Origin: Lachnospiraceae bacterium
GTDB taxonomy: Bacteria > Bacillota > Clostridia > Lachnospirales > Lachnospiraceae
Direction of reading: 5' to 3'
Length of the DNA: 64,000 nucleotides
NCBI GenBank assembly: GCA_024693135.1
Contig: JAILLN010000038.1
Coordinates: forward strand, 1 to 64,000
The notes beneath the pieces are model-generated. The model saw nothing but the letters and a program-made list of their open reading frames with translations, ran no database searches and was not told the origin of the DNA. Positions 1 to 64,000 of this stretch are shown here, piece after piece (the first letter of the stretch is position 1; the number at the start of each line of letters is the position of its first letter). The position numbers and the translations under genes were made by a program.

Positions 1-322
1 AGAAGAATTCATCAAAGAGTTGAGGGAAAAATCCGAAACCAGCAAGGATGCCCGGATAAATTTTAATAAAGTAGTGGCTTATCTCGATATCCTTGAAGAA
101 ATGGGTACGAGGGTAGGAGAGCCTGTAACAAAGCATCTTGACGGGGAGATATGGGAATTAAGACCATTATCGAACCGCATATTGTATGCGTACTATAAGG
201 ATGATACGTTCCTGCTTCTACACCATTTCATAAAAAAATCCCAGAAAACCCCACGCAGAGAGATTGAGAAGGCGAAACGGGAAGTGGAAGATTACAGACG
301 GAGGCATAAGGACGATGAGTAG
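1..322 (+). CDS. HigB/Gp49-like type II toxin (partial, 5' end outside window)
   Basis: The reading frame is open from the first bases, so the true start lies left of the window. About 106 residues remain. The sequence has the features of phage-derived Gp49-like / HigB toxins of the RelE superfamily: a central stretch LDGEIWELRP followed by RILYAYYKDD, then a hydrophobic strand LLLHHFIKKSQKTP and a basic C-terminal helix. Such toxins are usually ribosome-dependent mRNA endonucleases. The stop codon overlaps the start of the downstream HTH gene by 8 bases, the usual toxin-first order of HigBA modules. The family is assigned from motif recognition; activity is not shown. The first codon in the window that could serve as a start is TTG at 20, but the frame runs through it and the family is normally slightly longer. 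Confidence 0.8.
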   Translation, partial: EEFIKELREKSETSKDARINFNKVVAYLDILEEMGTRVGEPVTKHLDGEIWELRPLSNRILYAYYKDDTFLLLHHFIKKSQKTPRREIEKAKREVEDYRRRHKDDE

Positions 323-590
323 ATGGAAAGATGTCAGAAAGGAACTGAATATAACTCCGGAAGAAGAGAATGTGATAGAGCTTGAAAAGGATCTGATCCG
401 GACAATGGTAGCCATCCGGGAAGAGCAGGGGCTCTCCCAGGCTGAGCTTGCATCCAAATGTAACGTAAAGCAGCCGCTTATCGCCCGCATGGAGAAAGCA
501 GTCCATTCGCCGCAGATCGACAGTCTTCTGAAAGTACTTGTTCCACTTGGCTACAAGCTTCAGATCGTTCCTATGGAGAAGAAATCGTAA
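315..590 (+). CDS. HigA-like XRE-family antitoxin
   Basis: This encodes 91 residues from the ATG at 315. That start is chosen because it overlaps the toxin stop, as in translationally coupled pairs; an upstream in-frame ATG at 264 would lie deep inside the toxin gene. Residues about 33-60 (EEQGLSQAELASKCNVKQ followed by PLIARME) form a clear helix-turn-helix of the XRE/Cro type. The tail (LLKVLVPLGYKLQIVP) is typical of antitoxins paired with Gp49-like toxins. It should neutralise the toxin and repress the shared promoter, which would lie left of the window. It could be a solitary regulator only if the toxin were inactive. Confidence 0.82.
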   Translation: MSRWKDVRKELNITPEEENVIELEKDLIRTMVAIREEQGLSQAELASKCNVKQPLIARMEKAVHSPQIDSLLKVLVPLGYKLQIVPMEKKS

Positions 591-652
591 TGAATGAAAG
601 TCTCGATAACTTCTTCAATTAACGTAGAAGGATAGGAGGAGATAGATATATT

Positions 653-680
653 TGTTCGTATAATATAAATTATGCGAACT
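653..680. other. dif: Candidate XerCD dif-like recombination site
   Basis: The sequence has two 11-base arms, TGTTCGTATAA and TTATGCGAACT, around a 6-base centre TATAAA. This is the 11-6-11 layout of dif. Against the known Firmicute dif of the type ACTTCCTATAA / TATATA / TTATGTAAACT, it matches 8 of 11 bases in the left arm, 9 of 11 in the right arm and 5 of 6 in the centre (22 of 28). It lies close to the point where gene orientation changes from plus to minus, as expected near a replication terminus. A tyrosine recombinase of Xer type is encoded at 17746-18795. It could instead be the attachment site of a Xer-dependent mobile element. Confidence 0.55.
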
Positions 681-845
681 TAAAGGGACTTTTCAGAAGG
701 GATACGGAAAGCCAGTAGATATGCGGATTTCATGGATTTTATCATGGCCTGCCTGTTATTCCGAATCTGTATTAAGATTTACTAATGATATATCGATCCA
801 TTACGTTATTCTGAATCTTTGTTCTGATTTGCTGTTGTCTTTTTT

Positions 846-1044
846 GATTCAAATCGGTATTCTGAAATCAGACTCTGTAATGCTATTGGAATTTGGATGC
901 TGATCGGCATTCTGATTTTAGATTCTGGTGTGCTGTTTGATTTGGATGCTGACCGGCATTCTGGTTTTGGATTCTGGTGTGCTGTTTGGTTTGGTTGCTA
1001 ACCGGCATTCTGATGATTCTGATTTTGGATTCTGATGTGCTTTC
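846..1044. repeat. Degenerate ~50 bp tandem repeat
   Basis: Three clear units, 889-938, 939-987 and 988-1044, share the order TTTGGATGCTGACCGGCATT, CTG..TTTTGGATTCTG and TGTGCTGTTT. A weaker fourth copy lies at about 846-888, and faint traces run back to about 740. The third unit carries a small internal duplication of TCTGAT. The array ends just before the start codon of the YwaF-like gene. Confidence 0.65.
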
Positions 1045-1054
1045 GGGTTTTGAA

Positions 1055-1837
1055 ATGAAATCTTTATTTTGGCTTGAGGAACGAGATCTGCCGCCTGGCT
1101 GCGGTTTTGAATTGTTCGGGGCTGCTCACCTTTGCATGCTTGGCGTGATCATGACCGCCTGTATCGTGATCATGATGACGGCCAGGCGTCTTCCTCTGAT
1201 TTTAAAAAATCGTCTGGTTCGCGTTTTGGCCCTCATACCTGTACTGACGGAGGTCTTGAAGGTCTCATTTTTGATTCTGGGGCACCGAATGTCCATCGGG
1301 CATCTGCCGCTGCATCTTTGCAGCCTGTCCATATTCCTTTATCCCATATCGGCTTACCTTTGCCGGCCCGGCAGCTTTTTCTCCAGCTTCATCAATGAGG
1401 CCATCGTCTGTGTGATGTTTCCGGCGGGACTGTCTGCGCTGCTGCTTCCGGACTGGACCATGTATCCCTTGATCAGCTTCATGAGCCTTACCAGCTTCCT
1501 GTGGCATGGCGCCCAGGTGCTTTATCCATTGCTGCTGCTTTCTTGTATGCATTATCGCCCAAGGCTTTCCCGGATCTGGCAGGACCTGGTCTTTCTTCTG
1601 ATATTCGGACTTCCGGTCTATGCCTTCGACCTCCATTTCCGATGCAATTACTGGTTCCTGCTTGCCCCGGTGCCCGGCACGCCGCTTGAGCCGTTATATG
1701 ATCTTGCCGGCCCTGCATATTACGTGCCGGGACTCTTCCTTTTTGCATCGTCGCTGATCTTTGCCTGGGACTGTATCCTGGTTCTTTTTTTCCGGATCAG
1801 CGGTTTGATTATTCGCCGGAAGGATCCTTCGGCTTAA
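1055..1837 (+). CDS. YwaF / TIGR02206-like integral membrane protein
   Basis: This encodes 260 residues from the ATG at 1055. An upstream in-frame ATG at 977 lies in the tandem repeat and is rejected. The protein is very hydrophobic with about six or seven predicted membrane segments. It shows the signature of the YwaF family: an early FELFGAAHL, then [14 protein letters not shown] in the third segment, and a late [19 protein letters not shown] loop before the last segment. The function of this family is not established. The 3' end overlaps the convergent ribbon-helix-helix gene by 29 bases. The start lacks a strong Shine-Dalgarno sequence, so the exact N-terminus is uncertain. Confidence 0.75.
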
Positions 1838-2027
1838 GGTCGATCTCTAACGGAGCATCGATTTCCCGGCCCACATATTTCCCGTCCTTTTTCCGCTGCC
1901 GGACGCATTCCGTAAGCAGATATTCGATCTGCCCGTTTACTGAGCGGAAATCGTCTTCAGCCCAGGCTGAAAGCTCCTGATACAATTTTTCCGAAAGCCT
2001 TAGGGGAACCTGCTTTTTTTCCGCCAT
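1809..2027 (-). CDS. Ribbon-helix-helix (Arc-like) small protein
   Basis: This encodes 72 residues. The N-terminus [20 protein letters not shown] followed by [19 protein letters not shown] has the strand-helix-helix pattern of Arc/MetJ-type DNA-binding proteins. A basic and acidic tail follows. The start codon overlaps the stop of the upstream SPFH gene (TAATG), so the two are almost certainly cotranslated. A DNA-binding role is inferred from the fold pattern. The palindrome in the promoter of this operon (3065-3081) is an obvious candidate target. The gene tail overlaps the convergent YwaF-like gene. Confidence 0.75.
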
Positions 2028-3043
2028 TAGTAAAGGCTCCCCGAATTGACCACGGGCTGCGCATCATGGTTGCCGCAGAGCACCACCAGCAGATTAGAGA
2101 CCATGGCCGCCTTTCTTTCTTCGTCAAGCACCACGGTATTTTTCTCATTGAGCCTTTCAAGGGCAAGCTCGACCATGCCCACTGCGCCGTCTACGATAAG
2201 CTTCCTTGCATCCACTACCGCTGCAGCCTGCTGCCTCTGGAGCATGGCGGCCGCGATCTCCGGTGCATAAGCAAGGTATGTGATCCTTGCATCCACCACC
2301 TCAAGCCCCGCATCGCAGACCTTGCTCTGGATCTCATCCCTGATCTGCCCGGCCACGATCTCGGTGGATCCCCTTAGGCTTCCGTCATCCGCCGTCCCGT
2401 CTCCTGTGGTATCCACATTATCGGTCACGTCATAGGGATAGATTTTTACGATATTGCGGACTGCGGTATCGCACTGCAGCGACAGATACTCCATGTAGTT
2501 ATCTACCTCAAACACGGCCTTTGCGGTATCCTTCACTTTCCACATCACAGCCACCGCGATCTCTACCGGATTGCCCAGCACATCGTTGACCTTCTGCTTG
2601 CTGTTGGATAAGGTCATGACCTTGAGGGAGATCTTCTTGCTGGCCATGGAGGCGGCAGAAGAATTCCGGCTGCTGAGATTTGCCATGATGCCTTCATTTT
2701 TCATTACATCCCCGCTCTGCCCAAGCTTCGTCCCGGCCGCGGGATTGAAAGCCGTACAGAATGGATTGACAAAGAAAAAGCCGTCTCCCTTCAGCGTGCC
2801 CACATATTTCCCAAACAGGGTAAGGACCAGCGCTTCGTTGGGCTTCACCACCTTGAGTCCCAGAAGAAGGATCCAGCCTGCAAAGATCCAGATCATGGAA
2901 AGGACCGAGATAAGCCAGAACCCGGCCGAATCAGCTATGGCGGCCACGGGAATCACCAAAATGTATCCTACGATCACAAGAATAAGAACCATGCCTCCGT
3001 TTTTATGCCCTTCAATGATTTTTTCCTGTACTGAATTGTTCAT
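2027..3043 (-). CDS. SPFH / band 7 domain membrane protein
   Basis: This encodes 338 residues from the ATG at 3043, which has GGAGGA six bases upstream; an in-frame extension to 3088 would run over the promoter. Two membrane segments lie at about residues 19-38 and 43-64. They are followed by [20 protein letters not shown], the start of the SPFH fold, which extends to about residue 270 with [20 protein letters not shown] near the end. The C-terminus is helical. SPFH proteins build oligomeric membrane scaffolds (stomatin, flotillin, HflK/C); the substrate or partner here is unknown. The gene forms a two-gene operon with the ribbon-helix-helix protein, driven by the promoter at 3074-3102. Confidence 0.85.
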
Positions 3044-3064
3044 TACTTCCTCCTTTATTGAATT

Positions 3065-3081
3065 GATATCATTATGATATC
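3065..3081. promoter_or_regulatory. Perfect 8-1-8 palindrome, candidate operator
   Basis: GATATCAT, one base, then ATGATATC: a perfect inverted repeat that contains the -10 element of the SPFH operon promoter. A repressor bound here would block RNA polymerase. The second gene of the operon encodes a ribbon-helix-helix protein, so autoregulation is a reasonable inference. Confidence 0.55.
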
Positions 3082-3102
3082 TCGACAATATAAATTTGTC
3101 AA
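3074..3102 (-). promoter_or_regulatory. SigmaA-type promoter of the SPFH operon
   Basis: On the minus strand there is a perfect -35 TTGACA (3097-3102), a 17-base spacer and -10 TATCAT (3074-3079). It lies 31 bases upstream of the SPFH start codon. Confidence 0.8.
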
Positions 3103-3111
3103 CAGGAAAAT

Positions 3112-3143
3112 AAAAAAAGACAGCCTCCCTTTTGAGACTGTCT
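3112..3143 (-). terminator. Rho-independent terminator of the protease gene
   Basis: A hairpin with stem AGACAG / CTGTCT plus an inner CTC/GAG pair is followed on the minus strand by seven T residues. It lies about 125 bases past the stop of the dual protease gene and just upstream of the SPFH promoter. Confidence 0.8.
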
Positions 3144-3244
3144 GCTTTTATACTTCTACTTTTGAATTTTTATTTTGAACTGATCCGTCCTAAAACTCCC
3201 CGGGAGCCTGCTTCAAGCTTCCCGGGGAACGTCATTATTTACAG

Positions 3245-3268
3245 GACAAAAGAACCCGTCCCCTTGTC
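3245..3268. repeat. REP-like element abutting the protease stop codon
   Basis: The sequence begins GACAAAAGAACCCG on the plus strand and ends CCCTTGTC, with GACAA / TTGTC ends forming an inverted repeat. It begins directly after the stop codon of the gene at 3269. A close copy abuts another stop codon at 12536-12558. The motif resembles short repeats dispersed widely in Firmicute genomes. Confidence 0.65.
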
Positions 3269-6200
3269 TTATTTGTAGGGATTGCCGGAAACATAGAGGC
3301 TCTGGCCGGGTGAAAGCTCTGCTTCCCCTACAGATAATTCAGCCTTTGTCTCCTTCGCGTCCAGGGAATGAAGCTTATAATCACAGAGTGCAAATACTTT
3401 TCCGCCGAGGCTTAATCTCCCCAGGGAGCGGATCCGCCCTGCCATGGCTGAGCCTCCCTCCAGATAGGCTTCCGCCGGTGCGATGCCGCGGTTCACCCCT
3501 CCTGCATTCAGGCTTCCGGATACCACAAGCCGGCTCTTTTTGCCGCCTCCAGAAAACAGGAGCGGCCCTGCAAAGGAAACCCGGCCCAGGATGGTGATGC
3601 TGTGGTTTGCGGCTGAGAAGGATTCCTTCTCATAGCATCCCATCTCGTAGAAGGAATGGTTTTTTTCCTTCATCCGAACGAAGGATAGGTCTCTTAAGAC
3701 CAGGTCTGTTCCCGCCTTGATGCTTCCCACATATCGGATCGTCTTCACTCTTTCGTCATAAGGACAGATATTCAGGCTTATGCAATACCTGCTGCCGGGA
3801 AGGCGGAAGCGCTGGGGAAGGCAGGCCGGATTGGCAGAGGTCAGGGATCCTGCATCTTTTGTGAGCAGGATCGAATATGCCCTTCTCTCCTTCAAGGAGC
3901 TGATCTCTTCTACAGCCTCCCGGATATTACGCATTCTGGAATCTACCTGTGTGCTAGAAACCGTATAACGGAGTACTGCCTCCGGGAAGCTGTCCTTCCC
4001 GGGATCCTGACAGGTCAGATATCCTTTCACCTTATAATACCCGGCGGCTGAAGGCAGGCGGTTGGCGGACGGCATCCGAAGCGAGAAGGAGGTCAGCTGC
4101 CTCGCCTGTACAAGACGGATCCCCTGGCTTAAAAGGCCGGAAAGGCTCGGCGATGAAAAATCCAGGAATTTCCCCTCGGACAGGATCTCCAGCGGAAGCC
4201 CCTCCGGACTGCAGCTGCCAGCTATGGAAGCCGGGATGCGGATGGATGCAGCCTTCCCCTTCTTATCATATTTGATTTTTGCATTTACCTGAATCCTGCC
4301 CGGAGCCGTGCCGTTTCCGCGGATGTTTCCCAGCTTAAGAGTGCCTGTGCCGTTAAGCAGGGAATCCTGGGAAAGGCTAAGAAGCCCGATGCCGGTGATG
4401 TCCTTTCCCCGGACAGCCGAATCCCATAGAGAAATGGCAGAGGAGCCCTTTACCGAGCCTGCGGTCATCTGCCCGAAGCCGTCCATGGTGGAATGCTCTA
4501 AGGAAAGCTTCCTTGATCTCAGGGAAACCGTCTGAGACATGCTCATGGCAGAAAAGCTCACATTCTTTAAAATAACATCCGTTGTCAGCGCAAAGCTGTT
4601 CTTTATCCGAAGGGCTGCCCTCTGGCTTCCTGCTCCCGCAAAGGTCAGGGATCCTGCTTTTTTCGGAAGCCTGACTGCCACCGGAAGCTCCGGATTTTTC
4701 ATGATCTTTACCAGATAGTCTCCAGCAGGGTCGTCGATCTTTGCCAGTTCCTTTGAAAGCTCGGCAAAATCCGTGAATTTCCGCAGTTCCTCTTCTTTTC
4801 CATTTGAGCTCCTGCAGAGGGTGAATTCTCCCTTTTCTTCCCCGGAAGAAGGCTCGCATTGAAGGGCGGATAAGGCATTGAGCCCGCCGTATACCTGGCC
4901 TTTGCCATTGAAATAGCTCCTGGGGTCAGCCCCGCCGCAGATCATTTTCATTACCTTTTCCGCTGTCTCTCCGGTCCGGTTCTCCCGGTCGAGAAAGGCG
5001 GGATCCGTCGCATAGATCAGAGCCGCCGTCCCTGCGGCCATGGGCGATGCCATGCTGGTCTTTTCAAACATATTATAGCCATAGGGGTCTTTTTTATAGG
5101 CTCCCGTGGAATAGATCCGGCTGCCCGGAGCCGCTATGGAAACCCAGCTCCCGTAATCACTGCAGTCCATCAGCTGCCCGTTGTCTGTATAGGCACCTAC
5201 GGAAAGCACATGGTTATAGGCCGCGGGATAGACCTTTTGGGCATTTCCATTGTTTCCTGCGGCAGCCACGCAGAGGATCCCCTTGTTATATGCTTCATCG
5301 ATCAGCTTCTGTACCTTGGCGCTCTTTTTCTTCGTCTGGAAGCTCATGTTGATGATATCCACGCCATATTCCGGCTTCAGGGCTTCCGTCAGGGCCTTGC
5401 AGAGGGTCTCATTGTCTACGTTCAAAAGCCCGGAAACATTTTCCCCGGGAACCACCTTGATGCTTAGGATCTGGGCATCCGGGGCGATGCCGGCTCCGCC
5501 GTAGGAATTATTCCTTACGGAAGCTATGGTTCCGGCTACGGGCGTCCCGTGGATCAGGGCGTCTCCTTCCTCTGCGTCTCCGGTCATGCTGACTTTCGCT
5601 TTTACCTTCCCGGATAGATCTCCCTCATCGATGACTCCGGAATCCAGCACGGCCACGGTGACTCCGCTTCCTGTGGAGGTCTCCCAGGCATCCCTGGCGT
5701 GTACGGCATCGATATGCCATTGGTATTTTTCGCTCTCCTCCTTAAGATAGGGGTCAGAGAGATCCGGCTTCGGAGGGATGGGATCATTTACGGTAAAGGC
5801 CTTGATCCGGACATTGGAATTGGCATACTCTCCATAATCGATCCATTTTTCATTATTATAAAGGAAGCTCTGACCCTTATCCGCCGCACAGCGGATATCA
5901 AGCCAGCTGTTTTTGATATTCTTTTCGATAGCGATCATGGGCGTATCGCCATGCTTTGTGATGGCCACCACTACGGAAAAGAGTGCTCCAGATTCCACCT
6001 TCACGCCGGATCCTATGGGCACGGTATAATATCCATCACATTCGGTCTTCCCGGAAACTGTGGCTTTCAGCTGGCCGCTTTCCGGATCCCCCGGATCGGT
6101 AAGGCCGGTATAAACCGAAACCGTATATTCCGCATTCACCGTATCATAGGTTTCAAAGGAGACAGCCTTTATGGTTTCCGTGCCTTCGCCATTGGCATGC

Positions 6201-7534
6201 GCGGTAAATATATTGGCTGCCTTGAAGGTGTCATGGATCCCGTATCCAGAGGAGGATAAATAATCTGTACCATCATATTGATAATTATTATCGTAGTTGG
6301 AAGCCGGCTCTGCATCCGTGGCATAAAGGGTCTCGCGTATGGTCTTGTCATAATAGGAGATCCAGAAGTATCCGTTGTGGCTGTATCTGGCTTCGCCCTC
6401 CGTCCAGCTGTTCCTTATGAGCCAGGCCCCATTCCCTGAGGGGGTCTGTTTGAAATTGCCGGCCGGGAAATCATCATCCCATCCCACGATGGCAATGGCA
6501 TGATTTTGCGTTATGGCAGAGCCACAATAATAGGAATTGGTGTCGGCACGGTAATAAGCCGAGCCTTCATAATACGTGGTCGTGACAGACCCATGCTCTT
6601 TGATATACTGCTTGATCAGGGTGCGGTTTCCCTCCGGATCATCCGTATTGCTGTAAGGCAGGATATAGACCCCCTGGACATGAAAGGCCTCCGGCCCGTA
6701 CTGCTCCTCCGGAGGATAGGTATAGCCCGGATTCGAGGAAAAATTTACATAGGGGTAATCCTCTTCCCTGGCTGCTCCGGTCCAGTTGGCCAGAGCCTGC
6801 AGGCCAACAACAGGATGGCCCGTGCCGATACGGATATTCTGATAATCCCCTTTGGTGCCTCCCAGGGGATCGACCGTATCCACATTATATTTATGAGCAA
6901 AATAATAGAGATGCATCTCGGAAAGGTCGATGGAGGCATCCGCCTTTCCGTCATGGATAAGATCCGATTCCATCGTCGCGATGGAGCCATGCGCCCAGCA
7001 GCTGGGGTTGCTGGCCTGATTCCTCAGGGGCGGAAGCATCCCTTCAGCCACTCCATTATAGGATGGGCCGGGAGCAGGCAGGTAAGGAGAAGCAGAATAA
7101 ATACGGGTGTTTTTTCTTTTTGAAGAAAAGGCGGAAGTACCGATCGTGCCTTTGTAGTCTTTGTCTCCGGTGACGCTTTTCGGGTCTTCTTCATCCGGGA
7201 TCTCTGCCGTGCCGCAAAGGCCGGAGCTCTCCTCTTCGATCTCTACAATATCTGAAGGGGAGGATTCTTCCGGGACGGCTTCCGGAGCGGGAAGATCTTC
7301 CTGCTCCTCCGGGACGACCTCTGATGCGGACTGCTCTTCTGCGACGGCTTCTGATACGGACTGCTCTTCTGCGACGGCTTCTGTAATGAACTGGTGTGCC
7401 GAGATGACTTCCGGCTGAAGCACAAGAACCCCCTGGGTATCGGCAAAGGCGGTAACCCCGGGATTCATTGTCATAACCAACAGGATCAAAGCGATCGCGA
7501 TCCGTTTTCTGTATTTTCTTAAGTTTTTCATCAT
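3269..7534 (-). CDS. Secreted dual protease: papain-like (C1) plus subtilisin-like (S8) domains
   Basis: This encodes 1421 residues. The ATG at 7534 has GAGG five bases upstream; a TTG at 7537 is also possible. A basic signal peptide with a hydrophobic core ends near residue 32. It is followed by an acidic linker with ten-residue SEAVAEEQ-type repeats (about 50-95). The papain-type domain (about 160-420) has Gln173, Cys179 (NPSCWAHGS), His345 (QNHAIAIVGW) and Asn375 (WLIRNSW). A beta-rich stretch at about 430-580 resembles the lectin-like domain that often follows clostridial C1 peptidases. The subtilase domain (about 605-860) has Asp631, His662, Asn761 and Ser827 (TSMASP). The last 550 residues are beta-rich and unassigned. 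Both catalytic sets look complete. No cell-wall sorting signal is visible, so the protein is probably secreted or held non-covalently. It lies next to a sortase and a surface protein. Confidence 0.88.
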   Translation of the reverse strand: MMKNLRKYRKRIAIALILLVMTMNPGVTAFADTQGVLVLQPEVISAHQFITEAVAEEQSVSEAVAEEQSASEVVPEEQEDLPAPEAVPEESSPSDIVEIEEESSGLCGTAEIPDEEDPKSVTGDKDYKGTIGTSAFSSKRKNTRIYSASPYLPAPGPSYNGVAEGMLPPLRNQASNPSCWAHGSIATMESDLIHDGKADASIDLSEMHLYYFAHKYNVDTVDPLGGTKGDYQNIRIGTGHPVVGLQALANWTGAAREEDYPYVNFSSNPGYTYPPEEQYGPEAFHVQGVYILPYSNTDDPEGNRTLIKQYIKEHGSVTTTYYEGSAYYRADTNSYYCGSAITQNHAIAIVGWDDDFPAGNFKQTPSGNGAWLIRNSWTEGEARYSHNGYFWISYYDKTIRETLYATDAEPASNYDNNYQYDGTDYLSSSGYGIHDTFKAANIFTAHANGEGTETIKAVSFETYDTVNAEYTVSVYTGLTDPGDPESGQLKATVSGKTECDGYYTVPIGSGVKVESGALFSVVVAITKHGDTPMIAIEKNIKNSWLDIRCAADKGQSFLYNNEKWIDYGEYANSNVRIKAFTVNDPIPPKPDLSDPYLKEESEKYQWHIDAVHARDAWETSTGSGVTVAVLDSGVIDEGDLSGKVKAKVSMTGDAEEGDALIHGTPVAGTIASVRNNSYGGAGIAPDAQILSIKVVPGENVSGLLNVDNETLCKALTEALKPEYGVDIINMSFQTKKKSAKVQKLIDEAYNKGILCVAAAGNNGNAQKVYPAAYNHVLSVGAYTDNGQLMDCSDYGSWVSIAAPGSRIYSTGAYKKDPYGYNMFEKTSMASPMAAGTAALIYATDPAFLDRENRTGETAEKVMKMICGGADPRSYFNGKGQVYGGLNALSALQCEPSSGEEKGEFTLCRSSNGKEEELRKFTDFAELSKELAKIDDPAGDYLVKIMKNPELPVAVRLPKKAGSLTFAGAGSQRAALRIKNSFALTTDVILKNVSFSAMSMSQTVSLRSRKLSLEHSTMDGFGQMTAGSVKGSSAISLWDSAVRGKDITGIGLLSLSQDSLLNGTGTLKLGNIRGNGTAPGRIQVNAKIKYDKKGKAASIRIPASIAGSCSPEGLPLEILSEGKFLDFSSPSLSGLLSQGIRLVQARQLTSFSLRMPSANRLPSAAGYYKVKGYLTCQDPGKDSFPEAVLRYTVSSTQVDSRMRNIREAVEEISSLKERRAYSILLTKDAGSLTSANPACLPQRFRLPGSRYCISLNICPYDERVKTIRYVGSIKAGTDLVLRDLSFVRMKEKNHSFYEMGCYEKESFSAANHSITILGRVSFAGPLLFSGGGKKSRLVVSGSLNAGGVNRGIAPAEAYLEGGSAMAGRIRSLGRLSLGGKVFALCDYKLHSLDAKETKAELSVGEAELSPGQSLYVSGNPYK
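7320..7382. repeat. 30 bp in-frame tandem repeat in the protease gene
   Basis: Two near-identical 30-base units at 7320-7349 and 7350-7379, with more diverged neighbours on both sides, encode SEAVAEEQ-type decapeptides in the N-terminal linker. Length variation between strains would be expected. Confidence 0.7.
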
Positions 7535-7799
7535 CAAATCCTCAACGAGGGATCAACCGGCATTTTACTGCAGAAAATTCCCCATGACTGCCTCTCTTAA
7601 ACTCTTTGGTTATTTACAAACTCGAGATGGATACTTATGATTTCTGAAACGTAGTGCTCCGTTCTTTTTATGACATTGGCCAAATGCCTCTAGAGCAAGC
7701 TTTTTTATATATTTCGGTTTTGGGGATGTTTTTTTGAATGGTCTGTAGGAAAATGGTTTGACTTTGAGTGCCGGCTGCTTGAAAGCAGGAAAGAAATGC
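7535..7799. other. Intergenic region between sortase and protease genes
   Basis: No convincing gene or terminator was found. A small CCTC/GAGG hairpin on the minus strand lies just upstream of the protease start and would include its ribosome binding site. A 72-codon open frame (7610-7828) runs into the end of the sortase gene and is not called. Confidence 0.5.
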
Positions 7800-8669
7800 C
7801 TACTCCTCCTGTTTTGCGATGACAACAAAACGGCCGTTATCTACCTGATAGGTACAGGTCACCAATGTAATGAGATGATCACCATACCGCGCCTCAACCC
7901 CGGTATCATAGATGGATTTTTCCTTAAAGGCACGGACCGCGTCCTCATACTCTTTTTCATTCCGAGCATTGATGAAATTATAGAATTTAAAAACATCCTC
8001 GTCCTCATAATAGACCCGGTCATAAAAGGCCGCAAGGACCCGGTATTTCCTCTTCTCATAAAGGGAATCAAATTCGATCAGGGGATGCTCGCGGTAATAG
8101 CTTTCCATCTTATAATTGACGATGGAGGAAAACATCTTTCCGCTTTTCATGTTATGGCCGTAGATGATCAGGTTGTCGCTGTCGGGATGTACGCTGCAGC
8201 GGTGATCCACGAAGGGCACCCCGTTCTGGTTATGCTCCTGAGTGAATGATAACTGCAGATATTTTTCCGGTTCCGACGGGGTATGCATGACCGGGTAGTC
8301 CACCTCTGTATCCGGGATCTTGATCCATCCGATGAAATCGGGATTCTCCTCTGCCAGGCCTTCATATATCCCAAGGACATGATTGGGATCCGGCTGATCC
8401 AGACTGCGCTCTACCTCGCTGACGGGCTTATGCAGGGTAGAGGCCTCCGTTCGATTTGCCTCTGTCCTCTGCTTTACCGGTTCTGCTTCCGTGACCCGGG
8501 CCAGAAAAGCTTTCCGCTGGTCTGCCGCATGATAGGCAAAGCGGACGACCACCGCGGCAAAAAGGATCCCGAGGATAAAGCTCAGTACCATGCCCCGGGT
8601 GATCATGCCAAGACGCATCCCCGGCGCATCCAGGAGCATGGGATCGTTTCCTCTCCTCTTTTCCCTCAT
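7800..8669 (-). CDS. srtB: Class B sortase
   Basis: This encodes 289 residues with a short cytoplasmic basic N-terminus and a membrane anchor at about residues 24-45. The catalytic domain (about 100-289) carries His172 (LIIYGHNMKSGKMF), Cys272 (TLVTCTY) and Arg280 (NGRFVVIAK). The helix inserted before the last strands and the spacing fit class B. The enzyme should join a surface protein with a PKTG-type signal to the cell wall. Its start codon overlaps the stop of the upstream surface-protein gene by four bases (ATGA), which points to that protein as its dedicated substrate. Confidence 0.92.
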   Translation of the reverse strand: MREKRRGNDPMLLDAPGMRLGMITRGMVLSFILGILFAAVVVRFAYHAADQRKAFLARVTEAEPVKQRTEANRTEASTLHKPVSEVERSLDQPDPNHVLGIYEGLAEENPDFIGWIKIPDTEVDYPVMHTPSEPEKYLQLSFTQEHNQNGVPFVDHRCSVHPDSDNLIIYGHNMKSGKMFSSIVNYKMESYYREHPLIEFDSLYEKRKYRVLAAFYDRVYYEDEDVFKFYNFINARNEKEYEDAVRAFKEKSIYDTGVEARYGDHLITLVTCTYQVDNGRFVVIAKQEE

Positions 8670-10558
8670 TTCTTGAAAATCCCTGTGATGAAATGCCAGA
8701 GATCATACAGGATCCCGCGCTCAGAATCATAACCCGTCTTCGGCACTCCGTCCAAGGCTCTTCCGGAAGAGCTGAGGGAATTGCTGGACATTGAGGAAGA
8801 CCTGCTGCTGGAGCTGCTGCTGGAAGTGCTGCTGGAGGTCTTCGTATAAGCAATGCCAAAGGGCGAAAAATGAGTGGTAGAAAAACTCACATAGGGCCTG
8901 CTGCTGGTGGAGCCCGTAGAAGCGCTCAGCTCCTGGGTCCTTTCATCGTCATCGGGATGCAGGGTATAGACTTCTACCTTGCCCTGCCTCAGATCCCAGG
9001 AGGTCGGAAGGGGAAGCCCGATGGTACAGGTGCCGAAGCTGTCATACATCTGCTCCTCTGAACCGTTGGAGATGTCGTAAAGGGAAATGTCCGTATACAG
9101 GGTGTTGGTCGGGTTGGTGGATTTCACCTTCTTCTGTACCACCTCCACCTCGGAATCCGTGCTGTCCACGCTGCTGAAGACCAGCTTCCATCCGGTGAAA
9201 TTGATCCCGCTGACCTTGTAATAGGATGTGGAGCTTACCGGCTTGCTGCTCCAATCATCTACCTCGATCACATTGCTCTTCTGCGCCTTCACGGAGACCG
9301 TAAAGGTATCGGAGGAGGCGATATAGCTGTTGGCATATTGCAGCTTATAGTTGAAGCTGTAGGATTCCGGACTCGTGGTCACCTTCTTTCCCACAAATTT
9401 ATGGCCGCTGCCGCTCTGGGTAATCGTGATATAGCCGGTCGGATCCGATCCGGACGGAACCGTGAGCACGATGCTCATGCCGGTAGGCAGGGTACTCGGA
9501 ACGGTAGTCGGCGTGATGATCTGACCGGAACCTCCCTTATACAGGGTATAGGACGCAGCCGGTACAGAGATCGAGAAGGGATAGATCTTGATGCTGGCAG
9601 AGTCCCCTCCCCCCACGGGTGTCGCTGTGACCGTAACGGGTGTTTCACTTCCTGCGGCCGCAAGCAGGGTGCAGGCAGACAGGGTCTCGCTGGTCTTTGT
9701 CAGAACCCCATTGGGCGAAACGCTCCAGGTCACTCCGCTGCTCTGAGCCGCGCCGTTTAAGGAAACCGTGGCAGTCAGGGGCATGGACTGGCCCTTCCCC
9801 AGATAATAGGACTTCCCGTTTACGACGCTTCCGTTATACAGGATATATGCCTTCCGGGTAGGAGCCGGCGGCTTTGCCTTGACATTGATCTTTACCTGGG
9901 CTTTCAGGGAATGGATGGATGCGGTCACGGTCACATTGTTTGAAACCGATACCGCCTTGATGGTGACCGGTTTTCCTCCGTCCGTCACTGTGCCATGCGT
10001 CAGTGTAACTGCCGCAGAGGAAGGAGTCCACGTAATGTCATTCGCGCTTGCAGTGATGATCTTATTTGTGGATACCTCGATCACCTTGGCCGAGATCGTC
10101 CAAGTCTGGTCTTGTTCCAGGTCTTTCGAGGTACCATCTGTTATTCTTGCAGTATTTTCGCTCAATACCAGATTATAGCTTACGGTCCCGGCTCCGGTAT
10201 CCTCCAGATCGGCCGCATAGATCCTGGCGTCCGCAGCAGAGATCACCGGTCCACCCTTGGCTGTATTATCTGCCACAATCTCCGAAAGATCCTCTTCCGC
10301 TATGGGTACCACTTCCCCGCCGCCCTCTTCTCCTTCCGGAAGGATATCTGAGGGCTCCTCCTGGCCGGGCTCCCCTGCCTCCGGCTCCTCAATCGGGATC
10401 ATGACCGGCTCCGGTACCGGTTCTTCTTCTGTAGCCGGGGTTTCGTTTTCGGATACCCGCACTTCAGCCGCGATGGCCGCGCCCCCGATGGTGATCATCA
10501 CTATGATAAATACCAGAAATGCCGTGATATACAATCTGGATCTTTCTTTTAGTCCCAT
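8666..10558 (-). CDS. Ig-like repeat surface protein with VPKTG sorting signal
   Basis: This encodes 630 residues. GGAGG lies seven bases before the ATG. A signal peptide (about 1-31) is followed by an acidic Glu/Pro-rich linker. Several beta-rich Ig-like (Big_2-type) domains follow, each with a pattern such as LTHGTVTDGGKPVTIKAVSV or ITWTPSSAAV (about 100-430). A further beta domain precedes a Ser-rich stretch (about 570-600). The C-terminus holds VPKTG at about residues 605-609, a short and only moderately hydrophobic segment and a KK tail. This matches the (S/N/P)PxTG class used by clostridial sortase B, although the hydrophobic stretch is short. It is cotranscribed with the sortase from the promoter at 10660-10688. 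Its ligand is unknown. Confidence 0.85.
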   Translation of the reverse strand: MGLKERSRLYITAFLVFIIVMITIGGAAIAAEVRVSENETPATEEEPVPEPVMIPIEEPEAGEPGQEEPSDILPEGEEGGGEVVPIAEEDLSEIVADNTAKGGPVISAADARIYAADLEDTGAGTVSYNLVLSENTARITDGTSKDLEQDQTWTISAKVIEVSTNKIITASANDITWTPSSAAVTLTHGTVTDGGKPVTIKAVSVSNNVTVTASIHSLKAQVKINVKAKPPAPTRKAYILYNGSVVNGKSYYLGKGQSMPLTATVSLNGAAQSSGVTWSVSPNGVLTKTSETLSACTLLAAAGSETPVTVTATPVGGGDSASIKIYPFSISVPAASYTLYKGGSGQIITPTTVPSTLPTGMSIVLTVPSGSDPTGYITITQSGSGHKFVGKKVTTSPESYSFNYKLQYANSYIASSDTFTVSVKAQKSNVIEVDDWSSKPVSSTSYYKVSGINFTGWKLVFSSVDSTDSEVEVVQKKVKSTNPTNTLYTDISLYDISNGSEEQMYDSFGTCTIGLPLPTSWDLRQGKVEVYTLHPDDDERTQELSASTGSTSSRPYVSFSTTHFSPFGIAYTKTSSSTSSSSSSSRSSSMSSNSLSSSGRALDGVPKTGYDSERGILYDLWHFITGIFKK

Positions 10559-10659
10559 ATCTCTGCCTCCTTTTTCGCTCAGGACACATGATGTCCTTTA
10601 CGGAAAGCACCTGAAAATCCCTTCCTAGATTTCCCAAATTCACATACACATTCAAAATA

Positions 10660-10688
10660 ATTAAAGCATAAAATGCCGTGATTTTCAA
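10660..10688 (-). promoter_or_regulatory. Promoter of the surface protein / sortase operon
   Basis: On the minus strand: -35 TTGAAA (10683-10688), a 17-base spacer and -10 TTTAAT (10660-10665). It lies about 100 bases upstream of the surface-protein start. The leader contains a six-base inverted repeat AGGACA / TGTCCT (10581-10597). Confidence 0.65.
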
Positions 10689-10759
10689 GTGTTTCGGGGC
10701 TTTGGGAAGAAGCGCAGCATCTAGCGGAGGAGCAGATCATGGATTACATAATGCAGCGT

Positions 10760-10800
10760 AAAAAGACAGAACCGGCAAAAAATCACACTCTGCCGGTTCT
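10760..10800 (-). terminator. Rho-independent terminator after the surface-protein relic
   Basis: A perfect ten-base stem AGAACCGGCA / TGCCGGTTCT (10768-10777 and 10791-10800) is followed on the minus strand by GTCTTTTT. It sits downstream of the pseudogene at 10904-11134 and is probably that gene's former terminator. Confidence 0.75.
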
Positions 10801-10903
10801 GTAATAACTTACGTTATGTTATTTAATTTCCTCTTCTTCCCTTTCCTTCACAAATCTGAAAAAACGATAAACTCCGGAGCAGCCGCTTAAACCACCCCGC
10901 ATT

Positions 10904-11134
10904 TCAGAACGCCATCCATTTTGATCCGATCCGGAAAGTTACCGTCTTCACTCCGCTATAGTTCCCGATGCCTTTAACGATTCTCTTAGCTGTCCCTTTG
11001 CTGACATTTTGACCATAGCAAACAATCTCATAATCTTTATCTGCTGAAAGTGTTCGTTTACTGTTTCGATCCGTCAGCACGGGTACCGGTCTAATTTCCC
11101 GGCCTGAATAGTCCTGTACCGGGATCTTCTTCGA
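10904..11134 (-). pseudogene. Relic of a clostridial Ig-like surface-protein repeat
   Basis: Reading the minus strand gives a 76-codon open stretch without a start codon, bounded upstream by a stop at 11135-11137. It includes IPVQDYSGREIRPVPVLTD, then DKDYEIVCYGQNVSKGTAKR and IVKGIGNYSGVKTVTF, before ending at a TGA at 10904. The pattern of a DYxV strand, a GTA turn and GxGNYSGxKTVTF is the hallmark of repeats found in large clostridial adhesins. Only the last repeat and a terminator survive, so this is the truncated 3' end of a lost gene. Confidence 0.65.
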
Positions 11135-11229
11135 TTAAGTATGGCTATTTACCAATCTGCAGCATACTGGTAAATCCAAGGCAAGACAAAAAAACTGCCC
11201 CCTGTCTCCGAAATTTATTTTAATTTTTA

Positions 11230-11258
11230 ATGTCAATTTTGTAAAAACGGATTATACT
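11230..11258 (+). promoter_or_regulatory. Promoter of the diguanylate cyclase gene
   Basis: -35 ATGTCA (11230-11235), a 17-base spacer and -10 TATACT (11253-11258). Transcription would begin near 11265 and leave a leader of about 90 bases. Confidence 0.65.
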
Positions 11259-11276
11259 ATTGCTACCATGAACCAA

Positions 11277-11335
11277 AAGGCATGCATCATGAATCCCGGC
11301 ATTGGATTCGCAACGCCGGGATTTCAGGAAGCCTT
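11277..11335 (+). promoter_or_regulatory. Structured leader of the diguanylate cyclase gene
   Basis: A perfect nine-base stem AATCCCGGC (11292-11300) / GCCGGGATT (11315-11323) is enclosed by a second short stem AAGGC (11277-11281) / GCCTT (11331-11335). It ends about 20 bases before the start codon. It does not match the known c-di-GMP riboswitch cores. Confidence 0.5.
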
Positions 11336-11356
11336 CCCAAAGAGCAGGGTATAAAA

Positions 11357-12505
11357 ATGGGATTTGATTATTTTGTGTTTTATACGGAAGCAAGCGTCGT
11401 CTGTGTCCTCATGCTGGCGATCATCCTGATCAACGACAGGATGTATTATACGAAGCAGGAAAAGCAGATCTGGTTTACAAGATCCATAATGGCCTTCATC
11501 CTGTATTTCATTTCCGATGCCTGCTGGGCGGCCATATTGAGCGGACAGTTCACGACAGTACGCGCATTTGTCGTTTTGTTCAACTTCACAAACTATGTCC
11601 TTTTACGCTTCATGGCTCACGGGGTATTCATGTTCATAGCAGTTTCTGAACGGATGTCTTTTTGCCATGATATAAAGAAAAGGCGGCTGATCTTTCTTCC
11701 CATAGCGATTTCCACGCTTTTCATCATCATTGTTTATCTGGCAGATCCTATATTCTGGATCAATGAGAACAATGAGCTCAACCCCATTTATTATCCGTTT
11801 TTGATCGTCCTCCCGTCGGTCTATCTGTGGGGAGGTTTCCTCCTTTCGATCAAATACGCCCGGAAGGAAGAATCAAAGGAAAAAAGACGGCAGGATCTTC
11901 TGATCGGCACCATCCCTATCGTGGTAATGGCCTTCGGAATGATCCAGGTCGTGGCCCTTAACGCACCCACATTCTGCTTCGGATGCACCATCATGTGGCT
12001 TTGGTTTTATATCCAGAATGCGCAGTCCCTGATTTCCATTGACGATCTGACACACCTGAATAACCGGGGCCAGATCAACCGGTACATGGAGCAGCTCCAC
12101 TACAACGAAAACGCAAGGACCATCCTGATGATGGTGGATATCAACCGGTTCAAGAGCATCAATGACACATACGGACACGCTGAAGGGGATCATGCGCTGA
12201 TCATCGTGGCGGATACATTGAGACAGATCTGCGAGCAGATCAATGCATCGGTTTTTCTCGGCCGGTATGGCGGAGACGAGTTTTCGATCATTATCACGAA
12301 TCCCGAAAAAGATATGGATCCCGGGCAGATCGCGGATAAGATCAGGCAGCTCATGTCGGAAAAAAAGACGGAAAACCATCTGCCGTATGAACTGTCGACA
12401 GGCATCGGTTATGATGAGATGAAAGAAGCTGACGACACGATATACGAGTGTATGAAGCGTGCGGACAAGAAGCTTTATCTCGATAAGCAAAGAAAAAGAA
12501 TCTAA
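11357..12505 (+). CDS. Membrane diguanylate cyclase (GGDEF)
   Basis: This encodes 382 residues from the ATG at 11357. A farther upstream ATG at 11282 would translate through the leader hairpin and is rejected. The first ~230 residues form about seven hydrophobic segments, a membrane sensor of unassigned type. The GGDEF domain follows, starting near SIDDLTHLNNR. It has DINRFKSINDTYGHAEGDHA and an intact signature YGGDEFSI, so it should make cyclic di-GMP from two GTP. No RxxD inhibitory site is obvious ahead of the signature. The gene is alone on the plus strand with its own promoter and a structured leader. Confidence 0.9.
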   Translation: MGFDYFVFYTEASVVCVLMLAIILINDRMYYTKQEKQIWFTRSIMAFILYFISDACWAAILSGQFTTVRAFVVLFNFTNYVLLRFMAHGVFMFIAVSERMSFCHDIKKRRLIFLPIAISTLFIIIVYLADPIFWINENNELNPIYYPFLIVLPSVYLWGGFLLSIKYARKEESKEKRRQDLLIGTIPIVVMAFGMIQVVALNAPTFCFGCTIMWLWFYIQNAQSLISIDDLTHLNNRGQINRYMEQLHYNENARTILMMVDINRFKSINDTYGHAEGDHALIIVADTLRQICEQINASVFLGRYGGDEFSIIITNPEKDMDPGQIADKIRQLMSEKKTENHLPYELSTGIGYDEMKEADDTIYECMKRADKKLYLDKQRKRI

Positions 12506-12535
12506 AAGATGCCCGCGGACGGCGCAACTTCAGCA

Positions 12536-12558
12536 GACAAAAGAACCGTCACCCTGTC
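12536..12558. repeat. REP-like element abutting the Re-citrate synthase stop codon
   Basis: It begins GACAAAAGAACCGTC and ends CCCTGTC on the plus strand. It is a near copy of 3245-3268, begins directly after the stop codon at 12559-12561, and has the same orientation relative to the gene. Confidence 0.65.
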
Positions 12559-13929
12559 TCAGCTTTGATCGACTGCTTTCTCGTATAGATCGATCATCTC
12601 ACCCTCGCTGATCACGGTGACCCTGCCGTTTTCGTATTCCTCTGTCACCCAGTCATATATCTTCCGGATCAGATCATCCTTCTTGGAAAGCTTTTCCTCG
12701 CCGCGCCTGGCCCGGTATTCATTCACCCAATAGGCGACGCCGGCCAGGCCGGAGGTGTTGTTGATGGATACCTTCGGATGCCTTCCCAGTATTGCTTCCG
12801 TGTCAAAGATATTATAGATCTCCGGATCCTTCATCATCCCATCCGCATGAATGCCGGCCCGGGTCAGGTTAAAGCTGTCCCCGACAAAAGGCGTCATGGG
12901 CGGGATCTCATAGCCTGTTTCATATCGGATATAATCGGCGATCTCCGAGATCACCTGTGTGTTCATTCCGTTCAGATGTCCCCGTATGGATGCATATTCA
13001 AATACCATAGCCTCCAAGGGTACATTCCCCGTGCGCTCTCCGATCCCCAGCAGGGAACAGTTTACCGCACTGGCACCATACATCCAGGCAGTGGTCGCAT
13101 TGACGACCCCTTTATAGAAATCATTATGTCCATGCCATTCGATCATCTCCGAGGGAACGCCTGAATGATGCTGGAGTCCGTATATTATGCCGGAAACACT
13201 TCTGGGAAGCGCAGCGCCGGGATAGGGTACCCCATATCCCATGGTATCGCACGCGCGGATCTTGATCGGAATATTGCTTTCACGGGAAAGCTCCATGAGG
13301 CTGCTGGCAAAAGGAACCACAAATCCATAAAAATCCGCTCTGGTAATATCCTCAAAATGGCATCTGGGGCGCAGTCCCGCTTCAATGCATTCCTTTACAA
13401 TGCCCAGATACTTATCCAAAGCCTGCTTTCTGGTCAGACCCATTTTGTGGAAGATATGATAATCGGAACAGCTGACCAATATGCCGGTCTCTTTTATCCC
13501 GATGGAACGGACCAGTTCAAAATCCTGCTTGTTTGCACGGATCCAGGTAGTGATCTCCGGGAAATCATAGCCCAGCTCCATGCATTTCTCCAAAGCCCTG
13601 CGGTCTTTTTCGGCATAAACAAAGAATTCCGTCTGGCGTATCATTCCCGCAGGCCCGCCAAGCTTGTGGAGCAGCTTATAGATATGTACCATCTGCTCGG
13701 TGGTATAAGGCGTCCTGGACTGCTGTCCGTCACGGAAGGAAGTATCGGTGATAAATATATCTTCCGGCATATTCTCCGGCACCCGCCGGTAATTAAATGC
13801 GATCTTGGGTGTTTCGGTATAGGGAAACATTTCCCGGAAAAGCTCCGGTTCGGGAACGTCCTGCAGCCGGTAGATATACGGATCCTGCTCCAGCTTATAG
13901 GTTTTGTTGCTCAATACGATATCTCTCAT
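12559..13929 (-). CDS. Re-citrate synthase / isopropylmalate-synthase-like enzyme
   Basis: This encodes 456 residues. The ATG at 13929 is preceded by GGAGGTGAAACC; the longer frame to 13962 lacks such a site. The HMGL-like TIM barrel shows ITDTSFRDGQQSR (about 60-73), the divalent-metal motif WHGHNDF and a downstream GIGERTGNVPLEAMV typical of the isopropylmalate / homocitrate / Re-citrate synthase superfamily. It has no C-terminal LeuA regulatory domain and no leucine genes nearby. The closest match in character is the Re-face citrate synthase of clostridia, which condenses acetyl-CoA and oxaloacetate. Other 2-acyl condensing roles cannot be excluded. No promoter of high quality was found. 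Confidence 0.62.
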   Translation of the reverse strand: MRDIVLSNKTYKLEQDPYIYRLQDVPEPELFREMFPYTETPKIAFNYRRVPENMPEDIFITDTSFRDGQQSRTPYTTEQMVHIYKLLHKLGGPAGMIRQTEFFVYAEKDRRALEKCMELGYDFPEITTWIRANKQDFELVRSIGIKETGILVSCSDYHIFHKMGLTRKQALDKYLGIVKECIEAGLRPRCHFEDITRADFYGFVVPFASSLMELSRESNIPIKIRACDTMGYGVPYPGAALPRSVSGIIYGLQHHSGVPSEMIEWHGHNDFYKGVVNATTAWMYGASAVNCSLLGIGERTGNVPLEAMVFEYASIRGHLNGMNTQVISEIADYIRYETGYEIPPMTPFVGDSFNLTRAGIHADGMMKDPEIYNIFDTEAILGRHPKVSINNTSGLAGVAYWVNEYRARRGEEKLSKKDDLIRKIYDWVTEEYENGRVTVISEGEMIDLYEKAVDQS

Positions 13930-14015
13930 GGTTTCACCTCCAATACCCTCCCATTTTACCACATCGATCTTTTTTATTCTCTCCTCTTTTAATGCATGCT
14001 TAAAATTTGACTCAA

Positions 14016-14084
14016 ACCGGCCGGATGCTGATCCCGTAACCGGCCGGATGCGAATCCCGTAACTGGCCGGATGCGAATCCCGTA
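14016..14084. repeat. Three 23 bp tandem repeats
   Basis: Units 14016-14038, 14039-14061 and 14062-14084 share ACCGGCCGGATG, GAATCCCGTA. A single diverged copy with similar flanking sequence lies at 16869-16890, between the DUF4956 and VTC genes. Confidence 0.75.
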
Positions 14085-14113
14085 GCCGGCTCCAATACGA
14101 CTGCTAACGGTAT

Positions 14114-16084
14114 TCAGCCCCTTCTTTTGAAGGTGAAGGCAAATAGGATCCCAAAAATGAGGGCAGCCAGGGCAATACCCAGGTTCTTATATACTTCCGG
14201 GCCAAGCTCCATGAGAGAGGTTCCCGGAAATCCCGCCGGTGAAGCGTCTGCGGAATCAATATTCCCGGGATCATCCGGCCGCATGCCGCCTCCGAAGCCT
14301 CCGCCTTCCGGCATCCCATTTCCGGATACCCCGGGCTTCATGCCTCCTCCAAAACCAGAATGTCTTCTTCCCGTCCCGTTTCCGGACACTCCGGGCTTCA
14401 TGCCGCCTCCGAAGCCTTCTTCTCCGGGGTTTTCCGGCCGCATGCCGCCTCCGAAGCCGCCGCCTTCCGGCATCCCGTTTCCGGACACTCCGGGTTTCAT
14501 CCCGCCTCCGAAGCCTTCTTCTCCGGGGTTTCCCGGCCGCATTCCGCCCATAAATCCCCCTTCTTCCGGCATCCCGTTTCCGGATACTCCGGGCTGCATG
14601 CCACGGAAGCCTCCGTTTCCGCCCATACCCTCCGGCCCCATTCCATGGCCGAAGCCGGAGGAGGTCCCGGCCGATACCGCGATCCCGTCAAAAACAATCT
14701 TTTCTTCCACGTCCCCTGTCTTCAGGATATAGGTATTTCCCTGAATGAAGGAAGGACTGCTGAGATCTACCGAATTGAAACTGCAGGGCACCTCATAGGA
14801 TAAGATCACATTACCGTCCTCATCCTCTACGGTAAGAAACTCCCCTTCCGGAACCGTTTCCTCCAGATTGACCAGGGCCGCACATTGGGTGGACTCCTCC
14901 GAAAACCCTTCCGCCATGGAGGCGCTTCCGCAGGCGATGATCTCTCCTCCGGTAACGACCAGCTTTCCTCCGCTTTCGCTGGCATAATCGATGGCGCAAT
15001 TCCCGCCGCTCCCGGTCATGCTGACGCGGATGACTCCGCCGCTGATATAGATGTTCCCATTGGAATCCAGTCCGTCGGCATCCCGGGCTGTCGAATTAAC
15101 GATGGTAAGGTTTCCTCCGCTGATGCTGATATAGGTCTCCCCGTCCTCTTCTGCTTCCGGCTCTGCGGTCTCCTCCTTCCTGTCCTGGCCGAAGCCGAAG
15201 CCAAAACCGCCGGCACTGCCTCCATTGGCGTTGAAGCCGTCATCAGAAGGATATACCGTCACATCCCCATCCAGCATGGAAATGGCAGGAGCCTCGAAGC
15301 CCTCATAGCATTCCTCCATGCGGATCACGCCTCCCAGAACCTGGATGGCTTCATCACTGTGTACCGCATCGTCCCCGGCCTTGATCGTAAGGCTTGCTCC
15401 GGTGAAATTAAACTCATCATTCACATGGATCCCATCTGCTTCGGAAGTGATCTCCAGCTCTCCTCCGGTGATATGGAGGGAATCGTTGGCATCGATGCCA
15501 TGCTTATAATTTCCTTCGATCTTCAAGGCTCCGGATCCGTTTATGGTCAGGTCGTCGTGGGAAAAAACCGTCCCTCCCGCTCCGTCAGACTGGGCTTCCT
15601 CCGAAAATTCCTCCCCTGAGGAAAGGATATTTTCCGTTCCCTCCACCAAGGTAATAAATACCTTGTCTGCCTGGCTGACCTTAATGGCCGCATCGTCCTC
15701 ACAGCGGATATCCACCCCGTTCAGGACAAGCCAGACCTTGGAGGAGGAATAGGCATCCACGATGATGCTGCCGTCGGTAAGCTCCCCGGAAAGCACATAT
15801 CTGCCCCCGCCGGAGATGACCAGGTCTCCATCCAGGAAATAAGCCCCGTTCCCCTTCACCCTGCCTCCGGTTCCATTCAAAGCGATGGATACGCCTGAGC
15901 CGGTATCCTCACTTGCATTCAAGTCATTGGAGGTGAAATACTCCGTTCCTTCATAATATTCCGCATCCTCATCGGAACTAACCGTGATGCCGAGCTTCCT
16001 CCCCTGGATAAAGGCCAGGGTAAGAAGAACGGCGATCAGGATCCCGGCGATGCAGATCTTGTCCATTATCTTATTTGATGACAT
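14114..16084 (-). CDS. Cthe_2159-type carbohydrate-binding beta-helix protein
   Basis: This encodes 656 residues. An N-terminal membrane anchor or signal (about 11-27) is followed by a long region of short beta repeats (about 55-440). Typical turns include FLDGDLVISGGGRYVLSG, HDDLTINGSGALKIEG, GIHVNDEFNF and DGLDSNGNIYISGGVIRV. This is the right-handed beta-helix pattern of the Cthe_2159 family, which binds acidic polysaccharide such as polygalacturonate. Residues about 490-625 are a Gly/Met/Pro array of GGGMKPGVSGNGMPEGGGF-like repeats. A final membrane segment (about 635-652) and an RRG tail follow. One repeat reads TGRRHSGF, which looks like a compensated frameshift. The genes for DUF4956 and VTC proteins follow upstream in the same direction, a recurrent grouping. 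Confidence 0.82.
   Translation of the reverse strand: MSSNKIMDKICIAGILIAVLLTLAFIQGRKLGITVSSDEDAEYYEGTEYFTSNDLNASEDTGSGVSIALNGTGGRVKGNGAYFLDGDLVISGGGRYVLSGELTDGSIIVDAYSSSKVWLVLNGVDIRCEDDAAIKVSQADKVFITLVEGTENILSSGEEFSEEAQSDGAGGTVFSHDDLTINGSGALKIEGNYKHGIDANDSLHITGGELEITSEADGIHVNDEFNFTGASLTIKAGDDAVHSDEAIQVLGGVIRMEECYEGFEAPAISMLDGDVTVYPSDDGFNANGGSAGGFGFGFGQDRKEETAEPEAEEDGETYISISGGNLTIVNSTARDADGLDSNGNIYISGGVIRVSMTGSGGNCAIDYASESGGKLVVTGGEIIACGSASMAEGFSEESTQCAALVNLEETVPEGEFLTVEDEDGNVILSYEVPCSFNSVDLSSPSFIQGNTYILKTGDVEEKIVFDGIAVSAGTSSGFGHGMGPEGMGGNGGFRGMQPGVSGNGMPEEGGFMGGMRPGNPGEEGFGGGMKPGVSGNGMPEGGGFGGGMRPENPGEEGFGGGMKPGVSGNGTGRRHSGFGGGMKPGVSGNGMPEGGGFGGGMRPDDPGNIDSADASPAGFPGTSLMELGPEVYKNLGIALAALIFGILFAFTFKRRG
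14270..14640. repeat. Coding repeats in the beta-helix protein gene
   Basis: Several imperfect copies of a unit near 60-110 bases encode Gly/Met/Pro-rich blocks. Recurring plus-strand words include CCGTTTCCGGACACTCCGGG and CATGCCGCCTCCGAAGCC. Copy number is likely to vary. Confidence 0.7.
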
Positions 16085-16155
16085 TCCCGTATCCCCTTAG
16101 CCCATGTAATCCCTGATCCGGCTCATAGGCACATATGTTCATGGATCTCAACTCC

Positions 16156-16827
16156 TCAGCCCATGTAATCTCCGTTGTAGCTTACAAGCACAGCGCTTTC
16201 CACCCCCGGCATGTCCGAGAGCTCGTTGATGAAATCCGTATCGTCTCCCGAAAGCCGTACCTCCATATTGAGCTCCAGGCTTCCCTTCCGGGCGGATTTG
16301 CTCTTGGTTATGCATTTCTTCGTATGGCCCTTCAGGTAATCCACCGCATTCTTTTCATATTCCGTGCCGTTTAAGGCAAGCACCACGATATAAGGATTGG
16401 TATGGCTTTTGCGGTTGACGAAGATCATCAGGATCACCCCGATGCATACGCTTCCCAATACAGCCAGGGGAATGAGCCCGGCGGACAGCACGATGCCCGT
16501 CGCGATAGCCCAGAATAAGAAAGCAATGTCCAGGGGCTCCTTGATGGCGGTACGGAACCGGACGATGGAAAGGGCACCCACCATACCTAAGGAAAGCACC
16601 ACATTGCTGGTCACGGCCAGGATCACAAAGCTCGTGATCATGGTAAGGGCGATCAGCGTCACCCCGAAGCTTGGCGAATACATCACCCCGGAATAGGTCT
16701 TTTGATAAACAAAGAAGATGAAAAGCCCGATAAGAAAGCTTAAGATCAAAACCAATGCCATATCGAGCGGCGTGATGCTTGTTACATTTTCCAGAAAGCT
16801 GGATTTGAAAATATCATTGAATGTCAT
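16156..16827 (-). CDS. DUF4956 membrane protein
   Basis: This encodes 223 residues from the ATG at 16827, preceded by GGAGGAGGGAA; the frame to 16851 is not used. Four membrane segments lie between about residues 20 and 140. A conserved cytoplasmic loop, VGALSIVRFRTAIKEPLDIAFLFWAI, is the family signature. The C-terminal ~85 residues form a soluble alpha/beta domain. The biochemical role is unknown. The family is regularly found between Cthe_2159-type proteins and VTC-domain proteins, as here, and probably forms part of an envelope or capsule-like assembly with them. Confidence 0.85.
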   Translation of the reverse strand: MTFNDIFKSSFLENVTSITPLDMALVLILSFLIGLFIFFVYQKTYSGVMYSPSFGVTLIALTMITSFVILAVTSNVVLSLGMVGALSIVRFRTAIKEPLDIAFLFWAIATGIVLSAGLIPLAVLGSVCIGVILMIFVNRKSHTNPYIVVLALNGTEYEKNAVDYLKGHTKKCITKSKSARKGSLELNMEVRLSGDDTDFINELSDMPGVESAVLVSYNGDYMG

Positions 16828-16868
16828 TTTTTCCCTCCTCCATAAAAACATGTTTCACTCTGATTTAC

Positions 16869-16890
16869 ACCGGCCGGATGCGGAACCCTA
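16869..16890. repeat. Diverged single copy of the 14016-14084 repeat
   Basis: It begins ACCGGCCGGATGCGGAACCC. The following bases (ACCGGCC, AATACAGCCGC) also resemble those downstream of the triple array, so a longer intergenic module seems to have been copied. Confidence 0.55.
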
Positions 16891-16926
16891 ACCGGCCAAA
16901 ATACAGCCGCCATCGGGATCCGGCTC

Positions 16927-17604
16927 CTAACCATAAATCCTGCATTGTGCATATTTTGAAAACGCAGTGACTCTTGTATCCCTGAGCTGTACCGCATCCC
17001 GGATGATATCCGGCAGAAAGTCATCCCATTTCACCTCAAGCAGCATGGACCGTTCCCCCGCCGGCACCGTGATGCAGTCCGGATCGAGGAAATCCGTGCA
17101 GGCAAGCCCGGTACGGATATCGTAATCCAGGGTCACCCGGACATTGCCGGGACCGTAGACAAAGGGCTCCCGGGTATAGTCCACGATGGTCTTAGGAGCC
17201 AGCCCCTGATTCCGCATCTTGAAGAAAAGCTCCTGGATCAGGGAGGAATCGGATTCCCTCATCCACTCCGTGTCGCCTTCCACGATCCTTTGTGCTTCCG
17301 AAGCCGTAAGCCCTGCGCTGAATTTCGTTCCCAGGCCGTTTTGCCGGCTTTTCTTTTCCAGCTTAATGAGGCTCGGATCCAGATTGTAGTACCGGATCCG
17401 GAATTTCTCCCTCCGGTTCACCCCGTCGATCTTTTCCCTGAGAGCCTTGTCCCTTCCATTATCGAAATAAAGGCTCCGGATATGGTATTTCCCGTCTGCC
17501 GCATGGGGATCCGGCCTGGCGACGGCTCTCATCCGCATCCGGATCTCCAGCAGGTCAGAATATGATATCAGATGCTTCCATTCATGACGGTAACGCAGCT
17601 CCAT
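16927..17604 (-). CDS. VTC-domain polyphosphate polymerase-like protein
   Basis: This encodes 225 residues from the ATG at 17604, with GGAGG nine bases upstream. It has the features of the VTC/triphosphate-tunnel fold: an early YRHEWKHLI, then YHIRSLYFDN, REKFRIRYYN, LIKLEKKSRQNGLGTKF, RVTLDYDIRTG, and a late LLEVKWDDFLPDII followed by SKYAQCR. Alternating basic and acidic residues line the expected tunnel. Eukaryotic VTC proteins make polyphosphate; bacterial members in Cthe_2159/CotH clusters are not well characterised. It is the first gene of the three-gene group running to 14114. Confidence 0.85.
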   Translation of the reverse strand: MELRYRHEWKHLISYSDLLEIRMRMRAVARPDPHAADGKYHIRSLYFDNGRDKALREKIDGVNRREKFRIRYYNLDPSLIKLEKKSRQNGLGTKFSAGLTASEAQRIVEGDTEWMRESDSSLIQELFFKMRNQGLAPKTIVDYTREPFVYGPGNVRVTLDYDIRTGLACTDFLDPDCITVPAGERSMLLEVKWDDFLPDIIRDAVQLRDTRVTAFSKYAQCRIYG

Positions 17605-17745
17605 GATTAGAACCTCCTTTCGGAACTGTGTTTTCAAGATTGAATCCGCTATTTATCTTATCTTACGAATGGAATTTTTTCCAACGAATGTTTTGCGGCC
17701 TTGATGCGGCAGAATTGCGGCCGTAAGGAAGAAAAGGCTTAAGAC

Positions 17746-18795
17746 TCAGTCCTGGCTCAGATTGCGCACGGCCTCGATCGAAGCTTCGGTACTTGTGACA
17801 TAATGCATAGTGGAAGAAATGGAGGAATGCCCCATGAGCTTCTGGACCTTTTCCACGTCCCCTGTCTTTAAGAGCATGGTCTCGGCAAAGGTCGTGCGGA
17901 GCTTATGGGGAGTGACCCGGTCTGCCTTGTCCGGCACCGAGGAAAGCATGTATTTCTTCACCAGCTTCTCCACGGAACGGACGCTGAGCCTCTTCCCGCT
18001 CTTATTCAGGAAGACGGCGGCTTCGTTCTTTTCGGGCTCATAGGAGGGCCTGCCCTCGTTCAGGTAATCCTGCAGCACGGCTTCGGCCTTGTCGGACATA
18101 TAGACGGTATCGAAATTCCCTCCCTTGCGGTAAACCTTGATGCCGTGCTTCTGGAAATTGATATCCGTCAGGTTCATGCCCACAAGCTCCGAGACACGGA
18201 CGCCGGTATCGAGAAAGATCGTGATAATGGCGGTATCCCTTAAGGATGCCTTGGCGTCATGGAATTTCTTCTGGTTCTTCGAGAGGCCGTCTCCGGTCTG
18301 GACGGTCTGGATCAGCTGCTCCTTCTCATCCTTTTCCAGATAGACGATCTCCTTCTTTTTCACCCTCCCCCGCTTGATCATCTCCACGGGATTGCTGTCC
18401 GTCCATCCCCTGACATGGAGATAGTCCCAGAGCCGGTTGAGAGAGACCATGTAATGCATGATGGTGGTCTCTGTGCAGACCGAAAGCCCCTGGGTTCCCC
18501 GGCGCTCCTTGGGCATCCGCAGGTCATGGAGAAATTCTGCCACATCGGCATCATTGATGTGGTTGATGTCCTCTACCGTGATCTGCCTCATTTCCTTGCT
18601 GGCAAAATAAGGGCTGCTCTGCTGGAGAAATTCAAAGAAGGTATGGATCTGGGTCGCATAGGAATAAAGGGTCATGCCGGAAAGATGGTTTTCCTCTTCC
18701 ATGAAGAAACTGCGGACGAAGCCCGGCATCCCGCGGTTGATCTCGTCCGCCCGGATCCTTGCCTCGTATTCCTTTTGATCCTTGTATTGCGCCAT
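17746..18795 (-). CDS. Xer-type tyrosine recombinase
   Basis: This encodes 349 residues. GGAGG lies eight bases before the ATG. The N-terminal SAM-like core-binding domain spans about 25-140 and the catalytic domain about 150-345. All expected active-site residues are visible: Arg200 (DTGVRVSEL), Lys224 (YRKGGN), His297 and Arg300 (HKLRTTF), His323 (MGHSS) and the nucleophile Tyr332 (MHYVT). No phage or transposon genes lie nearby, and it sits among housekeeping genes with its own promoter. A chromosomal role in dimer resolution is therefore more likely than a mobile-element role. The dif-like site at 653-680 is a candidate substrate. Confidence 0.85.
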   Translation of the reverse strand: MAQYKDQKEYEARIRADEINRGMPGFVRSFFMEEENHLSGMTLYSYATQIHTFFEFLQQSSPYFASKEMRQITVEDINHINDADVAEFLHDLRMPKERRGTQGLSVCTETTIMHYMVSLNRLWDYLHVRGWTDSNPVEMIKRGRVKKKEIVYLEKDEKEQLIQTVQTGDGLSKNQKKFHDAKASLRDTAIITIFLDTGVRVSELVGMNLTDINFQKHGIKVYRKGGNFDTVYMSDKAEAVLQDYLNEGRPSYEPEKNEAAVFLNKSGKRLSVRSVEKLVKKYMLSSVPDKADRVTPHKLRTTFAETMLLKTGDVEKVQKLMGHSSISSTMHYVTSTEASIEAVRNLSQD

Positions 18796-18837
18796 GCTTC
18801 AGGCCTCCTATGGGTGATGTTATGTAACCCTAAACAC

Positions 18838-18866
18838 ATCATACCACAGATCAGAAGCCAAGACAA
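18838..18866 (-). promoter_or_regulatory. Promoter of the tyrosine recombinase gene
   Basis: On the minus strand: -35 TTGTCT (18861-18866), a 17-base spacer and -10 TATGAT (18838-18843), 43 bases upstream of the start codon. Confidence 0.65.
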
Positions 18867-18902
18867 GGATTTCGTTCCTGCTTCGGATCAAGCCATTACC
18901 AT

Positions 18903-19529
18903 TCAGGCCCGGTTCTTTTCTACCAGGTCCACGTACTGGATGATCAGGTCCGCCGTGCCGTCCAGCCCCAGGATGGAGGAATTGATGGACAGATCATAGG
19001 TATCCACATGTCCCCATTTCTTGGAGGAATAATAATCGTAATAGCTCTTCCTCTGCTTGTCCTTTTTGTTGATCATGTCCTTCGCCTGCTGCTCCGTGAG
19101 CTCGAAGCGCTCCATGATATGCTTTAGCCTTACCTCATAGGTGCCGCAGATAAAGAGGTTGATCACGTTATCCCGTTCGGCCAGGGCATAGTCCGCGCAG
19201 CGCCCCACGATGATGCAGGGTCCCTCCTCCGCGATCTTCTTGATGGCGTCGAACTGGGCCAGGAATACCTTATGGCTTACCGGCATGTCCACGAAGGCGG
19301 AAGAATTGTAGCCGAAGGAGTAGGTATCCATGACCAGATTATAGAGAAACGAATTGGTGGGCATCTCGTCGTGGTTTTCGAGCACCTCCCTGCAGAGCCC
19401 GCTGTCCTTTGCGGCCCTGGCCAGCAGATCCTTGTCATAACATTTGATGCCGAGCCTTTTTGCCACCCGCATGCCGATCTCCCTGCCCTGGGAGCCAAAC
19501 TGCCGTCCGATCGTGATCACTGAATTCAT
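18903..19529 (-). CDS. Cytidylate kinase-like family protein
   Basis: This encodes 208 residues, with GGAGG before the ATG. The N-terminus ITIGRQFGSQGREIGMRVAK is the modified P-loop of the cytidylate-kinase-like family (PF13189). A DKDLLARAAKDSG and a later IIVGRCADYAL, EVRLKHIMERFELTEQQAKD and SYYDYYSSKKWG follow, the last being an NMP-binding and lid region. The family phosphorylates an uncertain substrate; the canonical Cmk is normally encoded elsewhere. The gene is separated from the recombinase by 107 bases that contain the recombinase promoter. Confidence 0.85.
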   Translation of the reverse strand: MNSVITIGRQFGSQGREIGMRVAKRLGIKCYDKDLLARAAKDSGLCREVLENHDEMPTNSFLYNLVMDTYSFGYNSSAFVDMPVSHKVFLAQFDAIKKIAEEGPCIIVGRCADYALAERDNVINLFICGTYEVRLKHIMERFELTEQQAKDMINKKDKQRKSYYDYYSSKKWGHVDTYDLSINSSILGLDGTADLIIQYVDLVEKNRA

Positions 19530-19565
19530 AAGCCGTTCCTCCTTTTTTGAATTACTGTATGAATC

Positions 19566-20492
19566 CTATATTTTCCGGAGCTTCTCAAGCACGGCTTCAA
19601 ACTCCTTTGGAAGCGGTGCCGCAACCTCCAGGTATTCTCCTGTAGATGGCAGGATAAAGCCGGACAGATAGGCATGGAGCATCTGTCCTTCTTCTGCCTT
19701 GAGCTTAGTCTTTACGCTTCCGTATACCGGATCCCCAAGCAAGGGATGCCCGATCTGGGTCATGTGGACACGGATCTGGTGGGTCCTTCCGGTCTCCAGC
19801 CGGCACTCCACATAGGTAAAGCCGGGGAAACGCTCCAATATCCGGTAATGGGTGACTGCCCTTTTGGCATGGGGCGCGTTCACGGCCATCTTTTTCCGTT
19901 CCGTGGGATGCCGCCCGATGGGCATGTCCACGGTTCCTTCTTCTTCCTTCAAGCTGCCCACAAGAATGGCCCGGTAGAGCCTTAAGATGGAATGCTCCTT
20001 AAGCTGCGCCGCGATCAGCTGGTGCGCCCGGTCATTCTTGCAGACGATCAGCGCTCCCGTGGTATCCTTGTCGATGCGGTGCACGATCCCCGGGCGGAGC
20101 ACGCCGTTGATCCCGGACAGATCCTTGCAGTGATGCATCAGGGCATTGACCAGAGTGCCGTGATAATGGCCGGGGGAAGGATGCACAACCATCCCCTTCG
20201 GCTTATTCACTACCAGCAGGTCCGGATCTTCATACAGAATGTCCAAGGGGATGTCCTCCGGCAGGATCTGCGGGATCACATCCTCCGGCATAGAAAAGGA
20301 GATCCGGTCCCCCTGGGCGATCCGCGTATCCACCTCGCAGGGCTTTCCGTTTATGCATACCTCCCCGGACTTGATGACCTTTGCGATCCGGCTTCGGGTG
20401 AATTCCTCATAAAATTCCGCAATCCCCTTATCCGCCCGAAGGCCGTCCAGGTCTTCCGGGACTTCAAAGGAGCAGTCTCTGCCGGGATTCAT
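19566..20492 (-). CDS. rluD: RluA/RluD-family 23S rRNA pseudouridine synthase
   Basis: This encodes 308 residues. An S4 RNA-binding domain occupies about residues 13-70 (LDGLRADKGIAEF, VCINGKPCEVDTRI). The catalytic domain follows with the signature HRIDKDTTGALIVCKND at about 135-152, where the Asp after HRI is the catalytic residue. The late YVECRLETGRTHQIRVHM and HPLLGDPVYG are also typical. It isomerises uridines in the large rRNA, probably in helix 69, but the target is inferred from family only. The start overlaps the stop of lspA (ATGA). The lspA-rluD pairing is common in Firmicutes. Confidence 0.93.
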   Translation of the reverse strand: MNPGRDCSFEVPEDLDGLRADKGIAEFYEEFTRSRIAKVIKSGEVCINGKPCEVDTRIAQGDRISFSMPEDVIPQILPEDIPLDILYEDPDLLVVNKPKGMVVHPSPGHYHGTLVNALMHHCKDLSGINGVLRPGIVHRIDKDTTGALIVCKNDRAHQLIAAQLKEHSILRLYRAILVGSLKEEEGTVDMPIGRHPTERKKMAVNAPHAKRAVTHYRILERFPGFTYVECRLETGRTHQIRVHMTQIGHPLLGDPVYGSVKTKLKAEEGQMLHAYLSGFILPSTGEYLEVAAPLPKEFEAVLEKLRKI

Positions 20493-21205
20493 TCTGCCTG
20501 TTTTCCCTCCGGAGCTTCTTCCTTCTTTGCCGGAGCATCTTCCTCTTCCTTCTTCACGGGAGCATTTTTTTCTTCTTCCTCATCCTCCGGCACCACTTCC
20601 CTGAGGGCGATCTGTCTCAGCACATCGGAATCCGTGACGATATTGGGATCATCCCCCACGGGAAGCATGGAAGAATGGATCTTTACCGTATTTGCCTTCT
20701 TCATATTGAGGTCATCCTCCTTATAGACAAAGAGGATCAGGATGATCAGCATGGCCGTTCCGATGGTCACATAGCAGTCCGCCGCATTGAAGATGGGGAA
20801 ATTGATATAGACGAAATAAAGGAAATCGATCACATAGTCCAAAGTAAATCGGTCATAAAGATTCCCGGCGGCCCCGGCGGCGATAAGGCAGAGGCAGAAC
20901 CGCAGGGGGCGGTACTTCCCGGTAGCCGGCATCCGGATCAGGGCGGCCAGGACCGCGAGAATAAATACGATCCCGATGACAATGAAAAAGATGCGCTGGT
21001 TCTGCAGCATCCCAAAGGCTGCTCCGCGGTTTTCCAGATACCGGAATTCAAAGACCCCCGGAAACAGTTCATAGGCCCGCTGGCCCTTAAGCCTTAGGAC
21101 GGCCATATCCTTGCTTACCCGGTCGGCCGCGATCAAAAGGCCCATGAAGATCAGGTCGATCACAAAAAATAACACACGTGCTCTCTTTTTCATATCCTCA
21201 TTCAC
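20489..21205 (-). CDS. lspA: Signal peptidase II with a long charged C-terminal tail
   Basis: This encodes 238 residues. The start is a GTG at 21205 that overlaps the aroB stop by four bases and has AAGGA upstream; an ATG at 21193 is an alternative. Four membrane segments are visible. The two catalytic aspartates sit in AAGNLYDRF and FNAADCYV, with the early RYLENRGAAFGML loop also conserved. It cleaves signal peptides of lipoproteins such as the carboxypeptidase at 25620. The last ~75 residues, rich in Glu and Lys with repeats like KKEEEDAPAKKEEAP, are far longer than usual for the family (150-170 residues). Confidence 0.92.
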   Translation of the reverse strand: MNEDMKKRARVLFFVIDLIFMGLLIAADRVSKDMAVLRLKGQRAYELFPGVFEFRYLENRGAAFGMLQNQRIFFIVIGIVFILAVLAALIRMPATGKYRPLRFCLCLIAAGAAGNLYDRFTLDYVIDFLYFVYINFPIFNAADCYVTIGTAMLIILILFVYKEDDLNMKKANTVKIHSSMLPVGDDPNIVTDSDVLRQIALREVVPEDEEEEKNAPVKKEEEDAPAKKEEAPEGKQAE

Positions 21206-22299
21206 TCATCCTTTAATATTAGTTCCTGAATTCCCGAAAGCATCTCCTCATCCGAGACTTCGGTATCAATATATGCCTCTCCCACCTTTTTCAGGAGGAT
21301 GAAGCGGATCTTTCCGGAGTTCATTTTTTTATCTGATTTTGTCAGCCTCAGAATCTCTGCGGCATCTGCCTCATCCGGCAGGGTGATGGGCAGGAAAAAA
21401 GGAAGGAACATATCCCGGATCTCATAATATTCCTCCGTGGAAAGATATCCCCGGCGATAGGAAATATAGCAGGCGGCGATGGAGCCTAAAGCCACGCATT
21501 CCCCGTGCATCAGCTTGAGGCCCATATATTTCTCGATGGCATGCCCGATGGTATGGCCGAAATTCAGGATGGCCCTCTCTCCCTTCTCGGTCGGGTCTTT
21601 TTCCACCACGTCCTTCTTGATCTCAAGGGACTGCCTCACCATGGGGATCAGGACATCCAGCTCACGGTCATTGATCTCGCTGAAATGATTCACCAGGAAC
21701 TCATAAAAGCTTTCATTCCGGATAAGCCCGTGCTTTAAGACTTCTCCCATGCCTGAGGCAAACTGCCTGGCCGTAAGCGTAGATAAGGCGGCAAGGTTCA
21801 TATAGACAAGCCTGGGGCTGTGAAATGCCCCAACCATGTTCTTATATTGATCGAAATCCACTCCCGTCTTCCCGCCGATGGAGGAATCCGTGCAGGAAAG
21901 CAGGGTGGTCGGGACCTGGATGAAATCTATGCCGCGAAGGAAGGTCGCGGCGGCAAAGCCGGCAAGATCCCCCACCACTCCGCCTCCAAGGGCCACAAGC
22001 ACATCCCTGCGCTCGAAATGCTTCTCAATCAGGAATGCATAAAGCTCTCTTACGGTATCTAATGTCTTATTCTCCTCGCCTGCCGGAAAGGAGAATATAT
22101 GGACGCTTTGGGCAATGCCGGAAAGCAGGCCGGAAACCTCCTTCGCATAAAGCTTTTCCACATTAGAATCCGTGACGATGCATAGCCTCCGCCCCGAAAG
22201 GCCGGCTTTTTCCACTGCATCAGGGAGAGCCCGGAAATCTCTTTCCAAAAAGATATCATATTCCTTGTTTCCCGCTTTGACGGTAAGCCGGTCTGACAA
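21202..22299 (-). CDS. aroB: 3-dehydroquinate synthase
   Basis: This encodes 365 residues starting at a TTG at 22299 with AGGAGG seven bases upstream. The enzyme converts DAHP to 3-dehydroquinate, step two of the shikimate pathway, using NAD and a divalent metal. Visible motifs are ALGGGVVGDLAGFAAATFLRG (NAD-binding), PTTLLSCTDSSIGGKTGVD, GEVLKHGLIR and ILNFGHTIGHAIE with metal-binding histidines. It is first in an operon with lspA and rluD. Upstream lie an AT-rich -10-like sequence, a perfect 7-3-7 palindrome (22368-22384) and the terminator of the sepF operon. Confidence 0.95.
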   Translation of the reverse strand: MSDRLTVKAGNKEYDIFLERDFRALPDAVEKAGLSGRRLCIVTDSNVEKLYAKEVSGLLSGIAQSVHIFSFPAGEENKTLDTVRELYAFLIEKHFERRDVLVALGGGVVGDLAGFAAATFLRGIDFIQVPTTLLSCTDSSIGGKTGVDFDQYKNMVGAFHSPRLVYMNLAALSTLTARQFASGMGEVLKHGLIRNESFYEFLVNHFSEINDRELDVLIPMVRQSLEIKKDVVEKDPTEKGERAILNFGHTIGHAIEKYMGLKLMHGECVALGSIAACYISYRRGYLSTEEYYEIRDMFLPFFLPITLPDEADAAEILRLTKSDKKMNSGKIRFILLKKVGEAYIDTEVSDEEMLSGIQELILKDE

Positions 22300-22367
22300 C
22301 GTGAAGCCTCCTTCTTAAGCCCGGTGTATTTTCCTTCCCGGATCCAATCCTGTACCATATTATCACG

Positions 22368-22384
22368 TTTCGGACAATCCGAAA
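22368..22384. promoter_or_regulatory. Perfect 7-3-7 palindrome upstream of aroB
   Basis: TTTCGGA, CAA, TCCGAAA. It lies just upstream of a -10-like TAATAT on the minus strand, in the place of the promoter -35/spacer. It is a candidate operator; no regulator is identified. Confidence 0.45.
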
Positions 22385-22389
22385 AGGAA

Positions 22390-22419
22390 GAAAAAAAGCT
22401 GCCCGGCGCTCCGGGCAGC
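22390..22419 (-). terminator. Rho-independent terminator of the sepF operon
   Basis: A perfect nine-base stem GCTGCCCGG / CCGGGCAGC with a four-base loop (22398-22419) is followed on the minus strand by seven T residues. Confidence 0.88.
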
Positions 22420-22468
22420 AAAAAGCAAGAAAAGCTCAAATTAAGGAAGGGAAACCATAAGGCTCTCT

Positions 22469-22954
22469 TTATAATTCAAAATTACCGTTGGTCAGCTCCT
22501 GATAGTCCCCAAATATTTCCACGGTCCTGGGAGTGACAATAAAGATATTCTTTGAAATCTTCTGCAGATGTCCATCCAGTGCCGCATTAGCTCCTGAGGT
22601 ATAATCCATGATCCTCTGGGCCACATCCAGATCGATCCCGTCCAGATTGACCACCACTGTCCGGTTTTCCAGCAGCGTATCCACGATGACCTTGCTGTCT
22701 TCTGCCGTCGTGGGCTTGATCACGCATACCTCCATGCCGGCCTGGCTCAAGGCTGACCTTCTGGTCCTGGGCATCTTTGTCACTTTGGAGCGAGACGAAG
22801 AACGCTTGTCTTCTTCATCATCGTCATCATTCTCTACTGCACGGAATGAACGCCTGCGGCTTACCGCTTCCTCCTCCTCGTCATACTCATCGTCCTCATA
22901 GTCGTCGTCCGGTCCGATGGTAAAAAATTTCTCCAGTACATCAGCAATCGCCAT
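22469..22954 (-). CDS. sepF: Cell division protein SepF
   Basis: This encodes 161 residues from the ATG at 22954, eight bases after GGAGG. The N-terminal MAIADVLEKFF is the membrane-targeting helix. An acidic/basic linker (DDDYEDDEYDEEEEAVSRRR) follows. The SepF core (about 75-155) has EVCVIKPTTAEDSKVIVDTL, RTVVVNLDGIDLDVAQRIMD and GANAALDGHLQKISKNIFIV. SepF tethers FtsZ to the membrane and supports septum formation. The gene is last in the operon P-loop protein, HlyD-like protein, yggS, sepF, and is followed by a strong terminator. Confidence 0.93.
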   Translation of the reverse strand: MAIADVLEKFFTIGPDDDYEDDEYDEEEEAVSRRRSFRAVENDDDDEEDKRSSSRSKVTKMPRTRRSALSQAGMEVCVIKPTTAEDSKVIVDTLLENRTVVVNLDGIDLDVAQRIMDYTSGANAALDGHLQKISKNIFIVTPRTVEIFGDYQELTNGNFEL

Positions 22955-23015
22955 GAACATACCCTCCTAATGTTGGCATTTAGGGCTATCTGCATGGCAA
23001 TCACAAGCATCCCGC

Positions 23016-23720
23016 TCACACAGGATAGTCCCTCTCCCCAAATATTCCGGTTCCGACTCGGATCATCGTGGCACCCTCTTCGATGGCAACCGGATAATCA
23101 CCCGTCATTCCCATTGACATAACATCGACATGAACATTATGCCCTACTTCATTCATTATGTCAACAATTATTTTTCTCATTTTGACAAAATATTGTCTGT
23201 TTTCCTCGGGATTCACTACATATGGTGCCACGCACATAATTCCATGTAAACCAATCCGGCTGGTTTCAGAAAGGATTCTGTCAACCAATCCGGGAGCATC
23301 CTCCGGCTTCACCCCAAACTTGGATTCCTCATTCCCGATATTGACCTCAATGAGGATGTCTACCCGGTCCACCCCCTTTTTTTCGGCCTGGCGGTCGATC
23401 TCCTTTGCCAGCTCCAGGGAATCCACGCTGTGGATCAGGGCCGTCTTTCCCACGATATACTTCACCTTATTCTTCTGTAGGTGTCCAATCAGGTGCCAGC
23501 GGATATCCCCCGGAAGAAGGTCCATCTTTTCCATGAGCTCCTGCACCCGGTTTTCCCCGAAATCCCGCACCCCCGCATCATAGGCTTCCTGGATGGAAGA
23601 TACCGGCTTCGTCTTGCTTACCGCGATCAAAGTGACCTCCTTCGGATCCCTTCCCGCCTTCCTGCAGGAGGCCTCAATGGTTTCCTGCACTTTATTCAGA
23701 TTTTCCCTGATCCCGCTCAT
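23016..23720 (-). CDS. yggS: YggS-family PLP homeostasis protein
   Basis: This encodes 234 residues. It is a single-domain PLP-binding TIM barrel related to alanine racemase. The PLP lysine sits in LIAVSKTKP (about residue 36), followed by FGENRVQE, IRWHLIGHLQKNKVKYI, VNIGNEESKFG and the late SMGMTGDYPVAIEEGATMIRVGTGIFG phosphate-binding stretch. It has no known catalytic activity and buffers PLP and amino-acid metabolism. A position directly before sepF is conserved in many Gram-positive bacteria. Confidence 0.94.
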   Translation of the reverse strand: MSGIRENLNKVQETIEASCRKAGRDPKEVTLIAVSKTKPVSSIQEAYDAGVRDFGENRVQELMEKMDLLPGDIRWHLIGHLQKNKVKYIVGKTALIHSVDSLELAKEIDRQAEKKGVDRVDILIEVNIGNEESKFGVKPEDAPGLVDRILSETSRIGLHGIMCVAPYVVNPEENRQYFVKMRKIIVDIMNEVGHNVHVDVMSMGMTGDYPVAIEEGATMIRVGTGIFGERDYPV

Positions 23721-23735
23721 TTTTCCTCCCCTCTC

Positions 23736-25133
23736 CTATTGCTGCGCACCTGCGCCAATGCTGAAATTCACGTCTGTATTTGTCACAAAATCATCGTCCT
23801 TGACCCCGTCCCCGTCCAGCACGATATAGTCATATACCTGCAAGTCGTACTGGGAAGCGGAGCTTACGATGGCATATTCCTGGTTCTGGGCGATGATCTG
23901 GATATTGGTAAAATCCGCATAGCCCTTATTCATATTATATACCCCGGTGAGCATATCCTTATCGCGAACGGTGTAGGCGCTGGCCGAATCCGGCTTCAGC
24001 AGCACATCTCCCGCCTGGAATACATCCGTATCAATGTAAAGCATGCCGTCTATGCTGTTGTAGGCATCCGCCGCCACAAACTCCGTGGAATCGCTCCCAT
24101 CCTCCAGGGTGGTCCTCCGGATGAAGCCGGAAGCCCCGCCGGCTCCCTGGGTCTTGTAATCCTCCGGCACCAGATAGAACTCCCGCTTCACGATGGCGGA
24201 ATTCGGCACCTTGAGCCCGATGGTCTCTGAGATCAAAAGCTCGATATCCACATACCGGTCCTGGGCAAATGTGATCATGGAATTGGTGAAGCTGAGCTCA
24301 CAGTAAGTGCCGTCCTCATTTTCAAAAAGCCTCACCCTTCCCCAGGATTCATAATCGTTTTTCAGGAATTTGACTAGGACATATTCCTCATCCTCCAGGA
24401 TCTTTACCAATCCCTCATCCGCAGGGATCACAACGGACCAGTTCTCATCCGTGATCAGGTTGAAGGCCGGATCTCCCGGGCCGACCAGCCGGCCGTCGAT
24501 CAGCTGGGTCTTCGTATGGGCGGATTCCTCGAAGGTTTCCTTGCTGATGTCTGCCGGTGAGAGCTTTTCCAGCCCGTCCGTATAATAAGACACCACCCCG
24601 GAGTCCGGGGAATAGCCAAGGTTGATCAGATCGGCCGAGGAATTTCCGGAAAGGCTCTGGAGATTTTCTAAGGCGCTCTGGTTGGCCAGCTTCCGGATGG
24701 TGCCGAGGAGGCTTTCTTTTTCCCCGTAGATATCCTTGAACCTCCGGTCTTCATAGGTCATGCCTATGCCCACAAGCTCCGAGCGCAGCTCCTGCAGGTC
24801 ATCCGGCGACAGCACGGCATTCACCGCCCGGGAATCCTCGATCATTTCGGAGAGCACCCCGCTTTCATCGATGGAATAAACCAGACCGCCCCTGCTGGTA
24901 TGTTCATTTTCCTTTGCGTAATAATTGATGAATCCCGAGGCGTTGACGCTGACCGGCTCCTCGGCCCTGAGCGCAACGCCCCGAAAGGAAGAATTGACTG
25001 CAAGCGAGCCCATCGTGACTTCGTAGCCCGTCAGGTGGGTCGTATGCAAATATGCATATAAAATCACCAGAATATAGATGAAGATCGATCCGAAGATCAG
25101 ATATCCCGGATTGAAATGAAATTTCTGTTTCAA
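23736..25133 (-). CDS. HlyD-like membrane-anchored adaptor protein
   Basis: This encodes 465 residues. It has a single N-terminal membrane segment (about 10-30), then VTMGSLAVNSSFRGVALRAEEPVSV followed by FINYYAKENEHTSRGGLVYSID, a lipoyl/barrel-sandwich half typical of HlyD-family adaptors. Helical stretches are at about 85-190. The second barrel half (SVVIPADEGLVKILEDEEYV, YVDIELLISETIGLKVPNSAIVKREFYLVPE) follows. It resembles membrane-fusion proteins of secretion or efflux systems, but no transporter gene is adjacent. Its gene overlaps that of the upstream P-loop protein by four bases and lies next to yggS and sepF, so a role in envelope or division is possible but unproven. Confidence 0.78.
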   Translation of the reverse strand: MKQKFHFNPGYLIFGSIFIYILVILYAYLHTTHLTGYEVTMGSLAVNSSFRGVALRAEEPVSVNASGFINYYAKENEHTSRGGLVYSIDESGVLSEMIEDSRAVNAVLSPDDLQELRSELVGIGMTYEDRRFKDIYGEKESLLGTIRKLANQSALENLQSLSGNSSADLINLGYSPDSGVVSYYTDGLEKLSPADISKETFEESAHTKTQLIDGRLVGPGDPAFNLITDENWSVVIPADEGLVKILEDEEYVLVKFLKNDYESWGRVRLFENEDGTYCELSFTNSMITFAQDRYVDIELLISETIGLKVPNSAIVKREFYLVPEDYKTQGAGGASGFIRRTTLEDGSDSTEFVAADAYNSIDGMLYIDTDVFQAGDVLLKPDSASAYTVRDKDMLTGVYNMNKGYADFTNIQIIAQNQEYAIVSSASQYDLQVYDYIVLDGDGVKDDDFVTNTDVNFSIGAGAQQ

Positions 25134-25549
25134 AGAGAGACGATGACCTTATCTTTCAGCTGCTCAGGAAGCTCATCCTTTGTGACAGAAATGCTGATGG
25201 TCACGGTGACATTGAACCGGGAGCTGACCTCGTCGATCTTCAGCAGAGAATCCTCCATGTTATGGCTCTCGGCGGAAGCGAGGATCATATAGCCGTCCAG
25301 GAAAAGCTGCTCCAGATCATGATCTGCGGAAATGATCCCGCTGATAAATCCCGTGAACTCCTCAGCAGAAGCTACCGAATACTCGCTGGCATTGACCAGG
25401 CGGATGGAATTTTTGAGCTCAAACATATGCGAAGAATCCTTATCCACGAATACCAGGTTTCCCTTTGCATTCTTCGCCGCCTCGTTTACCTTGTCCAGCA
25501 GGATTTTGGTCTTTCCCTTTCCTTTTTCACCGATGATCAGCTGTATCAT
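25130..25549 (-). CDS. Small P-loop protein, operon leader of the yggS-sepF cluster
   Basis: This encodes 139 residues from the ATG at 25549, which has GGAGG nine bases upstream; another ATG at 25555 is only three bases from it. MIQLIIGEKGKGKTKILLDK is a Walker A motif. A strand KGNLVFVDKD and a hydrophobic LEQLFLDGYMILASAES follow, which could serve as Walker B. No other domain is seen. It is shorter than known PilT or AAA proteins, although such genes are sometimes labelled PilT-like. It is cotranscribed with the HlyD-like gene from the promoter at 25584-25612. Its function is unknown. Confidence 0.75.
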   Translation of the reverse strand: MIQLIIGEKGKGKTKILLDKVNEAAKNAKGNLVFVDKDSSHMFELKNSIRLVNASEYSVASAEEFTGFISGIISADHDLEQLFLDGYMILASAESHNMEDSLLKIDEVSSRFNVTVTISISVTKDELPEQLKDKVIVSL

Positions 25550-25583
25550 GGGCATGTACCTCCTAAATGAATTTGGTGTGTTC

Positions 25584-25612
25584 ATTATAGTATAAAAACG
25601 CCTAAAACACAA
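25584..25612 (-). promoter_or_regulatory. Promoter of the P-loop / HlyD / yggS / sepF operon
   Basis: On the minus strand: -35 TTGTGT (25607-25612), a 17-base spacer and a consensus -10 TATAAT (25584-25589). It lies 34 bases upstream of the start codon and just after the stop of the carboxypeptidase gene. Confidence 0.8.
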
Positions 25613-25619
25613 ACCCTGC

Positions 25620-26612
25620 CTATCCGGTCAGGTCCAGCATGCTGTTCATTTTCTGATAGAGCACCTCTGCGTTTTTGGCTCTCATGACAATGGAAATATA
25701 AGGATTGCCGGAGGAGTCTTTGGTAAGGAGCACCAAATTCGCCCCTGCGGCCTGGGTCGTGCCCGTCTTTCCCCCGATGACATTGACCTGGGTCGGGGCA
25801 GAGACCCTGCCGTTTAAGTACCGGTCGGTGGACTTGCAGGAAAATTCCACCGGCTCCCCCAGTGCGCTCTTATAGACCGTGGAATATTCCGCCTGTCCGA
25901 TGATCTCGATGAACTTTCCATATTTTATGGCTTCATTAAAGATCAGATACATATCATAGGCTGTGGTCACATGGTTTTCATCATGAAGCCCGTGGGGATT
26001 GATGAAATGGGTATTGGTCGCGCCAAGCCTCTCCGCCTCCGCATTCATCAGGGTGGTAAAGCCTTCCACGGATCCGCCCACATTGACCGCGATCAGGTTT
26101 GCCACGTCATTTGCCGAATAGATCAGCAAAATATGGAGGGCCTGGTCCAAGGTCATGGTATCCCCCTCCTTCAGGGAGATCTTCTGCACATCATTATCCG
26201 TCATGACGCAGCTGCTGTCAGCCGTGAGGATCTTGTCCATGTCGCAGTTCTCCATGGCGACCAGAGCCGTCATGATCTTCGTGAGGCTTGCCGGATAAAA
26301 GGCGGTATAGGCGTTTCTGGAATATACCGTCTTTTTATTCTTCAGATCGAAAAAGGCGGCTGAGCCATAGCTTTCCGGCCCGGCCTCGATCTCATTGTCC
26401 GAAGGGGAGTCCCCATCCGGGATGCAGAGGGAAGCGGCAAAGGACGGCGCCGTATTGTTCATGTCATTGAATTCAAAACGAAAGGCGCTCTTTCCCGTAT
26501 TGGCATCGTAGGGAAAGCCGGGCTCCTCCGAAGCATTGCAGCCGCAAAGAAGAACGAGGAGCGGCACAAGGCCTATGCATTTGATCCTATTTATAGATTT
26601 CACGCCACTCAA
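25620..26612 (-). CDS. D-alanyl-D-alanine carboxypeptidase lipoprotein
   Basis: This encodes 330 residues starting at TTG 26612 after GAGGAGACC; GTG 26603 is possible. The N-terminus has a lipobox-like LVLLCGC, so Cys25 is probably lipidated. The penicillin-binding fold has SLTK (YPASLTKIMTALVAME), SAN (IYSANDVANLIAVN) and KTG (GGKTGTTQAAGANL). It trims the terminal D-Ala of peptidoglycan stem peptides on the outer membrane face. The usual C-terminal beta domain of DacA is missing. The start overlaps the end of mgsA by 26 bases, so it belongs to the rodA-mgsA transcript. Confidence 0.9.
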   Translation of the reverse strand: MSGVKSINRIKCIGLVPLLVLLCGCNASEEPGFPYDANTGKSAFRFEFNDMNNTAPSFAASLCIPDGDSPSDNEIEAGPESYGSAAFFDLKNKKTVYSRNAYTAFYPASLTKIMTALVAMENCDMDKILTADSSCVMTDNDVQKISLKEGDTMTLDQALHILLIYSANDVANLIAVNVGGSVEGFTTLMNAEAERLGATNTHFINPHGLHDENHVTTAYDMYLIFNEAIKYGKFIEIIGQAEYSTVYKSALGEPVEFSCKSTDRYLNGRVSAPTQVNVIGGKTGTTQAAGANLVLLTKDSSGNPYISIVMRAKNAEVLYQKMNSMLDLTG

Positions 26613-26985
26613 GGTCTCCTCTGTCCAGAGATTTGATCAAAAGCTCTGCCGTCGCCAGATTGGTGGCTATGGGGATATTGTGGATGTCGCAGAGCCTGGT
26701 GATATTATTGATATCCGGCTCATGGAGCTCATTTCTGGCATTGGGATCCCTTAAAAAGATCAGGAGATCCATCTCGTTATTTTCAATCTGGGCTCCCAGC
26801 TGCTGCTCTCCCCCCAGGTGCCCGGCCAGGTATTTGTGCACGCTTAAGCCTGTGGCTTCCTCGACCAGCCTTCCCGTGGTGCCGGTGGAATACAGCGTAT
26901 TCTTGGCAAGGATCCGCTGGTAGGCGATACAGAAATTCTGCATCAGCTTCTTTTTCGCATTATGCGCTACCAGGCCGATATTCAT
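26587..26985 (-). CDS. mgsA: Methylglyoxal synthase
   Basis: This encodes 132 residues from the ATG at 26985 (GGAGG five bases upstream); the longer frame to 27102 overlaps rodA and is rejected. It shows MNIGLVAHNAKKKLMQNFC, YSTGTTGRLVEEATGL, GGEQQLGAQI, LIFLRDP with the catalytic Asp, and a late IPIATNLATAELLI. It converts dihydroxyacetone phosphate to methylglyoxal. A position directly after rodA and before a carboxypeptidase is often seen in Clostridia, although the reason is not known. Confidence 0.95.
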   Translation of the reverse strand: MNIGLVAHNAKKKLMQNFCIAYQRILAKNTLYSTGTTGRLVEEATGLSVHKYLAGHLGGEQQLGAQIENNEMDLLIFLRDPNARNELHEPDINNITRLCDIHNIPIATNLATAELLIKSLDRGDLEWREIYK

Positions 26986-27076
26986 GATTTCCTCCCTCAT
27001 TGCCTGCAAGCGGGACCCGGCAATGATCCGCCCCCGTTTGTGTGATATCCATATAGGCTTTACCAAGCCGTTTTTG

Positions 27077-28225
27077 TTAATCCAAATCCAAATCCAGGGC
27101 AAAGGAACCCTGGGACTGCTTGACGGTGCCCGCCATGAGCCCCACGTTCAGCACGATGCCGATCTCGGCCAGCAGAGCCACCAGCGAAGTAGACCCGTAG
27201 CTTATGAAGGGAAGCGGAAGTCCCGTATTAGGCAGAAGCCCTGTGGCCACGCCGATATTGGCGAAGCTCTGGAAGCCGATATGGGAAGCCACCCCCGCGC
27301 AGATCAGAGTCCCGGCCAGATCCGGCGCCCTCATGCCGATATGGACCACGATCCCCGTGGCCACGCCGAAAAGAAGGACGGCCAGGGCACAGCCGAAGAA
27401 TCCCAGCTCCTCTCCTGCCACCGCCATGATGAAGTCGGTCTGCGGCTCAGAGATGAAATTCCCGTTTTTCACCGACCCGACCTCGTTATTCTTATAGCCC
27501 TTGCCCCGAAGCTGCCCGGAACCGATGGCCGTGATGGAATTCTGCTGCTGATAGCCCTGGGTATTTTCATACTTATCCGGCTGGAGCCAGGCCAGTATGC
27601 GGAGCTGCTGATAGGTCTCGATGATCTCCTGGTCGGGCTGAAGGATCAGAAACAGGGCTATGGCAAAGGCCGGAACCGCAACCGCCAGCACGCCTCCGAT
27701 GATCTTGTAGGACAGCCCCCCGATATAGATCATTGCACAGAATATGACCAGGACAACAATGCTCGTGGACATGTCCGGCTGTTTATAGATCAGATACCAG
27801 GGAACGGACACAAGAGCGATGGAACTGAACAGCACAGAAGGCTTGTTGATCTTTTCCTCATGTTTCATGATAAACTGTGCAAAGAATAAAATCAATAAGA
27901 TTTTCGCCACCTCCGAAGGCTGGAACTGCAGCGGCCCCACCACAAGCCACCGCCTGGCATGATTGACCTCGCGGCCGAAAAACCTTACGGCCACCAACAG
28001 CAGGATGGCGGCGGCATAATATGCATAATAGAACCGGAGCAGAAACTCATAGCTGATGAGGGAGACCAAAAGCATGGCAAAGAACCCGATCACAAGACCC
28101 TGGATCTGGTTTTTCTGGACGCTTTCCTTGGCGCTTCCGATGACAAAGATGCCGTACAGCGAAAGGCATATCGAGGTGATCACCAGTCCGAAATGATAAT
28201 CCTTGACATGATATCTCTTGATCAT
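27077..28225 (-). CDS. rodA: RodA peptidoglycan glycosyltransferase (SEDS family)
   Basis: This encodes 382 residues with about ten membrane segments. SEDS signatures are visible: RRWLVVGPLQFQPSEVAKILLI, YKQPDMSTSIVVLVIFCAM, the late GEELGFFGCALAVLLFG and LPFISYGSTSLVALLAEIGIVL. The protein polymerises glycan strands during cell elongation together with the class B PBP encoded just upstream. It belongs to the radC-mreBCD-PBP2-rodA gene block. Confidence 0.94.
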   Translation of the reverse strand: MIKRYHVKDYHFGLVITSICLSLYGIFVIGSAKESVQKNQIQGLVIGFFAMLLVSLISYEFLLRFYYAYYAAAILLLVAVRFFGREVNHARRWLVVGPLQFQPSEVAKILLILFFAQFIMKHEEKINKPSVLFSSIALVSVPWYLIYKQPDMSTSIVVLVIFCAMIYIGGLSYKIIGGVLAVAVPAFAIALFLILQPDQEIIETYQQLRILAWLQPDKYENTQGYQQQNSITAIGSGQLRGKGYKNNEVGSVKNGNFISEPQTDFIMAVAGEELGFFGCALAVLLFGVATGIVVHIGMRAPDLAGTLICAGVASHIGFQSFANIGVATGLLPNTGLPLPFISYGSTSLVALLAEIGIVLNVGLMAGTVKQSQGSFALDLDLD

Positions 28226-28227
28226 AG

Positions 28228-31137
28228 TTAATCTCCGATGGCCGCGCTGTCCGGCGGCTCTGCTTTTCCGGTAACGATATCTCCCACGTCCTGCAGCTTA
28301 AAGTAGTATTTCAGCACGTCCCTGGTAACCTCCGCGGCATTTGACGAGGTATAGCCGTATGCGATACGGGAGGCCACGGAGATCCTGGGATTCTGGTAGG
28401 GGGCAAAGCCGATGAAGAGAGCATGATTCGGCCGGGTGGTAACCTGCTGGGCCGTCCCGGTCTTGCCCGCAAGGAGCACCGGGAAATCATCGAAGGCATG
28501 ATAGGTGGTCACCGCGGCCCGCATGCCCTGATGGATCGCTCCCCAGGTAGAGGAGGAGATATTGATGTTGTTCCTTACTTCAGGAGTATAATCGATGATC
28601 AGCCTCCCATTGGAATCCGTGATCTTGTCCACCACGCTTAAATTATAGCATACGCCGCGGTTGGCCACAGTAGTGACATAGCGTGCCAGCTGTACCGTGG
28701 TATAGGAATGGGAGCCCTGGCCGATGGCAGAGCGGACCGCATCGATGTCGGATACCTTCGGCTCGGATTCGGTCAGCTCGATCCCGCTCTTATCCGTAAG
28801 CCCATAAAGATCGCAGTATTTCCGGATCTTGTCCAGGCCGGTCTGGTTGTCGTAGAGCCCGTTCAGGCCGGTGCTCAGGCGGTAGCCCACCTCATAGAAG
28901 AAATAGTTGCAGGAATTCTGGATTCCGCCTACCACGTCCAGCTGTCCGTGCCTTCCCGGATAGATCCAGCAGCGGGGCGCCCTGGTCTCGGAATCGATCT
29001 TTTCAAAAACGCCCACGCACTCAATCTTTTCTCCCAGCCGGATGGCTCCCTCCTCCAGCCCCGCCGTGGTAGATACCGGCTTGAAGGTGGAGCCCGGGGC
29101 AGTCTTTTCCTGGGTCGCATAATTATATAACGGCAGGGACTTATCGTGGGCGATGCGGTTGAAATAATCCGCATCCACGGAGTTTGCCATCATGTTGTCG
29201 TCATAGCTGGGATAGCTTACCAAAGCCAGCACTTCGCCGGAATTCGGATCCGTGACCACGCAGGAGCCGGAGCAGGGATCCAAGGCCAGCTGTGCCGGGG
29301 TGATCTGTAATGTCTTGATGCAGGAAAGCATGAAGTCGTAAGGATCCGTAACGCCGTTCAGAAGATCCGCCTTTGCCGCTTCGTCCTCCGCAATGATCCC
29401 CTGCTCGAAAAGGCAGAGGCAGATCTGTGCCGGAAGGATCGAGCCTTCACTGATCATGAACCGGAAGAGCTTTTTGGAAAACTCGCTGTCCGAATGAAGT
29501 TTCTCCTCGGTATAATCTACGAGCCTCCCATAGATCTCGCCGGAATCCGAATATCCTTTATCCGCGCCGATCTTTGCGATGTCTACCGCCCCGGCCGCAA
29601 TGGCAGACCGAAGGAATTCTGCAATGGAAAGCTCTCCCCCATCCCATTCCTCCTGAAGGGAAGATGCCTCGTCCGATCCGCTCATGTCCAGTACCGACAG
29701 GCTTTTCAGCATATCCAGGATGTATTCCTCATAAACCTTCATTTCCTCATCCTGTTCCATATGAGGCCGCAAGCCCTCTCCCCGAAGATCCGTGTCGATG
29801 GCGGAAATGGCCTGGCCAAGCTTTGTCAGATAGGCCGAATAAACCGCGGCCTCGCTGCTTCCGACACTGCCTGCCGCCAGCTCCGTCAGGGAGATCACGT
29901 TATTGTCGAAGAGGGCAAAATAGACGTCATCGATGGGAATGATGATATCCGCCGCACTCTTTACCGCTTCCGCATCAAATTCCTTTACGTTCCGGATCTT
30001 GGAAAGCACGATGCCGGCGATCTTCTGCTCCAGGATCTTATAAATGGCGCTCTGCAGGTCGGCATCGATGGTGAGATAAAGGTCGTTTCCGGCCACCGGT
30101 GCGCTTTCCGTGCCTGCCTCCGTGACCCGGCCCAGATTATCCACGAAGATGGTCTGCCGCCCCTTGGTCCCCTGCAGGGCACGCTCCATGACCTGCTCGA
30201 TCCCGGCCTTTCCCACCATGTCATTCAGTTCATATACATGATGGTAGGTATTGACGGCCTCCTCCTGGTTCAGCTCGGCCAGCTCTTCATTGGAGATCTT
30301 GCCTGTATATCCCAGGATATGGGAAAGGCTGGGGTCATCGATATAAACCCTCACGGTATCCTCTGCGATATTGACCCCGCGGAGGCTGTCCAGGTTTTCC
30401 ATGATCTCCGCCACGGTGCGTTCATTGACATCGGTAGCCACATTGGAGGCGATATATTTCTGGTAATTGTTGGAAAACATGGCGAAGCGGATCCGCAGGA
30501 TCTTCAGGATCTGCTCCTTCGTATAGCCCTCCATGGGAACCAGGTCGTACCCCCCTCGTTCATTCTGCACATACCTTCCGACGCCGAACATCTTGGGACC
30601 GCAGAGGAAAGCGATCACATCATCGGGGGTGGCATTCTTTTCCTTGATGAGGAGCTTATCTGTGGAGGGCTTGCCATAGCAGTCGGCCAGGAAGCGCAGC
30701 AGCCCCGTCCCGGTAACCGTGAACTGGTAATTGCCGTTTTCATCCAGGACGATATTGAAATCATTATCCAGCTTATCCCCGTTCTTTTCGATGATGCTGA
30801 TGAGCCGGAAGATGGTATCATTGATCTCCATATCCTTGGTGGAGGTGGAGTCGTAATTGTCCTCCATGGTCACGGAATATGCCAGCTTGTCCTTTGCCAG
30901 CACCCGCCCGTTGCGGTCATAAATGCTGCCGCGGGTGGCCTTGATGGTCCGCTCCCGCTCGATCTTCAGGGTGAAGTCATTCTGGTAGGTCTGTCCGTTG
31001 ACGATCTGAAGCACGAAAAGCCTGCGGATCAAAAGGAGCATCAGGATCATGATCACCGCACCCAGGAGGAAGATCCTGGAGGTCATGAGCCCTACAAGCT
31101 TATCCCGGAATTGTTTCCAAAACTGTCTGTCCCTCAC
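28228..31137 (-). CDS. mrdA: Class B penicillin-binding protein 2, unusually long
   Basis: This encodes 969 residues if translation begins at the GTG at 31137, which has GGAGG nine bases upstream inside the end of mreD; longer starts at 31161 (ATG) or 31191 (TTG) overlap mreD. One membrane anchor is followed by the dimerisation domain (RGSIYDRNGRVLAKDKLAYS). The transpeptidase motifs are STFK (about 680), SCN (IQNSCNYFF) and KTG (LLAGKTGTAQQV). A poorly conserved helical insert of about 220 residues lies between NDLYLTIDADLQSAIYKIL and SCVVTDPNSGEVLALVSYPS. That insert makes it far longer than the usual 600-700 residues. It crosslinks peptidoglycan in elongation with RodA. Confidence 0.92.
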   Translation of the reverse strand: MRDRQFWKQFRDKLVGLMTSRIFLLGAVIMILMLLLIRRLFVLQIVNGQTYQNDFTLKIERERTIKATRGSIYDRNGRVLAKDKLAYSVTMEDNYDSTSTKDMEINDTIFRLISIIEKNGDKLDNDFNIVLDENGNYQFTVTGTGLLRFLADCYGKPSTDKLLIKEKNATPDDVIAFLCGPKMFGVGRYVQNERGGYDLVPMEGYTKEQILKILRIRFAMFSNNYQKYIASNVATDVNERTVAEIMENLDSLRGVNIAEDTVRVYIDDPSLSHILGYTGKISNEELAELNQEEAVNTYHHVYELNDMVGKAGIEQVMERALQGTKGRQTIFVDNLGRVTEAGTESAPVAGNDLYLTIDADLQSAIYKILEQKIAGIVLSKIRNVKEFDAEAVKSAADIIIPIDDVYFALFDNNVISLTELAAGSVGSSEAAVYSAYLTKLGQAISAIDTDLRGEGLRPHMEQDEEMKVYEEYILDMLKSLSVLDMSGSDEASSLQEEWDGGELSIAEFLRSAIAAGAVDIAKIGADKGYSDSGEIYGRLVDYTEEKLHSDSEFSKKLFRFMISEGSILPAQICLCLFEQGIIAEDEAAKADLLNGVTDPYDFMLSCIKTLQITPAQLALDPCSGSCVVTDPNSGEVLALVSYPSYDDNMMANSVDADYFNRIAHDKSLPLYNYATQEKTAPGSTFKPVSTTAGLEEGAIRLGEKIECVGVFEKIDSETRAPRCWIYPGRHGQLDVVGGIQNSCNYFFYEVGYRLSTGLNGLYDNQTGLDKIRKYCDLYGLTDKSGIELTESEPKVSDIDAVRSAIGQGSHSYTTVQLARYVTTVANRGVCYNLSVVDKITDSNGRLIIDYTPEVRNNINISSSTWGAIHQGMRAAVTTYHAFDDFPVLLAGKTGTAQQVTTRPNHALFIGFAPYQNPRISVASRIAYGYTSSNAAEVTRDVLKYYFKLQDVGDIVTGKAEPPDSAAIGD

Positions 31138-31138
31138 G

Positions 31139-31657
31139 TTAAAAATCCTCCGAGGCTTCATCCCCGCGGCTAAGCCTCTGGGCAAATCCAAAGAGCTTCA
31201 GGAGGGGACGGGCCAGAACGATGGCTGTAAGGATGGTATAGCTGAGCTCCGGTATCATCACATGGAGCACATAATAAGGCAGATCCAGCCTGGCACGCAG
31301 AAGAAAACCGAGCATATACTGCAGGATAAGGCAGGAGGCATCGCTTAAGCTGATACAGAAAATGGGAAATTTGATGTCCTCCGGATAGAAGAGCCGGTTG
31401 GCCATGCCGTTCACATATCCGATGTACAGAAAGATCAGCGCATTCAGGCCGACGAAGGGAGCATAAAACAGATCCATCAAAAGGCCGCTGATCATCCCGG
31501 CAAACATGCCCTCCCTCTCTCCTCCCATGAAGCCATAGGCGCTGGTCAGGACGACCAGGAGGTTCGGCACGATGCCTGCAAAGGAAAGAGACTGGAACAG
31601 GGTGCACTGCAGGAGAAAGGCCAAAACGATCGTGATCAGCTCGATCAGCCGCTTCAT
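31139..31657 (-). CDS. mreD: Rod shape-determining protein MreD
   Basis: This encodes 172 residues with five or six hydrophobic segments. The pattern LQCTLFQSLSFAGIVPNLLV near the start and GFMGGEREGMFAGMISGLLMDLF in the middle is typical of MreD. It bridges MreC and the PBP2-RodA pair in the membrane. Its start overlaps the stop of mreC (ATGA). Confidence 0.9.
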   Translation of the reverse strand: MKRLIELITIVLAFLLQCTLFQSLSFAGIVPNLLVVLTSAYGFMGGEREGMFAGMISGLLMDLFYAPFVGLNALIFLYIGYVNGMANRLFYPEDIKFPIFCISLSDASCLILQYMLGFLLRARLDLPYYVLHVMIPELSYTILTAIVLARPLLKLFGFAQRLSRGDEASEDF

Positions 31658-32544
31658 AGTCCGCTCTGCTCCCCAGCTCCTGCCCCGGTATGTTCCTTGA
31701 CCTGGGTGATGATGAGCACGATGTCCAGATGCTCGAAGTCCACAATGGGAGTCAGCATTCCAGATTTTGTCAGGTTGTTGGGATCCATCTGGATCTGGCT
31801 GATGTAGCCGATGGTGATGCCCGGAAGATAGCGGTCGGAGATATCCGAGGTTACCACCTTATCCCCTACCGTCACCCGGTCAGCATTGTCCAGGAGCTGG
31901 CCGAAATCGATGTCGCCGTGTTCCATCTGCTTCAGGTTTCCGGCCACGATGAGGTTGTCTGCGGTGGAAAGCACGGATGCGCTTACCTTGCTGTTGTCGT
32001 CGATGATGGAACGGACCTGGGCCCAATTCGGACCGACCTTTGTCACGATCCCCACAAGGCCGCCCCCGCTGATCACGTTCATGTCCAGCTTGACCCCGTC
32101 GTCGGTCCCCTTGTCAATGACAAAAACGGAGTACCAGTTTCCGGGATCCTTTCCGGTCACCCGCGCTCCGATCTTTTTATAGGAAGAATATTCTTCATCC
32201 AGGGCATAGAGCTGGCGCAGCTCCGTCAGCTCATACCGGTCGATGGTAAGCTGGTTATTCTCCTGCTCCAGCTCGGCCACCCGCTCGGCCAGAGCCTCGT
32301 TTTCGGACAGCACTGTCTTGACCTGCCTCAGGTTTTCCATCTGCTTCGTAAAGCCCGTCCCCACCTGGGTCATGCCGTTCTGGAAGGGCACGATGGTATA
32401 GCCTCCGATCCCGGAAAGAAGGGAGGATACCACATCCGTGAAAAGGGTCAGGATCATCAGCGCAAGACAGAGCACGGTGAGAATGACCAGCACATACTGG
32501 GTGGGAATGACCACCTTCCTTCGTTTGAGCTGTACCCTTGCCAT
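31654..32544 (-). CDS. mreC: Rod shape-determining protein MreC
   Basis: This encodes 296 residues: a cytoplasmic basic start, a membrane segment at about residues 17-38, a coiled coil (about 65-110, NEALAERVAELEQENNQLTI) and the extracytoplasmic two-barrel domain with ARVTGKDPGNWYSVFVIDKG, VISGGGLVGIVTKVG and VVTSDISDRYLPGITIGYIS. It organises the elongation machinery outside the membrane. It is separated from mreB by six bases. Confidence 0.95.
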   Translation of the reverse strand: MARVQLKRRKVVIPTQYVLVILTVLCLALMILTLFTDVVSSLLSGIGGYTIVPFQNGMTQVGTGFTKQMENLRQVKTVLSENEALAERVAELEQENNQLTIDRYELTELRQLYALDEEYSSYKKIGARVTGKDPGNWYSVFVIDKGTDDGVKLDMNVISGGGLVGIVTKVGPNWAQVRSIIDDNSKVSASVLSTADNLIVAGNLKQMEHGDIDFGQLLDNADRVTVGDKVVTSDISDRYLPGITIGYISQIQMDPNNLTKSGMLTPIVDFEHLDIVLIITQVKEHTGAGAGEQSGL

Positions 32545-32550
32545 GGCTTT

Positions 32551-33564
32551 TTATTCCTCTGACATATCCGTCAGGGAATAAGCCAGGGTACGGAAGGCCG
32601 CATCCTTGATGACCCGGGCCAGACCCAGGGCTACAGAGTTCTGGGAATCCACGGCTTTATTCACCTTCAGATTGGTGCCGCGCACGATGAGCTCGTCCAG
32701 ATGCATGAGCTGGGCCGAGCCGCCGGTAAGATAGATGCCGTGGCGGTAGATATCCGCTCCGAGCTCGGGAGGCGTCCGCTCCAGGATCAGCTTGATATGG
32801 TCCACGATGCCGGAGGATACCTCCGCCAGCGCCGTATCGATCAGGTCTGTGGGCACGGATCTCTCCACGGGAAGGCCCGTGACAATGTCCCTGCCATATA
32901 CCACAGCCGGAAGCTTCTGCGCTTCGAGGTCCAAGAGATTGAGCTTCACCTGCTCAGCCGTCTTCTCTCCGATGATAAGGCTGAATTCCTTCCGGACCAC
33001 TCCGCGGATGGTCTCGTCGAATTTCCGTCCGCCGGTCTTAATGAGCTTTGACAGCACGATGCCGCCCAGGGACAGCACGGAGATCTCCGTGGTCTCATAT
33101 CCCACGTCCACGATGAGGATCCCCTGGGAATTCTTTACGTCGATATCCATCCCCAGGCCGTCGGCGATGGATTTCTCCACCATCATGATGCGGTGGGCTT
33201 TGACATTGGCATCCTTGATCAGGTCATAAAAGGCCCGTTTTTCCACTTCCGTCACGTCGGTGGGCACGGCCACATAGAAGTCAGGACTGCTGTTCCTTCC
33301 CTCCGTCAGCTCCCCGATGAAGTTTTTGAGGACGGTCTGCATGTCGTTGATATCCGCGATAACGCCGTTATTCAGCGGATGAGAGACACGGATATTGGCG
33401 GGAGCCTTCTCGAACATCTCAAAGGCCGCATCGCCATAGGCCAGAAGTGTATTCTTTCTCATGACGGCAACCATATTCTTTTCACTCAATATGCTGTCGT
33501 CCGCCAGGCTGTATATCTTGATATTGCCTGTACCCAGATCTATTCCAAAAACATGATTATTCAA
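32551..33564 (-). CDS. mreB: Actin-like rod shape protein MreB
   Basis: This encodes 337 residues with the actin-fold motifs VFGIDLGTGNIKIYS (phosphate 1), ILIVDVGYETTEISVLSLGG (phosphate 2) and GIYLTGGSAQLMHLDELI (adenosine). The usual TVGTGGTPDxAA variants of canonical MreB are less well conserved, so it may be a second paralogue (MreB/Mbl-like). Its place ahead of mreC and mreD supports the function. The start overlaps radC by four bases. Confidence 0.88.
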   Translation of the reverse strand: MNNHVFGIDLGTGNIKIYSLADDSILSEKNMVAVMRKNTLLAYGDAAFEMFEKAPANIRVSHPLNNGVIADINDMQTVLKNFIGELTEGRNSSPDFYVAVPTDVTEVEKRAFYDLIKDANVKAHRIMMVEKSIADGLGMDIDVKNSQGILIVDVGYETTEISVLSLGGIVLSKLIKTGGRKFDETIRGVVRKEFSLIIGEKTAEQVKLNLLDLEAQKLPAVVYGRDIVTGLPVERSVPTDLIDTALAEVSSGIVDHIKLILERTPPELGADIYRHGIYLTGGSAQLMHLDELIVRGTNLKVNKAVDSQNSVALGLARVIKDAAFRTLAYSLTDMSEE

Positions 33565-34253
33565 AAGTTGATCCTCTTTTCCCGAAGGCTTACATAGACT
33601 CCGTCTCCGATCACGATGGAGTCAAGCAGCTCGATGCCCACCAGCGACAGGGCCTGCTTCAGGCTCCGGGCGACAGCGATATCCTCGCTGCTGGGTGATG
33701 GGTCACCGCTTGGATGATTATGTACAAGGATCACGCGGACAGCATCCATGGAAAGAGCCTTTCGGGCAATCTCCCGCACAGACACCGGAGAAGAACTGAC
33801 TGTCCCTTTCGACATCAGAAAATCACCTGTCACGACATTTCTGGTATTCAGAAGCATGACACAGACATGTTCCGTGTCTTTATAGCGAAGTTCCTCCATA
33901 TAATATCCGGCAGCCTCGGAGGCGCTGGTCACAGAAGACCTGCCTGCGTATTTCTGGTTCCACATTCTCTTGGAAAATTCCAGAAGGCACCGGATCTCGA
34001 TCGCCTTGACAGGACCGATCCCCCGGATCTGTATCAGCTCCTTTACGGAAAGATTCTCCAGATGTCCGATGGAACGCTCCTGTCCAGCGGCTTTAAGCAC
34101 CCGGTCGGCTAATTCCTTTACATTCATCCCGGCCGTGCCTGAGCGAAGCAAAACCGCCAGCAGTTCCGTATCCGTAAGAGACTCTGCGCCGTATTTCAAG
34201 GCTTTTTCATACGGCCGCTCGTCTTCCGGTAAATCCTTTATCGATTCATGCAT
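33561..34253 (-). CDS. radC: RadC family JAMM-domain protein
   Basis: This encodes 230 residues. An N-terminal helix-hairpin-helix region (about 55-90, LIQIRGIGPVKAIEIRCLLE) precedes the JAMM metalloprotease-like domain with VILVHNHPSGDPSPSSEDIA, which supplies the metal-binding histidines and Asp. The biochemical role of RadC is unresolved; the old DNA-repair label is not well supported. It is the first gene of the mre operon, as in many Firmicutes, under the promoter at 34321-34349. Confidence 0.93.
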   Translation of the reverse strand: MHESIKDLPEDERPYEKALKYGAESLTDTELLAVLLRSGTAGMNVKELADRVLKAAGQERSIGHLENLSVKELIQIRGIGPVKAIEIRCLLEFSKRMWNQKYAGRSSVTSASEAAGYYMEELRYKDTEHVCVMLLNTRNVVTGDFLMSKGTVSSSPVSVREIARKALSMDAVRVILVHNHPSGDPSPSSEDIAVARSLKQALSLVGIELLDSIVIGDGVYVSLREKRINF

Positions 34254-34317
34254 TTCACACCTGCTTTCTGCGGCAGGTCATCCATGCATAGCTAAAATCA
34301 TAATCCTTTTTCCCTAA

Positions 34318-35625
34318 TCAATGATAGCATTTCAAAGCACCACGGTCAATCATTTTGTCATCCAGAAGCTGCTGGATCGTGCGGGTGATCCCGAAGCGCG
34401 CATGCGGCCAGGTGAGGCCACCCTGGAAGTAAACCGTATAAGGCTCCCGGATGGGGGCATCCGCAGAAAGCTCAATGGATGAGCCGGAGACAAAATTACC
34501 CGCCGCCATGATGACGTCGCTGTCGTAACCGGGCATGGGCCAGGGCTCCGGAGCTGCGAAGCTGTCTACGGGAGAAGCCGCCTGGATTGCCCTGCAGAAG
34601 GAGATCACGGCTTCCGCGCTCTGGAGAGTCACGGCCTGGATGATGTCATGGCGTTTTTCCGATGCCTTTGGATAGACCGGAAATCCCAGGGCTTCATAAG
34701 CCGCAGCCGCAAAGATCGCTCCCTTCAGGGCAGATGCAGTCACCGTAGGGGCAAGGAAAAGACCCTGGTAGAATAAGGGCAGCACGCCCAGGGAAGCGCC
34801 TACTTCCTTTCCCAGTCCCGGAGACGTGAGGGCATGGGATGCGGCCTCGATCATGTCCCGCCTCCCCACAAGATATCCGCCGCATGGAGCAAGGCCTCCT
34901 CCCGGATTCTTGATCAGGGAGCCTGCCACCAGATCTGCCCCCACTTCTGAAGGCTCGATCCTCTCCACAAATTCCCCATAGCAGTTATCCACCAGGATCC
35001 GGATATCCGGCCGGATTCCTTTGATGAAGGATACGATCTCCCCGATCTCCTTTACCGAAAAAGTAGGCCTTGTCTGATAGCCCTTGGATCGCTGGATAGC
35101 TGCCAGCTTGGTATTTGGGCTAAGCCTCGTCCTTATCGCTTCCGGATCCATCCTTCCATTTTCATCCAGGGGAGCCTGCGCGTAGGTGATCCCGTATTCT
35201 GCAAGGCTTCCTCCAGAGGGGCGGATGCCGATGACCTCCTCCAGGGTGTCGTACGGCTTCCCGGAAGCAGAAAGCAGCTCATCGCCGGGCCGCAGGGCAG
35301 AAAAAAGAGCCAGGGAAAGGGCATGGGTCCCGCAGGCGATCTGGGGCCTCACCAGGGCATCCTCTGTATGGAAGATATCTGCATAGACCTTTTCCAGCGC
35401 CTCCCTTCCAATGTCATTATAGCCGTAGCCCGTGGTGCCGCTCAGGTGTGCTTCACCGATCCCATTGTCCTGCATGGCCTTCAGCACCTTCAGCTGGTTG
35501 TATTCCGCCGTATCGTCGATCCGGTCAAACCGTTCCTTAAGCCCTCCGATGATATGCTCCGTGAAATCATAAACCTCACGGGAAACCCCCATCTTATCAT
35601 ACATTTCTGCTGTTTCCATCGTCAT
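34318..35625 (-). CDS. Methionine gamma-lyase family PLP enzyme (YnbB / aluminium resistance family)
   Basis: This encodes 435 residues; ATG 35625 or 35619 could be used (AAGG upstream). The fold-type-I PLP domain shows GTTGYGYNDIGREALEKVYA, RPQIACGTHALSLALFSALR, ILVDNCYGEF with the PLP-binding Asp, LVAGSLIKNPGGGLAPCGGYL with the Schiff-base lysine, and a late GLTWPHARFGI. Members are annotated as carbon-sulfur lyases or aluminium resistance proteins; the substrate is not established. The gene ends inside the radC promoter. A structured repeat separates it from miaA. Confidence 0.85.
   Translation of the reverse strand: MTMETAEMYDKMGVSREVYDFTEHIIGGLKERFDRIDDTAEYNQLKVLKAMQDNGIGEAHLSGTTGYGYNDIGREALEKVYADIFHTEDALVRPQIACGTHALSLALFSALRPGDELLSASGKPYDTLEEVIGIRPSGGSLAEYGITYAQAPLDENGRMDPEAIRTRLSPNTKLAAIQRSKGYQTRPTFSVKEIGEIVSFIKGIRPDIRILVDNCYGEFVERIEPSEVGADLVAGSLIKNPGGGLAPCGGYLVGRRDMIEAASHALTSPGLGKEVGASLGVLPLFYQGLFLAPTVTASALKGAIFAAAAYEALGFPVYPKASEKRHDIIQAVTLQSAEAVISFCRAIQAASPVDSFAAPEPWPMPGYDSDVIMAAGNFVSGSSIELSADAPIREPYTVYFQGGLTWPHARFGITRTIQQLLDDKMIDRGALKCYH
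34321..34349 (-). promoter_or_regulatory. Promoter of the radC-mreBCD-PBP2-rodA operon
   Basis: On the minus strand: -35 TTGACC (34344-34349), a 17-base spacer and -10 TATCAT (34321-34326). It overlaps the last codons of the upstream lyase gene and lies about 65 bases before radC. Confidence 0.72.
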
Positions 35626-35990
35626 TTTCCCTTCTGATCTGCCTGAATCCTAAGTCCTACTTTTGTCTTCCTCCGAATTGCTGCGTGTCCGCTTTGGGTT
35701 CGCCGGAAAAAGGATATCTGCCGGCGCTCGCATAGAAATACCGCCAAGGGCCTTGGTGTTTCCTAAGGAGCCTCTTACCGCGAACACGCGGAGATTGCCG
35801 CCTGCGAAGACTTGCAAGATCAGCCGTTATGCGAGACAACATGCTTTCCGCCCACTCGCATGGCTGAGATTGCATAGTCGAAGCCAGCGGGAAGCTCCGC
35901 ATTAAGTGAGCGGTGAGGCGACGTGGAAATGCAAGGCCCGCCGGCGGCGCTTCTTTGCCAATGCCTTCTGGCGGCTCCGGTATGGGCGCC
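35626..35990. other. Gene-free interval filled by repeat copy A and its flanks
   Basis: No supported gene lies in these 365 bases. The interval holds the structured element at 35751-35946. At 35701-35739 there is a second module containing GGAAAAAGGATATCTGCC, which also occurs twice near 42.15-42.37 kb. A 122-codon minus-strand open frame here reads through the repeat and is not called. Confidence 0.7.
35751..35946. repeat. Structured inverted-repeat element, copy A
   Basis: This 196-base element has near-matching terminal inverted repeats (CCTTGGTGTTTCC at one end, GGAAATGCAAGG at the other). Inside is a long hairpin at 35809-35879: GACT-TGCAA-GA-TCAGCC-ATGCGAG pairs with CTCGCAT-GGCTGA-GA-TTGCA-AGTC around a 19-base loop. 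A small hairpin CCGCG/CGCGG is at about 35779-35792 and a GCGG/CCGC hairpin at about 35887-35900. The whole element recurs in reverse orientation at 41708-41894. Confidence 0.82.
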
Positions 35991-36917
35991 TTAATCAGAC
36001 CGGCAGATCTCCTCCATAAAGGCAAGGATCTCTTCTTCCCCGGAGAAATCCGCCCGGTTGATCTCTATCGCTTCCGCCGTATGCTTAAACCAGGTGATCT
36101 GCCGCTTGGCAAAATGCCTGGTTTCAAGCCGGATCCTCTCTTCCGCCTCTTCCAGGGTGCATTCCCCGGCAAGATACTCTGCCATCTGACGGTACCCCAG
36201 AGAGCGCATGGATAGGGCTGATGCCGGTACCCCGGAGGAAAGAAGCCTTTTCACCTCTTCCTCAAGTCCTGCCTCAAGCATGCATCGCACCCTCTCGTTG
36301 ATCCTTTCGTAGAGCAGCTGCCTCGGCATATTGATCCAAAAGTAAGCCGCATCATAGGCCGGCCGCTTCTCCTTCTCCTGCCGGTTTTTATCCGAAAACA
36401 AAAGACCGGTGAGGGCATGATATTCTAATGCCCTGATGATCCTTTTCCGGTTTCCGTGATAAAGGGACGCAGACTCCGGGTCGATCAGGAAAAGCCGCTC
36501 TTCCATCGCTTTTGTGCCAAGCTTCTCTGCTTCTTCCTCCAAAGCCTTCCGGACCTCCGGATCCGTTTCGCCCTCGTTGAAGGAAATATCGTAAAGCACC
36601 GACTGGATATAAAAGCCGGTACCCCCGGTAAGCACCGGCAGATGCCCCCGGTCCCGGATCCTTCCTATGGCCTCCTTAGCGAGGGATTGAAAAAGGGATA
36701 CGTTGAACTCTTCCGTGGGCTCCAGGATGCTTAAGAGATGATGGGGGACTCCCTCCATCTCCTGCCTGGTAATCTTGGCCGAGCCGATGTCCATGCCCCG
36801 ATAAACCTGCACGGAATCCGCAGAGACCACCTCTCCCCCGATCCGCTTGCATAAGCCCACCGCCAATGCGCTCTTTCCCACGGCCGTAGGTCCGGCTATG
36901 ATCACAAGATCCTTCAT
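35991..36917 (-). CDS. miaA: tRNA dimethylallyltransferase
   Basis: This encodes 308 residues. It has IIAGPTAVGKSALAVGL (P-loop), GEVVSADSVQVYRGMDIGSA, LTGGTGFYIQSVLYD and the late FAKRQITWFKH. It transfers a dimethylallyl group to A37 of tRNAs reading UNN codons. MiaB, encoded at 46684, then methylthiolates the same base. It lies four bases from mutL in the common mutS-mutL-miaA order. Confidence 0.96.
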   Translation of the reverse strand: MKDLVIIAGPTAVGKSALAVGLCKRIGGEVVSADSVQVYRGMDIGSAKITRQEMEGVPHHLLSILEPTEEFNVSLFQSLAKEAIGRIRDRGHLPVLTGGTGFYIQSVLYDISFNEGETDPEVRKALEEEAEKLGTKAMEERLFLIDPESASLYHGNRKRIIRALEYHALTGLLFSDKNRQEKEKRPAYDAAYFWINMPRQLLYERINERVRCMLEAGLEEEVKRLLSSGVPASALSMRSLGYRQMAEYLAGECTLEEAEERIRLETRHFAKRQITWFKHTAEAIEINRADFSGEEEILAFMEEICRSD

Positions 36918-36920
36918 CTC

Positions 36921-38945
36921 CTATAATACCCGCTTGAATTTCTTTTCCAGATCCGTCTTGGTGAATTCAATGATGGTAGGACGGCCATGGGGACAATGAT
37001 AGGGATTTTCCAGGGAAAGAAGCCGGGACAAAAGCTCCTCCGCCTCCGCATAGGAAAGCTCCGTATTACCCTTCACGGCAGCCTTGCAGGACATCTGGGC
37101 CAGCCGGTCATGGATGATCCCCACATCCTCAAGCCCTGCTTCCCCGGAAAGCTCATCCAGCATGCTGAGAAACACATCCTGCTGCCGAAGGCTCATGAAG
37201 CCGGAGGGTACCGCCCTCAAGGCATAATCGTTTCCTTCAAAATGTTCGATCTCAAAGCCCATGGAAGCAAAGGCATCCCGGAAGGAAAGAAGGGTCTGCT
37301 CCTGCCGGCCATTTACCGTAAACACAAGGGGCGGGCTGACATATTGGGATACGACCTGCCTGTTCCGGTATTTCTCCACGAACTCCTCATACAGCACCTT
37401 TTCGTGGGCCGCATGCTGATCCACAAGAAGCATCCTTTCCTTGTACTCTATGATCCAATAGGTCTTGAACACCTGTCCCACAATCCTGAAATATGGGCGG
37501 TTTCCGGGGCTGATGATCTTTTCTTCAAAAAGGTCCATCTGCTTTGGAGCCGGCATCTCCGGATCAATTCCGGCAAGACCGCCTGCTTCCCTAAGCCCTC
37601 CATCCACTTCTTCCCTGGGCGCTGCTCCTTCCGCGGTATAGGCCCTGTCTTCCGCTCTTACCGCTCCTTCATCGGCATAGGCCCTGTCTTCCGCTCTCGC
37701 CGCTCCTTCCGCGGCATAGACCCTGTCTTCCGCTCTCGCCGCTTCCCCGTAGGCCGGTGCAGCCTCCCTTACCCCGGCTCCGGCAATCCGTGCGTCCGTC
37801 CTTTCTTCCCGGTAAAGCGCTTCCTCACGGATGATCCTGGCCTGCTCTGCGGCACTTCTTAAATTCATGCGGTTCACCTCAAAGGGCTCCGGGGTATCCT
37901 TCGGCACTTCAAGGGGAAGCTCTTCTTTTGGATTCAATCCGCCATCCTGAATGAGCTCGGCCTGCTTTAAGACAGAACCCACATTCGTCCGGATGAATTC
38001 AAAAAGAGCGGCACTTTCCGCAAACTTCATTTCCGTCTTCCTCGGATGGACATTCACGTCGGCCATGCCCGGATCAAGGTTCAGCACAAGCACGGAAAAG
38101 GGAAACTTATGCTGCATGAGATAAGGCTTATAAGCTTCCTCCAATGCCTTCTGCAGGATCTTATCCTTGATATAATGTCCGTTCACAAAGAAAATCTCAT
38201 ATTCCCGGCTGGATCTGGCGACAACAGGCCGGCAGGCGTAGATCTCCATGGACATCCCAAGGTCGGAAGCCTTCCCCGTAAGGATGGCATCGGCGATGTC
38301 CCTTCCATAGACTTTATAGATGTTTTCCCTCCGGTTGCCGCTTCCGGTGGTCACGAATTTCGTCTGCCCGTTCAGCACATACTTAACGGCGATCTCCGGA
38401 TAGCCGATGGCCAGCATCTGCACGAATTCCGTGATATAGCCTCCCTCGGTAACAGCGGACTTCAGGAATTTACGCCTTACCGGGGTATGGAAAAAGAGAT
38501 TCCTTACGATAAAGGTTGTGCCCTCCGGAGCACCCACCTCCTCCAGGGAAACCTCCTGTCCTCCGTCGATCCGGTAACGGATGCCGGTCAAAGCCTCCGG
38601 GGTCTTGGTGATGACCTCTACCTGGCATACCGCCGCGATGCTGGAAAGAGCCTCTCCCCGAAAGCCCAGGCTCCTTACGGAAAAAAGATCCTCCGCCTTC
38701 GTGATCTTGCTTGTGGCGTGAGGAAGAAAAGCATCCCTTACCTGGTCGGCCGCGATGCCGCCCCCGTTATCCGTGACCCTCACCAGGTCGATCCCTCCGC
38801 CCTTGATCTCGATGGTAATGGCCGTGCTTCCCGCATCAATGGCATTTTCGGAAAGCTCCTTCACTACGGAAAGCGGTCTTTCTACCACCTCGCCCGCAGC
38901 GATCTTATTAATCGTATCCTCGCTAAGAACCTGTATCCTCTGCAT
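36921..38945 (-). CDS. mutL: DNA mismatch repair protein MutL
   Basis: This encodes 674 residues. The N-terminal GHKL ATPase has KIAAGEVVERPLSVVKELSE with NAIDAG, VTDNGGGI and SLGFRGEALSSIAAV. The C-terminal domain carries DQHAAHEKVLYEEF, SCKAAVKG and CPHGRPTI, the endonuclease motifs of MutL from bacteria without MutH. The linker (about 395-440) holds three in-frame 13-residue repeats AARAEDRxYAxEG encoded by 39-base tandem repeats. It nicks the new strand after MutS recognises a mismatch. It is next to mutS with a two-base gap. Confidence 0.96.
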   Translation of the reverse strand: MQRIQVLSEDTINKIAAGEVVERPLSVVKELSENAIDAGSTAITIEIKGGGIDLVRVTDNGGGIAADQVRDAFLPHATSKITKAEDLFSVRSLGFRGEALSSIAAVCQVEVITKTPEALTGIRYRIDGGQEVSLEEVGAPEGTTFIVRNLFFHTPVRRKFLKSAVTEGGYITEFVQMLAIGYPEIAVKYVLNGQTKFVTTGSGNRRENIYKVYGRDIADAILTGKASDLGMSMEIYACRPVVARSSREYEIFFVNGHYIKDKILQKALEEAYKPYLMQHKFPFSVLVLNLDPGMADVNVHPRKTEMKFAESAALFEFIRTNVGSVLKQAELIQDGGLNPKEELPLEVPKDTPEPFEVNRMNLRSAAEQARIIREEALYREERTDARIAGAGVREAAPAYGEAARAEDRVYAAEGAARAEDRAYADEGAVRAEDRAYTAEGAAPREEVDGGLREAGGLAGIDPEMPAPKQMDLFEEKIISPGNRPYFRIVGQVFKTYWIIEYKERMLLVDQHAAHEKVLYEEFVEKYRNRQVVSQYVSPPLVFTVNGRQEQTLLSFRDAFASMGFEIEHFEGNDYALRAVPSGFMSLRQQDVFLSMLDELSGEAGLEDVGIIHDRLAQMSCKAAVKGNTELSYAEAEELLSRLLSLENPYHCPHGRPTIIEFTKTDLEKKFKRVL
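37624..37740. repeat. Three 39 bp in-frame repeats in the mutL linker
   Basis: Units 37624-37662, 37663-37701 and 37702-37740 share GCTCCTTC, CGGCATAGGCCCTGTCTTCC and GCTCTCGCC with few changes. They encode AARAEDR-type blocks between the ATPase and dimerisation domains of MutL. Confidence 0.85.
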
Positions 38946-38947
38946 GC

Positions 38948-41617
38948 TTATTTATCCTTCCCATACCGGTTTGAAGCCAGGCTCTGGAGTCTGGCCAGTG
39001 CATTCAGCGCATCAATGGGGGTCATGTGCGGCAGGTCCAGGTTCTTCAATTCCGTGATAATGTCGTCATCCTTCATGGTATCAAAAAGAGACATCTGGTA
39101 AAGCTCCACCTCATCAGCCCTCTTCTGCCTCTGCGAAGCCTTTCCGGAGACCGCCATTTCCCTCACCCGCACAGCGATGTCATTATCGGAAAGCTCCTCC
39201 ACGATCACCTTGGCCCGCTCAATGACGCTCTCCGGCACTCCTGCCAGCTTCGCCACCTGGATCCCGTAGGACCGGTCTGCTCCGCCCTCGACGATCTTTC
39301 TCAAAAAAACCACATCATCCCCATGCTCCTTCACCGCAAAGCAATAATTATTGACACAGGGGATCTTTCCCTGAAGCTCCGTCAGCTCATGGTAATGCGT
39401 GGCGAAAAGCGTTTTGGCCCCGCAGAGCTTCGGATTGCTGATATGCTCTACCACAGCCCATGCGATGGCCAGCCCGTCATAGGTGGAGGTTCCCCTGCCG
39501 ATCTCATCCAGGATCAAAAGACTGTTGGCAGTGGCATTCCGGAGGATATTCGCCACCTCCGTCATCTCTACCATAAAGGTGGACTGGCCGGATGCAAGAT
39601 CATCGCTGGCTCCCACCCGGGTGAAGATCCGGTCCGTGATGCAGATATCCGCTTCCTTCGCCGGTACGAAGGAACCGATGGCGGACATCAGCACAATGAG
39701 GGCCGTCTGCCGCATATAAGTGGACTTTCCCGCCATATTCGGGCCCGTGATGATGGATATCCTTTTCTGATCCTGATCCAGATAGACATCATTCGATATG
39801 AAGGAGCCGTCCCGGATCATCTTTTCCACCACCGGATGCCTGCCGTCCTTGATGTTGATCACGCCTTCCTCATTGATCCTCGGCCTCACATAGCCGGAAT
39901 GTTCCGCCGCATAGGACAGGGAAGCCAAGGCATCCAAGACTGCCACCGCGGATGCGGTTCTGGTAAGCCTTTCCATCTGCTCCGCCGCAGTTTTTCTCAC
40001 CTCGCAGAAGAGCTGGTATTCCAGGGAGAAAAGCCGCTCCTCGGAATTCAGGATCTCATCCTCCATCTTCTTCAGCTCATCCGTGGTGAAGCGTTCCCCT
40101 GTGGTCAGAGTCTGCTTGCGGATAAAATCCTCCGGCACCATTTTCAGAAAGGAATTTGAGACCTCAAAATAATAGCCGAAGACCTTGTTGAATTTGATCT
40201 TCAGGTTCTTGATCCCGGTCCTCTCTCTGGTATCTGCTTCAAGCTTTACCAGCCATTGCTTGCCTTCTGTCTTGATCCTCCTGAGGCGGTCTACTTCTTC
40301 GTTATACCCGTCCTTCACCACGCCGCCGTCCCTGGCTGAGACCGGAGGTTCCTCTTCGATGCAGCGGTCAATGAGCCCGATCAGATCCGTCATCTCATCG
40401 ATCTCCTCCCTCTTCCTTTGAAGAAGGGCGCTCTGAAAGCCGCTGGAGGTCATGCGGATGGGAGAAAGCTGGGACAGGGAATTCTTCAGGGCAATGAGAT
40501 CCCTCGGGCCTGCCGTGCCAAAGCACACCCGGCACATGAGGCGTTCGATATCATAGATCCCGCTTAGATATTCCCGGATCTCGTCCCGGTCCATGAGCTT
40601 CTCGGAAAGCTCTCCTACCGCATCAAGCCTCTCCTCGATGGCCTCTTTCTGGGTAAGGGGCTGCTCGATGAAATGCCTGAGCATTCTGGAGCCCATGGCC
40701 GTTTTTGCCTTATCCAGGATCCATAGCAGAGTGCCCTTCTTGGACTTCTCCCGCATGCTCTCGGTAAGCTCCAGATTGCGCCTGGTGGAGGAATCAATGA
40801 TCATGGACTGGGCGGTTTGGTAAGGCGTGATCCTCGTGATATTTCCCAGGTCGTTTTTCTGTGTCTCAAGGAGATAACCAAGAAGAGCCCCCGCAGACAA
40901 AGCACCGGCCTCCATTCCTCCGAGTCCCAATCCTTCCAGGCTCATGACCTTAAAATGGGAAAGAAGCTTTTCGCTGCACTCTCCCGGATCAAAATGCCGG
41001 CTGGGGAGAGCGCTTACCATGACATGCAGAGTATTTCTCATGTCCTCCATGCTGATCCCGCTTAATGGGAAGGCTTCGTTCACCAGGATCTCCTTCGGGG
41101 AATATTTGGCGATCTCATCCATGAGCTTTGCATTCTCGGAAAGCTCCGTCGCAAGAAAATCCCCGGTGGTCACATCCGCTATGGAAACCCCGAAGAGATC
41201 TGCTTCGTAAAAGATGCACATGATATAGCTGTTGGCATCTTCTTCCATGGCCGAGACATTGGTATTGGTCCCCGGGGTCACCACTCGGATCACATCCCGC
41301 TTGACGATGCCCTTTGCCAGCTTCGGATCCTCCAGCTGCTCGCAGACTGCCACCTTCAGCCCAGTGGATACCAGCTTATTAATGTAGGTCTCCGCCGCAT
41401 GAAAGGGGACGCCGCACATGGGCGCACGCTCCGGCAGGCCGCAGCTTTTCCCCGTGAGGGTCAGCTGCAGTACCCGGGATACGGTCTTCGCATCCTCGAA
41501 GAACATCTCGTAGAAATCCCCCAGCCGATAAAAAAGGATGCAGTCGGGGTACTTCTCCTTGGTCTGGAGATAGTGCTGCATCATCGGAGAAACTTTATTC
41601 GGATCTACTTCAGTCAT
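38948..41617 (-). CDS. mutS: DNA mismatch repair protein MutS
   Basis: This encodes 889 residues. The mismatch-binding start has YLQTKEKYPDCILFYRLGDF with YEMFFEDA, including the conserved Phe-x-Glu equivalent. Walker A is GPNMAGKSTYMRQTALIV, Walker B LLILDEIGRGTSTYDG, and a late ATHYHELTEL is present. The length is normal. The start codon follows GGTGG closely. Upstream is the large repeat region at 41618-42571, and the expected neighbour miaB lies beyond two chemoreceptor genes. Confidence 0.97.
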   Translation of the reverse strand: MTEVDPNKVSPMMQHYLQTKEKYPDCILFYRLGDFYEMFFEDAKTVSRVLQLTLTGKSCGLPERAPMCGVPFHAAETYINKLVSTGLKVAVCEQLEDPKLAKGIVKRDVIRVVTPGTNTNVSAMEEDANSYIMCIFYEADLFGVSIADVTTGDFLATELSENAKLMDEIAKYSPKEILVNEAFPLSGISMEDMRNTLHVMVSALPSRHFDPGECSEKLLSHFKVMSLEGLGLGGMEAGALSAGALLGYLLETQKNDLGNITRITPYQTAQSMIIDSSTRRNLELTESMREKSKKGTLLWILDKAKTAMGSRMLRHFIEQPLTQKEAIEERLDAVGELSEKLMDRDEIREYLSGIYDIERLMCRVCFGTAGPRDLIALKNSLSQLSPIRMTSSGFQSALLQRKREEIDEMTDLIGLIDRCIEEEPPVSARDGGVVKDGYNEEVDRLRRIKTEGKQWLVKLEADTRERTGIKNLKIKFNKVFGYYFEVSNSFLKMVPEDFIRKQTLTTGERFTTDELKKMEDEILNSEERLFSLEYQLFCEVRKTAAEQMERLTRTASAVAVLDALASLSYAAEHSGYVRPRINEEGVINIKDGRHPVVEKMIRDGSFISNDVYLDQDQKRISIITGPNMAGKSTYMRQTALIVLMSAIGSFVPAKEADICITDRIFTRVGASDDLASGQSTFMVEMTEVANILRNATANSLLILDEIGRGTSTYDGLAIAWAVVEHISNPKLCGAKTLFATHYHELTELQGKIPCVNNYCFAVKEHGDDVVFLRKIVEGGADRSYGIQVAKLAGVPESVIERAKVIVEELSDNDIAVRVREMAVSGKASQRQKRADEVELYQMSLFDTMKDDDIITELKNLDLPHMTPIDALNALARLQSLASNRYGKDK

Positions 41618-41707
41618 AATCCACCTTATCTAAATAATATTTACTAACAGACTAAGCTGCGCCGTTTTCAAGTCTTATGCTTCGATTAAAGCTGCGCCGC
41701 CTGCGGA

Positions 41708-41894
41708 CCTTGCATTTCCACACCGCCTCACCGCTCACTTAATGCGGAGCTTCCCGCCTACTGCGACTATGCAATCTCGGCTTGGCGAGCCAACTTAAAA
41801 GCGTGTTGTCTCGCCAGACAGCCGATCTTGCAAGTCTCCGTCCGGCGGCAATCTCCGCGTGTTCGCGGTAAGAGGCGCCTTAGGAAACGCAAGG
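41708..41894. repeat. Structured inverted-repeat element, copy B
   Basis: This 187-base element is copy A in reverse orientation. The ends CCTTGCATTTCC and GGAAACGCAAGG match as inverted repeats in 11 of 12 bases. The central hairpin (41765-41836) pairs GACT, TGCAA, TCGGCT and TGGCGAG with CTCGCCA, AGCCGA, TTGCA and AGTC. Relative to copy A, four pairs are changed on both sides so that pairing is kept. Confidence 0.82.
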
Positions 41895-42054
41895 CTCCTT
41901 GGTGGCTCACGCTTCGCAGAACACATGTGAGCATGGCATAGACATCCCAAAGTATACAGTACGATATCCCGGTATACACTTCCTTTATTCGTTTTGAGCA
42001 CGACAAAGTTCCCATAAAACCCCAGACTTCCATCATAGCTCTTTTTTCGATCAA

Positions 42055-42071
42055 GGAACCGTCCCCTGACC
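42055..42071. repeat. REP-like sequence in the repeat region
   Basis: GGAACCGTCCCCTGACC resembles the cores of 3245-3268 and 12536-12558 (AGAACCGTCCCCTTGTC type), but it does not lie at a gene end. Confidence 0.4.
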
Positions 42072-42145
42072 AACGCGGATCGGGGAGCCGGCTCCGTACC
42101 CGTCTTCACCTCAGCCAGAACAACGTAATACAGCGTGGAGGGGGA

Positions 42146-42371
42146 GCCGGGAAAAATGATATCTGCAGAGGCTCTAATGCCGGCGTTTCTTAGCGAGCCC
42201 GAGACGCATAAATTTCGCGAGTGCGAAGGCTGGGCTTGCGCCTCATAACCTTCTGTCATGCAATGAAACCGGATCGGCGCAAGACCAGAACAGCGCCGAG
42301 CGAAATTTTGTCATGCGGCGACGGGCGAGCTTAGAAACGACCGAGCGCCTGGCAGATATCATTTTTTCGGC
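42146..42371. repeat. Large imperfect palindrome
   Basis: Left arm from 42146 (GCCGGGAAAAATGATATCTG, then CGTTTCTTAGCGAGCCC and AAATTTCGCGAG) and right arm to 42371 (CGAGCGAAATTTTG, GGGCGAGCTTAGAAACG, then GCAGATATCATTTTTTCGGC) are diverged inverted copies of about 70 bases. The GATATCTGC module also occurs next to copy A at 35701-35739. Confidence 0.65.
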
Positions 42372-42461
42372 GACCCGGGTTGGTACATAACACCACAGCC
42401 ATGCGACATCCCATGCAGCGTGGAGGGCGACCCGGGTCCGTACATAACACCATAGCCACGC
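42369..42461. repeat. Two direct repeats of about 36 bp
   Basis: GGCGACCCGGGT, GTACATAACACCA and AGCCA(C/T)GC recur at 42369-42404 and 42426-42461 with few changes. A GCGTGGAGGG motif before the second copy is also found at 42131-42143. Confidence 0.65.
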
Positions 42462-42517
42462 AGCCTATCGTTTTTTTTGCACAGGTTATATTATATCTGC
42501 TGAAAAATCGGGTGTCA

Positions 42518-42551
42518 AAGAAAAAGGGGGCGCAGCTTCTGCCACGCCCCC
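42518..42551 (-). terminator. Rho-independent terminator of the first chemoreceptor gene
   Basis: Stem GGGGGCG (42526-42532) / CGCCCCC (42545-42551), with an inner CAG/CTG pair, is followed on the minus strand by CTTTTT-rich sequence. It lies about 20 bases after the stop codon. Confidence 0.85.
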
Positions 42552-42571
42552 GGAAAAGAAAACATCCGTTT

Positions 42572-44290
42572 TTATTCCATCTTGAACTTCGCCACGATCT
42601 CTTTCATCTCCTCTGCAAAGTGCACCGTTTCCTCTGCGATGACATCCGTCTCCGAGGCAATGGTCACGATATCCGTGGTCTTGTTGGCGATATCGGTCAC
42701 TCCCTTCGCGGATTCCCCGATGGTGGCATTGATGCCCTCGATGGAGGTAGATACCACATCGATGGATTCGTTGAGGTTGGTCACGGATTCGTTGATGCTG
42801 TCCATGCTGACCTCGAAGGAGCTGGCATCGCTGGCATACTGCTCTACCACGGAATCAAACTCTGCATAATCGGCCATGACGTTCTGGTCTACAAATTCCA
42901 GCGCCCTGGTCAGGCAGCCGGACATGTTCTGCACGGCTGTATTGACCTCCGCCACGATCTCATTGATGCCGGTAACGGTATCGGAGGACTGTCCGGCCAG
43001 ATGTCCGATCTCTTCTGCGACCACGGCAAAGCCTCTCCCGGCTTCTCCGGCTCTGGCCGCCTCGATGGAAGCATTGAGGGCAAGGAGGTTCGTCTGGCTT
43101 GCGATGCTGCGGATCTGCTCTGTCAGCTCGTTGATCTTTTCCACGGCCTTGCTCTGCTCGATGGCCTCATCCGACTGGGTCTTTACGTCGGAGAAGATCT
43201 GGGTGGTCTTCTGTGCGGAAGCATTGACCTGCAGCTTGATCTCGGAAGCCTTCTTGCGGATGTCGGAAGCGGACTTTGTGCCGTCCTGGGACAGGCTGTG
43301 GATCTGGGATGCATGATCCAGCATTCCCTGCACATTGCTGTTGATGGTCTCGGTAGTGGCTGCGGTTTCCTGCATTCCGGCCGCCAGCTCCTGGGAGGTA
43401 GCCGACTCATCCGAGGAGTCGTCATTCATGGTAAGGGTCATTTCCTTCAGCCTCTGCGCCTTTGCGGAAAGATTGTCGGCCACATCATCCAGCTCATGGA
43501 CCGTGCTTCTGAGCACTGCCCTCATTTCACCGATGGCCCGGGCGATATGTCCCAGCTCATCCTTTCTTGCCACCAGGGCGTCTGCCTCGGGATTATGGGT
43601 GAAGTCCAGCCTTCCTGTGCGCTCCACCATGCCCACCAGCGGGCGGATGGGACGCAGCAGCATTTTGGTATAAAGCAGGATCAGAAGGGCAAGGATGACA
43701 AAGGCGATGCCCAGGGTGAAGATGCTGCTGAGGATGGTCTTTTTGATATGGGATACCACATCGTCCTCATCCGCGGTGATGATCAGAATATTATGGGAGC
43801 CCGGCATGATATAGGAAGCCGCATATTTGTTCTTCCCCTTGAACTTGTAGGTGATGATATCCGGATCCGGAGCCACGCCGCTCTTTAGCTGTTCCACGAT
43901 CCCCTTCACAGCGGCATTTTCCACCGGCTGTCCGATCTTTTCCGGCGTGGGATGATAGAGCATGATGCCGTTTTCATCGACCAGGTATGCATAGCTGGAG
44001 GTGAAATCAGACACCTGCACATTGCCGATCATTCCATCCAGGGAAGAAGGATCCGCCATGATCTGGATGGCCTTTGCATTCAACAGCTGTCCGGTCTGGA
44101 TAGTAAGGGAAAGCATGTCATTCTGTACCGTCTCAATGTATTTCTTTCGAAACTGCGTGATGGTGACCGTCTCCGCCAATACAGCCGTGATCAGCATCGC
44201 CACCACCGCGGCGATCATGATGGGTGCGGCCAGTGTCCGAAAGCCCTTCAGCTTTTTCCCATCTTTTTTGTTTTCGTTTTTCCTTTCCAT
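42572..44290 (-). CDS. Methyl-accepting chemotaxis protein
   Basis: This encodes 572 residues from the ATG at 44290 (GGGGGG seven bases upstream). It has an N-terminal membrane segment, a single-Cache extracytoplasmic domain ([43 protein letters not shown]), a second membrane segment, a HAMP region and a signalling domain with the hairpin tip [36 protein letters not shown]. The receptor tip is well conserved, so it should couple to CheA/CheW. The ligand is unknown; Cache domains of this type often bind small organic acids or amino acids. No che genes lie in the window. Confidence 0.93.
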
Positions 44291-44419
44291 AGCTTTTCCC
44301 CCCATTTTGTTTATTTCAGACAAAACCCCGTACCCCAGGCATGCAGCTCCCACAGGATCTCCCTTCAGGCTGAAGCACGTGCCGGTTTTGTTCTGTGCAT
44401 ATTGTTCCGGGCAACCGTT

Positions 44420-46528
44420 TTAGGATTCCGATTCCTGTCCGTTATATTTGAACTTCTTCGTGATCCTCACCAGCTCCTCCACGGCTTCCCTGGCATCCTG
44501 CAGCTTCTGATAGCCGTCCTCATTGGCCGACCGCATCTCATCCGAGCGGGAAGCAATGTCATTGACGCTGTCCGCTGACCTCACCGTCATGCCATTGATG
44601 TCGTCTGCCGCGGTAAGGATTTCCTCAATATAATGCTCCAGGGAATCGGTGCCTGTCCGCACTCTGGACATGATGTCGATGAAGTAGTCCGCATCCGCCA
44701 GGTAGCGCTCCCCGGAATCCTGGAACATCCGGTAATCCGTAAGTACGGTCTCCTCCAGGAAATCCATGAGCTGGGTGATGCAGTCGTTCATATTCTGGAC
44801 GGCATTCCCCACTTCCTCCACGATGCCGCTGATATTGTCCACGGTCTTCATGGTCTGGTTCGCTAAGGAGCCGATCTCGTCTGCCACCACGGCAAATCCT
44901 CTCCCTGCTTCCCCGGCTCTGGCGGCTTCGATGGATGCATTTAAGGCCAGAAGGTTCGTCTGTCCGGAAATGCTCTTGATGTCGTCGGTGAGCTCGTGGA
45001 TCCGCTCCACGGCCTTGCTCTGCTCGATGGCTTCCGCGCTCTTCACCTTCATCACATCATACATCTTATGGGTCTTGTCGCTGGAAGTCCCGCTTCTCTT
45101 CTGCATATCCCCGGCGCGTTCCTGGATCCGCTTGGATTCTTCCTCGCTCTGGACTGCCAGGTCGTTGATCTCCTGCATCTGGTTTCGCACATCGCCCACA
45201 TGGCGTACGATCTGGGAGGTATTCTCGGTAGCCTCTGCCATGCCCTGCGCCAGGTTTCTCGTGGCATCCGTATTGTCGTCGGTACGGGCATTATTTTCCT
45301 TCATGATGCTGTCCAGGTTATCGATGCTGCCGTTGATGGCCCGCTCCACGTCATTGAAGGAATCCACCATCCCCCGGAAGGCCGTCCTCATGCCATGCAC
45401 TCCCGCAGCCATCTGTCCGATCTCATCCTTCTGGGACATGAGCTTTCCGCCGCTCTTAGAGGAAGTCAGGTCCAGCTTCGCGGTCTGGTCGATAATGTCC
45501 GTCAGGGAATGGATCGGCTTGGCCAGGCCGTTGCCGACAAAGAATCCAACCACCGCACAGACGAAAAGGGCCAGGATCACTGCACCCAGGATGGTATACA
45601 GCAGGGTATAGGCCTCCGCATAGATCTCCGACTTCGGAGCCGTCAGGAAAAGCTTCATGGAATTTTTCGTCGGCTGATATACCATGAGACGGTCTACGCC
45701 CTTATAGGAATAAGCATAGGTCTTGCCGCGGTTTTCCTCGCTGTCCGCAAAGGCCGAGACTCCCGCAAGGCTTGGATCCAGGGACGCAAGGGCTTTTCCG
45801 TTTTCTTCGCCCTGATGATATACGATGTCCCCGGCCGCATTCGTCAGGAAGCCGTAGCCGGAATCAAAAAGGCTGACGGAATCCACCATAGAGGTCAGCA
45901 GGTCAAAGGAGATGTCCATGCCCACGATGCCGATGGAGGTGCCATCCTGGGAATAGAGGGGCACCACATAGGAGATCATGTATACATTGATATTGCTGTT
46001 GAGATAGGGATCCATCCAGATGGGCTCTCCATGCTGGACCGGGATATAATACCAGCCCACATGCTCAAGATCCGACGGTTCATACATGGAAAAATCCGTA
46101 GGCACCACCTCGGAAAAAGGATCCGAAAGGCTGTCCCTGGTGAGGAAGCATCCCGAGGTAGGATTGGTATACTCCGGATTATAGCGGATATAGGCGGTTA
46201 TTGCTCCGTCCGTATGCTCAGCAAACCGGTGGACCTGCTCCAGCACCTGGCTTGTATAGGCATCCGCATAATTGACATCGGAAAAGAAACGGCGCTCGCT
46301 GAGTCCGCTCAGGACGATATCCGACAGGATGTTCACGGACTGCTCCACCCTGGAGATCGTGGAGTCCAGCTCGTTGGCTACCGCGGCGGTCTTATTCACC
46401 ATATTTTCGGTGGAATCCTCCTCCGCGATCCGCATGGTGCTCCGGATAGACAGCACGCTGATGATCCCGGCGGTCAGAAGCGAGCAAAGCAATATGCCGA
46501 GTATGATTTTTAAACGTATGGATTTCAT
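44420..46528 (-). CDS. Methyl-accepting chemotaxis protein with dCache domain
   Basis: This encodes 702 residues, with AGGGGG before the ATG. The membrane segment at about 7-27 is followed by a large double-Cache domain (about 35-310, with YIRYNPEYTNPTSGCFLTRD, WYYIPVQHGEPIWMDPYLNS and IGIVGMDISFDLLTSMVD). A second membrane segment, a HAMP region and a signalling domain with [35 protein letters not shown] follow. It is a paralogue of the receptor encoded downstream but has its own promoter at 46571-46599. The ligand is unknown. Confidence 0.93.
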   Translation of the reverse strand: MKSIRLKIILGILLCSLLTAGIISVLSIRSTMRIAEEDSTENMVNKTAAVANELDSTISRVEQSVNILSDIVLSGLSERRFFSDVNYADAYTSQVLEQVHRFAEHTDGAITAYIRYNPEYTNPTSGCFLTRDSLSDPFSEVVPTDFSMYEPSDLEHVGWYYIPVQHGEPIWMDPYLNSNINVYMISYVVPLYSQDGTSIGIVGMDISFDLLTSMVDSVSLFDSGYGFLTNAAGDIVYHQGEENGKALASLDPSLAGVSAFADSEENRGKTYAYSYKGVDRLMVYQPTKNSMKLFLTAPKSEIYAEAYTLLYTILGAVILALFVCAVVGFFVGNGLAKPIHSLTDIIDQTAKLDLTSSKSGGKLMSQKDEIGQMAAGVHGMRTAFRGMVDSFNDVERAINGSIDNLDSIMKENNARTDDNTDATRNLAQGMAEATENTSQIVRHVGDVRNQMQEINDLAVQSEEESKRIQERAGDMQKRSGTSSDKTHKMYDVMKVKSAEAIEQSKAVERIHELTDDIKSISGQTNLLALNASIEAARAGEAGRGFAVVADEIGSLANQTMKTVDNISGIVEEVGNAVQNMNDCITQLMDFLEETVLTDYRMFQDSGERYLADADYFIDIMSRVRTGTDSLEHYIEEILTAADDINGMTVRSADSVNDIASRSDEMRSANEDGYQKLQDAREAVEELVRITKKFKYNGQESES

Positions 46529-46570
46529 CTTTCTGCCCCCTAACTTTCAAGAATATACTCCACTTCATCC

Positions 46571-46599
46571 ATGATACTCTAAACAGGACTTCAAAACAA
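46571..46599 (-). promoter_or_regulatory. Promoter of the dCache chemoreceptor gene
   Basis: On the minus strand: -35 TTGTTT (46594-46599), a 17-base spacer and -10 TATCAT (46571-46576), 43 bases upstream of the start codon. It looks sigmaA-like, not like a flagellar sigma28 promoter. Confidence 0.58.
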
Positions 46600-46683
46600 C
46601 ACTATTATGTCAATGAAGGCGCTTATTTTTTTGTTTCAGCACAGGATTTACGAAGCTTCGGGAAAGCCGGGGGCGGCCAGGAT

Positions 46684-48081
46684 TCAGCAGGATTTTCCTG
46701 TGGGCTTTACCACATGTCCGGTATAATAAAACCCATGGCATTCATCCAGGCTTACCTCAATGAATTCACCGGGTTTTTGCCCTTCTCCCGGAAAGTGTAC
46801 CACATGGTTCTGGGAGATCCTCCCGGTAAGCATGGCCGGATCCTTTTCATTCACGCCTTCAACCAGCACTTCCATGATCCTGCCGGTAAAACGCCCTGCC
46901 CTCTCCTTTGCTGTATCCTGTACGCATTTCAGCACCCGGTCAAACTGCTCCTGGACAAATTCCCGGGGGAGCTGCTCCATCAAGGCCGCAGGGGTGCCTG
47001 TCCGTTTCGAATACTGGAAGGTAAACGCCCCGTCGAAGCCGGCCTTCCGGATCACGTCGATGGTATCGTCCACATCCTTTTCCGTTTCGGTAGGAAATCC
47101 CACGATGATATCCGTGGTAATGGCCGCCTCCGGGATCTCCTCCCGGATCCTTGCCACCAGATCCAGATAAGCTTCCTTCGTATAATGCCGGTTCATGGCC
47201 GACAATATCCGGCTTGACCCGGACTGCAGGGGCAGGTGGATGTGTCGGGCGATCTTCTCGTGGTCGCGGATAACATGGATCAAGTCCGGGGAAAGATCCT
47301 TTGGGTGGGAAGTCATGAAGCGGATCCTGCCGATGCCCGGTATCTGTGCTGCTTCAGACAGGAGCCCGGAAAAGTCCGCCGGCCGGTCGAGACCCTTCCC
47401 GTAGGAATTCACGTTCTGCCCCAAAAGCATCACTTCCTTCACCCCGTCTTCTGCCAGGGCCTCCACTTCCTTCAGGATCTCCTTCGGATCCCGGCTGTAC
47501 TCCCTGCCCCGCACATAGGGCACGATACAGTATGAGCAGAAATTGTTGCAGCCCACCATGATATTGACGCCGCTCTTGAAGGGATATTTTCTCCGCTTCG
47601 GCAGATCCTCCAATAGATCCCTGTGCTCCTCCCAGATCTCCACGACCCTCCTGCCTTCGCTCAGCCTCTCGTAGAGCAGCTCGGCAAACCGGTATAGATT
47701 ATGGGTTCCGAAGATCAGGTCCACATAGGGGTAGGATGTCCGGATCTTCTCTCTGACCTCCGCCTCCTGCATCATGCACCCGCAAAGGGCAATGAGCATC
47801 CCGGGCCGATCCTGCTTAATCTGCTTGGCCACCCCCAGCCTGCCGTAGAGCCTCTTGTCGGCATGCTCCCGGACCGTGCAGGTATTGTACAGCAGAAGAT
47901 CGGCTTCCGACTCCTGAAGGGCCGGCAGGTATCCCATCTCCTCCAGGATCCCTGCGATCTTTTCCGAATCCCGCTCATTCATCTGGCAGCCAAAGGTGAC
48001 CACGAAATACCGAAGCCCTCTTCCCTGCACCAGTCCGGCCGCCTTCCGGATATATTCTTTCTGCCTTTCAAGCTCTGTCAT
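46684..48081 (-). CDS. miaB: tRNA-2-methylthio-N6-dimethylallyladenosine synthase
   Basis: This encodes 465 residues from the ATG at 48081 with AAAGGA upstream; the frame to 48132 is not used. The N-terminal UPF0004 domain has the cluster cysteines FGCQMNERDSE, YNTCTVREHAD and ALCGCMMQEAEV. The radical-SAM domain has VGCNNFCSYCIVPYVRGRE, and a C-terminal TRAM domain covers about 400-460. It adds a methylthio group to i6A37 made by MiaA. In most Clostridia it directly precedes mutS; here two chemoreceptors and a repeat region intervene. Confidence 0.96.
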   Translation of the reverse strand: MTELERQKEYIRKAAGLVQGRGLRYFVVTFGCQMNERDSEKIAGILEEMGYLPALQESEADLLLYNTCTVREHADKRLYGRLGVAKQIKQDRPGMLIALCGCMMQEAEVREKIRTSYPYVDLIFGTHNLYRFAELLYERLSEGRRVVEIWEEHRDLLEDLPKRRKYPFKSGVNIMVGCNNFCSYCIVPYVRGREYSRDPKEILKEVEALAEDGVKEVMLLGQNVNSYGKGLDRPADFSGLLSEAAQIPGIGRIRFMTSHPKDLSPDLIHVIRDHEKIARHIHLPLQSGSSRILSAMNRHYTKEAYLDLVARIREEIPEAAITTDIIVGFPTETEKDVDDTIDVIRKAGFDGAFTFQYSKRTGTPAALMEQLPREFVQEQFDRVLKCVQDTAKERAGRFTGRIMEVLVEGVNEKDPAMLTGRISQNHVVHFPGEGQKPGEFIEVSLDECHGFYYTGHVVKPTGKSC

Positions 48082-48182
48082 ATAAATCCTTTTTCCAATC
48101 TGTTCGATCCTGTTTTGCTGTTTTAAAAACAATTGTTATCTTAACCTGCCCTTCCGGCAGATGCCCGAAGGGCTTTGTAATG

Positions 48183-48216
48183 AAAGAAAATCAGGGGCGG
48201 CATAACCCGCCCCTGA
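48183..48216 (-). terminator. Rho-independent terminator of pckA
   Basis: A perfect ten-base stem TCAGGGGCGG (48191-48200) / CCGCCCCTGA (48207-48216) is followed on the minus strand by TTTTCTTTC. It lies about 30 bases after the pckA stop. Confidence 0.88.
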
Positions 48217-48243
48217 CCGTTCATTCTGCCTATTATCGGCTGA

Positions 48244-49857
48244 TCAAAGCTTCGGACCGGCTGCCACCAGTGCCTTGCCGGCATCGTTTCCTTCATATTT
48301 CGCAAAGTTCTTGATGAAACGTCCTGCCAGATCCTTCGCCTTCTCTTCCCACTGGGAGGCATCCGCATAGGTATCCCTCGGATCCAGGATAGCGGGATCC
48401 ACGCCGGGAAGCTCTGTAGGAACCTCGAAGTTGAAGATCGGGATCTTCTTCGTGGGAGCCTTGTTTACGTCGCCATTCAAGATAGCGTCGATGATGCCGC
48501 GGGTATCCTTGATGGAGATCCTCTTTCCGGTGCCGTTCCAGCCGGTATTGACCAGATAAGCCTTGGCTCCGCTCTTCTTCATCTTCTTTACCAGCTCCTC
48601 GCCGTACTTGGTCGGATGCAGCTCCAGGAAGGCCTGGCCGAAGCAGGCTGAGAAGGTCGGGGTCGGCTCGGTGATGCCGCGCTCCGTACCGGCCAGCTTT
48701 GCCGTAAAGCCGGACAGGAAGTAGTACTGGGTCTGCTCCGGATCCAGGATGGAGACCGGCGGCAGCACGCCGAAGGCATCCGCCGAAAGGAAGATCACGT
48801 TCTGTGCATCCGGGCCGGCAGAGATCGGGCTGACTTTCTTCACGATATTCTCAATATGCTCGATCGGATAGGAAACCCTGGTATTCTCCGTCACGCTCTT
48901 GTCGGCAAAGTCAATCTTGCCGTTTTGGTCCACCGTGACGTTCTCCAGAAGGGCATCCCTCTTGATGGCATTGTAGATGTCGGGCTCGGATTCCTTGTCC
49001 AGATTGATGACCTTTGCATAGCAGCCGCCCTCAAAGTTGAAGACGCCGTTGTCATCCCAGCCATGCTCGTCATCGCCGATGAGCAGCCTCTTGGGATCGG
49101 TGGAAAGGGTGGTCTTGCCTGTGCCGGAAAGACCGAAGAAGATGGCCGTATTCTTGCCTTCCATATCGGTATTGGCAGAGCAGTGCATGGAAGCAATGCC
49201 CTTCAGAGGCAGATAATAGTTCATCATGGAGAACATGCCCTTCTTCATCTCGCCGCCATACCAGGTATTGATGATGACCTGCTCACGGCTGGTGATATTG
49301 AAGGCCACGCAGGTCTCTGAACCAAGACCCAGCTCCTTGTAATTCTCCACCTTTGCCAGGGAAGCATTGTATACGACGAAATCCGGCTTGAAGTCCTTCA
49401 GCTCCTCTTCGGAGGGCTGGATGAACATATTCTTGATGAAATGAGCCTGCCATGCCACTTCCATGATGAAGCGGACAGCCATGCGGGAATCTTTATTGGC
49501 TCCGCAGAAGGCATCCACGACAAAAAGTCTCTTGTTGCAGAGCTCCTTCTTTGCGATCTCCTTGACCTTGCCCCAGACTTCCTCGCTCATCTCATGGTTG
49601 TCATTCTTATATTCCGGAGTGGTCCACCAAACCGTGTCCTTGGAGTTTTCATCCATGACGATGTATTTGTCCTTAGGAGAACGTCCGGTGAATTCGCCGG
49701 TCATGACGTTGACTGCATCCAGCTCCGTCAGGACTCCCTTTTCGTAGCCGGTCAGCTCAGGCTTCATCTCCTCATCATACAGGAATTCATACGAAGGGTT
49801 GCGAACGATTTCCGTCGTGCCGGTGATGCCATACTGTTCCAGATTGATCTCTGCCAT
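48244..49857 (-). CDS. pckA: Phosphoenolpyruvate carboxykinase (ATP)
   Basis: This encodes 537 residues from the ATG at 49857 (GAGG seven bases upstream); the frame to 49965 runs over the promoter. Motifs include [14 protein letters not shown], the P-loop [49 protein letters not shown] and a late [13 protein letters not shown]. It interconverts oxaloacetate and PEP with ATP/ADP; in fermenting anaerobes it often runs toward oxaloacetate. It is monocistronic, with a strong promoter and a strong terminator. Confidence 0.97.
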
Positions 49858-49936
49858 TTCATTACCTCTTTCTTTCTTGAAATTATATTTGTTCATCCGG
49901 AATGATCTTGTCGGATGATGATTCACAGCAATACTT

Positions 49937-49965
49937 ATATTAACGAAATCTTCCCGGGTTGTCAA
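49937..49965 (-). promoter_or_regulatory. Strong promoter of pckA
   Basis: On the minus strand: a perfect -35 TTGACA (49960-49965), a 17-base spacer and -10 TAATAT (49937-49942), 80 bases upstream of the start codon. Confidence 0.82.
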
Positions 49966-49966
49966 T

Positions 49967-50002
49967 AAAAAACCGCCCCGGGTTTCCCCGAAGCGGTTTT
50001 TT
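49967..50002 (-). terminator. Rho-independent terminator of the coiled-coil protein gene
   Basis: AAAAAACCGC and GCGGTTTTTT enclose an inner CCCGGGTTTCCCCG. The symmetrical A and T runs make it able to act in both directions. It follows the minus-strand gene ending at 50064. Confidence 0.85.
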
Positions 50003-50047
50003 ATAACATGTCTCAGAGCGTCACATTCACTATGCTTAGAAGAATAA

Positions 50048-50063
50048 TGTCTCTGTCCCCAAA
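50048..50063. repeat. REP-like element abutting the coiled-coil gene stop codon
   Basis: On the minus strand the stop TAA is followed at once by TTTGGGGACAGAGACATT. It differs from the 3245-3268 type but shares the GGGGACNG core and the exact stop-codon position. Confidence 0.5.
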
Positions 50064-51326
50064 TTACTTCAGCCTGCTGTTGAGGTTCTCAGTTACTGTC
50101 TTGCCGACATCGGTCACGGATTCTGCTACGGTCTCCGAAACCTGGTCGATTGCTTTGTTCAGGTCAGTTCCGGTCTGCTGTACTGTGTTGTTCACGGAAC
50201 CGATTGTATCATTTACATTGTTTGCGATCTTGCTTGCTTCAGCCGCAACTGCTTCCAGCTGGCGGATGGTCTCGTTCAGAGCCTCGATGTCGATTGCATC
50301 ATAGGTCTCAGCCGTCTTGTAGATCATCGTGCCGCCAGTCGCGGTAATCGTATCATTTACGGTCTCACTGGCGGTCTTCAGCGTGTCATTCACGGTAGCG
50401 GTGGTCTGCTCCACAGCCTGATTCAGCAGGGCAACCGTATCGTTAATGGTATTCACGATGCCGTTTGCTTCCTGTGCGATAGACTGCAGCTGTGCAACCG
50501 TACTATTTACCGTAGCTACATCAACAGATTCCACAATAGAGGATGCTTTATCGACAACTGCGGTGGTGCCGGCAACTGTCTTATCCAGGTCCTTGATCGT
50601 GTTGTCCACATCAGCCACAGCCACAGTGGCGGTATCTACCGTCTTCTGTACGCCCTGCATAACAGCGTCCAGATCCTTGGTTGTGGTATTGACTGTCGAC
50701 TGTACATCCTTCACGACTCCGTCCAGTCCGCTGGAAATGGTTGCTACATTTGCCAGGGTCTTATTCACGGCGTCAAAGTCAATCGTCGATGCGGCTGCAA
50801 TCACTGCGTTGATGCTGTCGAAATCAATCGCTGCGACCTGCTCCATGGTCTCGTTGATATTCTTGGTATTGTCGGCAATCGTCTGATCGACGTTCGCCAC
50901 GGTGCTGTTCACGCCCTCTACGATGGATCCAAGGCCGTCAACCTGTGCGGTCACACTCTTCATAAGGCCTTCCACCTCATCGAAAGTGCCGTTGATGTCT
51001 TCGCCAACGCTTGACACCACGCCGTTCAGGCCCTGAACAGTGGAATCCACGCTGCCGACCAGGCCGTTCACCTGATCCACAGTGCCGTTCACTGCAGCCA
51101 TCGTGCCATCCAGATTCTTCAGCAGTCCTACTATATTAGAAGTAAGGACAGCGAAGATGATGACCAGCACTACGAGCAGGGCAAGATTTCCGATCATGGA
51201 AAACTTTGCGCTGTCTGCACGTTTGCTGTTGGCCTCGGCGATCTTACCGAGTTTGCTGCTGATGTCTTCCAGCTTGTCGTTCAGCTTTTTGGTAAGCTCG
51301 TCCATTGATTTTTCGTTTTCACTCAT
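50064..51326 (-). CDS. Membrane-anchored coiled-coil protein of unknown function
   Basis: This encodes 420 residues. A cytoplasmic coiled coil (about 1-42, [20 protein letters not shown]) precedes one membrane segment (about 44-70, [14 protein letters not shown]). The remaining 350 residues are a long array of seven-residue-like units rich in Val, Thr, Asn and Asp, such as [39 protein letters not shown] and [17 protein letters not shown], with almost no aromatic residues. It would form a long helical rod outside or, if reversed, inside the membrane. No family is recognised; resemblance to chemoreceptor helices is compositional and there is no receptor tip. The gene has its own terminator. Confidence 0.8.
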
Positions 51327-51532
51327 TTTGTTCGTACCTCCCGATACATAGATTTTTATGTGAAGCCGCTCTTCGACTCCAAAACTGTTTTCATGGTATC
51401 ACATAATCACAATAAAATCCACAAAAACATTTATTTTTTTGTCAAGGTTGACCGTAAGGATATTATGTCGCGTTATTATGTTCCTAAATTATGTATACCA
51501 TTTCACGGGATTTCCGCAAGATCACGCAACAT

Positions 51533-52111
51533 TTAATATATTATGTCCCCCAAGGCACAAGATATACCTTCCGGAAACACCACAAAATCAACGGGAATAT
51601 CCCATTCCTCACAGGGTACGGACGGCATGATCTGGGCGGACAGGCAAAGGCCTGCAAGGAGGCATTTCCCTTTCCATTCCCGGAGGATCCGGTCGTAATA
51701 TCCCCTTCCCCGGCCAAGGCGGTTTCCCTTCCGGTCAAAGGCAAGTCCCGGGATCAGCGCGAGGTCCGGGATCCTGTTCAGAGCCTCCCCGTCCAAAGGC
51801 TCCCGGATCCCAAAGGCTCCCTGAGGGATGAGCCCGGACATGGAGGTAACCCGCATGAATTCCATGGCAGAATCCCCCGTGACCCTGGGAAGGAAAAGGC
51901 TTTTTTTGCGTTTTAAAGCATCTTCAAGGATCTCATCCGACTGCGCCTCCCTTTTCATGGAAGCATAGCCCGCCATGCATTCCGCCTCCAGGTATTCCTT
52001 CATCGAAAGGATCCGGGAGGCGATCCGGAGGGATTCCTCCTTAAGCCGCTCCCCGCTCATCCGGGCCAGCTTTTCCCGGATCTCTTTCCGCATCACTTCT
52101 TTTTCGGTCAC
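51533..52111 (-). CDS. 5-formyltetrahydrofolate cyclo-ligase
   Basis: This encodes 192 residues. The signature IPGLAFDRKGNRLGRGRGYYDRIL (about 130-155) binds ATP and folate. The N-terminal KEVMRKEIREKLARMS and a late IPVDFVVFPEGI are also typical. It recycles 5-formyl-THF to methenyl-THF. The start overlaps the stop of proB (ATGA), and it is the last gene of the long operon that enters from the right edge. Confidence 0.93.
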   Translation of the reverse strand: MTEKEVMRKEIREKLARMSGERLKEESLRIASRILSMKEYLEAECMAGYASMKREAQSDEILEDALKRKKSLFLPRVTGDSAMEFMRVTSMSGLIPQGAFGIREPLDGEALNRIPDLALIPGLAFDRKGNRLGRGRGYYDRILREWKGKCLLAGLCLSAQIMPSVPCEEWDIPVDFVVFPEGISCALGDIIY

Positions 52112-52980
52112 TTTTCCTCCAGGCAGTCTTCGATAAAGAAATCCTTCATTTTCTCTGCATGGATGTAGGTGCCGATCTCTTCCCCGTTTATGATCCTGTG
52201 GATATTGCCCAGGTCATTTGCATTGGCTATGACCATGGCCGTTCCGGCAGAAGAGGCGATCCGGGCCGCGTGGATCTTTGTGGCCATCCCCCCGGTGCCC
52301 ACCCGGCTCCCGGTGGTCTTTTTGGCGAACTTCTCCACATCCGAATTCAGGTGCTCGATCTCCGAGATAAAGGAGGCATGGGCATCGATATGGGGATCGT
52401 TGGTATAAAGCCCGTCAATGTCCGAAAGCAGGATCAGCAGGTCTGCTTCGGTGAGGGCTGCCACGATGGCCGACAGGGTGTCATTGTCCCCGAATTCGAT
52501 CTCCCAGGTGGCAATGGTGTCATTTTCATTCACCACCGGAATGACCCCCAGCTTCATCAGCTCATCGAAGGTATTGCGGGCATTGAAGCGGTTCAGGTCA
52601 TCCACCACCGTGCGCTTCGTCATCAATACCTGTGCCGTCAGCTGGTTATATTCGGCAAAAAGCTTCTGATAGATCATCATGAGCCTGGCCTGTCCGATGG
52701 CGGCGGCAGCCTGCTTGATCTTCAGCTTCCCGTCCGGGCCGTCTTCCTTCTGTCCCGAGCCGTCATAATAAATGTCCTTGATATTAGCCGCCTTAAGCCC
52801 CACGGAAATGGCTCCGGAGGATACCAGGATCACGTCATGCCCCGCATTATGCAGGTCCGTCAGCTCCCTGACCAGCTTTTCCAGCCGGATCAGGTCTGCG
52901 CCCCCGGTTTCCTTATGGGTGATGGAGGAGGATCCGATCTTTACGATGATCCTCTTATAGTTCTTAAAATCCGGTCTCAT
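52108..52980 (-). CDS. proB: Glutamate 5-kinase (without PUA domain)
   Basis: This encodes 290 residues from the ATG at 52980 (AAAGGG upstream). The amino-acid kinase fold has RIIVKIGSSSITHKETGG, VILVSSGAISVGL, GVIPVVNENDTIA, DLLILLSDIDGLYTNDPH and VGTGGMATKIHAA. It phosphorylates glutamate in the first step of proline synthesis. The C-terminal PUA domain of the E. coli enzyme is missing, as in other short forms. proA is not adjacent. An 84-base gap with 38-base repeats separates it from the upstream flavoprotein gene. Confidence 0.94.
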   Translation of the reverse strand: MRPDFKNYKRIIVKIGSSSITHKETGGADLIRLEKLVRELTDLHNAGHDVILVSSGAISVGLKAANIKDIYYDGSGQKEDGPDGKLKIKQAAAAIGQARLMMIYQKLFAEYNQLTAQVLMTKRTVVDDLNRFNARNTFDELMKLGVIPVVNENDTIATWEIEFGDNDTLSAIVAALTEADLLILLSDIDGLYTNDPHIDAHASFISEIEHLNSDVEKFAKKTTGSRVGTGGMATKIHAARIASSAGTAMVIANANDLGNIHRIINGEEIGTYIHAEKMKDFFIEDCLEEK

Positions 52981-53005
52981 TTTTTCCCTTTCTTTCCTCA
53001 CTTTA

Positions 53006-53104
53006 TTACGCAGGACTCCGCGCATTTTATTCCATACATTCTCTTACGCAGGACTCCGCACATTTTATTCCATGTATTCCCGTACGCAGGACTCCGCACA
53101 CTTC
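53006..53104. repeat. 38 bp tandem repeats derived from a gene 3' end
   Basis: Units starting at 53006, 53044 and 53082 share TACGCAGGACTCCGC and CATTTTATTCCAT. The third lies in the coding end of the flavoprotein gene, the second contains its stop codon, and the first lies outside it. The period is not a multiple of three, so the extra copies are out of frame. Confidence 0.85.
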
Positions 53105-54657
53105 ATGCCGTCCATGGCGGCGCTCATGATCCCGCCCGCATAGCCTGCCCCCTCTCCTGCCGGATAAATCCCCTTTATTCCTTCTGTCTCCAGGGTTTCT
53201 CCCCTTATAAGCCTTACCGGGCAGGAGGTCCTGGATTCCACTCCGGAGATCAGGGCATCCGGCATGGCAAAGCCTTTAATCTGCCGGTCGAAGGCAAGGA
53301 TCCCTTCCAGAATATCCTCTGCCATAAAACGGGGGAGCAGCTCCCGGACATTCCCGAAACCGCAGCTTCCCCTGCATTGGGGGCTTACCGTGCCTGCTTT
53401 GGCCGAAGGGATATTCTTGATGAAATCCTCAAGTCGCTGATAAGGGATCTTCCCGGATAACGCCTGATATGCTTTCTTTTCCAAAAGCCTCTGGAATGCG
53501 ATGCCCCTAAGGGGATCTGCCGGATCTCCGCCATAATCAGCCGGGTTAAGGGTGACCACGATGGCAGAATTGGAATTGATCCCGTCCCTTTGGGAATCAC
53601 TCATGCCATTGACGGCAAGATGCCCCTCTTCGCTGGAGGCATTGACCACATAGCCTCCCGGGCACATGCAGAAGGAATAGACCCCCCTTCCGTCAGTGCA
53701 TCTGTGGGTCAGCTTATAGGATGCGCTTTCATGCTGAAGCTCTGCATCGATCATCTGCCGGCTGTGCTCGATCCGGACTCCTGCCGCAAAGGCCTTGGCT
53801 TCCATCCGGATCCCCCTTCCGTGAAGCATTCCCAGGGTATCCCTGGCGCTGTGCCCGGTGCAGAGCAGGAGCCTTCCGGTCCGGATCTCTTCCTTCCCAT
53901 TTACCACTACCGCCTGAAGCCTTCCGTCCCGGATCTGTACATCGGTCAATCTGTGTCCGAACCGGATCTCCCCTCCAAGCCTCAAGGTCTCTTCCCGGAT
54001 CCTGGGGATGATCTTGATCAGGCCGTCCGTCCCCAGATGAGGCTTTGCATCATAAAGGATCGAGGAGGGTGCGCCGAATTTTACAAGGGTCTCCAGCACA
54101 AAGCGTCCCCGGCCTTTTTCATCCTTCACCAGGGTATTGAGCTTGCCGTCGGAAAACATCCCGGCTCCCCCCTCCCCAAACTGCATATTGCAGTCGGGAT
54201 CAAGCCTTCCTTTAGAGAAGAACTCCTCCACGGCGCCCTGCCTTGCCCCGGCCTCCTTCCCCCTTTCCAGCACCAGCGGGGCAAACCCGGCTTCGGCGAG
54301 AAGATAGGCCGCAAAGATCCCGGCGGGGCCATATCCGCAGATCACGGGCCGGCCTGAATCCTTCCTTTCGGCGGGGACATAGGAGGCAAAATCATACCGG
54401 ACCGGTTCGTAAAGGGAAATGTCGGCAGACTTCAGCCGTTTTACAAGCTGTTCTTCCTTCTTAGAAGAAAGTCCCGTGCTGACCGCCACCGTATAGATCT
54501 CAAGGATCTGATTCTTCTTTCTGGCATCCAGGGATTTTTTCAGGACGGTAAGCTCCCGGATCTCCTTTTCCTCGATCCGAAGCCTCTTTGCGGCCTTTTC
54601 CTTTGCCAGGCCGAGTCCGCTTCCCGGGCTGAGCTTGATCTGGGAAATCCGGATCAT
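53065..54657 (-). CDS. FAD-dependent dehydrogenase (COG2509-like)
   Basis: This encodes 530 residues. An N-terminal basic segment (about 1-90) is followed by the Rossmann motif RPVICGYGPAGIFAAYLLAEAGF at about 102-125. Then come DCNMQFGEGGAGMFSDGKLNT, the middle LLLCTGHSARDTLGML and the late IKGIYPAGEGAGYAGGIMSAAMDG, which closes the FAD site. This is the family of uncharacterised large flavoproteins often labelled NAD(P)/FAD-dependent oxidoreductase. The substrate is unknown. The start overlaps the upstream flavoprotein gene by four bases. Its 3' end is part of a tandem repeat. Confidence 0.87.
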   Translation of the reverse strand: MIRISQIKLSPGSGLGLAKEKAAKRLRIEEKEIRELTVLKKSLDARKKNQILEIYTVAVSTGLSSKKEEQLVKRLKSADISLYEPVRYDFASYVPAERKDSGRPVICGYGPAGIFAAYLLAEAGFAPLVLERGKEAGARQGAVEEFFSKGRLDPDCNMQFGEGGAGMFSDGKLNTLVKDEKGRGRFVLETLVKFGAPSSILYDAKPHLGTDGLIKIIPRIREETLRLGGEIRFGHRLTDVQIRDGRLQAVVVNGKEEIRTGRLLLCTGHSARDTLGMLHGRGIRMEAKAFAAGVRIEHSRQMIDAELQHESASYKLTHRCTDGRGVYSFCMCPGGYVVNASSEEGHLAVNGMSDSQRDGINSNSAIVVTLNPADYGGDPADPLRGIAFQRLLEKKAYQALSGKIPYQRLEDFIKNIPSAKAGTVSPQCRGSCGFGNVRELLPRFMAEDILEGILAFDRQIKGFAMPDALISGVESRTSCPVRLIRGETLETEGIKGIYPAGEGAGYAGGIMSAAMDGMKCAESCVREYME

Positions 54658-55841
54658 CCTTCCCCCTTTCTCCGAGAAACCGAGGCTTTCCCGGCAATGG
54701 CACCGGTGGCGAAGGCCCAGTGGAGATTATATCCCCCGCAGATGCCGTCGCAGTCTAAAAGCTCCCCGCAGACATAGACTCCCGGGAGCTTCTTGATTTC
54801 AAGCTCTTTCGTGACCTCCCTAAGATCCAGTCCGCCGCTTACCGTCTGCGCCCTGGAATAATCCTGGATCATCCTGCCGCTCACCGTAAAGGGATGGCGC
54901 TTTATGGTATCCGTAAACTTTTCCATGAAATCCGGCTCTCTGCTGTCCAGGTCATGGAGAAGGTAATGGACAAGCTTCCGGTGGAGCATCCCGGAAAGGA
55001 CGTCAGAAATCCCCCGGGCGGGATTTTGCTTCTGCTTTTTGGCGATGGCGGCCCGAAACTCCTCTTCCGGATAAAATGGAGCAAAATCACAGAGGACCTG
55101 CACATTTTTCCCCGCAGACTTCTGCCTTGCCGCCTCTCCGGAAATATCCATGGCCAGGATCCCGGAAAGCCCGCGGTCAAAGGGCTGCAGCTCTCCTTTG
55201 GAGACAGCCCGGATTTCCCCGTCCACCAAAAGGGAAAGCCCGGCCTCGCACCGCACCCCCTTCAGGGCCGACAGATCCTCTTCCGTCTCGATGGGCGTCA
55301 GGGCCGGAAAAAGCGGCACCATGGAAAGGCCGAGGCTTTGAAGAAGCGCATATCCGGACCCGTCGGAGCCGGTCTTGGGGCTCGTCTTTCCTCCCATGCA
55401 GAGGATCACGGCATCATGATCGGAGCACAGCTCTTCCAGGGAAGTCCGGCCGCATTCGAGCCGGATGCCGATGCCCATCTCCTTTATGGTAAGCACAAGA
55501 CAGTTCCGGATCGTAGACGCCGTATCGGTCCTGGGGTAATAGCAGCCCTTCCTTTCCTTCAGGTCTGCCCCCAGTCCATCAAAAAAATCCAGGAGCTTCC
55601 CGGTGCCGAAGCGCGAAAGGATATGGGAAATGATCCCATTATCCGTCCGGCTGTGATAGCATTCCTGAGAGATCCCGGCATTGGTCAGGTTGCATTTTCC
55701 GTTGCCCGTAATCAAGAGCTTCCTTCCGAGGGCGTCGCCATGCTCGTAGATCGTAACCTCTGCATCCGGATCTTCACGCTTTGCATGAATGGCAGCGCTC
55801 ATCCCGGAGGCTCCTCCCCCGATGACAGCCACTTTTTTCAT
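54654..55841 (-). CDS. HI0933 / BaiN-family flavoprotein
   Basis: This encodes 395 residues. The N-terminal VAVIGGGASGMSAAIHAKRE binds FAD. GRKLLITGNGKCNLTNAG is the family signature. CYYPRTDTASTIRNCLVL, AVILCMGGKTSPKTGSDGSG and the C-terminal VYVCGELLDCDGICGGYNLHWAFATGAIAG follow. One characterised relative, BaiN of bile-acid-converting clostridia, reduces steroid intermediates, but most members have unknown substrates and the similarity alone does not imply bile acid chemistry. It overlaps both neighbours by four bases in the long operon. Confidence 0.9.
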   Translation of the reverse strand: MKKVAVIGGGASGMSAAIHAKREDPDAEVTIYEHGDALGRKLLITGNGKCNLTNAGISQECYHSRTDNGIISHILSRFGTGKLLDFFDGLGADLKERKGCYYPRTDTASTIRNCLVLTIKEMGIGIRLECGRTSLEELCSDHDAVILCMGGKTSPKTGSDGSGYALLQSLGLSMVPLFPALTPIETEEDLSALKGVRCEAGLSLLVDGEIRAVSKGELQPFDRGLSGILAMDISGEAARQKSAGKNVQVLCDFAPFYPEEEFRAAIAKKQKQNPARGISDVLSGMLHRKLVHYLLHDLDSREPDFMEKFTDTIKRHPFTVSGRMIQDYSRAQTVSGGLDLREVTKELEIKKLPGVYVCGELLDCDGICGGYNLHWAFATGAIAGKASVSRRKGEG

Positions 55842-57484
55842 AATAGGTTCAGCCTCTTTGCCACGCGTACGATCTTGCCGCCCAGAGGGACTTCATAGAT
55901 CTCCTCTTCCCGGACTCCGCCAAACCGAAGGATGCAGATAAAATAAACCACGGTGCCCAAAAGGATCGACAGCAGGGTGGTCACCAGATTCCCGAGCACG
56001 GTATTCAGGAGCTTATCCAGCACGAAGATCACCACTCCCATGACAAGGGAGGAGGCCAGCGGGATCGCAAAGGTCGCGATATATTCCTGCCGGTATTTGA
56101 GGCAGAGCTTCAGCCCATATCCGTTCAGGATGCTCATGGATAAAGAGAAAACGATGGTAGAAATGACCACCGCATAGATCCCCATCTTAAATTTCGACAT
56201 GAGGAATACCAGAACCGTGATATGCAGGATCAGAGAGATCACCGCATTGATCACCGGTACCACCATCCGTCCGATGCCCTGCAGCATGCCGTTGGTCAGG
56301 GTAGACAAGGAATAAAAGATGACGGTCACGGCCGCAGAGCGGATCAGTGCCGCCGCCATGGCCGGATCTCCCTTAAAGAGGATGCTGACGATGGGCTCCG
56401 CCAGCACAAGAAGCCCCACGGCACAGGGGAAGGAAATGATCATCGTAAAGCGCATGGCCACAGATACCTTCCGCCTGGCCCCGCGCATATTATCTGCCGC
56501 GATGCAGGAAGCCAGGGCCGGCACGGTGGAGGCGCTCATGGCATTGGAAAGGGCAATGGGGACATTGAGGAGAAGCTTGGCCTTGCCCGTATAGATCCCC
56601 CAGATGGCCGTTTTTTCTGCTCCAAGCCCGTTTACCGTCATGTAATGATTGAATATGTAATTATCCAGGATATCATTGATATTGTAGATCGCAGTGCTTA
56701 AGACCACGGGAAAGACCGTTAAAAGGATGATCCGGAAGACTGCCCCGTAGGATTCGACGTAACGGCTGTTATCGTTATCGAACCTCCGGCGGATCCTGCT
56801 GGAAAGAAACAGAAAGAGCACCACAAGGAAAAGCAGGGCCATGAAGGCACCGATGCTGGTCCCGAGGGTGCTGCCCGCCGCCCCGTAGGCCGGAGCCAGG
56901 TCTTCGTTGCGGAGCAGGGCCGATACCTTGCGGCCGTAATCAAAAAGTGCCTTCGCCGCGATGATGCTGATCACGGCATTGACGATCTGTTCGATGATCT
57001 GGGAGAAGGCCGTGGGCACCATGGTTCCCATGCCCTGGAAATATCCGCGGAATACCCCCATCACCGCCACCACCAGAAGGGTGGGGGCAAAGATCCTCAG
57101 GGCAATGGCGCTTAGCGGCTCATTTAAGAAGCGGGCAAAGAAGTCTGCGCCAAAAAAAACCGCCAGACAGGCAGCGCCTCCGGTCATGGCGGCAAACATG
57201 AGCCCTCCGCGGAATACACGGACCGCATTATGATATTGATTCTTGGAAAGCCTTGCAGAGACCACCTTGGATACAGCCAGAGGCAGGCTGTAGGAGGAGA
57301 TCAGCAGCATGATGTTATATACATAATAAGCCGAGGCATAATATCCATTGCCCTTGTCGCCAATGATATTGGTCACGGGAATGCGGTAGATCATCCCGAT
57401 CAGCCGGGTGACGATCCCGGCCGTGGCAAGGATGCCTCCCTGGACAATGAAATTCGAGCTCTTTTTTTCTGACCTCACAGCCAT
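55838..57484 (-). CDS. SpoVB/MurJ-like polysaccharide flippase (MOP superfamily)
   Basis: This encodes 548 residues with about fourteen membrane segments. The start FIVQGGILATAGIVTRLIGM followed by IYRIPVTNIIGDKGNGYY is the signature of the SpoVB / YtgP group, which transports lipid-linked sugar precursors. GYFQGMGTMVPTAFSQIIEQ and NGMLQGIGRMVVPVINAVIS are also typical. The substrate could be lipid II or another undecaprenyl-linked glycan. It is cotranscribed with the DUF3048 and flavoprotein genes. Confidence 0.9.
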   Translation of the reverse strand: MAVRSEKKSSNFIVQGGILATAGIVTRLIGMIYRIPVTNIIGDKGNGYYASAYYVYNIMLLISSYSLPLAVSKVVSARLSKNQYHNAVRVFRGGLMFAAMTGGAACLAVFFGADFFARFLNEPLSAIALRIFAPTLLVVAVMGVFRGYFQGMGTMVPTAFSQIIEQIVNAVISIIAAKALFDYGRKVSALLRNEDLAPAYGAAGSTLGTSIGAFMALLFLVVLFLFLSSRIRRRFDNDNSRYVESYGAVFRIILLTVFPVVLSTAIYNINDILDNYIFNHYMTVNGLGAEKTAIWGIYTGKAKLLLNVPIALSNAMSASTVPALASCIAADNMRGARRKVSVAMRFTMIISFPCAVGLLVLAEPIVSILFKGDPAMAAALIRSAAVTVIFYSLSTLTNGMLQGIGRMVVPVINAVISLILHITVLVFLMSKFKMGIYAVVISTIVFSLSMSILNGYGLKLCLKYRQEYIATFAIPLASSLVMGVVIFVLDKLLNTVLGNLVTTLLSILLGTVVYFICILRFGGVREEEIYEVPLGGKIVRVAKRLNLL

Positions 57485-57487
57485 CGC

Positions 57488-58714
57488 TTATTGGACGACT
57501 ACCTTGTCACCCTCGGTATCCTGGACAATCTCCACCCAGGTCTTGCCCTGGTTCAGGACGATCTCCCGGCCCTCTGCATCGAAATACCGTACATGGCCCT
57601 GGTCTCCGCCAAACCGGATCCAGCTGCCGTCCCTTGCCTTTCCATGGGTGATATAGGTCATCTTGCCCCCCGCATGGCAGTTAAAGCCCAGATAATTCTC
57701 ATCCACATGCTCCCAGCCGCAATACTGGAGGATCAGATTGTCTACCGCAAGCTGCTGTCCGTTCATCTCATCGATCTGCGGGCCGCCATACTGGAAGCGG
57801 TAATACTTCTGGTCATCTTCATGATATTCGAACCAGGGCTTATTGATCAGATAGCCCGGCTCCACCCGGGTGGCATCGTAGGAATCCGGCGAATCCGGCA
57901 CGATGATGTCCCCGTCCTTGGCGAAGGTGAATTTTCCATGATAATCCGCCGGATAGGCATTGTCATAGCCCAGATCCTCAATGCCCTTTTTGATGCCCTT
58001 TGCGCTGGCGTAGGCATTGTGGGGAGCCACCCGGTCCGTGGTCCGGTAATATACCGTATCGCCTTCGGCGGAAAGCCCGCTTAAGTTATTGACGAAGGGC
58101 TGCTCCAGAAGGGGCATGGCATAAGCAGACTGGCCGTAATGGCAGTAGATCGCATCAAATTCCAATGCAAAATAAACGAAATAATTCCGGCAGCTGCGGA
58201 CAGAGCCGATCTTTTCTAAGTCGTCATAATTTTCAAAGATCCCCATCATCCTGGTGAGGCTTCCTTCCACCACGCATTCATAGAGAACATCTGCCGCGGT
58301 GACGCCGCACATGGGCTGGGCATCGATGATATTATTCAGCATGACCGCCACGGGACGCCGGTCTCCGATCGAGGCGGGAACCCACTTCCCGGTCAGGTAG
58401 CTCCTTACCTGGTCACCATTCCTCTCCCTCTCCGTATCCATGGATGAGGTATAATCATACTCCGCATAAATGCCACTCGAGCCAGCTCCCCCAAGGTTTT
58501 CCTCTGTCACTCCTTCTTCCACGGATTGCTGGAATTCCTCATAGGCGTTGGGATTTTCCACCACATCCGTCACATCTTCGATCTCCTCTGTGGGCGGCGC
58601 CGCGGGCTCTTCCGGTTTGCGTCCCTTAAATGAAAATGCGGCGATCAAAGCGCCGATCCCGATGATCACCACGGCCCCGATGACGGCCGGCACGATTTTA
58701 TTCTTCAAGATCAT
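57488..58714 (-). CDS. DUF3048 (YerB-like) membrane-anchored protein
   Basis: This encodes 408 residues. One N-terminal membrane segment (about 8-29) is followed by an acidic Pro/Glu linker (about 30-85). The DUF3048 domain covers about 105-400 with RRPVAVMLNNIIDAQPMCGV, GSVRSCRNYFVYFALEFDAI, YCHYGQSAYA and a late GQQLAVDNLILQYCGW. The family is extracytoplasmic and of unknown activity. The first 17 bases overlap the end of ybeY, and the stop lies three bases from the next gene. Confidence 0.88.
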   Translation of the reverse strand: MILKNKIVPAVIGAVVIIGIGALIAAFSFKGRKPEEPAAPPTEEIEDVTDVVENPNAYEEFQQSVEEGVTEENLGGAGSSGIYAEYDYTSSMDTERERNGDQVRSYLTGKWVPASIGDRRPVAVMLNNIIDAQPMCGVTAADVLYECVVEGSLTRMMGIFENYDDLEKIGSVRSCRNYFVYFALEFDAIYCHYGQSAYAMPLLEQPFVNNLSGLSAEGDTVYYRTTDRVAPHNAYASAKGIKKGIEDLGYDNAYPADYHGKFTFAKDGDIIVPDSPDSYDATRVEPGYLINKPWFEYHEDDQKYYRFQYGGPQIDEMNGQQLAVDNLILQYCGWEHVDENYLGFNCHAGGKMTYITHGKARDGSWIRFGGDQGHVRYFDAEGREIVLNQGKTWVEIVQDTEGDKVVVQ

Positions 58715-59213
58715 TCCTCCCGATCCGGATCCCTTTCAGGATCTCATCCTGGGCTTTTTCCATCTGCATCCGCTCTTCCTCCTGCATATGGTCAAACCCT
58801 TGTAAGTGTAACATACTATGTACAATAAGAAAAGCAAATTCTCTTTTCAGGGAATGGCCGTAGGCTTCTGCCTGTGCTCTCACCCGGTCGGCCGAGACCA
58901 CGATATCCCCGAGCAAAAGCTCACCGGTTTCCGGATCAAAGGCTCCGGCTTCATCCTCCCCGATCCCGCTGAAGTCTCCGGGGTTTGGGAAATCAAGCAT
59001 CGGAAAGGAAAGCACGTCCGTCTCCCGGTCGATCCCGCGGTAGGTGCGGTTCATCTCCTTGATCCCCGCATCATCCGTGATCTTAAGGTCTGCCTCGCAT
59101 TCATAGGGACAGCCGGTATATTCAAGCGCCGCAAGGGCGGCAAGCCGGAATATCCCTTCCGTATCAATCCCAAGCTCCCCCGCCCCCTCTTCCGTCTCAA
59201 CGAAGAAAGTCAT
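58698..59213 (-). CDS. ybeY: Endoribonuclease YbeY
   Basis: This encodes 171 residues. The zinc-binding signature HSMLHLQGFDHMQ (about 132-144) provides the three histidines. TYRGIDRETDVLSFPM and LLGDIVVSADRVRAQAEAYG precede it. It takes part in 16S rRNA 3' maturation and ribosome quality control. The order phoH, HD-domain membrane protein, ybeY is a well-known Firmicute arrangement. Confidence 0.95.
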   Translation of the reverse strand: MTFFVETEEGAGELGIDTEGIFRLAALAALEYTGCPYECEADLKITDDAGIKEMNRTYRGIDRETDVLSFPMLDFPNPGDFSGIGEDEAGAFDPETGELLLGDIVVSADRVRAQAEAYGHSLKREFAFLIVHSMLHLQGFDHMQEEERMQMEKAQDEILKGIRIGRNDLEE

Positions 59214-60303
59214 AATAAAGCTTCTCCTCCTTCAGATAAGTCCGGACAAGATAAAGGTCGTGAATGGAAAGGCCGGATTTCTGCAGCCTTCCCCCGGGCT
59301 TCGATACCATGCTCCCGATCATATTGTCGATCATCTTGTTGTAATTGATGTTTTCCTCGCCCTCCTCAAACCGCTTCAGGATCTCCGAGATCACGCAGTC
59401 TGACAGGTAGAGGATGGAAGCCTCCGCGGAGATGAATTCGGATTCCGTATCGTGATATTCCCGGACCAGCTCCACCAGATCCTCCGGAAATTCCGCCTCC
59501 TCCATGAGACTTAAGGTGGCCTCCTTCAGGTCTCCCCTTTCGGGATCCAGTACGCCGATCCTGTGATAGAAGCCGCCTCCCTTTAAGAGCAGGCGGTTCT
59601 TCCCCAGCCGGTCTGCCATCCGGTCGCAGAGATACGCCGTATGGATCGACTTCTTGTACTCCAGCTTATTCTCCCCCTTCAGCTTCAGCAGGAGGAAAAA
59701 CTCCGGATCCACGATAGCCGATACCGTATCCTTTTCCTCTACGATATTCTGCCGGACAATGAAGGCCGACAATCCGCCGATCACCATATTCAGCAGAAGC
59801 CCCACGGAGGGGTTTAAAATCAGGGAAGGAACCACGGTCTGCCTCTTCAGCACGATAAGCGCCGTATAGAAGGTGACATACAGAAGGGCATAGATCAGAA
59901 GGGGCTCCACGATCTTGACGTTCTCATTGCTCCGCATCAAAAGAAACAGGAAGAGGACCGTGGTGGCCACCCCGAAAAGATAGTATTCATAGCTTTTCTG
60001 GACCAGAAGAAGGGGAAGGGCATTGAGCATGACGGCGGTATAGATGCCCACATGGAAATCCGACAGCAGGGCAAGGATCATGCAGATCCCCGCCATGGGA
60101 AAGATCAGCTCCGGCAGCAGAGCAGATGCGGCCGCAAGCAGGCTTCCCAGGAAAAAAGCCAGGAAAAACCTGAGCGGATGCTCCTTCATCTCCGGACGGA
60201 TGGCGCCCTCCTGGGCTTCCTTCCCATAGACCGTGATCCCTCCGCAGATCAATATCAAAAAAACGACGACTGCCCGAAGCAGTACCGTGGATGTCAGATT
60301 CAT
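59197..60303 (-). CDS. Degenerate PgpH-like 7TM-HD membrane protein
   Basis: This encodes 368 residues. The first ~195 are hydrophobic, with about seven membrane segments. The cytoplasmic part aligns by eye with the HD domain of PgpH cyclic-di-AMP phosphodiesterases: KKSIHTAYLCDRMADRLG for the first histidine, GGGFYHRIGVL where PgpH has YYHDIGK, then a shortened loop and VREYHDTESEF. The catalytic Asp of the HD pair is replaced by Arg and the usual KRPxxFxENQ block is missing. The large extracellular 7TMR-HDED domain is also absent. It occupies the pgpH locus between phoH and ybeY, but is probably not a phosphodiesterase. Confidence 0.78.
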   Translation of the reverse strand: MNLTSTVLLRAVVVFLILICGGITVYGKEAQEGAIRPEMKEHPLRFFLAFFLGSLLAAASALLPELIFPMAGICMILALLSDFHVGIYTAVMLNALPLLLVQKSYEYYLFGVATTVLFLFLLMRSNENVKIVEPLLIYALLYVTFYTALIVLKRQTVVPSLILNPSVGLLLNMVIGGLSAFIVRQNIVEEKDTVSAIVDPEFFLLLKLKGENKLEYKKSIHTAYLCDRMADRLGKNRLLLKGGGFYHRIGVLDPERGDLKEATLSLMEEAEFPEDLVELVREYHDTESEFISAEASILYLSDCVISEILKRFEEGEENINYNKMIDNMIGSMVSKPGGRLQKSGLSIHDLYLVRTYLKEEKLYYDFLR

Positions 60304-61310
60304 GCTTTCTTTCCGTTCCGAACTCTGGTTTTTCTCTTCTTTTTCTCTCCCGCCTTTGCCGCCTCGTACTCCTCATAGGCACGGACGATCTTCTGTACCA
60401 GGGGATGCCTTACCACATCCTGGGCCGTAAGGCTGATGAAGCCCACCTCAGGGATGCCGGAGAGCACCTGCTCTGCCACGTCCAAACCGGAAAGCGTGCC
60501 GTAGGCCAGGTCCTTCTGGGTCCTGTCTCCGGTGATGACCACCCTGGAGCCGAAGCCGATCCGGGTAAGGAACATCTTCATCTGGGCAGGCGTAGTATTC
60601 TGGGCCTCATCTAAGATGATGAAGGACTGATCCAGGGTCCTTCCTCGCATATAGGCTAAAGGAGCCACCTCGATCAGGCCCTTCTCCATGTTTTTCAGGA
60701 AGGCTTCCGCGCCCATGATCTGATAGAGGGCATCATAAAGCGGCCTGAGATACGGATCCACCTTGCTCTGCAGGTCCCCCGGCAGGAAGCCCAGCTTCTC
60801 TCCGGCTTCTATGGCAGGCCGGGTCAGGATGATGCGCGATACCTCCTCATTCCGGAAGGCCGTGATGGCCATGGCCATGGCAAGATAGGTCTTGCCGGTG
60901 CCCGCAGGCCCGATGCCGAAGGTGATCATCCTCTTCCGGATGGATTCCGTATATTTAAGCTGGCCGGCTGTCTTGGGCTCTACGGGCTTCCCCTGTACCG
61001 TATGGCAGATCACCTGCCCCTCAAGCTCCTCCATATTGTCCCGGCTGTTTTCTTCTGCTAGATCCATGGCGTAGATCACCTGCTGTTCCTCGATCGCCTT
61101 TCCTTTAAGGGAAAGCTGGGAAAGCTCCCCGATGACCCGGGAGGCTTTCTTCACCTGGCCAGGATCTCCGATCACGGCCACCTTCCCGTCCCGGTAACGG
61201 ATGGAAACCCGGAAGCGGTCTTCGATCAGAGCCTCATAGCGGTCGAATTCGCCAAACATGGTCTTTACCTGTTCGGCTGTCATGTGGTTGCATTCAATCC
61301 AATCTGTCAT
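60300..61310 (-). CDS. phoH: PhoH-family ATPase
   Basis: This encodes 336 residues. After an N-terminal KH-like segment (about 20-80), the ATPase domain has FGIGPAGTGKTYLAMAMAI (Walker A) and LDQSFIILDEAQNTTPAQMK (Walker B), with GFGSRVVITGDRTQKDL later. The family is linked to RNA metabolism, but its exact role is unsettled. It overlaps rlmH upstream and the HD protein gene downstream by four bases each. Confidence 0.94.
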   Translation of the reverse strand: MTDWIECNHMTAEQVKTMFGEFDRYEALIEDRFRVSIRYRDGKVAVIGDPGQVKKASRVIGELSQLSLKGKAIEEQQVIYAMDLAEENSRDNMEELEGQVICHTVQGKPVEPKTAGQLKYTESIRKRMITFGIGPAGTGKTYLAMAMAITAFRNEEVSRIILTRPAIEAGEKLGFLPGDLQSKVDPYLRPLYDALYQIMGAEAFLKNMEKGLIEVAPLAYMRGRTLDQSFIILDEAQNTTPAQMKMFLTRIGFGSRVVITGDRTQKDLAYGTLSGLDVAEQVLSGIPEVGFISLTAQDVVRHPLVQKIVRAYEEYEAAKAGEKKKRKTRVRNGKKA

Positions 61311-61750
61311 TTATGGTATGGCTCATGCCGGATGATCTTCATGGCCCGGTAGATCTGCTCCAGAAGGATCACCCTCATAAGCTGGTGCGGAAACGTCATT
61401 TTCGAAAAACTGATCCTTCGGTCTGCCCGGTCCAGTACCTCCCGGCTGAGCCCATCCGATCCCCCGATCAGGAAAACCAGATGGCTTTTCCCGGACAGGG
61501 CAAGCTCCTCGATCATCCCCGCAAACTCCAGGGAGTCCATGGGGGTACCGTCTATGGCAAGAGCCAGCACATAGGCACCTTCCGGGAGCCGCTTCAGGAT
61601 CCTCTCTCCCTCCGATCTCGGGTCGGGACCTTCTCCCAGCTCCCAGATCTCAACCTTGGCAAACCGCGACAGTCTTTTTTCATACTCTCCGGCCGCCTCG
61701 CGGAAGAAATCCTTTCCCAGCTTGCCGACGGCCGCGATGCTGATCCTCAT
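61307..61750 (-). CDS. rlmH: 23S rRNA (pseudouridine1915-N3)-methyltransferase
   Basis: This encodes 147 residues, slightly shorter than usual (155-159). The SPOUT knot has LVFLIGGSDGLSREVLDRAD and ISFSKMTFPHQLMRVILLEQ, then IYRAMKIIRHEPYHK at the C-terminus. It methylates a pseudouridine in helix 69 of 23S rRNA, the type of site made by RluD, encoded at 19566. Both neighbours overlap it by four bases. Confidence 0.95.
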   Translation of the reverse strand: MRISIAAVGKLGKDFFREAAGEYEKRLSRFAKVEIWELGEGPDPRSEGERILKRLPEGAYVLALAIDGTPMDSLEFAGMIEELALSGKSHLVFLIGGSDGLSREVLDRADRRISFSKMTFPHQLMRVILLEQIYRAMKIIRHEPYHK

Positions 61751-62460
61751 TCTTCAAAAAGCCTGGAATAGATGGTTTCGATCAGGTCATTCATCAGGGC
61801 TTCATCCAGCTCCACGAACCTCTCCCCGATCTTTTCCCGGATAAAGAGCGCCCGGTCAAAATAAAGGTCGCTGTCTTCCTCCTCCGGATTGGCGGCAAGA
61901 TCCACCGACTCCGCATCGTAGGAATCCAAAAACCAATTCAGGATCTCCTCCCGCTTCTCCCTCTCCCTTACCGCGTCCTCTGAAACGCTTCTGGCCTTAA
62001 GGAGGGATGTGACCCCGAAATAAAGAAATACCGCAAACAAAAATCCCATGCTGCCGTATCCGATGATCTTCATGATGCCGCTCATATAGAAGGGGATCAC
62101 TCCCGCGATCATGAGGATCAGGCATATGACACCAATCGAGCCCACGAAAAGCAGGGTATAGCCGGAATTTTTAAGATCCTGGGCCTTTTCCTCTAAGGTC
62201 CTGGTCTCCTGCCTTAACGGCTCCCCCTTCGTTTCCGCTGTGCGTCCTTCTTCCTCTTCTTCCGAAGCTTCCCCATCCTCTTTGAGTTCTAAAGCCGTCT
62301 CTTCTTCAGACTCCGGCCCTTCTTCCAGCTCAGGAATTTCTGAAAGCTCCGGTCCTTCTTCCGCCTCAATCTCAAGAAGGGACTCCACCAGCTCTTCTTT
62401 GCAATCCGGACAGACCGTGATCCCTTCTACATATTCGCATTTACATTTCGGACAAAACAT
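61747..62460 (-). CDS. Zinc-ribbon membrane protein of unknown function
   Basis: This encodes 237 residues. The N-terminus MFCPKCKCEYVEGITVCPDC contains two CxxC pairs that should bind zinc. A long acidic segment (about 25-80, Glu-rich) follows. Two membrane segments lie at about 97-120 and 125-150, and a charged helical tail ends the protein. No catalytic motif is seen. It is cotranslated with rlmH through an ATGA overlap and lies 12 bases after nfnB. It may be a quality-control or stress sensor, but nothing in the sequence proves this. Confidence 0.82.
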   Translation of the reverse strand: MFCPKCKCEYVEGITVCPDCKEELVESLLEIEAEEGPELSEIPELEEGPESEEETALELKEDGEASEEEEEGRTAETKGEPLRQETRTLEEKAQDLKNSGYTLLFVGSIGVICLILMIAGVIPFYMSGIMKIIGYGSMGFLFAVFLYFGVTSLLKARSVSEDAVREREKREEILNWFLDSYDAESVDLAANPEEEDSDLYFDRALFIREKIGERFVELDEALMNDLIETIYSRLFEE

Positions 62461-62471
62461 GGCATTCCCCT

Positions 62472-63860
62472 TCAGCTAAGATATCCGTCTATGCCTTTTG
62501 CCGCCGCTCTTCCGGCGCCCATGGCTAAGATCACGGTGGCCGCGCCGGTCACGGCATCCCCGCCCGCAAATACCCCGGGCCTCGAAGTCTCTCCGTTTGA
62601 CTCATCCGCCACGATGCATTTTTTCTTATTGATCTCCAGCCCCTTCGTCGTAGAAGAGATCAGGGGATTCGGAGATGTCCCCAGAGCCATGATCACGGTA
62701 TCGCAGGGGATCTCGAATTCCGAGCCCGGCATTTCCACCGGTCTCCTGCGTCCGGATTCATCCGGCTCCCCAAGCTCCATCCGGATCACGCGGATGCCCT
62801 TTACCCAGCCCTTTTCATCCGTAAGGATCTCCACTGGATTGGTCAAAAGCTCGAAGCAGATGCCCTCTTCCTTTGCATGATGCACTTCTTCTGCCCTGGC
62901 CGGAAGCTCCTTTTCGGAACGGCGGTAGACTACGGTAACGGAGGATCCGAGCCGGAGCGCCGTCCTTGCGGCATCCATGGCTACATTTCCTCCGCCCACC
63001 ACCACGGTCTGCTTCCCGCAGCTGATGGGCGTATCATAATCCTCCCGGTAGGCCTTCATCAGGTTATTCCGGGTCAGGAATTCATTAGCGGAAAATACCC
63101 CCAGGGCCTGCTCCCCCGGGATCCCCATAAACATGGGAAGTCCGGCGCCGGAGCCGATGAATACCGCGTCAAAGCCCTCTTCCTCCAAAAGCTCGTCGAT
63201 GGTCTCCGATTTTCCGATGATCACATCCGTGCGGATCTCCACGCCCAGGGCCTTTACGTTTTCTACCTCCGGCATCACCACTCCGTCCTTGGGAAGACGG
63301 AACTCCGGGATCCCGTAGACCAGCACTCCGCCGGGCTTATGCAGAGCCTCAAAGACCGTGACGTCATAGCCCATCTTGGCCAGGTCTCCGGCGCAGGTAA
63401 GCCCCGCAGGACCGGAGCCGATGACGGCCACCTTCTTTCCCTTTTTCGAAGCCTCAAGGACAGGACGTATGCCCTTTTCCCTGGCCCAGTCTGCCACAAA
63501 CCGCTCCAGCTTGCCAATGGACACGGCCTCTCCCTTGATGCCCCGCACGCATTTTCCTTCACACTGGGTCTCCTGGGGGCAGACCCTTCCGCATACAGCT
63601 GGCAGGGCGCTGTCCTTGGCAATGATCTGAGCCGCCTTTTCATAGTCCCCATTCTTGACCTCCTGAATGAAGGCCGGGATATTGATGGATACCGGGCAGC
63701 CCTTAACGCAGAGCGGATTCTTGCAGTTTAAGCATCTTAAGGATTCCTGCCTTGCTTCCTCTTCGTTATAGCCTAAGCAGACCTCATCAAAGTTTTTTGC
63801 CCGTTCCTTCGGATCCTGCTCCCTGACGGGCACTTTTTTCATCATATCCATTTCCGGCAT
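62472..63860 (-). CDS. nfnB: NADPH-dependent ferredoxin-NADP reductase, large (GltD/NfnB-like) subunit
   Basis: This encodes 462 residues from the ATG at 63860 (GAGAGG upstream); an ATG at 63902 directly after the previous stop is an alternative. The N-terminal part binds [4Fe-4S] clusters through CLNCKNPLCVKGCPV and CGRVCPQETQCEGKCVRG. Two Rossmann motifs follow: VAVIGSGPAGLTCAGDLAKM for FAD and TVVVGGGNVAMDAARTALRL for NADPH, and a late PGVFAGGDAVTGAATVILAM. The direct neighbour ends like NfnA, so this is better read as NfnB of the bifurcating transhydrogenase than as the small subunit of glutamate synthase. No gltB lies in the window. Confidence 0.85.
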   Translation of the reverse strand: MPEMDMMKKVPVREQDPKERAKNFDEVCLGYNEEEARQESLRCLNCKNPLCVKGCPVSINIPAFIQEVKNGDYEKAAQIIAKDSALPAVCGRVCPQETQCEGKCVRGIKGEAVSIGKLERFVADWAREKGIRPVLEASKKGKKVAVIGSGPAGLTCAGDLAKMGYDVTVFEALHKPGGVLVYGIPEFRLPKDGVVMPEVENVKALGVEIRTDVIIGKSETIDELLEEEGFDAVFIGSGAGLPMFMGIPGEQALGVFSANEFLTRNNLMKAYREDYDTPISCGKQTVVVGGGNVAMDAARTALRLGSSVTVVYRRSEKELPARAEEVHHAKEEGICFELLTNPVEILTDEKGWVKGIRVIRMELGEPDESGRRRPVEMPGSEFEIPCDTVIMALGTSPNPLISSTTKGLEINKKKCIVADESNGETSRPGVFAGGDAVTGAATVILAMGAGRAAAKGIDGYLS

Positions 63861-63902
63861 GGTTTTCCTCTCCGTTTCTTTCTTGTCCTTAAAGCCATCC
63901 AT

Positions 63903-64000
63903 TCAGGCGCCACAGGATCCATGATGGGTATTCCCCTCCTGGAGTTCCAGTAGCTTCCTGCCTTCCTCCGTCTTATAAAGTGCCATCCGCTTCATGGCTC
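63903..64000 (-). CDS. nfnA: NfnA-like FAD/NAD-binding subunit (partial, C-terminal end)
   Basis: Only the last 31 or so codons lie in the window. They read MKRMALYKTEEGRKLLELQE then GNTHHGSCGA and stop at 63903. This ending, with THHG and a final Cys, matches the sulfide dehydrogenase / dihydroorotate dehydrogenase electron-transfer subunit family that pairs with NfnB. The stop codon lies directly before the alternative nfnB start. Confidence 0.75.
   Translation of the reverse strand, partial: AMKRMALYKTEEGRKLLELQEGNTHHGSCGA

Follow-up and report, generated by a model that had tools for sequence, protein, structure and literature searches.

A dispersed family of giant hairpins with covarying arms in a Lachnospiraceae bacterium that resembles mobile DNA

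The described systems that come closest to the elements investigated in this study include REPINs, in which compensatory changes are called common and of which the GI REPIN measures about 71 bp from end to end (PMC3116915), and the bcr repeats of the Bacillus cereus group, which are 100–400 bp long, intergenic, group-specific and MITE-like, some of them with a conserved structure (PMC6542083, PMC3446304). A MITE with an internal minisatellite has been described in Porphyromonas gingivalis (PMC4596501), CGTC-tagged REPs of 20–40 bp are presented in the account concerned as having no dedicated transposase (PMC3733652), and stem-loop families have been surveyed in 40 genomes (PMC2267715). In RNA stems, matched changes can also be the product of arm-to-arm copying during DNA replication (PMC8794818). 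Compensatory change is usually read as the sign of a functional RNA. Here it is found in a dispersed DNA repeat, within as well as across species, and our search of the open-licence literature returned no account of this hairpin family.

The two copies from which the analysis started are located in a window of 64,000 nucleotides, the whole stretch of DNA that was analysed, from contig JAILLN010000038.1. A preliminary description had recognised two elements of about 190 bp in opposite orientation, both of which are real, but the repeated core is slightly longer, with approximate ends at 35741 and 35956 for copy A (plus strand), located by repeat search and folding in the junction between miaA and megL, and at 41688 and 41905 for copy B (minus strand), located upstream of mutS. 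Each core contains an inner domain that is kept across species, at 35791–35897 on the plus strand in copy A (GAGAT .. CGAAGACTT .. TAGTCGAAG .. AGCTC) and at 41747–41855 on the minus strand in copy B. The apical stems of copy A (35820–35867, plus strand) are formed by TCAGCC (35820–35825) pairing with GGCTGA (35862–35867) and ATGCGAG (35829–35835) pairing with CTCGCAT (35855–35861); their counterparts in copy B, on the minus strand, are TCGGCT/AGCCGA and TGGCGAG/CTCGCCA, all of which can be read from the sequence as had been reported. Remnants of a further module, termed hairpin-1, adjoin copy A on the plus strand at 35691–35755 (matches 35691–35730 and 35727–35755), and a module match at 42130–42376 on the minus strand places hairpin-1 in the composite adjoining copy B. 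The REP-like core string GAACCGTCCCC at 42056–42066 (plus strand) is part of the linker that joins copy B to hairpin-1 and not an outer end, and by itself it does not occur above chance within the 64-kb window. The view of A and B as paired elements has to be abandoned, as they are merely two among at least 25 complete copies in the genome, and their position around miaA-mutL-mutS is a coincidence, because other copies adjoin many other genes, as judged from crude ORF calls. The window holds further repeats, namely a 39-bp direct repeat within mutL (37609–37754, minus strand), which results in a repeated stretch in the MutL linker, direct repeats of about 49 bp in five copies (790–1071) and of about 99 bp in four copies (14215–14670), and a 164-bp stretch, 82% identical, common to the adjacent ORFs 42572–44353 and 44420–46528, which we take to be chemotaxis receptors.

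The core is an imperfect palindrome of about 200 nt, for which the predicted fold of the single strand is one long irregular hairpin extending from end to end. RNA folding of copy A gave a z-score of -6.6 on either strand, with none of 200 shuffles equally stable, and DNA folding gave z-scores of -5.3 for copy A and -8.1 for copy B. By RNA energies, the plus strand is more stable than the minus strand in all 25 complete copies of the own genome (mean -107.6 vs -97.8). The letters of the outer stem are nearly invariant among these copies. The closing GACT/AGTC, proposed to be kept together with a GA/GA internal loop, is present in 25 of 25 complete copies, but the loop in only 22.

In the own assembly (G000; 3.19 Mb in 67 contigs, 87.8% complete), at least 54 matches were found, 41 of which touch the core body and 13 of which are short matches to a tail repeat of about 34 bp. 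The former comprise at least 25 complete copies, at least 15 pieces at contig ends and, beside L006, one half copy, all of these counts being lower bounds with 40 of 55 first-look candidates scored. Fifteen core pieces end at most 5 bp from the end of a contig (e.g. L024, L027–L039 and L041), accounting for at least eight loci, so that breaks of the assembly within hairpins lead to an underestimation of copy number and completeness. The copies appear mosaic and occur in both orientations relative to neighbouring genes (crude ORF calls). Searches by blastn with the sequence gave no match in the 47 other genomes of the genus or in 396 other genomes of the family sample, distant-mode blastn with a 616-bp composite stretch gave none among phages and plasmids, and viral contigs did not contain an exact 21-base pattern; two Acidobacteria MAG contigs matched in an exact-pattern contig scan were taken as chance.

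According to the preliminary description, every change between A and B is matched on the opposite strand. This holds for the two apical stems, where all four differing pairs are matched (alignment pairs 83/128, 86/125, 90/124 and 91/123), but not for the whole stem, where 14 of 65 pairs differ, five of them on both sides and nine on one side only. In an alignment of the 25 complete copies (A1; 22 of them constitute A2), 98.7% of cells pair, compared with 95.8 after shuffling, and two-sided changes are found at 12 of 65 pairs (5.1 shuffled) and in 49 cells (15.1 shuffled), with a covariation score of 0.104 vs 0.052. Sliding the 3' partner by one to three columns reduces the two-sided changes to zero or one pair, and further standard pair types show no excess (21 vs 20.9 shuffled). 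The shuffle controls ignore the relatedness of the copies, which the slide controls keep. In pairwise comparisons, differences in the apical part (columns 81–96) are two-sided in 730 and one-sided in 41 cases, and differences in the outer stem (columns 10–78) are two-sided in 92 and one-sided in 617. Over core and hairpin-1 together, 12 of 26 changes common to at least two copies are matched, as are 8 of 40 private changes (p 0.031), a contrast that is significant for hairpin-1 alone (p 0.030) but not for the core alone (p 0.49). This post hoc contrast lends modest support to the idea that the fold counts when a copy becomes a source of new ones and no longer once it is inserted.

Homologues in other species were located with two covariance models, the E-values of which are rough. 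The first (R1), built from 22 own copies, found one match outside the own genome when run over the genus, in G025 (E 7.5e-5). The G025 sequence in turn gave, by blastn, 12 matches in G025, nine of which were used with three short ones left out, and weak matches in G030 (one), G004 (two) and G001 (one). Since blastn of the G025 element against the own genome gave no match, homology between the two families is based on the covariance models and a common motif. All 13 foreign copies fold into giant hairpins and share, with small variations, the arrangement GAGAT .. GA(C/T)TT .. (A/T)(A/G)TC .. CTC. Applied to 12 foreign loci, R1 matched nine at E≤1, seven of them at E≤7e-5 and all nine on the homologous strand, and missed L163, L165, L168 and the second G004 copy; over 397 genomes of the family it missed G030. 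Its genus-wide run had overlooked the loci in G001, G004 and G030 that were later matched directly, and absence in R1 searches is therefore no proof. The second model (R2) was built from 12 foreign sequences and none from the own genome. In the 64-kb window it returned, up to E 10, exactly two matches, copy A (E 2.2e-7) and copy B (E 3.2e-5), both in the right orientation and covering the inner domains given above, and up to E 1 it found none in 50 other loci (136 kb). This recovery can be regarded as the strongest test of homology. The check suggested at the outset, a covariance model searched against related genomes, has, together with blastn, yielded homologues in G025, G004, G001 and G030.

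The covariation extends across these species. In an alignment of five genomes (A3; six of the 25 own copies and 13 foreign rows, 18 of the 19 rows distinct), two-sided changes are found at 15 of 25 pairs (10.3 shuffled) and in 82 cells (28.4 shuffled) with a covariation score of 0.476 (0.173 shuffled), and slid structures reach at most seven pairs and a score of at most 0.147. Within G025 alone (A4; eight of nine copies, L167 left out), they affect 20 of 66 pairs (9.6 shuffled) and 37 cells (12.7 shuffled). A further alignment (A5) contains 12 foreign rows, L172 being left out as identical in its letters to L171. The letters of internal loops are kept between species, including those of mismatched loops. 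The family was found in 5 of 48 genomes of the genus at the limited sensitivity of our searches and is old within the genus. The fold is constrained, because covariation is seen repeatedly, within the own family, within the separate family of G025 and across five genomes, all three with shuffle and slide controls, and also in the adjoining hairpin-1 module, there counted without such controls. This provides stronger support than two copies alone could give; the constraint on folding proposed from A and B is supported in this sense, but template switching may contribute to the pattern.

The units in G004, G001 and G030 are 205–207 bp long. By eye, the four copies, representing three independent sites, begin with TCAGGAA and end with TTCCGTCA, and they have TCA at both ends, which could be a target-site duplication or a target. 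In G004, a locus (L173, G004:C7:71000-83000) contains two inverted hairpin copies (2528–2732 and 8713–8918) around restriction-modification genes, encoding ResIII/T5orf172, an Eco57I-type methylase and a Type II methylase. G001 lacks this segment and the second copy. A reading of the pair as a gene cassette was rejected, because some 86 bp of the restriction gene persist next to the single copy in G001, a remnant that makes its state look like a deletion.

Further information comes from the site occupied by copy A. In the window, the gap between miaA and megL, which contains the copy, measures 365 bp. Eight relatives from the genus have a miaA match and megL is the next gene in seven of these loci, with gaps, computed from coordinates, of at most 32 bp in five (G032, G043, G047, G016 and G022, two of which overlap), 113 bp in G041 and 293 bp in G046. 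In relatives from outside the family, the gap amounts to about 290–440 bp in five of the six in which megL was found. The wider gaps, in G041, in G046 and outside the family, weigh against a reading as mobile DNA. The comparison is one between species and not with an empty site within one species, and no case of insertion polymorphism inside a species came to light.

In its own genome the core is embedded in a larger modular composite, which, as assigned by eye, consists of a left end, hairpin-1, a linker, the core, a variable number of repeats of about 34 bp and often a right end, AGACAAAAGAACCGTCCCC.TGTCT. Hairpin-1 is a second large palindrome, with 15 matches over 240 bp in the own genome, whose 15 copies show eight two-sided states on 7 of 67 pairs, for a structure predicted from the same alignment and counted without shuffles. 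A third large palindromic module takes its place in L010 (1120–1400) and L021. Allowing two mismatches, and with some loci cut by contig ends, the REP-like right end is found within 500 bp of the core in 13 of 25 copies and the left end within 900 bp in 7 of 25, where a uniform-base estimate predicts about 1.6 and 2.8 by chance, respectively. One unit (L061) has both ends, which pair in DNA folding, and no core. Over the own genome GAACCGTCCCC gives 20 matches, compared with one for the reversed control. In G025, a REP-like unit is found inside the fetched locus of one out of nine copies. The REP-like string GGGGACGGTTC occurs in 36 of 48 genomes of the genus, G045 having as many as 202 copies, with many close inverted doublets among the places listed.

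The ends of the composite look like REPs of the RAYT type. The corresponding transposase domain, Y1_Tnp (PF01797), was detected in 24 of 48 genomes of the genus and gave no match in the own genome at its completeness of 87.8%; our transposase search for the core covered PF01797 alone. In 6 of 12 fetched Y1_Tnp regions the longest ORF is RAYT-like and accompanied, within about 250 bp, by stem units around a GGGGACGGTTC-like string, on both sides of the gene in G003 (L113), G002 (L114), G016 (L116) and G007 (L121), where the stems are species-specific, and on one side in L120 and L122. L117, L118 and L119 have RAYT-like genes and no such unit, and in L115, L123 and L124 the longest ORF is another or a partial one, with units on either side of the Y1_Tnp match in L123, as judged from coordinates. 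We found no account of this RAYT-flanking, GGGGACGGTTC-like REP family in the open-licence literature. None of the fetched regions contains elements of the hairpin family, which together with the lack of a Y1_Tnp match in the own genome weakens the case for RAYT as the mobiliser of the core.

Our results have to be weighed against alternative origins of the covarying fold. The preliminary description had left the choice between a non-coding RNA and a transposable element, and mobile DNA fits better than the former, because copies are dispersed in genome-specific families and both orientations, the junction is near-empty in most relatives from the genus and one-sided changes show no strand bias. 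The last point derives from the expectation that selection on one RNA strand would allow one-sided changes giving GU to outlast those giving AC, and the similar counts, 10 to 12 for private changes in core and hairpin-1 and 14 to 12 in G025, speak against it. A multi-copy structured RNA, or the RNA portion of a larger element, under selection for its fold would account for helices that covary over five genomes and have internal loops with conserved letters, for the higher stability of the plus strand in every own copy and for R1 matches confined to the homologous strand. With one-sided changes unbiased, multiple copies in genome-specific families and both orientations relative to genes by crude calls, we nevertheless consider it quite improbable. 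No Rfam family is matched either, in agreement with the initial statement that the element is not a known RNA family: a search of the window with Rfam 15 at gathering thresholds gave no matches, and a relaxed search of four loci returned BjrC68 (a terminator-like site), Mico1 and PVT1_3, all away from the elements. It is similarly improbable that the matched pairs arose mainly by template switching of DNA polymerase in a quasi-palindrome, where one arm serves as template for the other in the absence of selection on the fold, a mechanism described for RNA stems (PMC8794818). The scarcity of one-sided states at apical pairs would be expected from such a process and arm copying may explain it; moreover, L019 and L021 carry the left arm GGCTTCGAC and, as its exact complement over nine letters, the right arm GTCGAAGCC; several of these letters differ from other copies, the remaining 23 lack this complementarity, and one arm looks to have been copied onto the other. 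Yet differences in the outer stem are mostly one-sided, and mismatched internal loops, which arm copying would erase, are kept across species. Selection on the fold and template switching may both be at work.

An interpretation of the elements as spacer parts of giant REPINs, in which the REP-like ends are the substrate of RAYT and the hairpins travel along as passengers, agrees with the presence of right and left ends near 13 and 7 of the 25 copies, the excess of GAACCGTCCCC over its reversed control, the pairing ends of L061, the RAYT-like genes accompanied by such units in half of the fetched regions, four of them on both sides, and the compensatory changes called common in REPINs (PMC3116915). 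It appears unlikely in light of the missing Y1_Tnp match in the own genome, a unit without core in L061 and a single G025 copy with a unit in its locus, and it accounts for the composite better than for the core. We instead favour, with a probability of roughly 0.6, that the elements belong to a non-autonomous, hairpin-dependent family of mobile DNA, similar to REPINs and MITEs, whose unit is the imperfect palindrome of about 200 bp. A more far-reaching reading, to which we give about a one-in-four chance, holds that a class of mobile elements old within the genus is defined by the giant structured hairpin itself, recognised by its GAA-type internal loop, T bulge, GAGAT/AGCTC and covarying helices, that the REP composites merely carry the hairpin here and that the enzyme, neither RAYT nor a classical transposase, acts on the folded single strand.

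For the favoured mobile family, we infer that the core moves, that it passes through a single-stranded step and that selection acts at propagation. The unit would fold into one long hairpin when its strand becomes single during replication or in a transposition intermediate, a state in which it may resemble integron attC sites, which act as folded single strands. A hypothetical enzyme supplied in trans would recognise the irregular stem and move or copy the unit to new intergenic sites, where copies still able to fold could act as sources of new copies. In consequence, changes that found a sub-family would be matched on the other arm and inserted copies would drift, with some matched changes perhaps made in one step by the copying of arm onto arm. 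In the own genome, the unit would be part of a composite of core, second large hairpin, linker and tandem repeats of about 34 bp, often near GGGGACGGTTC units. The family offers a natural test of the origin of matched changes, by selection on a folded transposition substrate or by arm-to-arm copying, it points to a putative enzyme able to handle a single-stranded hairpin of 200 nt, and it serves as a warning that covariation screens can label mobile DNA hairpins as RNAs.

The comparison with known systems underlines both kinship and distance. With REPINs and their RAYTs, the family shares its dispersed, palindromic and hairpin-forming nature, compensatory changes across the hairpin, which we found in the own family, in five genomes and in G025 and which are described for REPINs (PMC3116915), the REP-like units near many own copies and, within the genus, RAYT-like genes with the same unit core. 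It differs in the size of its core, about 200 nt compared with about 71 bp in the GI REPIN (PMC3116915), in the proximity of REPs to only part of the copies and in an own genome without a RAYT match. The bcr repeats are likewise intergenic, group-specific, MITE-like and in part structured, a resemblance of properties; their mobility is tied in the cited accounts to TTTAT motifs (PMC6542083, PMC3446304). MITEs share the non-autonomous character, the inverted repeats and, in the P. gingivalis example (PMC4596501), a tandem array inside the unit, but neither a parent transposon nor a target-site duplication is established for the hairpins. GTAG- and CGTC-tagged REPs are shorter, at 20–40 bp, and the five phyla listed for CGTC repeats in the cited text do not include Firmicutes, although CGTC REPs resemble the family in being described without a dedicated transposase (PMC3733652). 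The flank consensus GGGG[AT][CG]A[CG] reported for TIRYT, subclass 2.1 of TnpA-REP (PMC6006769), agrees with GGGGACGG at seven of eight positions. Collectively, the family behaves like non-autonomous mobile DNA akin to REPINs and MITEs, larger and more elaborate than REPINs, and the search for Y1_Tnp tied no transposase to it.
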